Positions 1 to 32,764 of a stretch of DNA of 32,764 nucleotides are shown here, piece by piece. The DNA lies in contig PLTD01000045.1 of the NCBI GenBank assembly GCA_003165335.1, positions 5,387-38,150 of the forward strand, given 5' to 3'. Position 1 is the first letter of the stretch; each line of letters opens with the position of its first letter. This DNA comes from Rhodospirillales bacterium. GTDB lineage: Bacteria; Pseudomonadota; Alphaproteobacteria; BOG-932; Roseiterribacteraceae. A program made the translations under genes and the position numbers. The notes under the pieces are model-generated. The model ran no database searches and was not told the origin of the DNA. It saw nothing but the letters and a program-made list of their open reading frames with translations.

Positions 1-466
1 CGTTGCGCTCGAACTCGCGCTCGACATTTTCGTCGAAAGCCTCGGGCGTCCCGAAATAATCGACCATTACCGAATGGTCGATGACCAGGTCGACGGTCGA
101 AAGCGGGTTGATCCGGGCCGGGTCGCTGCCCAGCCTTTCAATCGCCTTACGCATGGCCGCCAGATCGGCGACGGCGGGTACACCCGTAAAATCCTGCATC
201 AGCACCCGCGCCGGTCGATAAGCGATCTCACGATCGCTGCTGCGGGTCTTCAGCCATTCTGCGACAGCCTTCACGTCATCGACAGAAACTGTCCGCCCAT
301 CTTCATAACGGAGGAGGTTTTCCAGCAGCACTTTCAGCGAAAATGGCAAGCGCGCCACGTCGCCGATATGAGCCTGCGCGGCCTCTAAACTGAAATAGTC
401 GTATTTGGCGCCGTCGACGGTGAGCGTGCGGCGGGTTTTCAGCGTGTCTTTTCCGGTAATGCTCAC
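1..466 (-). CDS. acnA: Aconitate hydratase AcnA, N-terminal part (gene runs off left edge)
   Basis: Cytosolic [4Fe-4S] enzyme of the TCA cycle that isomerises citrate to isocitrate. About 155 N-terminal residues are visible when the minus strand is translated from the GTG at 466. They show the AcnA/IRP-type opening: SITGKDTL, then YDYFSL, LPFSLKVLLENLLRYEDG, RVLMQDFTGVPA and VDLVIDHSVMVDYFG, ending in EREFERN at the edge. The in-frame stop at 479-481 and lack of an ATG make the GTG the likely start; its only ribosome-site-like sequence is AAAGG about 9 nt upstream. The [4Fe-4S] cysteines and the catalytic C-terminal domain lie outside the window. Divergent from the ccm operon. Confidence 0.96.
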   Translation of the reverse strand, partial: MSITGKDTLKTRRTLTVDGAKYDYFSLEAAQAHIGDVARLPFSLKVLLENLLRYEDGRTVSVDDVKAVAEWLKTRSSDREIAYRPARVLMQDFTGVPAVADLAAMRKAIERLGSDPARINPLSTVDLVIDHSVMVDYFGTPEAFDENVEREFERN

Positions 467-527
467 AGGAGGGTGCCTTTATCGCAGAGGGCCGGTCGCC
501 GGCCGATTCAATCGAATGGGATGGGGT

Positions 528-556
528 GATCTAACCTAGTTTGACAAGCCGATCAA
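528..556 (-). promoter_or_regulatory. Candidate acnA promoter
   Basis: Read on the minus strand, TTGATC (551-556), a 17-nt spacer and TAGATC (528-533) lie about 60 nt before the acnA start. A plus-strand TTGACA (541-546) overlaps it and could serve the divergent lipoprotein-ccm operon, but its -10 (TTTGTA or TTGTAG near 564-570) is poor. This is a motif match by eye only. Confidence 0.3.
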
Positions 557-682
557 ACATGGCTTTGTAGCTTCAAGAGAGGACATGATGTCGCCCGTTC
601 TCGGAAATTGCCGAATAATCCGGTTCAAATAGAGTACTCCTCTCCGACACCGGGCAAAATCGTTCCGGGAGGAGGTTTTCGC

Positions 683-1159
683 TTGTATAGATTGCCCCGC
701 GCCGCGACCCTTGTCCTTATGTCCCTGCTGTCTGCCTGTGCGATGCCGCAAAGCGTAAGACCGACGACTGCATTAAGTGCTGCGTCTTCCGATTCTCCAG
801 CCCAGACCACCGAGCCGCCGATGACAACCGATAGCGTCCCAAAGCTAAGCCTCGAGGAAGAGCGTAAACTACTTGCCCCATACCGAGCAAAAATCGACGC
901 TTTGGATTCGCAGATCGTCACCCTGCTGGGCGAACGTTTCGACGTGGTACGCGACGTTGCGGCGCTGAAGGCCGAGCACGGAATTCAGCCGATTCTTCCC
1001 GATCGCATCGAAGAGGTGGTGCAGCGGGCCCGCGCCAAAGCTGAGAAAGCCGGTGTCGATCCCAAGCTCGTCGAGCAGATATATCGGATCATGATCGACG
1101 CTGCCTGCCGCTTGGAAGAAAACTACAGCCACGCCCATGAGGCCAAGACGCCGCGATGA
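683..1159 (+). CDS. Predicted chorismate mutase (AroQ fold) lipoprotein
   Basis: A 158-residue protein. The start is taken as TTG at 683 because a strong AGGAGG sits 7 nt upstream and because translation from there gives a clean lipoprotein signal: basic n-region, hydrophobic core, lipobox LSAC with Cys19. A Thr/Ser/Pro-rich linker follows, then a single AroQ-type helical domain from about residue 62 (PYRAKIDALDSQIVTLLGER, VAALKAEHG, DRIEEVVQRAR, IYRIMIDAAC). The Arg, Lys and Asp/Arg positions that bind chorismate in this fold appear present. The family converts chorismate to prephenate; some members are periplasmic, and some are isochorismate-pyruvate lyases. The stop overlaps the ccmA start (ATGA), so it is translationally coupled to heme export. 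The fold is fairly sure; substrate and role are inferred. Confidence 0.8.
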   Translation: MYRLPRAATLVLMSLLSACAMPQSVRPTTALSAASSDSPAQTTEPPMTTDSVPKLSLEEERKLLAPYRAKIDALDSQIVTLLGERFDVVRDVAALKAEHGIQPILPDRIEEVVQRARAKAEKAGVDPKLVEQIYRIMIDAACRLEENYSHAHEAKTPR

Positions 1160-1803
1160 CTGGTTTGGTCGGCATTCGCCTGTCCTGCAGGCGCAGCGAG
1201 CGTGTTGTCTTTACCAGGCTCGACTTCTCGATCGAATCCGGCGGCGCCCTATTGCTGAGCGGGCCGAACGGAAGCGGCAAATCCAGCCTGCTGCGGCTGA
1301 TAGCCGGATTGATCAAGCCTTTCACCGGTCATTTGGAATATGAGGGTACACGGCTACAAGACGATCCGGCACGCCACCGGGAGATCATCGCCTATCTGGG
1401 CCACCAGGACGCCGTAAAGTCGATGCTGACCGTGGGCGAAAGTACGCGCTTCTGGGCCGGCTTATATGACCATCCGAGCGACGCACATGCGGCGATGGCG
1501 GCGATGGGCCTGAGCGACCTAGCCGATACTCCGGGCAGATTTCTATCCTCGGGCCAGCGTCGTCGGGCAGCGCTTGCGCGCGTCATCGCTGGCGGTACGC
1601 CCGTTTGGCTTTTGGACGAACCGACGGTCGGGCTGGATGCCAAGTCGATAGCCGCGCTCGAGTCCGCTTTGGCGGCCCACCGCATGCGCGGGGGGATCGT
1701 TCTGGCCGCGACTCACGCCCCGATCGCCCTTCCCGGTGCGGCTGAATTGAACCTCGCTGAGTTTGAACCTCAGGGATTCTTAGACGACGCGGACGCCGCA
1801 TGA
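1156..1803 (+). CDS. ccmA: Heme exporter ATP-binding protein CcmA
   Basis: ATPase subunit of the CcmABCD complex, which releases heme-loaded CcmE for cytochrome c assembly. 215 residues, normal for CcmA. Walker A GPNGSGKSS is at 36-44, followed by the Q-loop region (YLGHQDAVK, as is typical of CcmA), ABC signature LSSGQRRRAALAR and Walker B VWLLDEPTVGLD, with the switch His in AATHAP. It overlaps the upstream lipoprotein gene and downstream ccmB by four bases each, so expression is coupled. Cytoplasmic face of the inner membrane. Confidence 0.97.
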   Translation: MTGLVGIRLSCRRSERVVFTRLDFSIESGGALLLSGPNGSGKSSLLRLIAGLIKPFTGHLEYEGTRLQDDPARHREIIAYLGHQDAVKSMLTVGESTRFWAGLYDHPSDAHAAMAAMGLSDLADTPGRFLSSGQRRRAALARVIAGGTPVWLLDEPTVGLDAKSIAALESALAAHRMRGGIVLAATHAPIALPGAAELNLAEFEPQGFLDDADAA

Positions 1804-2465
1804 GCGCCATGCTCCGTCTCTTCGCGCACGATCTCAAGCTGCAGCTGCGGCTCGGGTCCGACTTGATCGCGCCCGTCGCCTTTTTTGTATTGGCCACGTT
1901 GCTGGTGCCGCTCGGTGTTGGGCCCGAACCGAATCTTTTGACTAGGCTTGCGCCCGGTATGATTTGGGTGACGGCGCTATTGGCAACGCTTCTGGCCCTC
2001 GATCGGCTTTTCCAGCGGGACTTCGAAGATGGAACACTCGACTTGCTGGCTCTGGCGCCGTTGCCGCTAGAAGCGATTGTCCTGGCCAAGGTAGCGGCAC
2101 ACTGGGTGACGACGGGCCTACCTCTGTTGATTGCCGCCCCTGTGCTCGGGTTGATGCTTCGGCTCGACCACGGCAGTTATGTCACCTTGGAAGTCAGCCT
2201 TTTATTGGGGACGCCGGTGCTCAGTATGGTCGGTGCTTTCGGCGCGGCAGTCACTTTAGGCGCTCGCAGAGGCGGAGCATTGTTAGCGCTATTGGTTTTG
2301 CCGCTTTATGTTCCCATACTGATTTTTGCAACGAGCGCGATAGGCGCTGCGGGGGAAGGTCTGTCGCCTAGGCCGCATTTATTGCTGTTGGCGAGCTTTT
2401 TCGTCGCAGGGCTTGTGCTCGTTCCGTTTGCCGCCGCCGCCGCGTTGAGGAACGCCCTGGAATGA
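1800..2465 (+). CDS. ccmB: Heme exporter permease CcmB
   Basis: Inner-membrane subunit of the CcmABCD complex. 221 residues with about six hydrophobic segments and the CcmB-typical stretches RLAPGMIWVTALLATLLALD, FEDGTLDLLALAPLPLE and GARRGGALLALLVLPLYVPI. The ATG overlaps the ccmA stop and its own stop overlaps ccmC, both as ATGA. Length and motif order match the family. Confidence 0.96.
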   Translation: MSAMLRLFAHDLKLQLRLGSDLIAPVAFFVLATLLVPLGVGPEPNLLTRLAPGMIWVTALLATLLALDRLFQRDFEDGTLDLLALAPLPLEAIVLAKVAAHWVTTGLPLLIAAPVLGLMLRLDHGSYVTLEVSLLLGTPVLSMVGAFGAAVTLGARRGGALLALLVLPLYVPILIFATSAIGAAGEGLSPRPHLLLLASFFVAGLVLVPFAAAAALRNALE

Positions 2466-3205
2466 CGACCGCTCGAATTCCCCTGTTGCATCGTTACGCC
2501 AACCCCGCTGCCTTCGGCCGGCTGGCGGCAAAGGTCCTGCCCTGGACCACGGCCCTGGCGATTTTGTTGCTGGGGCTCGGTAGCTATTTTGCATTGTTCG
2601 CCTCGCCTCCCGACTACCAGCAAGGGGAGTCGGTGCGGATTATGTATGTCCATGTTCCGGCAGCGATCATGTCCGAGGTCGTTTATGGAATGATGGCCGC
2701 CGCTGCTGTCGCGGGTATCATTTGGAAGCACGCCTTGGCCGATCTCTTTGTTAAGGCCGCAGCACCCCTGGGCGCAGCCTTCACCTTTGTGTGCCTGGTG
2801 GCCGGCTCTCTCTGGGGAAAGCCAATGTGGGGCGCCTGGTGGGTATGGGATGCGCGGCTGACGTCCGAACTGATCTTGTTCTTCCTCTATCTCGGCTATC
2901 TTGCGCTGGTCGACGCCTTCGACGACCCGCAACGCGGCCTGAGAGCAGGCGCGATCCTGGTGTTGGTCGGTGTGGTGGACCTGCCGATCATCAAATTCTC
3001 GGTCGATTGGTGGAATACGCTGCACCAACCCGCCAGTTTGATGACGCTATCGGGTCCGAAGGTCGACCCCAGCATGCTGCTACCTCTCATGCTCATGATC
3101 GGCGGATTTATGGCCTTTTTTGTATCGGTTGTCGTACTGCGGCTCGAAAGTGAATTACTGGCCCGGCGCATTCGCGCATGGCGCACGGCCACGAGCGAGG
3201 AATAG
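2462..3205 (+). CDS. ccmC: Heme ABC transporter permease / heme handling protein CcmC
   Basis: Inner-membrane protein of the heme handling protein (WWD) superfamily that presents heme to CcmE in the periplasm. 247 residues, six predicted membrane segments. The tryptophan-rich signature is WGAWWVWDARLTSELILF. Candidate axial histidines lie in the loops before and after it (MYVHVPAAIMSE and WWNTLHQPASL). Overlaps ccmB by four bases; about 60 nt separate it from ccmD. Confidence 0.97.
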   Translation: MTTARIPLLHRYANPAAFGRLAAKVLPWTTALAILLLGLGSYFALFASPPDYQQGESVRIMYVHVPAAIMSEVVYGMMAAAAVAGIIWKHALADLFVKAAAPLGAAFTFVCLVAGSLWGKPMWGAWWVWDARLTSELILFFLYLGYLALVDAFDDPQRGLRAGAILVLVGVVDLPIIKFSVDWWNTLHQPASLMTLSGPKVDPSMLLPLMLMIGGFMAFFVSVVVLRLESELLARRIRAWRTATSEE

Positions 3206-3266
3206 ATCGCATGCCGCATTGTCTCAGGCATGGAACCGTTATAGCTAAGCGGCTAAGAGTAGGCTC

Positions 3267-3461
3267 GTGATCGACTTTACAACCTTTTTCTCAATGGGCG
3301 GCTATGGTGCCTATGTTTGGCCTGCTTACGGCCTGACGGCGCTTGCCTTTGCGGGAATGCTCGGCTGGACCCTGCTGACTCTCAAGTCACGGCGCCGCGA
3401 AGAACAGGCATTGTCCGCCGCCGGTCGGAACAAACGTTCCCGCCGTGGGGTCAAATCGTGA
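3267..3461 (+). CDS. ccmD: Heme exporter protein CcmD
   Basis: Small inner-membrane subunit that stabilises the CcmABC-CcmE complex. 64 residues from a GTG start: a short N-terminus containing the family-typical FSMGGYGAYVWPAYG, one transmembrane helix, then a strongly basic cytoplasmic tail (SRRREE, NKRSRRG). The start follows a weak purine-rich site. The stop overlaps the ccmE GTG start. Confidence 0.92.
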   Translation: MIDFTTFFSMGGYGAYVWPAYGLTALAFAGMLGWTLLTLKSRRREEQALSAAGRNKRSRRGVKS

Positions 3462-3916
3462 CAAGACGCGGCAAACGACGCCTGCAAGCCTTGATGCTGG
3501 GCATGCTTGGGCTCGGCGTTGCTACCGCACTGGCGCTCACCGCGTTCAGGGATAATCTTGTGTTCTTCTATAGCCCCAGCGATGTTGCCGCGGACCACAT
3601 CAACCCCGGCCGAACATTTCGGCTTGGCGGCATGGTTGAAAAGGATAGCGTAAAGCACGAGGGCGACGTTACCGAATTTCGCGTTACCGACATGGCAAAG
3701 ACAATCGGAGTCACCTATCGCGGCCAGCTACCCGACCTGTTTCGCGAGGGCCAGGGCGTTGTGACCGAGGGCACGCTAGACCCAGACGGCAAGTTCGTCG
3801 CTCGAGAGGTTTTAGCCAAGCACGACGAGAAATACATGCCGCCTGAGGTTGCAAACGCCCTTAAGCGCGCCGGCGAACAGCAGCACAGCACAAATACGCT
3901 GGTGGAAAAACCATGA
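3458..3916 (+). CDS. ccmE: Periplasmic heme chaperone CcmE
   Basis: Binds heme covalently and passes it to the CcmFH ligase. The GTG at 3458, overlapping the ccmD stop, is chosen because it gives a normal 152-residue CcmE with a basic N-terminus (TRRGKRRLQ), one membrane anchor at about 10-30 and an OB-fold beta domain (TFRLGGMVEKDSV, FREGQGVVTEG). The heme-binding motif AKHDEKYMPP carries His122 and Tyr126, the expected HxxxY residues. The frame stays open further upstream, but that stretch reads over ccmD and is not family-like. Confidence 0.96.
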   Translation: MTRRGKRRLQALMLGMLGLGVATALALTAFRDNLVFFYSPSDVAADHINPGRTFRLGGMVEKDSVKHEGDVTEFRVTDMAKTIGVTYRGQLPDLFREGQGVVTEGTLDPDGKFVAREVLAKHDEKYMPPEVANALKRAGEQQHSTNTLVEKP

Positions 3917-5907
3917 TCCCCGAACTCGGCCAATTCGCACTGGTGCTGGCAGCGCTGGTCGCACTCGCTCAATCGACCGTGCCCTTGGTTGGTGCCGCGC
4001 GGGGCAACAGCCGATGGATGTCGCTCGGCGCATCGGCCGCGATCCTGCAATGTGCGTTGATCGTGCTCGGCTTTCTCGTATTGGCATACGAACATATTGT
4101 ATCTGATTTCACCGTCGAAAATGTGGTTCAGAACAGCTTTGCTGCCATGCCGCTGCTCTACAAGATCACCGGCGTGTGGGGAAACCACGAAGGGTCGATG
4201 CTGCTGTGGGTCATGATACTCTCATTTTACGGAATGCTGATCGCTGTCTTCGGCAATAATCTGCCGCGCGGCCTGAAAGCGCGTGTCCTGGCGGTGCAGG
4301 GGATGATTGGCCTGGGGTTTCTGGTCTTCATCCTTGCGACCTCCGATCCCTTCGCACGCATTATCGACCCTCCGGTCGATGGCGAAGGTTTGAACCCGCT
4401 TTTGCAGGACCCTGGCCTCGCCTTCCATCCACCGTTTCTCTATCTGGGCTATGTCGGCTTTTCGGTCGCTTTTTCATTTGCCGTCGCAGCTTTGATCGAG
4501 GGCAGAGTCGATCCGGCCTGGGCTCGCTGGGTCAGGCCCTGGACTCTGGCTGCTTGGTCGGCCCTGACACTGGGCGTCGCGATGGGGTCTTGGTGGGCCT
4601 ATTACACGCTTGGCTGGGGCGGCTGGTGGGGCTGGGACCCGGTCGAAAACGCCTCGCTAATGCCATGGCTGGCTGGAACAGCACTACTCCATTCCGCTAT
4701 TGTCGTGGAGAAGCGAGATGCGCTGAAAAGCTGGACAATACTGCTGGCCATCCTCACCTTCAGCCTCTCGCTGATCGGCACATTCTTGGTCCGGTCTGGC
4801 CTGACTACCAGCGTGCATTCCTTCGCACTTGATCCGGCCCGCGGCATTTTTGTTCTCGGCCTGCTGGTCGCCGCGACCGGCGGGGCGTTGACACTGTATG
4901 CGATCCGGGCACCCTCGCTCAAAATGGGCGGTCTGTTCCAGCCGATCAGCCGCGAAGGCGGGCTGATTCTCAACAATCTCCTCCTGACGACAATGTGCGC
5001 GACTGTGTTCATCGGCACGTTGTATCCGATGTTTCTCAACGCACTGACCGGACGCACGGTTTCCGTCGGACCGCCATTCTTCAACGCTACCTTCCTGCCA
5101 CTGGCCGTACCGCTTGTCGCGGCGGTGGGCGTCGGGCCGCTACTCGCCTGGAAGCGCGGCGATCTTTTAGGGGCGCTCGGCCGGCTCAAATTCGCCGGGG
5201 CGGCAGCATTCGTCGTCGCCTTGGCCGTCTATTATCTGCATAACGGCGGACCCGTATTGGCAATTCCGGCCTTGATCGGTGCCGTCTGGCTGGTGGGCTC
5301 GTCGATCACCGAGGTTGCCGAACGGGTCAAGCTTGGTCAGGTTCCGCTCAGTCACAGTGCAGCACGCGCGGCAGCCCTTCCAAGGTCAGCTTGGGGTACA
5401 GCGCTCGCTCATGCTGGGCTCGGCGTCATGATCGCGGGCATGACCGGGACCGCCCTATGGACCCAGGAACGAATTCAGGCGATGGCGCCGGGCGACACAG
5501 TCGAGTTGGCCGGATATCAAGTTCGGTTGGATGGCGTCGGTCCCGTCAAAGGGCCGAATTACGATGCCCAGCGCGCATCCTTCACCGTAACAGACAGTGG
5601 CAAACTGGTCGCCGTACTCAGGCCTGAGCGACGGATCGTCCATCCACAGGAACAGGCGGTTACAAACATCGGCATTCGTACGAATTTCTTCGCCGATATA
5701 TATGCGGTAATCGGTGAACCCGATCCGGCGCGGCCCGGCGCCTATGTCACCCGACTTTACGATCATCCTCTGGTGCCTTGGATTTGGGTCGGGGCCGTAA
5801 TTATGGTGCTGGGGGGCATTGTATCCCTCACTGACCGCAGATTGCGTGTCGGAGCGCCATCACGCCGATCGATAGGACTCACCGATGCCGCTCTGACGGC
5901 AGAATAG
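3913..5907 (+). CDS. ccmF: Heme lyase CcmF
   Basis: Large polytopic inner-membrane protein (664 residues, normal length) that with CcmH attaches heme to apocytochrome c CxxCH motifs. The tryptophan-rich WWD signature is GWGGWWGWDPVENASLMPWL, preceded by WGNHEGSMLLWV, both hallmarks of CcmF/NrfE. Other conserved blocks are HPPFLYLGYVGFSVAFSFA and SLSLIGTFLVRSGLTTSVHS. The large periplasmic domain is near the C-terminus (about residues 515-620), followed by a final membrane helix. Starts in an ATGA overlap with ccmE. Confidence 0.98.
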   Translation: MIPELGQFALVLAALVALAQSTVPLVGAARGNSRWMSLGASAAILQCALIVLGFLVLAYEHIVSDFTVENVVQNSFAAMPLLYKITGVWGNHEGSMLLWVMILSFYGMLIAVFGNNLPRGLKARVLAVQGMIGLGFLVFILATSDPFARIIDPPVDGEGLNPLLQDPGLAFHPPFLYLGYVGFSVAFSFAVAALIEGRVDPAWARWVRPWTLAAWSALTLGVAMGSWWAYYTLGWGGWWGWDPVENASLMPWLAGTALLHSAIVVEKRDALKSWTILLAILTFSLSLIGTFLVRSGLTTSVHSFALDPARGIFVLGLLVAATGGALTLYAIRAPSLKMGGLFQPISREGGLILNNLLLTTMCATVFIGTLYPMFLNALTGRTVSVGPPFFNATFLPLAVPLVAAVGVGPLLAWKRGDLLGALGRLKFAGAAAFVVALAVYYLHNGGPVLAIPALIGAVWLVGSSITEVAERVKLGQVPLSHSAARAAALPRSAWGTALAHAGLGVMIAGMTGTALWTQERIQAMAPGDTVELAGYQVRLDGVGPVKGPNYDAQRASFTVTDSGKLVAVLRPERRIVHPQEQAVTNIGIRTNFFADIYAVIGEPDPARPGAYVTRLYDHPLVPWIWVGAVIMVLGGIVSLTDRRLRVGAPSRRSIGLTDAALTAE

Positions 5908-5909
5908 AA

Positions 5910-6449
5910 ATGCGCAGGCTGATTTTTGCTACGCCGATTTTGGTGTTCGTCGGACTTGTCGTCTATTTCGCAACTCCTCTTTTGCGCGGAACGGATCCGT
6001 CCCTTATCCCTTCGCCGTTAATCGATAAGCCGGTTCCGACATTCGACCTCCCGCCTTTACCCGGCTACCCAAAGGGGCTCAGTTCCACAGAACTCAAGGG
6101 GCAGGTACAGATCGTCAATATATTCGCTTCCTGGTGCATACCTTGCCGAGCCGAAGCACCGGTCCTGATGGCGCTGGCTCAAAATACCCATGTTCCAATT
6201 CGTGGTATCGACCAGAAGGACCGTCCCGAGGACGCCTTGGAATATTTGAAGGAACTCGGGGACCCTTATACCTCGATCGGCATGGACAGTGACCGCCATG
6301 TTTCGATTGACTGGGGCGCGTACGGGGCGCCTGAAACCTTCATCGTCGATGCCGAAGGGCGAATTCGCTACAAGCAGGCCGCCCCGCTGACCCAAGCCGA
6401 TATACAGGACACGATCCTGCCGTTGCTCGAAAAGTTGGGCGCGAAATGA
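5910..6449 (+). CDS. ccmG: Thiol:disulfide interchange protein CcmG/DsbE
   Basis: Membrane-anchored periplasmic thioredoxin that reduces apocytochrome or CcmH thiols before heme attachment. 179 residues: an N-terminal anchor (residues 3-22), then a TlpA-like thioredoxin domain with active site ASWCIPCRAE (Cys76, Cys79) and the cis-Pro region GAYGAPETFIVD. Begins two bases after the ccmF stop and overlaps ccmH by four bases. Confidence 0.96.
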   Translation: MRRLIFATPILVFVGLVVYFATPLLRGTDPSLIPSPLIDKPVPTFDLPPLPGYPKGLSSTELKGQVQIVNIFASWCIPCRAEAPVLMALAQNTHVPIRGIDQKDRPEDALEYLKELGDPYTSIGMDSDRHVSIDWGAYGAPETFIVDAEGRIRYKQAAPLTQADIQDTILPLLEKLGAK

Positions 6450-6895
6450 AGAACCCGCTCGCTGTAGCTATGATCCTGCTTAGCCTCGCCGGTACAGCCG
6501 CTGCCGTCGAGCCCGATGAAATGCTGAAAGACCCTGCGCAGGAAGCACGTGCTGAGAATATCGGCCGGCAACTGCGGTGTCCGGTTTGTAAAACCGAATC
6601 GATAGAGGAGTCTGATGCGGACTTCACCAAAGACCTGCGTCGAGTCGTTCGTGAACAGGTCGCGGACGGCAAAAGCGACCGGGAAATCCTTGATTTCATG
6701 CATGCCCGCTACGGTGATTTCATTCTGCTGAGGCCGCCCTTCAAGCCTTCAACCTGGGCGCTTTGGCTGGCACCGCCTGCACTGCTGATCATAGGTGGGC
6801 TTTTTGCTTTTTTTGTGACCCGCCGAAGGCCGGCAATGGTCGAACCGGCGCCCTTGACGCCATCTGAACAAGCGGCTCTCGAGGCGTTAAAATGA
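6446..6895 (+). CDS. ccmH: Cytochrome c-type biogenesis protein CcmH
   Basis: Periplasm-facing thiol oxidoreductase subunit of the heme lyase. 149 residues: signal peptide (about 1-20), the family motif LRCPVCKTESI (Cys45, Cys48), a helical bundle (LRRVVREQVADGKSDREILDFMHARYGDFILLRPP) shown here as its recognisable parts around VREQVADGKSDREI, and a C-terminal transmembrane helix. This is the short form, with the TPR part encoded separately as ccmI just downstream (4-base overlap). Confidence 0.96.
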   Translation: MKNPLAVAMILLSLAGTAAAVEPDEMLKDPAQEARAENIGRQLRCPVCKTESIEESDADFTKDLRRVVREQVADGKSDREILDFMHARYGDFILLRPPFKPSTWALWLAPPALLIIGGLFAFFVTRRRPAMVEPAPLTPSEQAALEALK

Positions 6896-8283
6896 TCGGG
6901 TTCTGGATTGCGGCAGCGCTGCTGACCGCCGCCGTCGTCACTCTTCTGGCCAGGCCGTTGATGCGCAAGGCCGCTCCCATCGGCTCAGCGGGAACCGATC
7001 TTGCCGTCTATCGCGATCAATTGGCTGAACTTGAACGCGAACGGATGCGCGGCCTGGTCGAACCGGAACAAGCCGCATCGATGGAAACTGAGATCAGCAG
7101 GCGCATGTTGAACGCAGCGCGCGATACTCAGCCAGCCGAGGCGACGTCGAAGCCGTCGCATGCCCTCACCGCCATTATTGCAGTAATATTTCCTATCGCA
7201 GGATTGGCAATTTATTTGATGGTAGGTCAACCGGATTTGCCCGGATTGCCCTTAGCCGAGCGCAACGTCGCGGCAGGTCAGGACCCGGTCAAGGTCATGG
7301 CGGCTATCGATGAAATCAAAGGACGGCTGAGGCCGACGAAGGACGATCTCGACCGTTGGGTGATGGTAGCGGAGGCCTACGGTAAGTTGGGTCACCCGCG
7401 TGAAGCAGTCGAAACCTTTCGCACCGCCAAGCAGATCGCACCTGACGACGTCGGGATCAGCGCCGCGCTGGGTGAGGCCTTAATCGCAGCCGACGGTGGC
7501 GCTGTCGGTGAGGAGGCCAAAAAGCTTTTTCAATCGATTCCGCCCGACACCGATCCCAGCCCGGAAGCGCGCTACTACTTGGCGCTAGCGGCCGCCCAGG
7601 CTGGGGACATGAAAACCGCCCTCAGGGGCTGGCAATCTTTGCTTGCCGACTCGCCTGCAGACGCAAGCTGGATCGACCCGACGCGAGAGCGCATCGCGAG
7701 CGCCGCACAGGCGCTGGGCCTAGACCCGGCGAAGGAGACGCCGGAACCAAGGCCGGCTTCGGCGGCAGCGTCAGCCGATTCGGTGCCGCTGGAGGGCGGT
7801 CCGGAAACGCCCGAAGGCCAAGCCATAAAGCAAATGCCGCCCGACCAGCAGTCTCAGATGATCCAAGGCATGGTCGCGAAGTTGGCTACCAAGCTTCAGG
7901 TCAATCCCGATGACTCCGACGGCTGGCGCAGATTGGCCCGCGCATACGAGGTGATGGGCCAGAACGAAAAGGCGAAGGATGCTTTGGACCACGCAGCAGC
8001 AGCAGAGGCAAAGGCCGCCGCCGCAGTGCCACCTGCGGGTCCTATGCCGGACGCTCCCAGTAGCGCAGAAGGCCAGTCAATTCAAAAGATGGCGCCGGAC
8101 GAGCAAGCCCAAATGATCCGAGGAATGGTCGAGAAACTCGCAGCGAAATTGGAAGCGAGTCCCGACGATCCCGCCGGGTGGCGTCAATTGGCGCGGGCCT
8201 ACCAAGTACTAGGAGAAAAAGACAAGGCTGAAAATGCACTGGCCCGTGCGGCGGATGCAGAAGCGAAGGCACCCAAGCCTTAG
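6892..8283 (+). CDS. ccmI: Cytochrome c biogenesis TPR protein CcmI (CycH)
   Basis: Apocytochrome c chaperone that brings substrate to the CcmFH ligase. 463 residues: N-terminal membrane helix, coiled-coil (VYRDQLAELERERMRG, typical of CcmI), second membrane helix (about 88-108), then periplasmic TPR repeats (DLDRWVMVAEAYGKLG, EARYYLALAAAQAGD). The C-terminal third contains two tandem copies of a 69-residue TPR unit (codons at 7810-8016 and 8065-8271) joined by an Ala/Pro linker. Last gene of the ccm operon; its stop is 22 nt from the stop of a convergent gene, with no clear terminator between them. Confidence 0.94.
   Translation: MIGFWIAAALLTAAVVTLLARPLMRKAAPIGSAGTDLAVYRDQLAELERERMRGLVEPEQAASMETEISRRMLNAARDTQPAEATSKPSHALTAIIAVIFPIAGLAIYLMVGQPDLPGLPLAERNVAAGQDPVKVMAAIDEIKGRLRPTKDDLDRWVMVAEAYGKLGHPREAVETFRTAKQIAPDDVGISAALGEALIAADGGAVGEEAKKLFQSIPPDTDPSPEARYYLALAAAQAGDMKTALRGWQSLLADSPADASWIDPTRERIASAAQALGLDPAKETPEPRPASAAASADSVPLEGGPETPEGQAIKQMPPDQQSQMIQGMVAKLATKLQVNPDDSDGWRRLARAYEVMGQNEKAKDALDHAAAAEAKAAAAVPPAGPMPDAPSSAEGQSIQKMAPDEQAQMIRGMVEKLAAKLEASPDDPAGWRQLARAYQVLGEKDKAENALARAADAEAKAPKP
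7810..8271 (+). repeat. In-frame tandem duplication inside ccmI
   Basis: Codons at 7810-8016 and 8065-8271 encode two 69-residue units that align without gaps; by hand count 43 of 69 residues are identical. Shared blocks include EGQ, MVxKLAxKL, the PDD and GWR triplets, and LARAY. Each unit looks like a short leader plus one TPR. Confidence 0.85.
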
Positions 8284-8305
8284 GGGATGCACCAGATATT
8301 TCCCG

Positions 8306-9934
8306 TCATTTTTTGACTCGATACAGTGCCGCAACTTGGCCGGCTTCCACAGGATCAAGTCTGTCCGGCAATAGCCGATAACCCTCGGCTATTTCGCTCG
8401 GATGCATCACAAGCACCCAATCGAATTTCTCCTGCCAACCGAGCAAATACGGCGCCCATTTCAACGTCGCCGGATCAGGCCCTGCAAGCCCGCCGGCCCA
8501 AGGCAGTTCGCCTTCGGGCAAAGACAACGCGTCGTAGGGCGGCATGACCCTTACCGGCTGCTTCGTTGGCGCCGTGAATAAAAGCGGCCAGAACGCTCCA
8601 TGCTCGATAACCAACAATGCCGGCAGATGCATCGTCGAGTCATTGTAGCGCATTGCCCGCACGCTGTCGGGCCGGTTGACCATTGCCTTCGGGTCGGCAT
8701 TGCGCTCGGCCTGGACGACCAGGACGCGCTCGCCCGGCTGAACCAGCCGGACGACCCGCCTAAAATCAGCGATTTGAGCATCATGTGCAGCCCAAACTCT
8801 GCCGACGTCGAAAGTTCGCGCGGCAATCGCGACCGCAAATGCAACGACGATCAACTGCGCAGTACGACCGGGCCGCACAATCGGAAATGTCCCGGCGAAC
8901 AGTAGATAGCCGGCCAAAATTGGCATCCGCTGATCTACCCAGGCAGTCTGCATCAAAAAAAAGGGCACGAAGGGGTATATGGCCAGGAGACCAACAAACA
9001 GGCCTGCGAGAGACGGCGCGATTTGCAATCGATGCTCAATTGCGAAAACTGTCATCACCACAGCCACGAGAATCACCGCACCGGAGTCGAGCAAACGGTC
9101 ATAGGTTAGGAACGGGCCCATCAACCCGTAAAGCTTCAAGCCGTCAGGTGATGCCGATAGAGCCCAATAATAATGCTTCAGCACATCGACTATTCCATGA
9201 CCACCAGCGGGGTCATCCGCACTGATGGGTGCGCGCAAATAGAGTACCGCCGGGACGACAAACGGTAAGGTCAGTAAGGCCACACGCTTGAGCATCTTGC
9301 TCAGCCAGTCGGCCTGCCGGCGCAATTGCCACGCGCGCGATGTTTCTAGGCTGAGTAAGAGTAGGCCGAAGAATGCAACCGCAATCAAATGGCAGAAGAA
9401 AATCACAATCGCCGCCACCGCCGCAGCGCTAATCTTCAGTAGGGTCGAACGCTCCTGCATAGATCGCCACAGAGCAGCGGCGAGCAGCGCCAACCCGACC
9501 CCAATCAAAAAATTAAGAAATCCGCTAAAGAACAACCGGTTGTACGCAACCAACCCAGCGGCTAACGGCCAATAGCTGAGCCTGCCAAATACCGAACGAT
9601 GCAACGCTGCGACGCCGGCAAGTGGCAAGATTAAGGCCAGACCTACGAATATCTTTCCCGAGATCATAAGCGGAACGACATGCATTAGAGCCGGCATGGC
9701 GAGGTCGATGCCGATGTTCGGCACGATCCGCCAGTGCACACCATAAATTTTCGCCAGCGCCGTGTCGCCCGGCAACCGCGCAAGGATATCCATGCGCGCT
9801 AGATGGTTCGGATAGTCGAGCAATGGTGGTATTTCCGTAAGAAAGATCGGAACCAGCAAAACTGCAATGAGCGCGACAAATACCGACCACCAAGTTGCCG
9901 CATTTGCACCGCGAACCGTGATCATGTCCTGCAT
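8306..9934 (-). CDS. Polytopic membrane protein, putative GT-C-type glycosyltransferase
   Basis: About 542 residues from the ATG at 9934, which has an AGAGAGA sequence upstream; the frame is open to another possible start at 9988. Ten or more hydrophobic segments fill the first 400 residues. A soluble tail of about 130 residues follows (RVLVVQAERNADPKAM ... LLGWQEKFDWVLVMHPSE). The first extracytoplasmic loop holds an acidic motif, EIPPLLDYPNHLARM, placed where GT-C enzymes that use polyprenyl-phosphate sugars keep their catalytic acid. I do not recognise a named family. Glycan assembly is inferred from topology and from the neighbouring glycosyltransferase, deacetylase and flippase. Convergent with ccmI. 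Confidence 0.75.
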   Translation of the reverse strand: MQDMITVRGANAATWWSVFVALIAVLLVPIFLTEIPPLLDYPNHLARMDILARLPGDTALAKIYGVHWRIVPNIGIDLAMPALMHVVPLMISGKIFVGLALILPLAGVAALHRSVFGRLSYWPLAAGLVAYNRLFFSGFLNFLIGVGLALLAAALWRSMQERSTLLKISAAAVAAIVIFFCHLIAVAFFGLLLLSLETSRAWQLRRQADWLSKMLKRVALLTLPFVVPAVLYLRAPISADDPAGGHGIVDVLKHYYWALSASPDGLKLYGLMGPFLTYDRLLDSGAVILVAVVMTVFAIEHRLQIAPSLAGLFVGLLAIYPFVPFFLMQTAWVDQRMPILAGYLLFAGTFPIVRPGRTAQLIVVAFAVAIAARTFDVGRVWAAHDAQIADFRRVVRLVQPGERVLVVQAERNADPKAMVNRPDSVRAMRYNDSTMHLPALLVIEHGAFWPLLFTAPTKQPVRVMPPYDALSLPEGELPWAGGLAGPDPATLKWAPYLLGWQEKFDWVLVMHPSEIAEGYRLLPDRLDPVEAGQVAALYRVKK

Positions 9935-10036
9935 TTCGGTAACCGGATCTCTCTGACAAATAATCGACGGCCGCCAAGCGGACCACAACAGTGTAACGGC
10001 AATTCACCATGCTGAAATCGAATTCGATATCCCCTA

Positions 10037-10058
10037 GCCGCGGAACTGACTCCGCGGC
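10037..10058. promoter_or_regulatory. Perfect hairpin in divergent intergenic region
   Basis: GCCGCGGA and its exact complement TCCGCGGC flank a 6-nt loop, between the divergent genes at 8306-9934 and 10154-11329. It could be an operator or a leader stem. Nothing else was recognised in the 219-nt gap. Confidence 0.4.
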
Positions 10059-10153
10059 ATAGCTTTGCGTGCTTGCTCGAGCATCGTGCGACACCGTACC
10101 ATCCGATTTGCCGAGGCTTGGCTTATCCCGGCTGTGGCGTCAGGAAGTAGTCA

Positions 10154-11329
10154 ATGGCCGTCGTTCCCCGCGAAATACTCCTCTTCGATTTCATCAGCCA
10201 CGAAAATATGCATCTCCCGTTCAATGAGGAGTATTTGCGGACGTTGCGCGCGGCTTTTCCGGATGACGGAATCGTCTTTTATGCGCGGGCCGGACACGCA
10301 AATAATATTATGGCGCGGGTACCCGACCTGACAGGAATCCGTTTCGAGTCTTGTGAGCCGTTTTCCGCACCTCTTGGCCTGTCCAGCCACAACCCAATAG
10401 GCGGCTTGCTCGCCTCTCGCCGCTGCCTTCGCATCATGCGCCACGAGATAGCCGGCCGTGATCTCCGGCTTGTTGCGGTGCTGGGGGTCAACGGCAATCT
10501 GTATGCCACCATCGGACTCCATTGGCACAGGACATCGCAATCACCACTCCATCTGATCCTGCACGGTCAGTTGGGTGATGCGATGATCTGGCGATCGCGC
10601 AATCCGCTGGCTCGCGCATTCGACCTAGCGTCTCAGGTTCGCCATTCCCTGCCCCCATCGGTTAAGCTTGTCGCTTTGGAACTGGGCGTGAAGGAAGCGA
10701 TCGCGGATCTCGCGCCGGAAAATCGGTCTGTGATCACGCTGGAGCACCCGATATTGGTTTCGGAATGGAGCAAGGATCGCCCTCCTGCGAACCGACATAA
10801 GCTCAAGATCGCATTCTTGGGAAACGCACGCCGCAGCAAGGGTTTTGAAATATTCGCCGAATTGGCGCGCCGTTCAAAGCGCACGGACCTGGAGTTCGAC
10901 TCCATAGGTGTTTCAGCGCCGGATACCGACCAACTCGATATCGAAGCACTCTCTCGCAAACCGTCCCGGACCGCGATGGCCCGGGAAGACTATCTTGAGG
11001 CTGTGCGTGGGATCGACCTCGTGTGTCTCCCGCTTCACGGGCGTGCCTATGATTTCACGGCGAGCGGAACCGTCGCCGACGCGGTGTCCGCACTAAAGCC
11101 TTTGATCGCTTTTCGCAGCCGGACTCTCGACGCAATTACTGCGCGGTACGGGCCGATTGGTTGGTTGGTCGAGAGCGATGTCGAGCTTTTCGAGCTTGTT
11201 GGCGCGCTTGAACTACAGGCGTTTTCGGATTTGCGTCCGAAATGGGTGGAGAACTTGCGCAAAATGCGTGAAGCGCGGCGCCCGGAGGCGCTTGCAGGGG
11301 CCTATGCCGCACTCATCGCGGCTCCTTGA
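10154..11329 (+). CDS. Putative GT-B-type glycosyltransferase
   Basis: 391 residues, soluble. The ATG is preceded by AGGAAG at good spacing. Two Rossmann-like halves are suggested. The C-terminal one has a family-4-like opening (KLKIAFLGNARRSKGFEIF), then DYLEAVRGIDLVCLPL and TASGTVADAVSALKPLIAF, which resemble the donor-binding region with its small-residue/acidic motif. The N-terminal half carries HGQLGDAMIW. Likely transfers a sugar during cell-surface glycan assembly, given the deacetylase and flippase nearby. Donor and acceptor cannot be read from the sequence. Convergent with the next gene (22-nt gap). Confidence 0.7.
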   Translation: MAVVPREILLFDFISHENMHLPFNEEYLRTLRAAFPDDGIVFYARAGHANNIMARVPDLTGIRFESCEPFSAPLGLSSHNPIGGLLASRRCLRIMRHEIAGRDLRLVAVLGVNGNLYATIGLHWHRTSQSPLHLILHGQLGDAMIWRSRNPLARAFDLASQVRHSLPPSVKLVALELGVKEAIADLAPENRSVITLEHPILVSEWSKDRPPANRHKLKIAFLGNARRSKGFEIFAELARRSKRTDLEFDSIGVSAPDTDQLDIEALSRKPSRTAMAREDYLEAVRGIDLVCLPLHGRAYDFTASGTVADAVSALKPLIAFRSRTLDAITARYGPIGWLVESDVELFELVGALELQAFSDLRPKWVENLRKMREARRPEALAGAYAALIAAP

Positions 11330-11351
11330 TGTGGCAGATTGGCTCCGGCGT

Positions 11352-13820
11352 CTATTCGGCAGCAACCCTCGCCTCGGGACGTCTCGCTGTTTCAAGGCGC
11401 TCTCTGTCAACCGACTCGCGAAAGCCTCGCGGGGTCATAAACACTCCGCCGATGTCGCTCGCGAAAAAAGCAAAGTACTCCTCGAGCCATCCGTAGAACT
11501 TCACCAGCTTTGCTTCGTCATCGACATAGGGTGTGCTGCCGGGCGTCAAAGACGTGCTGTGAAAGGCCAGCGTGAACACCCGCTCGCCGCTCGCCAGCAG
11601 GTGATGGGTTAGCGCTTTTGCTTCTTTGATCATGACGCCTTCGGGCGTCAGGTTTACTCTGTTTATCAATCCCATACGGGCGAATATTCCCGGAAGATGG
11701 AAAAATCGGCCGATCTTCCCGTTGATCGCCCTAAACAAACCATCGTGGCTGGAAAGGAGACCGATGAAACTTGTGGTCAAAGGCAGTTCCAAAAGCTGAT
11801 GGTCCGGATCTATCCAAAAGGGACTTGTGGCCCGAAATTCTGTAAAATCGGGACCGCCATCGATCGAATAGTCGCGCGTCGGCACAACGCTCAAATCGAT
11901 CTTGAAACCCTGATCTATTAATATTTGCGGTGTGGCAGCACCGATGCCGTAACGCCCCGCCTTATACGATATCGGCTTTACACCCAGATTCTTCTCGATA
12001 GTCGATGTCAGAACGCGCAGCTTTTCCGCTTCCAGATCGGAAGGAAGATTGAACGGGTAGGTGTTACGGACAGTAATTTCCTCCGAGAAGGGAGGATTGA
12101 TCCAAGGATGCAGATGCGCCCCGATCTCACATCGTCCATCCGCAACGATCTTCGCTAATGACTGATAGCCCTCTGGTTGGCTCGCGATCGCGTAGTCGAT
12201 CATATAAACGGGTTTGACCGAGCATCTGTCGAACATCGATTGCAGCCGTTCAATTTGACTCATGCCATGGACAGCAATCGAGGAAGACGAATAATCGGCA
12301 TTCCAATCAAAATTCTCTTCGGTATCGACGACCACGAGCAGAATCGGCCTGCGATCCGCAGACAAGCTCAAAGTCTGTGCCGGCGCGGGTGGCGTGAATA
12401 TGTTTAACCTAGTGTCACGTTTGAAAATCGGGTCCCCTCGCATAGTCCGATAGACATATTTCAGTGGCTGTTTCAGGCCGAGCGATTCGGCCCGCTGGCG
12501 AAACCAGGGCATGATGACATAATTCTTTTCCGGCTCGAGCAGATAGGCCGTCGTACCCAGCGGGTTGCGACGGAAATATCGCCAGCGGAATCTCGCATAC
12601 TCCTCCTTGGTGTAGACCTTCGCGTTACCACCCAGTTTTGCGACAAGAGGCGTGAATCTAGGATAAAGGTTGGTGTTAGTGAGATGCACCTTCATGAAAT
12701 TGCCGATCAAAAGATCGTCGAAAAAGCCCCACTTCATCGTCTCCATAAAGGACTGTTTCGGCGCATAAAATCGGATTCCACGAGCATCCGGTTGATCGGC
12801 CGTCTCGGCATTAATATCGAATCGGCCGGTCTCACCGCCTATGACGACTTCTATAAAATCGACATACTCACGAATCAGCTCAAATTGCCGGAAAAACGTC
12901 TCGACGATTTTCCATTCTTCCGGTTGTAGTGTCGCGCTCCAATCATCGTCTGCTGTACGCGCGCTGATTTGCGACCGGTCACCGCCCAAATGGTCGGTGT
13001 GATTTGCTGTCACCAAACCGGTTGTGATGTCGACTGTTACGAACGGCTCGATCAGGCAAACATTGGGGCGGCTCCAATGTCTACGCATATCGGCCCAAGA
13101 AATCCGATAGTCGTTCGCCCACACTGAATCCGGTCGAACATAAATATGCTGCGACGAGGAGCAGCAAAAATTTTTGACGCCCAGACGGTCAGCCCCGCGA
13201 GCCACCGTCCAGACGGCTCCCGGTTTGCGCTCGTCGGGTGGCCCCGCGATCGAGCGCCCGCTTTCATCGACAAAATTGAACATATCAGCATCGATCGAGC
13301 AGAGCGCCGCAAGATAAGTTTTGTCGTTAGGATGTTGCTTGACGAGGCGCCGCAGGAACGACTCCTCTCCCGCAATTGGCGAATCGTTCTGGTTGATCAA
13401 CAAGGCATCGCCCAGTTTGGCGATGAGGATCGCATCCTGATTAATATTGTCCAGACACATCACGGATACCGATCGGGAGATCTGAAACCATTCGCGGTAT
13501 TTGAGTACCGTTACGGCAAAACCTTTTTCAGTAAGAAAGTTTCTGATCTCCGGATGGTAATGATCCGGAACAAGGAATTTCTTACCGGCTGGCAGCAGAT
13601 CCAGCGATTCGTGATGCAAGTGATCGGGGTGGCCGTGCGAGATCCAGATATAATCCGAATTGATCACGTTCTTGATTTGCTCGGCAGTCAACGCGTGATC
13701 GAGCGCCCAACTCCCAAAATAGCAGGTCCCGACCAGCCAGGGATCGGTAGCTAGGACAGGTCGCCCATCCGCGAATAGCTGAATGGTCGCGTTACCCAGC
13801 GTTTCGAATTTTTCGTTCAT
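11352..13820 (-). CDS. Fusion protein: metallo-beta-lactamase-fold domain plus WalW-like polysaccharide deacetylase
   Basis: 822 residues with two catalytic-looking halves. Residues about 1-290 are a metallo-beta-lactamase-type fold of the UlaG/CMP-sialate-hydroxylase kind, with DPWLVGTCYFGSW and the metal motif SHGHPDH (His62, His64, Asp66, His67). Residues about 360-470 form a linker region without a recognised motif. Residues about 490-800 are a NodB-related deacetylase of the WalW type: VVVDTEENFDW (Asp499, Glu501), EIGAHLHPW (569-573) and SYKAGRYG. Members of the second family remove acyl groups from polysaccharides, or are presumed to. No signal peptide or membrane segment is visible, so it probably acts in the cytoplasm on a lipid-linked or nucleotide-linked sugar. 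Follows the flippase gene on the same strand after about 118 nt. Confidence 0.85.
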   Translation of the reverse strand: MNEKFETLGNATIQLFADGRPVLATDPWLVGTCYFGSWALDHALTAEQIKNVINSDYIWISHGHPDHLHHESLDLLPAGKKFLVPDHYHPEIRNFLTEKGFAVTVLKYREWFQISRSVSVMCLDNINQDAILIAKLGDALLINQNDSPIAGEESFLRRLVKQHPNDKTYLAALCSIDADMFNFVDESGRSIAGPPDERKPGAVWTVARGADRLGVKNFCCSSSQHIYVRPDSVWANDYRISWADMRRHWSRPNVCLIEPFVTVDITTGLVTANHTDHLGGDRSQISARTADDDWSATLQPEEWKIVETFFRQFELIREYVDFIEVVIGGETGRFDINAETADQPDARGIRFYAPKQSFMETMKWGFFDDLLIGNFMKVHLTNTNLYPRFTPLVAKLGGNAKVYTKEEYARFRWRYFRRNPLGTTAYLLEPEKNYVIMPWFRQRAESLGLKQPLKYVYRTMRGDPIFKRDTRLNIFTPPAPAQTLSLSADRRPILLVVVDTEENFDWNADYSSSSIAVHGMSQIERLQSMFDRCSVKPVYMIDYAIASQPEGYQSLAKIVADGRCEIGAHLHPWINPPFSEEITVRNTYPFNLPSDLEAEKLRVLTSTIEKNLGVKPISYKAGRYGIGAATPQILIDQGFKIDLSVVPTRDYSIDGGPDFTEFRATSPFWIDPDHQLLELPLTTSFIGLLSSHDGLFRAINGKIGRFFHLPGIFARMGLINRVNLTPEGVMIKEAKALTHHLLASGERVFTLAFHSTSLTPGSTPYVDDEAKLVKFYGWLEEYFAFFASDIGGVFMTPRGFRESVDRERLETARRPEARVAAE

Positions 13821-13938
13821 TAGGCGATTCTCGCGATCAATCAGCGCGCCGGGACCGCAATATCGGCCGAAATGACTTGCAATAATCTTACCCTATACAC
13901 TGACTTTTGGCGATGCGAACTTAAGAACCCGACCTTGG

Positions 13939-15501
13939 TCATTTCGCGGACACCGGCTTTTCGGTGAATAGGCCAAGCCGGGCGAGAAGCTTCGGCATCG
14001 CCTTCGCGGCGTGATCTTCCGGTCCGGTAGGTCGCCCGCAGAGCACCCAAAGACCGAGCAATGGCCCGGTGTAAAGTAACCCGCCAATCGCAATGGCAAT
14101 GGCGAGTTCCCCGGATCGCCCTGCCATCGTCGCATCGTATGGCCAAATAGAAAGGAAATAGGCAACACCCGCGGTCATAATCCCGGTCGCAGTAAAGGTC
14201 CGCCAGACAGCGGCCAAAGTCCGCTTGATTGACAAACCTATCATAGTCGTGAGTTGACCAAACCAGATGGCTGAACTGAAAAAGCTGGTCAGAGCGAACA
14301 TGATAGCCGCCCAAATCACGCCATAGGCGAAGCCGGCCCAAACAACGAGTATAACTCGGATCAATACAGTCAGAGTCATGATCGCGACAAACCTGCGCTG
14401 CCGATCTTTGACAACGTACAGATTATGAGTGAACTCACCGATGCCTTCGAACAGGGCGTAAAATGCGCAGACCCGTATAAATGCCGCTGCACCCAACCAT
14501 TCCGGCCCAAGCGCAACCTCTTCGATAAGTTTCGCGACTAGCGCTATTCCAACCGATAGCGGGGTAATGATCATCAAGGTGAGCGCCAAGCCGTCAACCA
14601 CGTGGCGACACAGTCGGTCATTGTCGTGGAGTACTTTCGCGTAGCCGGCATACATTGGCCCCCGAATCGGAGCGGCAACTTCGCTGACAGGTAGAATGCC
14701 AATCTGTTCGGCCGTTCGAAATAGGCCGACAGATCCAGCCCCGCCAATTCGGCCAATCAAGATAATGATCAAATAATTATTCGCGAGGCTTAGGATATTT
14801 GTCGCGAACAGCCACTTCGAAAAGCCCAGCAATTCGCTACCCGCCTTGAGCGAAAAGCGCGGTCTGTAGGGATGCATAATAAAGCTGGCCGGAACCTGCA
14901 CAACCTTAGGAGCAATGGTGCCCAGCACCACCGCCCAGGCATTGTGAAGGATTAGTGCGGCCGGAATGACCACGACAAATCCGGCGACTTTGCCCAGAAC
15001 ATCATAAACAAAAAGCCGATCGAACCGCAGGTCCCGCTGGAAATCGATTAGCCCAATGTTTTCAAAGCCCCATATGACTGGATAGAGCGCCATCACACGC
15101 GTGACGTCGACAAGTCTCGGCTCGCGCATCGCTTCGGCGATCCAGGGGGCGGACAAAAATACAAGTCCCCCGATTACAAAACCCCGCAAGACGATTAGCG
15201 TCCATGCAGAGTCATACTGCTCGCGCGTCGGATGCTTCATCTTGACCAACGCCAAGCCAAATGAAAAGTCTGCGATCGCGTTCAACGTGTCGTATGCGGT
15301 GGATGCAATCGCTGCTAAGCCGAATGCGTCGGGCGCAAGCAACCGAACCAAAATCAGCGTACTGAAAAGGCCAATTCCTTTGAAGGCCAGACGCTTCAAA
15401 ACCATCCAGGCAGCGCCCTTCGCCACGCGCTTGCCGAGAGACTGGTCTACGATGGCTTCTGCGATTGCACTTGGAAGAATAGAGTCTGGCGTCAGTTCCA
15501 C
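13939..15501 (-). CDS. Oligosaccharide flippase, Wzx/RfbX type (MATE-like superfamily)
   Basis: About 520 residues with 12 or more membrane segments. Diagnostic opening: LGKRVAKGAAWMVLKR followed by STLILVRLLAPDAFGLAAIA, and later VSEVAAPIRGPMYAGYAKV, as in WzxC-like lipopolysaccharide and exopolysaccharide exporters. It would flip undecaprenyl-linked repeat units across the inner membrane. Start choice: the frame is open to a TTG at 15543, but a GTG at 15501 has AAGG six bases upstream and gives a family-like short N-terminus. Probably cotranscribed with the deacetylase fusion downstream; divergent from the radical SAM gene. Confidence 0.88.
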   Translation of the reverse strand: MELTPDSILPSAIAEAIVDQSLGKRVAKGAAWMVLKRLAFKGIGLFSTLILVRLLAPDAFGLAAIASTAYDTLNAIADFSFGLALVKMKHPTREQYDSAWTLIVLRGFVIGGLVFLSAPWIAEAMREPRLVDVTRVMALYPVIWGFENIGLIDFQRDLRFDRLFVYDVLGKVAGFVVVIPAALILHNAWAVVLGTIAPKVVQVPASFIMHPYRPRFSLKAGSELLGFSKWLFATNILSLANNYLIIILIGRIGGAGSVGLFRTAEQIGILPVSEVAAPIRGPMYAGYAKVLHDNDRLCRHVVDGLALTLMIITPLSVGIALVAKLIEEVALGPEWLGAAAFIRVCAFYALFEGIGEFTHNLYVVKDRQRRFVAIMTLTVLIRVILVVWAGFAYGVIWAAIMFALTSFFSSAIWFGQLTTMIGLSIKRTLAAVWRTFTATGIMTAGVAYFLSIWPYDATMAGRSGELAIAIAIGGLLYTGPLLGLWVLCGRPTGPEDHAAKAMPKLLARLGLFTEKPVSAK

Positions 15502-15623
15502 TTCGGGCCTTGTTGGTTGATCAGCGATTCCCCCCACTTCCAACTATACCGCGTTAATTCGCTTTTTGGTTTTTTCACGCATTCCGATAGGTACTGATCT
15601 CGTTTCGAGAGGATATTGCTTAC

Positions 15624-16691
15624 ATGACCCGGCCAATACTGGTCTCAGATGCCAAGGTGGACGCCGCGACAGCTGCAAGTTCAACCATTCGAACTGTTAC
15701 TGCCTTAGTAGGGGCAGGTCTGGTCTCTGCCGGCATAGCGGGGGATCTGCAAGCTGTAAGCGAACGCTATGCCATTGCGATAACGCCGGATATGGCGCGA
15801 ATCATCGATCCCGCGGACCCGGCGGATCCGATCGCACGGCAATTTGTGCCAAGTCCCGGCGAACTCATCACTACGCCCGACGAGCTTGCAGATCCTATCG
15901 GAGACAAAAGCCATTCGCCGATTAAAGGAATTATCCACCGTTATCCCGACAGGGTGCTGTTGAAAGCACTGCATACATGCCCGGTCTATTGCCGCTTTTG
16001 CTTCCGGCGTGAACAGGTGGGGCCGGGGGGTGAATTGCTGACCGGTGAGGAACTCGATGCTGCTATCGGCTATATCCGCGCCAATCCCGCCGTTTGGGAG
16101 GTAATTTTGACCGGTGGCGACCCGCTGATGCTATCGCCCCGCAGGCTAGGGGAAATTCTCGATGCGTTGGAAGCCATCCCTCATGTTGAGACGCTGCGGA
16201 TCCACACCCGGGTTCCGGTTGTGGATCCGGCTAGAATCTCACCCTCCTTGCTCAAAGTCCTTTCAAGGCAAAAACCGCTATGGATTGCGATCCATGCCAA
16301 CCACCCGCGCGAGCTAACCGCTGACGCGAAGAATGCCTGCAGAAGCTTAACTCAAGTAGGCGTTGCCTTACTCGGTCAGACCGTTCTGCTACGCGGGGTG
16401 AACGATGACGCGGCAGTCCTAGAAGCTCTGTTTCGCGCAATGGTGACAATGAGAATTAAGCCATATTATCTGCATCATCCGGATCTGGCCCCGGGGACTT
16501 CCGATTTCAGGCTCCCAATTGCCGAGGGCCAGAATATCATGCGCACGTTGCGCGGGCGCTTGTCCGGGCTAGCACAGCCAACCTATGTTCTCGATATTCC
16601 CGGGGGCGCGGGCAAAGTCCCGATCGGTCCAAACATGGTTGAGACTGATGGCGTTCGTGACCTCGCCAACCGCCTTCACTCTTACGGATAA
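15624..16691 (+). CDS. Lysine 2,3-aminomutase-family radical SAM protein (KamA/EpmB group)
   Basis: 355 residues. Radical SAM cluster motif HTCPVYCRFCFRRE (Cys119, Cys123, Cys126), TGGDPLM for SAM binding, and PLP lysine in DIPGGAGKVP (Lys331). Residues that bind substrate lysine in clostridial lysine 2,3-aminomutase appear to be kept at matching spacing: Arg110 in HRYPDRV, Asp287 in HHPDLAPG and Asp324 in YVLDIPGG. The spacing Asp-37-Asp-7-Lys equals that of the clostridial enzyme. It lacks that enzyme's longer C-terminus. Either free lysine (to beta-lysine) or a lysine destined for elongation factor P could be the substrate; no epmA or efp is adjacent. An AGAGGA sequence precedes the ATG. 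Confidence 0.9.
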   Translation: MTRPILVSDAKVDAATAASSTIRTVTALVGAGLVSAGIAGDLQAVSERYAIAITPDMARIIDPADPADPIARQFVPSPGELITTPDELADPIGDKSHSPIKGIIHRYPDRVLLKALHTCPVYCRFCFRREQVGPGGELLTGEELDAAIGYIRANPAVWEVILTGGDPLMLSPRRLGEILDALEAIPHVETLRIHTRVPVVDPARISPSLLKVLSRQKPLWIAIHANHPRELTADAKNACRSLTQVGVALLGQTVLLRGVNDDAAVLEALFRAMVTMRIKPYYLHHPDLAPGTSDFRLPIAEGQNIMRTLRGRLSGLAQPTYVLDIPGGAGKVPIGPNMVETDGVRDLANRLHSYG

Positions 16692-16772
16692 GACTTTGAT
16701 TGAATGAGTGCCGGAAAGGCGGTAACTTCGAATTGTCTGCGACGAAACGACGCGACCATTGGAGGAAACGCC

Positions 16773-17204
16773 ATGTCGGTAAGGGCAATTCTCAAGGCTA
16801 AGGGACACAGGGTCGTAACCGTACCTCAGGGCATGACGATCAAAGACGTCGTCTCGACCCTGTCGCGGGAACGTATCGGCGTGGTCGTCGTCAGCGACGA
16901 CGGCACTACAGTCGCCGGTATCCTGTCCGAGCGTGACATCATCCAGGGTCTGGAGAAGCATGGTGCGGTACTGCTCGATCTAGCGGCGAGCGACCTGATG
17001 ACACGCTCGTTCACGTCCGCCAAGATCGATATGCCGATCCTGCACGTGCTCGACATGATGACCCAAGGACGTTTCAGACACATGCCGGTACTGGATAACG
17101 GGAGACTGACCGGTCTGGTCAGCATTGGTGATGCTGTGAAGGCCAGGCTCGATATTCTCGAAAACGAGGCCATGCACCTCAAAGAATATATCGGCGGACG
17201 CTGA
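16773..17204 (+). CDS. Tandem CBS-domain protein
   Basis: 143 residues made almost wholly of two CBS motifs (ERIGVVVVSDDGTTVAGILS and GRFRHMPVLDNGRLTGLVSI). Such pairs bind adenine nucleotides and act as energy or redox sensors. The ATG at 16773 is chosen because GGAGGAAACGCC lies directly before it; the upstream in-frame extension to 16704 reads poorly. Partner unknown. Confidence 0.92.
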   Translation: MSVRAILKAKGHRVVTVPQGMTIKDVVSTLSRERIGVVVVSDDGTTVAGILSERDIIQGLEKHGAVLLDLAASDLMTRSFTSAKIDMPILHVLDMMTQGRFRHMPVLDNGRLTGLVSIGDAVKARLDILENEAMHLKEYIGGR

Positions 17205-17215
17205 CACAGAGACAA

Positions 17216-18538
17216 TTATCTCGGCGGGGACTGAGCTCCATCGAGATACTGGTAAGCTCCGATATCAATCGGTCCCTTTATAGTGATCGATTTGCTCTGT
17301 GTTGGGTGCACATACTCAAGCTCCGGGATCAGCGGAACATCGCCTGCCAATCCTGGGTCAGCGCCGCCGCCGATGGCCGGAGAACCTAGTTTCAAGCGAT
17401 AGTCGTAGCGATAGGCATCGAGCAAGCCTGCGTCCACTGCCGAACGTGTCCCGTTTTCGTCGATATCTCCGTCCCTATACAGAGGTTGTTCGACGTGTGG
17501 CGCGCCACCCAATCCCGCATCCAATAGATTGTTCCTCAGCAGCCCGGAACCCACCAGAACATTGCCTCCGCCAACAAAAATATTATTGAAAACTCTAACC
17601 GTGCTCGGTGACCGCGCGCGAATAAAGTCGCCCCGTCCAAGATCATTCACGAAGGTATTGTTGACCACATAAAGCTGCTGGATTGGATTGATCGGACCTT
17701 CTAGCGCATTCGCCAGCATCGTGCTGTTTTGCGCCAGCGGCCCTTTTTCAATCAGGTTGCCGACGACAATATTGAGTCCTCCGTTGGGAAATTCGATTTC
17801 ATAGCTCGCCGAACCGCTTGCTTCGTCGGTGATGCGGTTGGCGACGATCAAGTTTCTAAGAGCCCGCGACTTGATGAGGTGCCCGATATGGCCCTCGTGG
17901 AAATAACTGCCACGCACAATCAGTTGGCGGATGTAGCTCATGTATATTTCGTGGGATTGCCCGCCGTTGCCGCCATCTCGTGCAAATTCCGAATTTTCGA
18001 TGTCGATCACACTGTCGGTCGTATAAAGCGAACTTAGAATTCCTTCCTGGTTGTCATGAAAGTAGCAATTGATGACCGTCAAGTTGGCGCCTTCGGCTCG
18101 AATTCCGGCGCCATTGCCTGAAGGGACCGCAGCTTCGGCGAATTCGATATTTTCGACCACCGCGTTCCTGCCCTTGATCACCCAAATCGCCTTATTTTCG
18201 GCTGACTCCCCTGCCGCAAGCAGACGCGCGCGCCCTCCGACACCCCGAATAGTTAGGTTGTCGGCCGCCCAGATAGCGACATCGGCGGTATAGCTGTCGG
18301 CATCGATTTCAATGATGTCCCCGTTGACTGCCAAAGCTGCAGCTTGGCTCGGCAGTTTAACTGCGCGCGAGGGCCCGACCTGGATTATCCTCGTCGGGGC
18401 TGACGGCCGCGGCATCAAAAGACGCAGGGACGACGTCGCAGCGTCACCAACCGGCTGCTCGATGATCGTCATCTCGGCGCCTGCGGTCCGCACACCGCAC
18501 AGGACGAGGCAAATCGGAAAATAAACAAAGAAGCACAA
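17216..18538 (-). CDS. Secreted right-handed parallel beta-helix protein
   Basis: About 440 residues. Hydrophobic N-terminus (FFVYFPICLVLCG then TAGA) suggests signal-peptidase export. The body has repeating short beta-coil units such as NLTIRGVGGRARL, NAVVENIEFAEA, NLTVINCYFHDNQEG, QLIVRGSYFHEGHIGH and NVLVGSGLLRNNLLD, as in pectate-lyase-like carbohydrate-active proteins; the end has the common SPAIGGGADP and IDIGAYQY motifs. Likely binds or cleaves a polysaccharide outside the cytoplasm; no specific catalytic assignment is possible. Only a TTG at 18538 offers a standard start. Lies 40 nt after the ABC-F gene on the same strand. Confidence 0.8.
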   Translation of the reverse strand: MCFFVYFPICLVLCGVRTAGAEMTIIEQPVGDAATSSLRLLMPRPSAPTRIIQVGPSRAVKLPSQAAALAVNGDIIEIDADSYTADVAIWAADNLTIRGVGGRARLLAAGESAENKAIWVIKGRNAVVENIEFAEAAVPSGNGAGIRAEGANLTVINCYFHDNQEGILSSLYTTDSVIDIENSEFARDGGNGGQSHEIYMSYIRQLIVRGSYFHEGHIGHLIKSRALRNLIVANRITDEASGSASYEIEFPNGGLNIVVGNLIEKGPLAQNSTMLANALEGPINPIQQLYVVNNTFVNDLGRGDFIRARSPSTVRVFNNIFVGGGNVLVGSGLLRNNLLDAGLGGAPHVEQPLYRDGDIDENGTRSAVDAGLLDAYRYDYRLKLGSPAIGGGADPGLAGDVPLIPELEYVHPTQSKSITIKGPIDIGAYQYLDGAQSPPR

Positions 18539-18578
18539 AGCGAAAGGCTTTGCGCTTAGGGTCGTCCGACGGACGATA

Positions 18579-20495
18579 TTAGGCAGCTTCGGTATCCAGA
18601 CCCGCGGCTTCCAGCGCTGTCGTTGCCTCGAGCCACCTCTGTTCGGCTGCTGCTAATCGCGATCCCGCCGAGCCGCGTGAGGTTTGCAATTCAGTAACCC
18701 GTATGGCCGGCCCGTTATATAGCTCTGGTTCGGCCAGTTTGCTGTCCAATGCGGCAATTTCTTTGCCGATCGCGGCTATATTCTGCTCTGCGTTTTCGAC
18801 TGCGCGGCGAAGCGGCGCCAAGGACGCTCGCAAGTCAGCCGAGGATCTGCGACCGGCTTCGCGCTGTGCCGCAGTTACGGCTTTGCGTTCCTCCTTACCG
18901 CCGCGCTTGGCGCTGCGACGCTTGTCGAGCAACAACTTCCGGTAGTCGTCAAGGTCTCCGTCATAGGAAACGACCTTGCCATCGCCCACTAGCCATAGAC
19001 GGTCGGCAACAAGTTCCACCAGATGCGGATCGTGCGTAACCAGGATGACGGCGCCCTCGTATTCGTTCAGCGCCCGGATCAGCGCCTCGCGGCTTTCGAT
19101 ATCGAGATGGTTGGTCGGTTCGTCCAGCAGCAGGATATTCGGCGCCTCCTTGGCCATCAACGCGAACAGCAGGCGCGCCTTCTCGCCACCCGATAGAGAC
19201 CCGACTTTGGTATTGCTGCGCTCTTGCGAGAACCCAAACCGGCCAAGATGGGCACGCACCTTTTCTTCGGGCGCAAGCGGCATTGCGCGCTTCGCCTGTG
19301 CAAGCGCAGTGATTGTCAGATCGAACTCATCGGCTTGATGCTGGGCGAAATAGCCGACCTTTAGCTTTCCTGATTTGACCAGACGCCCGGCCATCGAATC
19401 CAGTCGCCCGGCCAACAATTTGACCAGCGTAGACTTGCCATTACCGTTCGCACCCAAAAGGGCGATCCGATCGTCGCCGTCGATACGTAGATTGAGCCCA
19501 CGCAGAACAGGCTTACCGTCATATCCGACATCAACCCCTTCAAGGGTAACCAGCGGCGGGGCCAATTCCAGCGGCTTAGGAAAGTCGAACTTAACTACTC
19601 GTTCGCCGATCAGCGGGGGTATTTCATCCATACGCGCCAACGCCTTCATGCGGCTTTGCGCCTGACGCGCTTTTGTCGCTTTGGCGCGGAAGCGCTGGAT
19701 GAAGGATTCCATATGCTGGCGCGCAGCCTGCTGTTTGGCGGCGGCCGCAGCCTGATTGGCTTGGCGCTCGGCGCGCTGGCGACGGAACTGATCAAAATTG
19801 CCGCGATATGTGACCAGCTTACCCTGCTCAAGGTGGATGATCATGTCAGGAATCGCGTTCAGAAATTCGCGATCGTGGCTCACCAGCAAAAGAGTTCCGG
19901 AATAGGCTTTAAGATAGGCTTCCAGCCAAATTGTGGCTTCAAGATCTAGGTGGTTGGTGGGCTCATCCAGCATCAGTATATCCGGACCGGCAAAAAGGGC
20001 CGCCGCCAAAGCGACGCGCATCCGCCAACCGCCTGAAAACTCGCTGCAGGCCCGGTTCTGCGCTGCGTCGTCGAAGCCTAGCCCCGCCAGGATTTCGGCG
20101 GCACGGGCGGGAGCCCGATGTGCCTCGATATCGGCCAATCGCTGATGCACAAAGGCTATTCGCATCGGGTCGCCGTCAAAATGCGGCGACTCGAGCTTTT
20201 CAGCCTCATCCAAAAGAGCCGCGCGCTCCACGTCTGCCGCCAGCACCGTATCGAGCAAGCTTCGGCTGCCGCCCGGCATTTCCTGTGCGACGGAACCGAG
20301 CCTGGCGCCCGTCGTCATCCCGACCTCCCCGCCATCGACAGACAATGCGCCGACGAGCAGCTTCAGCAGTGTTGATTTGCCGGCGCCATTGGGCCCCACC
20401 AATCCGGCTTTGTGGCCGGTCGGAATGCTGGCGCTGGCGTTTTCGAGCAGCGTGCGGCCCGCGATGCGATAGGTAAGGTCGGTAATTTGTAGCAT
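18579..20495 (-). CDS. ABC-F family ATPase (ribosome-associated type)
   Basis: 638 residues, soluble, with two ABC domains and no membrane segments. Domain 1: GPNGAGKSTLLKLL, signature FSGGWRMRVALAAALF, Walker B ILMLDEPTNHLDLEA. Domain 2: GANGNGKSTLVKLL, LSGGEKARLLFALMA, ILLLDEPTNHLDIES. Between them lies the ABC-F linker, rich in Arg, Lys and Gln (RQRAERQANQAAAAAK and onward), and the C-terminus is a charged coiled coil. ABC-F proteins bind the ribosomal E site and act in translation. The start at 20495 has AGAGGG six bases upstream; the longer frame to 20675 reads into the epimerase gene. Confidence 0.95.
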   Translation of the reverse strand: MLQITDLTYRIAGRTLLENASASIPTGHKAGLVGPNGAGKSTLLKLLVGALSVDGGEVGMTTGARLGSVAQEMPGGSRSLLDTVLAADVERAALLDEAEKLESPHFDGDPMRIAFVHQRLADIEAHRAPARAAEILAGLGFDDAAQNRACSEFSGGWRMRVALAAALFAGPDILMLDEPTNHLDLEATIWLEAYLKAYSGTLLLVSHDREFLNAIPDMIIHLEQGKLVTYRGNFDQFRRQRAERQANQAAAAAKQQAARQHMESFIQRFRAKATKARQAQSRMKALARMDEIPPLIGERVVKFDFPKPLELAPPLVTLEGVDVGYDGKPVLRGLNLRIDGDDRIALLGANGNGKSTLVKLLAGRLDSMAGRLVKSGKLKVGYFAQHQADEFDLTITALAQAKRAMPLAPEEKVRAHLGRFGFSQERSNTKVGSLSGGEKARLLFALMAKEAPNILLLDEPTNHLDIESREALIRALNEYEGAVILVTHDPHLVELVADRLWLVGDGKVVSYDGDLDDYRKLLLDKRRSAKRGGKEERKAVTAAQREAGRRSSADLRASLAPLRRAVENAEQNIAAIGKEIAALDSKLAEPELYNGPAIRVTELQTSRGSAGSRLAAAEQRWLEATTALEAAGLDTEAA

Positions 20496-20562
20496 GGATG
20501 CCCTCTTAACATGAGAGCGGCTTTCCGCCAATCGCGGGCGGGTTGCAGTGCGATAAAACCTG

Positions 20563-21594
20563 CTATCCCCACACAGCAGTCGATGAGGGTTGCATCCAGG
20601 CTCCATCATATTTGATGCCGGGCACCCGGTCATGTTCCAGTAGCAGCGGACCATCGAGATCGACGAAGTCTGCACCCTGCGCCAAAAGAAATGCCGGCGC
20701 CATTGACAGGGAAGTAGCGACCATACAGCCGACCATCACGCCAAATCCTGCCGCCTGTGCCGCGGTCTTCAGCGCCAAAGCTGACGTCAGACCACCAGTT
20801 TTGTCGAGCTTGATATTGACCACGCCATATCGTCCACGCAACACGGACAAGCTGTCGATACCATGGCAGGATTCGTCGGCGCCGAGAGGTACAGGAGATT
20901 CGAAGTCGGCCAGAGCTTCGTCCTGGCCCGCCGGCAATGGCTGTTCTATCAACGCCACGCCATAGTTCGCCAGCGGCAGCGCAATTGCCGCGAGCTGTTC
21001 AATCGTCCAAGCTTCGTTCGCGTCAGCGATCAGCCTGGCATTCGGCGCGTTTCGCCGAACGGCAGCCACTCGCTGAAGATCCAGATCGCCGCCGCCAAGC
21101 TTCAGTTTGAGGAGAGGCATTGCTGCGGACCTGCGCGCCGCCTCCCCCATCGCCTCGGGAGACCCGAGGCTGAGAGTGAAAGCAGTAGCGACGGGTGCGG
21201 GCTGCGCCAGGCCCGCCAGCTTCCAGACAGAATTGCCGGAAGCCTTGGCCTCCAGATCCCAGAAGGCGCAGTCCATGGCATTGCGCGCCGCACCTGCGGG
21301 CATCAGAAGCTGCAGGGACCTGCGATCCATACCTTTGCTCACAGCTCCGACTTGCCCCCTTAGGGAGGCGATGACGCCTTCTACGGTTTCGCCGTAGCGG
21401 GCATAGGGCACGCATTCGCCCCGGCCGCGCACCTTGGTGCCATCCCGGCATGCCGCTGAAAGCTCTACTACGACGACAGCTGCTTCGCGTTTGTTGCCGC
21501 GCGAAATCGTAAATCCGCCGCGTATGGGATAAGTCTCGCACCGGACTTCCGACAATTCCGGATTAAAATACAGAGGGTTAGACGAATCCGCCAT
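20563..21594 (-). CDS. Dipeptide (L-Ala-D/L-Glu type) epimerase, enolase superfamily
   Basis: 343 residues. Enolase-superfamily barrel of the muconate-lactonising subgroup: catalytic KxK in LLKLKLGG, metal ligands in ADANEAW, EQPLP and GADESCHG, and the second catalytic lysine in NIKLDKTGG. The capping-domain opening (ETYPIRGGFTISRG and GECVPYARYGE) is typical of Ala-Glu epimerases and of DgcA-type N-acetyl-glutamate racemases; the two cannot be told apart here. Probable role is recycling peptidoglycan-derived dipeptides. First gene of a minus-strand run with the ABC-F gene (67-nt gap) and the beta-helix gene. Confidence 0.9.
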   Translation of the reverse strand: MADSSNPLYFNPELSEVRCETYPIRGGFTISRGNKREAAVVVVELSAACRDGTKVRGRGECVPYARYGETVEGVIASLRGQVGAVSKGMDRRSLQLLMPAGAARNAMDCAFWDLEAKASGNSVWKLAGLAQPAPVATAFTLSLGSPEAMGEAARRSAAMPLLKLKLGGGDLDLQRVAAVRRNAPNARLIADANEAWTIEQLAAIALPLANYGVALIEQPLPAGQDEALADFESPVPLGADESCHGIDSLSVLRGRYGVVNIKLDKTGGLTSALALKTAAQAAGFGVMVGCMVATSLSMAPAFLLAQGADFVDLDGPLLLEHDRVPGIKYDGAWMQPSSTAVWG

Positions 21595-21613
21595 TAACGT
21601 GTATTTCTATTTC

Positions 21614-21643
21614 CTTATACAACCATGAGTAGGCTTGCTTCAA
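21614..21643 (-). promoter_or_regulatory. Promoter for the epimerase / ABC-F run
   Basis: On the minus strand TTGAAG (21638-21643), an 18-nt spacer, then TATAAG (21614-21619), 20 nt before the epimerase ATG. Close to the housekeeping consensus. The same short region must also hold the panB promoter on the other strand, for which I see no good match. Confidence 0.55.
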
Positions 21644-21728
21644 GAAGCCGCAACCTTCTATGGTCCGTCCCGTTGAGCAATCCCCCCAGGGCGCAAGATT
21701 GGGGGCCGTCGCAGGGAGCCAGTCCGGA

Positions 21729-22559
21729 GTGAGCGTCGCCCAACACAGTTCACGCATCACTATTCCCGAATTGGTGAGCCGTAAAGGCGGCGAACCGATT
21801 GCGATCTTGACCGCCTATACCGCACCGGTGGCGCGGCTGGTCGATCCGCATGTCGATATGATTCTGGTCGGCGATACTCTGGGCATGGTGATCTATGGCA
21901 TGGCCTCCACTTTGCCGGTGACGTTGGACATGATGATCGCCCACGGCCGTGCGGTGGTTGGCGCCAGCCGCCATGCTGCGGTCGTGGTGGACCTACCCTT
22001 CGGCAGCTATCAGGCCTCCCCGGCGCAGGCCTTCGCCTCAGCCGTGCGGGTGATGGCCGAAACGGGATGTGACGCCGTCAAGCTCGAGGGCGGCACGGAA
22101 ATGGCGGAAACCGTGGCTTTTCTGGTGGCCCGCGGCATTCCCGTCATGGGCCACGTCGGGCTAGTCCCGCAGTCGGTCCACGCGCTGGGCGGCTACAAGG
22201 CCCGCGGTCGCGACCCCAAGGAAGCGAAGCGGATCGTTGCGAATGCGGTCGCGATTGCGGCGGCGGGGGCATTTGCGATTGTGATTGAGGCGACGATCGA
22301 CCCGGTCTCGCGGGAGATTACGGCAGCGGTCCCGGTGCCCACGATCGGCATCGGCGCATCGGCCGCCTGCGACGGACAAGTACTCGTTATCGATGATGTT
22401 TTGGGTCTAGCCGGCGATTTCAAGCCCAAGCTGGCCCGCCGCTATGTCGACCTCGGCTCGCAAATCGCCGAAGCCGCCAGAGCCTATGCCGCCGATGTGA
22501 AGTCTCACCGTTTTCCCGGCCCGGAGAATGTCTATGGCGTACCCAAAACCGGCGCCTGA
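21729..22559 (+). CDS. panB: 3-methyl-2-oxobutanoate hydroxymethyltransferase PanB
   Basis: First committed step to pantoate: adds a hydroxymethyl group from methylene-tetrahydrofolate to ketoisovalerate. Conserved blocks: [28 protein letters not shown] (metal Asp), [52 protein letters not shown] and [20 protein letters not shown]. The GTG at 21729 gives 276 residues, the usual size; the frame is open to an ATG at 21660, which would add 23 unfamiliar residues and has no ribosome site. Cytoplasmic. panC begins inside its 3' end. Confidence 0.96.
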
Positions 22560-23415
22560 TCAAATGCTTATCGAGCAGAGCCCAGCGGGCCTTCGCCGCT
22601 GGTGCGCCGCGCGTCGGCGTGCCGGCGAGCGTATCGGCCTAGTCCCCACCATGGGCGCGCTCCATGAGGGTCATCTCGCGCTTGTGACCGCGCTGCACGC
22701 GGCGGTCGACCGCGTCATCGTCAGCATTTTCGTGAACCCCACCCAGTTCGCACCCGGGGAGGATTATGCCCGCTACCCGCGTAGCGAGGATTCGGACCTG
22801 GAAAAGCTCCGCGCCCTCGGCGTCGACCTCGCCTATATGCCCACTCCCGACGTCATGTACCCCACCGGCTTCACCACCGAGATCGCCGTCGGCGGCCCTC
22901 TGACCCAAGGTCTAGACGCGACAGCCCGCCCAGGCCATTTCACCGGCGTCGCCACCGTCGTCGCCAAGCTGCTGCTCCAGGCGATGCCCGACGTCGCCGC
23001 CTTTGGGGAGAAGGACTATCAGCAACTGCAGATTATCCGTCGCATGGCCGCCGACCTCGACCTGCCAGTCGAGATCCTGCCGGTCAAAACCGTACGGGAT
23101 AATCAGGGCCTCGCCCTCTCGTCGCGCAACGCCTATCTGACCCCGGCCGAGCGCGATCTCGCCCGGCAGTTGAACAAGATCCTGGCCTCGGCCGCGGCTG
23201 AGCTTCAGTCCGGCGCCTCCGGCCGCGAAGCCTGCGCCCGGGCTGAGGCCAAGCTGCTCGCCATCGGCTTCACCGGCGTGGATTATGTGGCCCTGGCGGA
23301 CCCTGACAGTCTGGCCCCGCTTGAGAGCCTGACTGCCAAGGGCCGCATCCTGGCCGCCGCCCGCATCGGCAAGACCCGGCTGATCGACAATCTGGCGGTG
23401 GAAGCCTCTCGATGA
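22534..23415 (+). CDS. panC: Pantoate--beta-alanine ligase PanC
   Basis: Joins pantoate and beta-alanine using ATP to give pantothenate. About 293 residues. Adenylyltransferase motifs: [11 protein letters not shown] (HIGH-type), [42 protein letters not shown] and [10 protein letters not shown] (KMSKS-equivalent). The ATG at 22534 has GGAG seven bases upstream; ATGs at 22528 and 22564 are alternatives. The start overlaps the panB 3' end by 26 nt and the stop overlaps panD by four, so panBCD is one translation-coupled operon. Confidence 0.97.
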
Positions 23416-23819
23416 TCCGTGTCATCCGCGCCAAGCTGCACGGCATCCGCGTCACCGGGGCCGACCTCAACTATCACGGCTCCATCACGCTCGACCCCGA
23501 CCATTGCCGCCAGGCCGGTATCTATCCCCTGGAATTCGTCGAGATCTGGAACAAGACAACGGGTGCGCGCATCAGCACCTATGTGATTTTCGGAGAGGCC
23601 GGCAGCCGCTGCTGCATCCTGAATGGCGCCGCCGCCCGCACCTGCCACGCCGGCGACGAGCTGATCATCGCCGCCTCGGACTATATCGCCCCGGCCGAGC
23701 TGCCGAACGTCAACCCCCGCATCCTGACCTTCACCCCCGAAAACGAGGTCGACGAGCGCCTGGCCTATCGCGTCGAACCGAACGACGGCCATTTCGATTT
23801 CCACATCGACAGGGTTTAG
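23412..23819 (+). CDS. panD: Aspartate 1-decarboxylase PanD (proenzyme)
   Basis: Makes beta-alanine for PanC. 135 residues. The self-cleavage site is Gly23-Ser24 in [10 protein letters not shown], which forms the pyruvoyl cofactor on the new alpha chain. Other family features are [15 protein letters not shown] and [19 protein letters not shown]. Last gene of panBCD, followed at once by a strong hairpin. Confidence 0.97.
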
Positions 23820-23820
23820 C

Positions 23821-23857
23821 GCCTAGTGTGGAAGGCGCTTGGCCTTCTACACTAGGC
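23821..23857. terminator. Strong stem-loop after panD
   Basis: A 16-bp stem (23821-23836 with 23842-23857, one G-U position) and a 5-nt loop begin two bases past the panD stop. No U-run follows on the plus strand, so it is a weak classical terminator, but it sits between convergent panD and GST genes and may protect or end both transcripts. Confidence 0.6.
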
Positions 23858-23863
23858 TCCATA

Positions 23864-23920
23864 AAATCTGCGTCATTTGCGGATGTTTCTTATCCACAGA
23901 TTGCGCAGATTTACGCAGAT
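23864..23920. repeat. Short CAGAT-type repeat cluster
   Basis: Three CAGAT words at 23897, 23906 and 23916 (9-10 bp period, often extended to GCAGAT), preceded by the inverse AAATCTGCG at 23864-23872, which pairs exactly with CGCAGATTT at 23904-23912. Looks like a dispersed intergenic repeat rather than a gene. Confidence 0.5.
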
Positions 23921-23938
23921 AAGTTTGTGCCTTCCCCC

Positions 23939-24598
23939 TCAATCCCGGTCCGGCGCCCCCAGCGGGAACAGCGGGCGGTACTGCCGGGCCTCGTCCACCG
24001 CCCGGGCGAATGACGGGCGAGCCAGCAGCCTCTGGCGATAGGCCTTCAGCGTCGTGAACTCGTCGCCGATCGGGTGGGTCCAGTCGGCATAGAACAGGGC
24101 GGGGGCCGCGGAGCAGTCGGCCAGGGTGAAATCATCACCCACCGCCCATTCATGGCCCTTCAGCTCACCCTCCAGCCATCGATAGGCGGTGTCGAGCAGA
24201 GCCTTGGCCTGCGCTGCGCCATAGGGGTCGGCCATGCCCGGCGGGCGCAGGGCCTCAGACACCAGCCGCCCCTGGGGGGTCGTCACGTAATTGTCGAAGA
24301 TCCGGTCCATCATCCAAACCTTAAGCGCGACTTTGAGATCGTCTGGGATCAGCCGCACCGGGCCGGGGTGGTGGAGCCCCAGATATTCGATGATGACGGT
24401 CGCCTCCATCACCCTGCGGCCGCCCTCGGCCAGCACCGGAAATTTGCCGATCGGCCACAGAGCCGCGAACGCCGCACCGTTTTCCGGATGGTCGGGCGAC
24501 AGCAGGCGCCATTCGAAGGGGATATCGTTCTCGTAAAAAGCGATCAGCGCCTTTTGGCAATATGACGAGAAGGGGTGGCCATATAATTCGAGAGTCAT
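23939..24598 (-). CDS. Glutathione S-transferase family protein
   Basis: 219 residues. N-terminal thioredoxin-like domain (MTLELYGHPFSSYCQKALIA, then GKFPVLAEGGRRVMEATVII with the cis-Pro and the Glu-Ala/Ser glutathione site as EAT) and an all-helical C-terminal domain (YRWLEGELKGHEWAVGDDFT, LADCSAAPALFYAD). The ATG at 24598 is fixed by AGGAGG five bases upstream. Role likely detoxification or a conjugation step; substrate unknown. Convergent with panD. Confidence 0.93.
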   Translation of the reverse strand: MTLELYGHPFSSYCQKALIAFYENDIPFEWRLLSPDHPENGAAFAALWPIGKFPVLAEGGRRVMEATVIIEYLGLHHPGPVRLIPDDLKVALKVWMMDRIFDNYVTTPQGRLVSEALRPPGMADPYGAAQAKALLDTAYRWLEGELKGHEWAVGDDFTLADCSAAPALFYADWTHPIGDEFTTLKAYRQRLLARPSFARAVDEARQYRPLFPLGAPDRD

Positions 24599-24631
24599 CG
24601 TTTCCTCCTGTTCCAGCGCCGGCACTTAGGG

Positions 24632-24778
24632 CTAAGCCGCCTCCGGAGTCGTGAATTGCTTCACCATCGGCTTTCCTATGCGGTTGCGCACCTGCCAAAG
24701 GTCATCAAATCCTCCGCGAGAAACCCCGGCCTTCAGGCCGGGGAGGGATAGCGGTCTGGCATTCAGCCCGGGTAAGTA
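24632..24778 (-). pseudogene. Possible C-terminal gene remnant upstream of the GST gene
   Basis: An open minus-strand frame ends at TAG (24632-24634) and reads naturally only near its end, as GGFDDLWQVRNRIGKPMVKQ then FTTPEAA. It has no good start, and its upstream part runs through the GC-rich hairpin at 24724-24743. It may be the tail of a gene cut by an insertion. Family not recognised; low certainty. Confidence 0.3.
24724..24743. repeat. GC-rich hairpin resembling an IS200/IS605-type end
   Basis: CCCCGGCC, loop TTCA, GGCCGGGG, followed by AGGGATAGCG. Similar hairpins occur at the ends of IS200/IS605-group elements and tnpB-derived RNAs. No tnpA or tnpB frame is present nearby, so at most a remnant end remains. 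It could also be an ordinary bidirectional terminator stem without a T-run. Confidence 0.35.
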
Positions 24779-24882
24779 TTAAATTGGCCTTGCGGCGGAA
24801 CACGTCGTGCCTGCGCGTGGACGGTTCTTGTTCTAAACACCCGAGTGAATCGCGAACTGGACGGTGACTAACACGGCCACCC

Positions 24883-24901
24883 AAAAACCGCAGAAATGCG
24901 G
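24883..24901 (-). terminator. Intrinsic terminator (minus strand)
   Basis: On the minus strand CCGCA-TTTC-TGCGG is followed directly by TTTTT. It would end a transcript entering from the gene remnant at 25010-25138. Confidence 0.55.
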
Positions 24902-24925
24902 GGATGTTGGAAACCTTAAGGTTCG

Positions 24926-24957
24926 GGGCCGCTCGTAAAAGGGCGGTCCTTTTCTTT
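24926..24957 (+). terminator. Intrinsic terminator (plus strand) with no obvious upstream gene
   Basis: A 9-bp stem with G-U pairs (GGGCCGCTC with GGGCGGTCC), 6-nt loop GTAAAA, then TTTTCTTT. No plus-strand protein gene lies within a kilobase upstream, so a small RNA is possible; no convincing promoter was found. Confidence 0.55.
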
Positions 24958-25009
24958 GTCCCTTCGCCGTTGTAAACTAAGTCCGTGGCCGTGTTAGTCA
25001 CCGTTCAAT

Positions 25010-25138
25010 CCTTGTCTTGCTCGTCGGGGCCTTGAAAATCTTCGTCGTTCACGGCGGGGAAGATGTTAAGGCCGTCTCCTAATGGTAATCTTCATAATCC
25101 CTGGCGGGGTTACCGGCTAAGCCCGGCGGAAACCACCC
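25010..25138 (-). pseudogene. Possible frameshifted C-terminal gene remnant
   Basis: Two overlapping minus-strand frames read like one protein tail split by a frameshift near 25088: an upstream part WFPPGLAGNPARDYEDYH, which then stops, and a downstream part LGDGLNIFPAVNDEDFQGP then DEQDKD with a TGA stop. Family not recognised. The acidic end looks protein-like but the case rests on reading quality alone. No start codon or ribosome site is associated. Confidence 0.3.
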
Positions 25139-25145
25139 CCAAATG

Positions 25146-25173
25146 AAAAGCCCGGAATTGCTTCCGGGCTTTT
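25146..25173 (-). terminator. Terminator of the small exported-protein gene
   Basis: Perfect 12-bp stem AAAAGCCCGGAA / TTCCGGGCTTTT with a 4-nt loop, about 20 nt beyond the stop at 25194 on the minus strand. Symmetric A and T runs mean it could also act on the plus strand. Confidence 0.8.
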
Positions 25174-25193
25174 CTGTCTTCTTTAGGCTGGGC

Positions 25194-25484
25194 TTACTTC
25201 TTGTCCCACCAGCCGGTGTCTTTATCCCGCCAGCCCTGGTCGGCGTCGCGGTCGTGCTTATAGTCGTAATAATGTTCGGTGTTGGTCGTGCGATAGGTGG
25301 TCGCGGCGCCGGGGTTTTCCCAGGCGTGCCAGGAGTGGCTGCGGTCCCAGTATCCGTCGTTGTAGCCGAAGGCGATCCCGGGGGTGGAGACGACTACGTC
25401 GGCCGCCATCGCCGGCACGCCCACGGCAAGCGTGCCGCCGCTCAGCGCAATCGCGATCAGCGCTATTTTGATTGAACTTCTCAT
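25194..25484 (-). CDS. Small exported protein of unknown function
   Basis: About 96 residues. A clear signal peptide (RSSIKIALIAIALSGG, cleavage near PAMAAD) precedes a mature part of about 65 residues that is unusually rich in Trp, Tyr, His and Asp (FGYNDGYWDRSHSWHAW, EHYYDYKHDRD, GWWDKK). No family recognised; the composition suggests a periplasmic or envelope protein, perhaps ligand- or metal-binding. The ATG at 25484 is preferred over 25490 because the AGAAG purine run is then six bases away. An own terminator follows. Confidence 0.75.
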   Translation of the reverse strand: MRSSIKIALIAIALSGGTLAVGVPAMAADVVVSTPGIAFGYNDGYWDRSHSWHAWENPGAATTYRTTNTEHYYDYKHDRDADQGWRDKDTGWWDKK

Positions 25485-25500
25485 GAACATCTTCTTTCAG

Positions 25501-25516
25501 GAGCGTGTCGACGCTC
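25501..25516. promoter_or_regulatory. Small stem in the leader of the exported-protein gene
   Basis: GAGCGT-GTCG-ACGCTC, a perfect 6-bp stem 17 nt upstream of the start at 25484. Could be an operator or leader stem. The rest of the 200-nt gap to tspO shows no convincing promoter. Confidence 0.3.
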
Positions 25517-25684
25517 GTTTCAGATCGGCCATGCCGGAATGCACTCTGCCCGGAAGGCGTTATGAATAGTATGTGACGAGACCCCGGTACGTTCCGTCCA
25601 AACCTCGGGGCCGCTTGTTCGAACGCCTGCCCCACTCAGGGGTTTACTGTTCGTCTGTCGTGCAGAGCGGGTTAAGGTTCCCTC

Positions 25685-26161
25685 ATGACCATCACCATCA
25701 TTATCGCCACGGTTTTGACCATCCTGGTTTTAGGGATCGGGGGCTTGATGACCACCATTGGCCCCTGGTACCGCAATTTGCGAAAGCCGCGTTGGAACCC
25801 GCCCGATTGGCTGTTCGGCCCGGCCTGGGCAATCATTCTGGGCCTGGCTGCCTGGGCCGGAGTCGATGCCTGGGCGGGTGCCCCCGACGGGTCGGCGCAT
25901 TTGCGCATCGCTGCCCTGTACGGCGTGAATATCGCGTTCCATATGGCCTGGAGCCCGCTGTTCTTTAATCTGCGCCGGCCCGACTGGGCCTTGGCTGAGG
26001 TGCCATTCCTGTTCCTGTCGATCTTGGGCCTCATCGTCGGTCTGGCGCCGCTCTCGGCGCTGGCGCCCTGGCTGCTGCTGCCCTATCTGCTGTGGGTGGC
26101 GTTCGCCGCCTTCCTCAACCTTATCATCGTGCGCCTGAACGCACCGTTCAGAGGTTCTTGA
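25685..26161 (+). CDS. tspO: TspO/MBR family tryptophan-rich sensory protein
   Basis: 158 residues, five hydrophobic helices. Family motifs: PWYRNLRKPRWNPPDWLFGP, AWAIILGLAAW, NIAFHMAWSPLFFNLRRPDW and PYLLWVAFAAFLN. TspO proteins are inner- or outer-membrane tetrapyrrole-binding proteins that modulate porphyrin and stress responses in alphaproteobacteria. AAGG precedes the ATG at suitable distance. No pigment genes are nearby. Confidence 0.95.
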   Translation: MTITIIIATVLTILVLGIGGLMTTIGPWYRNLRKPRWNPPDWLFGPAWAIILGLAAWAGVDAWAGAPDGSAHLRIAALYGVNIAFHMAWSPLFFNLRRPDWALAEVPFLFLSILGLIVGLAPLSALAPWLLLPYLLWVAFAAFLNLIIVRLNAPFRGS

Positions 26162-26185
26162 ATATGTACTACTGCACGGTACATT
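26158..26185 (+). promoter_or_regulatory. higBA promoter with overlapping inverted-repeat operator
   Basis: TTGAAT (26158-26163), a 16-nt spacer and TACATT (26180-26185) form a plausible promoter. The inverted repeat ATGTAC-N9-GTACAT (26164-26169 and 26179-26184) fills the spacer, so antitoxin binding would block polymerase. It begins within the tspO stop region. Confidence 0.5.
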
Positions 26186-26206
26186 GGGGTCAACCTGAGG
26201 TGTCGG

Positions 26207-26503
26207 ATGATCGTCGGTTTTCGGGACGGCTGGCTGGAAGATTTCTTTGTGAAAGACATTCGTTCAAAGAAAATCCCCGCCGACATTGAGTCGCGTTTGT
26301 TTCGAAAAATCCAGATAATCGATGACGCAACGACCGACCGGGATTTGCGGATGCCGCCTAGCAACCATTTTGAGCGGCTGAAAGGAAGCCTGACCGGGTT
26401 TCATTCCATTCGGGTCGACAGGCAATGGCCCCTGATCTTTGAATGGGATGACAATCTCGGTGAGGCGCGGGGCATCTATCTCGACAACCATAGTTACTTG
26501 TGA
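26207..26503 (+). CDS. higB: HigB/RelE-type toxin
   Basis: 98 residues, typical for HigB ribosome-dependent mRNA interferases. Family features: FRDGWLEDFFVKD, LFRKIQIIDDATTDRDLRMP, NHFERLKGSLTGFHSIRVDR and WPLIFEWDD, ending in YLDNHSYL. GAGG lies six bases before the ATG. Toxin-first order and the antitoxin 10 nt downstream are characteristic of higBA modules. Confidence 0.94.
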   Translation: MIVGFRDGWLEDFFVKDIRSKKIPADIESRLFRKIQIIDDATTDRDLRMPPSNHFERLKGSLTGFHSIRVDRQWPLIFEWDDNLGEARGIYLDNHSYL

Positions 26504-26513
26504 GGGCCAAGCG

Positions 26514-26822
26514 ATGTTGATGACGAAACGCAAACCGGCCAGCGTCGGTGAGATTCTGACTGAGGAGTTTCTCTCGCCGATGGGTCTGACGCAGGCAGCC
26601 CTGGCTGAGGCGATGGGCGTGCCGCGCAAGCATGTCAACGAACTATGCAACGACCGCAGGGCCGTGACGGCGCCAACCGCCCTGATCCTCGCCCGCGTGT
26701 TTGGCAACAGCCCCGAATTCTGGCTGAACACGCAGCGGCGAAGCGACTTGTGGGCCGCAATGAACTCGCCACGCGAAATCGAACGGATCGGGCGCGCCCG
26801 GCCGCTTAATGTGGCGGCTTGA
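26514..26822 (+). CDS. higA: HigA antitoxin, XRE-type HTH
   Basis: 102 residues from the ATG at 26514, which has GAGGG at seven bases. Helix-turn-helix LTQAALAEAMGVPRKHVNEL, preceded by PASVGEILTEEFLSPMG and followed by FGNSPEFWLNTQRRSDLW, the standard HigA layout. Neutralises HigB and probably represses the shared promoter. The frame is open upstream to 26439, but that part reads over higB. Confidence 0.95.
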   Translation: MLMTKRKPASVGEILTEEFLSPMGLTQAALAEAMGVPRKHVNELCNDRRAVTAPTALILARVFGNSPEFWLNTQRRSDLWAAMNSPREIERIGRARPLNVAA

Positions 26823-26849
26823 TCGTCCAATGAAAAAGCGGGGAAAAGA

Positions 26850-27608
26850 ATGACCGATACAGGCAAGCTGGCGGGCAAGGTCGCCATCGTCACCGGGGCG
26901 GGGCAGGGCGGCGGCATGGGGGCGGCGCTAGCATTGGCTGCCGAAGGGGCGGCTGTCCTGCTTTTCGGCCGCACCCGGGCAAAGCTGGCTGCGGTGGCGG
27001 AACAAATCACGGGACGCGGCGGTCAAGCGGCCGTCTTCGCCGGCGACGTCACGCTCGAGGCCGATCTGAACGCGGCCATCGCTTTGGCCGCGCGCCGCTT
27101 CGGCCGCTTGGACATTCTGGTCAATGCCGCCCAATCGCCTGAGATGCGCAACACCCCGCTCCTTGAGATCGCGCCCGCCGTGGTGGCCGAATTGTGGAGC
27201 TCGGGCGCGGCGGCAACGCTGAATTTCATGCGGCTGGCCCACCCCCATATGAAGGCGGCGGGCGGCGGCAGCATTATCAATTTCGGAAGCGGTGCGATGT
27301 TCGGGCCCAAACATTACGGCGTCTATGCCGGGGTCAAGGCCGCGATTCAGGCGATCAGCCGGGCCGCCGCCCTGGAATGGGCGCAAGACAAGATCCGCGT
27401 CAACATGGTGGTGCCGATGGTCGCCTCACCCGCCACCGACGCCGACCCGACGCCCAATGCGATATTGGAAAAAGTCATCCCACTGGGCCGTATCGGCGAC
27501 CCTGAGGCCGACATCGGCCGCCCTATCGCCTTCCTCGCCGGCCCCGACAGCCAGTTCATCACCGGCTCCACCCTGATGCTCGACGGCGGCCTGACCTATC
27601 TGCGCTAA
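26850..27608 (+). CDS. Short-chain dehydrogenase/reductase (SDR)
   Basis: 252 residues, classical SDR. Cofactor site TGAGQGGGMG (15-24), DILVNAAQ in place of the usual NNAG, catalytic Ser147 (FGSGA), Tyr159 and Lys163 (YAGVK), and the C-terminal FITGSTLMLDGG. NAD(P)-dependent oxidation or reduction of an unknown alcohol or ketone. 27 nt after higA; a terminator follows. Confidence 0.95.
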   Translation: MTDTGKLAGKVAIVTGAGQGGGMGAALALAAEGAAVLLFGRTRAKLAAVAEQITGRGGQAAVFAGDVTLEADLNAAIALAARRFGRLDILVNAAQSPEMRNTPLLEIAPAVVAELWSSGAAATLNFMRLAHPHMKAAGGGSIINFGSGAMFGPKHYGVYAGVKAAIQAISRAAALEWAQDKIRVNMVVPMVASPATDADPTPNAILEKVIPLGRIGDPEADIGRPIAFLAGPDSQFITGSTLMLDGGLTYLR

Positions 27609-27617
27609 GTTCATTTC

Positions 27618-27642
27618 CGCCTCCGTCAAGGCGTCGTTTTTT
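27618..27642 (+). terminator. Intrinsic terminator of the SDR gene
   Basis: CGCCT, loop CCGTCA, AGGCG, then TCG and six T. It starts 10 nt after the SDR stop. Confidence 0.75.
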
Positions 27643-27648
27643 GAAACA

Positions 27649-27668
27649 CCAAGGCGCCAAGACGCCAA
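27649..27668. repeat. 8-bp tandem repeat
   Basis: Three CCAA words at exactly 8-bp spacing (CCAAGGCG CCAAGACG CCAA) between the SDR terminator and the IS110 remnant. Probably a dispersed intergenic repeat. Confidence 0.5.
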
Positions 27669-27719
27669 ACGAACTGGTGGACTGTGGTTGGACTGCACCC
27701 CGTTGGTGAGACAGGAAGC

Positions 27720-28125
27720 TTAGGCACACATCGTTCTACCAACCGCCAGCGGCCATGCCTGTTCGCGAGGGCTGGGGTTTGCCGCGAACGCGGTCCCGTC
27801 CACCCACATCCGATGCAAAACCACCGCGATCCGGCGCGCCTCGGCCGCGCCCAACCTTGCCGACTTTCTGGCCAAAGTTCCGCAGGATACCCTGCAGCTC
27901 GTTGTCGATCGCCTGCCGCTGGTTCGAAAGCATCCGGCGATTGGTCAGCAAAACACGTATCTCATGTGCCTGGCGCGACTTGATATGCACCGGCTGATAC
28001 CAGCCCGTCCGAACGATTTGCGCGATTGCGCACGCATCGTTGCGGTCCGTCTTATTCTTCTGCGCCGACAACGCCGCCCTCACCTGGCGCGCCTCACGAC
28101 AAACAACCGGCCGCGAGCGATCCCA
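27720..28125 (-). pseudogene. Internally deleted IS110-family transposase remnant
   Basis: Minus-strand reading gives an IS110/IS1111 transposase fragment: VVCREARQVRAALS, NKTDRNDACAIAQIVRTGWY (with Asp residues of the DEDD catalytic site), QPVHIKSRQAHEIRVLLTNR and FGQKVGKVGRGR. There the frame is lost and a second frame resumes with RRIAVVLHRMWVDGTAF, the usual C-terminal sequence of this family, ending at TAA 27720-27722. The N-terminus (first DEDD Asp and Glu) and about half of the protein between the two parts are missing, against a normal 340-400 residues. It cannot be active. DNA just beyond (27672-27719) is probably the old element end. Confidence 0.85.
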
Positions 28126-28128
28126 TCA

Positions 28129-28157
28129 TAGTGAATGCTACAGGAGTTCGATATAAT
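28129..28157 (+). promoter_or_regulatory. Promoter for the small membrane-protein gene
   Basis: A perfect TATAAT at 28152-28157 with a weak TAGTGA 17 nt upstream. It lies 25 nt before the GGGGAGG ribosome site of the gene at 28183 and directly beside the IS110 remnant breakpoint. Confidence 0.5.
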
Positions 28158-28182
28158 CGCCACCTCGATCGGGGAGGACATG

Positions 28183-28509
28183 ATGGGGTTGGGCCGAATT
28201 GGCGGATATATATTCGTCGCACTTGTGGCGGCGCTGCTCACCTTCTATGCGGTGCGCGTAACCAACGGCGACACGGCGCGTTGCGAGGTTCGAATGCAGC
28301 TGACATCGTCGATGTTGTCGGCCCTGAAAGATAATCTCGAACGCGCCCGCAGTGCAGCCCACAGCGCGACGATGGCCGACAAGCACGATCCACAGGCCGC
28401 ATATCAGGCGGAAGAGCAATCGGCCGAGCAGCAATTCGTTTTTGATCTGCATGATCAACTTGCTGCGGAATATCGCCGCCATCGCCGGGCGCTCGATGGC
28501 TGTTTCTAA
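28183..28509 (+). CDS. Small single-pass membrane protein of unknown function
   Basis: 108 residues from the second of two adjacent ATGs (28183), which is five bases from GGAGG; 28180 is too close. One transmembrane helix (IGGYIFVALVAALLTFYAV), then a soluble helical region that is charged and Gln/Ala-rich (LSALKDNLERARSAAHSA, EEQSAEQQFVFDLHDQLAAE), likely a coiled coil, and a terminal GCF. Family not recognised. Convergent with the FMN-binding protein gene. Confidence 0.6.
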   Translation: MGLGRIGGYIFVALVAALLTFYAVRVTNGDTARCEVRMQLTSSMLSALKDNLERARSAAHSATMADKHDPQAAYQAEEQSAEQQFVFDLHDQLAAEYRRHRRALDGCF

Positions 28510-28521
28510 GACTCGAAAGGC

Positions 28522-29037
28522 TCAGTCTTTCGGCGGGTCGAGAACCAGCGCATAGGTCGACATGATACGCTTTACCCCGGCCGCCATCTGGCTGGAGGAA
28601 AGCGTCGCGCCTGAGATGATCTGGATATCGTCGAACTTGTTGCCGTGGTGCTTGCCATAGAACTGAGCGCGCCATTCAGGCAGCGTAATTCCATCGTACT
28701 TGTCCAGGCATTCAAGAATCTCGATATGCTTGACGCTGCCCTGCGGGCTGATTCCGATCGCATAGCTGATCCAGTCGTCGCGCCCGCGCACCTGATCGAT
28801 GATGAACCATCCTCCGGTAGAAACCTTCCAGGCCTTGATGTCCCGGCTCCAGACATTGACGTCGGAATCGGTGATGATCGCGTTGAATTGATCCTGGTCG
28901 AGTTTGACGAAATTCGGGGAAAAGGTGGCTTCGGGAAACATCGAGGCCTGGGCCTGCTCGATCGTCATATAGTTGGCCGCAACGCACGGTGCGCTGGCAA
29001 AAATTGCGGCTGGTACCAACAGGAGTTGTGAGCGCAT
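28522..29037 (-). CDS. Exported FMN-binding domain protein
   Basis: 171 residues. Signal peptide (MRSQLLLVPAAIFASAPCVA) then an FMN-binding domain (NosR/RnfG-like, Pfam FMN_bind group): GWFIIDQVRGRDDWISYAIG, SVKHIEILECLDKYDG, and the flavinylation motif IISGATLSSS with Thr145 as probable covalent FMN acceptor. Such domains are flavinylated by ApbE and carry electrons in the periplasm. No apbE or partner oxidoreductase is in the window. A TTGACA at 29112-29117 (minus) with TATATC 19 nt away may be its promoter. Confidence 0.88.
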   Translation of the reverse strand: MRSQLLLVPAAIFASAPCVAANYMTIEQAQASMFPEATFSPNFVKLDQDQFNAIITDSDVNVWSRDIKAWKVSTGGWFIIDQVRGRDDWISYAIGISPQGSVKHIEILECLDKYDGITLPEWRAQFYGKHHGNKFDDIQIISGATLSSSQMAAGVKRIMSTYALVLDPPKD

Positions 29038-29180
29038 TTGCGGTCTCGAAGACGACTATCTCATCGGAATATCAATTGTCGCGTTCGATATAGTGCGATC
29101 CACCGCAACTATGTCAACGGCCCGGAGTGTCACAGGGAATTGGCCTGTCGACTATAATCCCTGGTGTCAGCGGTTAATAT

Positions 29181-29230
29181 TGGCGCGCCCGGAATGACTC
29201 GAACCTCCAGCCTTCGGATTCGTAGTCCAG
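29181..29230 (-). tRNA. Partial tRNA-Arg(ACG), 3' half only (likely old attachment site)
   Basis: On the minus strand the sequence runs from the anticodon arm (CTGGACTACGAATCC, anticodon ACG at 29221-29223) through a T-loop TTCGAGT to the acceptor end CGGGCGCGCCA. No D-arm or 5' acceptor strand precedes it. One A-G mismatch in the T-stem and a mismatched anticodon stem show it is not a working tRNA. Half-tRNAs of this shape are the usual trace of tRNA-targeted integration. An 8-bp direct repeat, ATATTGGC (29177-29184 and 29231-29238), brackets it. Confidence 0.75.
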
Positions 29231-29238
29231 ATATTGGC

Positions 29239-29518
29239 TGTGAATTATGGCCTTGAATGGCCGAGTTTGGAGCGGGATCATGAACTTTGGCCCCGATTGT
29301 GAAAATGGCAACCCCCGCGATAACCGCTGATCTCCGTCGGTCGCCGTGTATGTCCGCAGGGGAAGAGCGTGGGCACTGATTTGCATTGATCGCGCCGAAC
29401 TGTGCCCCGTCAGCATGATTTCGACACATGTCGTAATCGACAGACTTTCATGGAAACCGGAACAAGTATCGATTCACGGACCTTACCTTTGGGCTCGCAA
29501 TAGAGGCGTCGAAAGCCG
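29239..29518. other. Intergenic stretch without a recognised gene
   Basis: Short frames exist on both strands (for example a 61-codon plus-strand frame ending at 29531), but none has a ribosome site, a recognised motif or convincing composition. Given the half-tRNA on one side and broken genes on the other, this is probably scar DNA from a lost element. Confidence 0.5.
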
Positions 29519-29772
29519 GTGGTTGAATTGACTAACGCCGCTTCGGTTTTTCTCCCACGACCCGAATTCGATGAGTTTCTATTCTCGCCGATCGGGTGGG
29601 CAGCAATGCCACGCCGCTCAGCGTACTTTCTGTGCTGGCGCGACTATATATCAATCCTTGGCAGGAGGCTGCCGAATTGGCTCGGTTACGGGGGAAAACC
29701 GCGACTGAGAGATTGGCATCCTTGATTGCCGCACAGCGGAAAGGTTTAGCGGCGCATCTCGCGGGAACGATT
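29519..29772 (+). pseudogene. Frameshifted small gene of unknown function
   Basis: The first frame reads TNAASVFLPRPEFDEFLFSPIG; near 29596 the protein-like reading moves to another frame and continues SNATPLSVLSVLARLYINPWQEAAELARL as its recognisable core, then TATERLASLIAA. From memory, an intact relative would read on from SPIG through this core without a break, so an indel around 29596-29600 is likely. Function unknown. The second frame runs without a stop into the next gene fragment. Confidence 0.55.
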
Positions 29773-30024
29773 ATGAATGATATTATCATCACGCGGGCTC
29801 TGCATGTTCTCGCCGTGGTCATCTGGATCGGCGGTGTGGCGAAGGCGACCCGGGTCGTGCTGCCAGCGGTCAAGCGCGGTGATCTGGGCACCGATCGGCT
29901 CAGCGCCTTCCGGGAAATCGAGCGCCGCTTCATCTGGCAGGCGCGGACAGCCTTCATTGTCGCAGGCATGAGCGGCTTCTGCGTGACGGCGCGCCTCGCA
30001 CGCAAGGGAGCAGCAGGCTCATGA
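29773..30024 (+). pseudogene. Truncated membrane protein fragment
   Basis: 83 residues from ATG 29773 (GGGAA five bases upstream). The first helix HVLAVVIWIGGVAKATRVVL and the following RFIWQARTAFIVAGMSGF resemble the N-terminal half of small polytopic membrane proteins. Reading ends abruptly at ARLARKGAAGS, with later helices absent. The stop overlaps the ATG of the next gene (ATGA), so it may still be translated and couple to it; the junction looks like a deletion endpoint. Confidence 0.55.
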
Positions 30025-31346
30025 GAGTACGCTTCTGGGGAACGAGGGGATCGATCGCAACACCCGGGCCTGACACGATCCATTTCGGCGGCAACACCTC
30101 GTGCGTCCAGGTAACCACCGACAGCGGCGCCTTGCTGATCTTGGACTGCGGCACCGGCGCCCATAGGCTGGCCGCTCATTTGATGGCCCAGGGCAAAAAG
30201 CCCATTACCGCGAACATCCTGCTTGGACATACGCACTGGGATCATATTCAAGGCTTTCCGTTCTTCAGCCCGGCCTTCATCAAAGGGAACTCCGTCGCGA
30301 TCCATGGCCCGGAAGGCAGCCGCGGATCGCTGCACGACGTGCTGGCCGGCCAGATGGAGTTCACCTACTTCCCCATCGAGCTGGGCCAGTTGCCGGCCGC
30401 GATCACCTATCACGACCTGACCGAGGGCATCCACACGATCAACGGCGTGCGAGTCGTGGCGCAATATCTCAACCATCCGGCCATGACATTGGGCTATCGG
30501 ATCGAAGCCGACGGCGTGGCGGTGGTCTATCTGGTGGATCACGAGCCTTTCTCCGACGAGCTCTGGCGCGCCGTCGCCGAGCCGGGCCATATCGAGTCCA
30601 TCCTGCACGAGGGCGATCGCCGCCACGCCAAATTCATGGCCGACGCCGATCTGGTGATTCACGACGCCCAGTACACGCCCGAGGAGTACCCCTCGAAGAA
30701 AACCTGGGGACACAGCACTTACGACTACGCGGTGCAGATCGGTGCGGCGGCCGGCGTGCGCCGGCTGGCGTTGACCCACCACGATCCGAGCCACAATGAC
30801 CATTTCGTCGCCGATATCGAGCAAAAGGCGCGGACTTTGGCCCTGCAACTTGGGACGGGTCTCGATGTCTTCTGCGCTTACGAAGGCTGCGAACTCGTCT
30901 TGGAGCCGCGCTCCGCCTTTAAGCCCTTTATCGCGACGGACCCCTTTCAGGCGTCCGTCGCACAGCGACGCTTTCACATCCTGGTGGTTGATGACCAGCC
31001 CGACATGTTGGCATTGATCGTTCGTGCGCTGGAGGACGACCAATATATTGTCAGCAAGGCGACAAGCGGGCCGGAGGCGCTCCGAATGATCGAGGGGTAC
31101 ATGCCGGACCTCTTGGTGCTGGATTACAAGATGGTCGGCATGGATGGCCTCGCGGTCATGAAATCGCTCCGCGCCAAGCCCGAGGCACAGGGCCTACCCG
31201 TGCTGATGCTCACGGCAATGACCGATGAGCCCAGCACCCGCGCCGGATTTGAAGCAGGGGTGTTGGACTATGTCACCAAGCCGTTTTCGATCCCGCAACT
31301 TACCTCACGAGTTCGGGCCTGCCTCGCCAGAACCCAGCTCCCGTAA
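30021..31346 (+). CDS. Metallo-beta-lactamase-fold hydrolase fused to a response-regulator receiver domain
   Basis: 441 residues. Residues 1-300: metallo-beta-lactamase fold of the phosphodiesterase/RNase Z-like kind, opening MRVRFWGTRGSIATPGP, with metal ligands in LLGHTHWDHIQG (His70, His72, Asp74, His75), His152 (LNHPAM), Asp215 (VIHDAQY) and His253 (LTHHDP). Residues about 317-438: CheY-like receiver with acidic pair Asp324/Asp325, phospho-acceptor Asp368 (LLVLDYKMVGMDG), Thr399 and Lys420 (DYVTKPF). Phosphorylation probably controls the hydrolase. Its stop abuts the stop of a convergent hybrid kinase, the obvious candidate partner. The hydrolase substrate is unknown. Confidence 0.93.
   Translation: MRVRFWGTRGSIATPGPDTIHFGGNTSCVQVTTDSGALLILDCGTGAHRLAAHLMAQGKKPITANILLGHTHWDHIQGFPFFSPAFIKGNSVAIHGPEGSRGSLHDVLAGQMEFTYFPIELGQLPAAITYHDLTEGIHTINGVRVVAQYLNHPAMTLGYRIEADGVAVVYLVDHEPFSDELWRAVAEPGHIESILHEGDRRHAKFMADADLVIHDAQYTPEEYPSKKTWGHSTYDYAVQIGAAAGVRRLALTHHDPSHNDHFVADIEQKARTLALQLGTGLDVFCAYEGCELVLEPRSAFKPFIATDPFQASVAQRRFHILVVDDQPDMLALIVRALEDDQYIVSKATSGPEALRMIEGYMPDLLVLDYKMVGMDGLAVMKSLRAKPEAQGLPVLMLTAMTDEPSTRAGFEAGVLDYVTKPFSIPQLTSRVRACLARTQLP

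Positions 31347-32764
<1,418 letters not shown>

Follow-up and report, generated by a model that had tools for sequence, protein, structure and literature searches.

The gene analysed here lies on the minus strand of the window, by which we mean the whole stretch of DNA analysed (32,764 nucleotides). Its parts and its direct neighbours are the following:

10154..11329, plus strand: 391-aa convergent neighbour, with no detectable family.
11352..13820, minus strand: fusion gene, CMAH-like metallo-beta-lactamase (MBL) domain plus NodB/WalW-like domain; 822-aa open reading frame, the fusion also being found in L058 and L059.
12426..13820, minus strand: N-terminal half, aa 1-465, MBL-fold domain of CMAH/CmlA type, as judged by AlphaFold, PDB fold matches, hhalign, and PDB profile matches.
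13620..13640, minus strand: SHGHPDH, aa 61-67, metal motif HxHxDH; H62, H64, D66, and H67 are invariant in 46 relatives and in the wider superfamily.
13434..13436, minus strand: D129 in an NQD motif, invariant in 46 relatives; by the alignment, it would lie near the usual place of the motif-3 His of MBL hydrolases.
13377..13394, minus strand: NQNDSP, aa 143-148; N145 and D146 are invariant in 46 relatives, D146 being the motif-4 Asp.
13146..13148, minus strand: H225 (SQH), invariant in 46 relatives; the CMAH-type proteins compared do not have it.
12363..12425, minus strand: linker, aa 466-486, with 52% identity between G000 and G002 and AlphaFold pLDDT <50 at 471-480.
11406..12362, minus strand: C-terminal half, aa 487-805, NodB-fold (WalW/ArnD-like) domain, as judged by the AlphaFold model and by Foldseek and VIA-align matches.
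12303..12326, minus strand: DTEENFDW, aa 499-506, at the position of NodB motif 1; D499, E501, and E502 are invariant.
12102..12116, minus strand: HLHPW, aa 569-573, at the position of NodB motif 2; H571 is invariant, and most relatives have H or Q at 569.
13939..15543, minus strand: Wzx-type flippase upstream of the fusion gene (Pfam PF13440, Polysacc_synt_3, E=4.6e-62), separated from it by a 118-base gap.

The open reading frame of the fusion begins with ATG and contains zero internal stops. A full-length fusion with about 80% identity to the window protein is also present in L058 (assembly G002), and in L059 (assembly G001) the junction is read through before the contig ends 78 aa inside the second half. 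Together with the window genome (G000), three assemblies of one genus thus carry the fusion. Both halves are under purifying selection: between G000 and G002, dN was 0.088 and dN/dS 0.045 for the MBL half, and dN was 0.178 and dN/dS 0.081 for the deacetylase half, dS being close to 2 and saturated in either case. As three assemblies carry the fusion and dN/dS is low in both halves, we conclude that it is a real, maintained protein, and an origin by assembly join or by sequencing error, the latter named as a caveat in the earlier note, was rejected. The identity between the two full-length proteins is 86% in the MBL domain and 74% in the deacetylase domain, in comparison to only 52% in the linker. 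The two halves were modelled by AlphaFold separately and not as one chain, and a joint alignment of both halves was discarded, since MAFFT had put deacetylase-only rows onto the MBL half. A hydropathy analysis of the fusion protein found no transmembrane or export segment (the best 19-residue Kyte-Doolittle mean was 1.51, at an internal position), in agreement with the absence of an export signal that had already been noted.

In all three genomes (window, L058, and L059), the fusion gene is preceded by the flippase gene, with unchanged order and strand, and the two genes likely form a transcription unit, flippase first. The earlier note had placed the gene between this flippase and a glycosyltransferase, and only the flippase stood up to profile searches. 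For the 391-aa convergent neighbour, there was no Pfam, NCBIfam, or PDB support for a glycosyltransferase identity, which we consequently rejected, and as this gene is transcribed towards the fusion, it is outside the operon of the fusion. Further away, the window encodes a lysine-2,3-aminomutase-like radical SAM protein (15624-16691, plus strand; TIGR03822), whose gene diverges from the flippase gene in the window as well as in L058, and a hydrophobic, probably multi-spanning membrane protein of 560 aa without Pfam or NCBIfam match (8306-9988, minus strand), which is found beside the fusion in L058 as well.

The N-terminal half was modelled with a pLDDT of 93.5. Structure comparison assigned residues 1-276 to the MBL fold, with PDB matches up to Z 18.4, and an extra C-terminal region (aa ~300-460) was barely covered by the matched structures. 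The HxHxDH signature, a classical feature of MBL hydrolases, is present with H62, H64, D66, and H67 at the place described in the earlier note. No invariant His was found among the 46 relatives in the region of the motif-3 metal-binding His, where the alignment, as opposed to a solved structure, has N or Q followed by the invariant D129. By fold score alone, hydrolases and CmlA were alike (Z 18.4 to 17.8). When the PDB was searched with a broadened profile, oxygenases came first (FrsH with E=1.4e-13 and CmlA with E about 1.5e-7) and hydrolases followed behind them (NAPE-PLD with 1.8e-5, SaxA with 9e-5, and UPF0173 with 5e-4), a ranking that may be tilted by the CMAH-type rows contained in this profile. 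The narrow family profile yielded only weak PDB matches, including FrsH, and a direct phmmer search of the PDB with the window protein yielded no match, so that profiles were needed; a CMAH structure was not among the PDB matches of either profile.

CMAH is a Rieske hydroxylase of CMP-Neu5Ac that converts the N-acetyl into an N-glycolyl group; a study of CMAH is among the references of PMC8480522. The first lead to CMAH had come from a mouse CMAH sequence, which was later replaced by real bacterial Rieske+MBL proteins (L138-L140) picked from weak matches of the class search, with the Rieske domain recognized by Pfam in L138 and L140. These alphaproteobacterial proteins (L138:3062-4783, L139:2533-4242, and L140:2711-4480) combine an N-terminal Rieske motif with a CMAH-type MBL domain and are CMAH-like hydroxylases. 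The hhalign comparison with them gave a probability of 99.1 and E=1.8e-18 over 363 columns, and the match begins at the first strands and extends as far as the C-terminal (D/E)DLxIG motif. The window protein itself has no Pfam match to a Rieske [2Fe-2S] domain, whereas L138 and L140 match PF00355. The fusion protein contains no dedicated electron donor, and neither such a donor nor a Rieske domain was observed beside its gene. There is also no N-terminal CmlA domain, as residue 1 of the model aligns to CmlA residue 249 with nothing before it. As far as sequence profiles can tell, the N-terminal half is placed beside oxygenases of the CMAH/NamH type and the CmlA/FrsH type, and hydrolases come lower in score. 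As it has no Rieske domain and possesses H225, a hydrolase-like ligand, we did not file it as a member of the CMAH/NamH family. NamH, which combines a UlaG-type MBL with a Rieske domain, is a hydroxylase of N-acetyl muramic acid (PMC10050696), and FrsH, a relative of CmlA, is described as a diiron hydroxylase (PMC7794379).

The C-terminal half was modelled with moderate confidence (pLDDT 75). Its structure matches were 3rxz_B (Z 22.3), 3qbu (22.1), 1z7a (20.5), PuuE (20.4), and ArnD (8t0j, 17.9), at about 11-18% identity to solved NodB structures, and they include known CE4 pseudoenzymes. Together with the MBL fold of the other half, these models and matches bear out the view that two enzyme folds are joined in one chain. 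The DTEENFDW and HLHPW motifs are where the earlier note had located them, and D499, E501, E502, H571, R623, and H754 do not vary among 11 sequences of the C-terminal family. For the deacetylase assignment made at that time, the fold held and the signature did not: the canonical NodB/CE4 motifs TFDD and H(S/T)xxH are replaced by VDTEE and HLHPW, and no Pfam family matches the C-terminal half, PF01522 reaching only a sub-threshold 16.4 bits in the relative L067. A survey singled out the NodB1.2 group as having weak canonical motifs, as largely untested, and as nearest to ArnD (PMC10967932); the NodB subclass nearest to the C-terminal half includes metal-independent and untested proteins (PMC10967932). 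Judging from the model, the C-terminal half has a divergent form of the NodB fold, nearest to NodB1.2 proteins and ArnD, and deacylation or deacetylation by this half is plausible.

In everything searched, the fusion was restricted to one genus. A scan with the MBL profile over one genome per species (84,980 species) found 80 loci, and only L058 and L059 were fused; the remaining relatives (about 75) are essentially all free-standing proteins of about 460 aa, with a few broken or cut at contig ends. Outside the genus, no fusion was found in 387 genomes of the class or in 398 of the phylum. The deacetylase-type half is frequent in Pseudomonadota, where about 60 of the 398 genomes contain it. 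The window genome encodes a second, free-standing and intact MBL paralogue with 50% identity (G000:C27:3078-4478) and no further deacetylase of the type found in the fusion. In the sister genome G002, the free-standing MBL paralogue is apparently broken into pieces (L045:2518-3086, G002:C7). Several metagenome bins with the titles 'Bifidobacterium breve' or 'Asaia bogorensis' (L110, L062, L066, L068, and L069) look mislabelled, and the 'Asaia bogorensis' title spans clearly different sequences.

The closer MBL subfamily (at least 46% identity) comprises about 30 loci, and in nine genomes among them a separate MBL gene has a deacetylase-type gene as its neighbour. These nine are counted as about five arrangements, as several of the loci are closely related. 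In L084 and L085, the MBL gene is followed by the deacetylase gene on one strand, which is the order of the fusion, with about 90 bases between the matches. L061-L064 have the order MBL-GT2-deacetylase, L070 has the order deacetylase-TylF-MBL, and the MBL gene adjoins a GT2-deacetylase fusion in L067 and a GT4-deacetylase fusion in L060. By chance, far less than one such pair would be expected in about 30 loci, a rough estimate that assumes about 0.15 deacetylase-type genes in a genome of about 4 Mb, with 16 kb of DNA examined per locus. Most stand-alone MBL relatives have no adjoining deacetylase gene in the DNA examined: other loci of the closer subfamily show flippase-MBL-GT8 (L071 and L072) or MBL-GT8 (L081), and the more distant ones (L090-L136, about 32-38% identity) have zero deacetylase neighbours. 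In the deacetylase-domain tree, pairing requires four changes, two of which are forced by strongly supported branches; although this suggests a repeated independent origin of pairing, we do not claim it, as a single clade was not rejected (p-AU 0.26).

The deacetylase-type domain also occurs fused to GT2 (L047:6725-8782, L048:6115-8112, L052:6023-7849, and L067:2597-4573) and to GT4 (L060:9468-11756), which is an independent hint that this domain may act on glycosylation products. In unrelated genomes, free-standing MBL genes have a TylF-type methyltransferase gene as their direct neighbour (L070:1468-2247, L043:10694-11368, and L134:7266-7979), and this methyltransferase is possibly a third enzyme of the same pathway. 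As both halves recur as separate neighbours in other glycan loci, the functional link to the modification of glycan precursors, which the earlier note had proposed to occur before flipping, is much strengthened. The two-hydrolase chemistry that it had assumed did not fare as well, as the MBL half is nearer to oxygenases by sequence.

We tentatively favour the view that the fusion protein is a soluble enzyme of the cytosol with two active sites. Before Wzx-type export of a surface-glycan precursor, it would remodel the N-acyl group that an amino sugar of this precursor carries. The substrate would be an N-acyl amino sugar on a nucleotide- or undecaprenyl-linked precursor. The N-terminal half would be a Rieske-less relative of the MBL-fold oxygenases CMAH, NamH, CmlA, and FrsH, with a metal, most likely iron, bound via H62, H64, D66, H67, D146, and H225 and with D129 nearby, and it may oxidize the acyl group or the sugar. 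By analogy to ArnD, the C-terminal NodB-fold amidohydrolase would remove the N-acyl group, which could be an acetyl, a formyl, or an oxidized acyl group, and the neighbouring Wzx-type flippase would then export the remodelled precursor. The target of ArnD is a lipid-linked amino sugar that has yet to be flipped, and CMAH and NamH act on the N-acetyl groups of activated sugars. In a more specific version, which we regard as unlikely in this exact form, oxidation would gate deacylation: a Rieske-independent CMAH-like iron oxygenase would hydroxylate or oxidize the N-acyl group, and the NodB amidohydrolase would remove the acyl group only thereafter, before Wzx export. Several observations weigh against the favoured reading: the missing Rieske domain and electron donor, the hydrolase-like ligand H225, the equal fold scores of hydrolases and CmlA, the possible tilt of the broadened profile, the altered NodB motifs with the moderately confident model of this half, and the many stand-alone MBL genes that have no deacetylase neighbour.

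The near-complete MBL ligand set formed by HxHxDH, D146, and H225 is what one would expect if the chain contained two hydrolases, of which the MBL half would cleave an ester, lactone, or phosphodiester of the glycan precursor and the NodB half would remove N-acetyl. UlaG/UPF0173-like hydrolases, SaxA, and NAPE-PLD indeed match by fold and, more weakly, by profile. However, the motif-3 His is missing, with an invariant Asp at its place, and the top relatives in the profile searches are oxygenases, so that we consider a pair of hydrolases possible but rather doubtful.

The non-canonical NodB motifs, with Q instead of H at 569 in several relatives, and the CE4 pseudoenzymes among the fold matches could also mean that only one half is catalytic, whereas the other has decayed and is retained as a module that binds the substrate or docks to the flippase or to a glycosyltransferase. 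The low dN/dS of both halves and the invariant D499, E501, H571, R623, and H754 argue against such decay, in the sense of constraint and not of catalysis, and make it quite improbable. That the fusion is limited to three assemblies of one genus might even suggest two unrelated enzymes joined by drift and without functional meaning, but the unfused neighbouring pairs in nine other genomes, against a chance expectation of well under one, render an incidental fusion very improbable. The fusion and the recurring gene pair connect a large uncharacterised branch of CMAH/CmlA-type MBL proteins with the assembly of surface glycans and with a single, defined enzyme as partner. They also point to N-acyl amino sugars carried by a nucleotide or by undecaprenyl as a candidate substrate class of proteins that are seen only as MBL-fold by profile libraries, and they raise the question of whether CMAH/CmlA-type MBL enzymes can work without a Rieske domain.

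The folds of the protein are known, and they are combined in an architecture for which no description was found; the open library searched for WalW, bacterial CMAH, and ArnD/NodB yielded little or nothing. With CMAH and NamH, the fusion shares a homologous MBL-fold domain with DPW, SHxHxDH, Asp at motifs 3 and 4, and the C-terminal (D/E)DLxIG, in the form that Rieske+MBL proteins of this kind show, but it lacks the Rieske domain and has the extra H225 and the fused NodB-fold domain. The UlaG, UPF0173, and NAPE-PLD hydrolases have the MBL fold, HxHxDH, and the counterpart of H225 in common with it, whereas the motif-3 His is replaced and the additional C-terminal region (aa 300-460) is present in the fusion. 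The diiron beta-hydroxylases CmlA and FrsH are the best PDB matches of the N-terminal half by the broadened profile, with a comparable fold score; in contrast to them, the fusion has no N-terminal CmlA domain, and its locus is not a peptide-synthetase locus. ArnD, the NodB1.2-type CE4 proteins (3RXZ, 3QBU, and 1Z7A), and WalW-type deacetylases resemble the fusion in the NodB fold and in their association with glycosyltransferases and flippases, and the fusion differs from all of these in its altered motifs (DTEE and HLHPW) and in the attached MBL domain.
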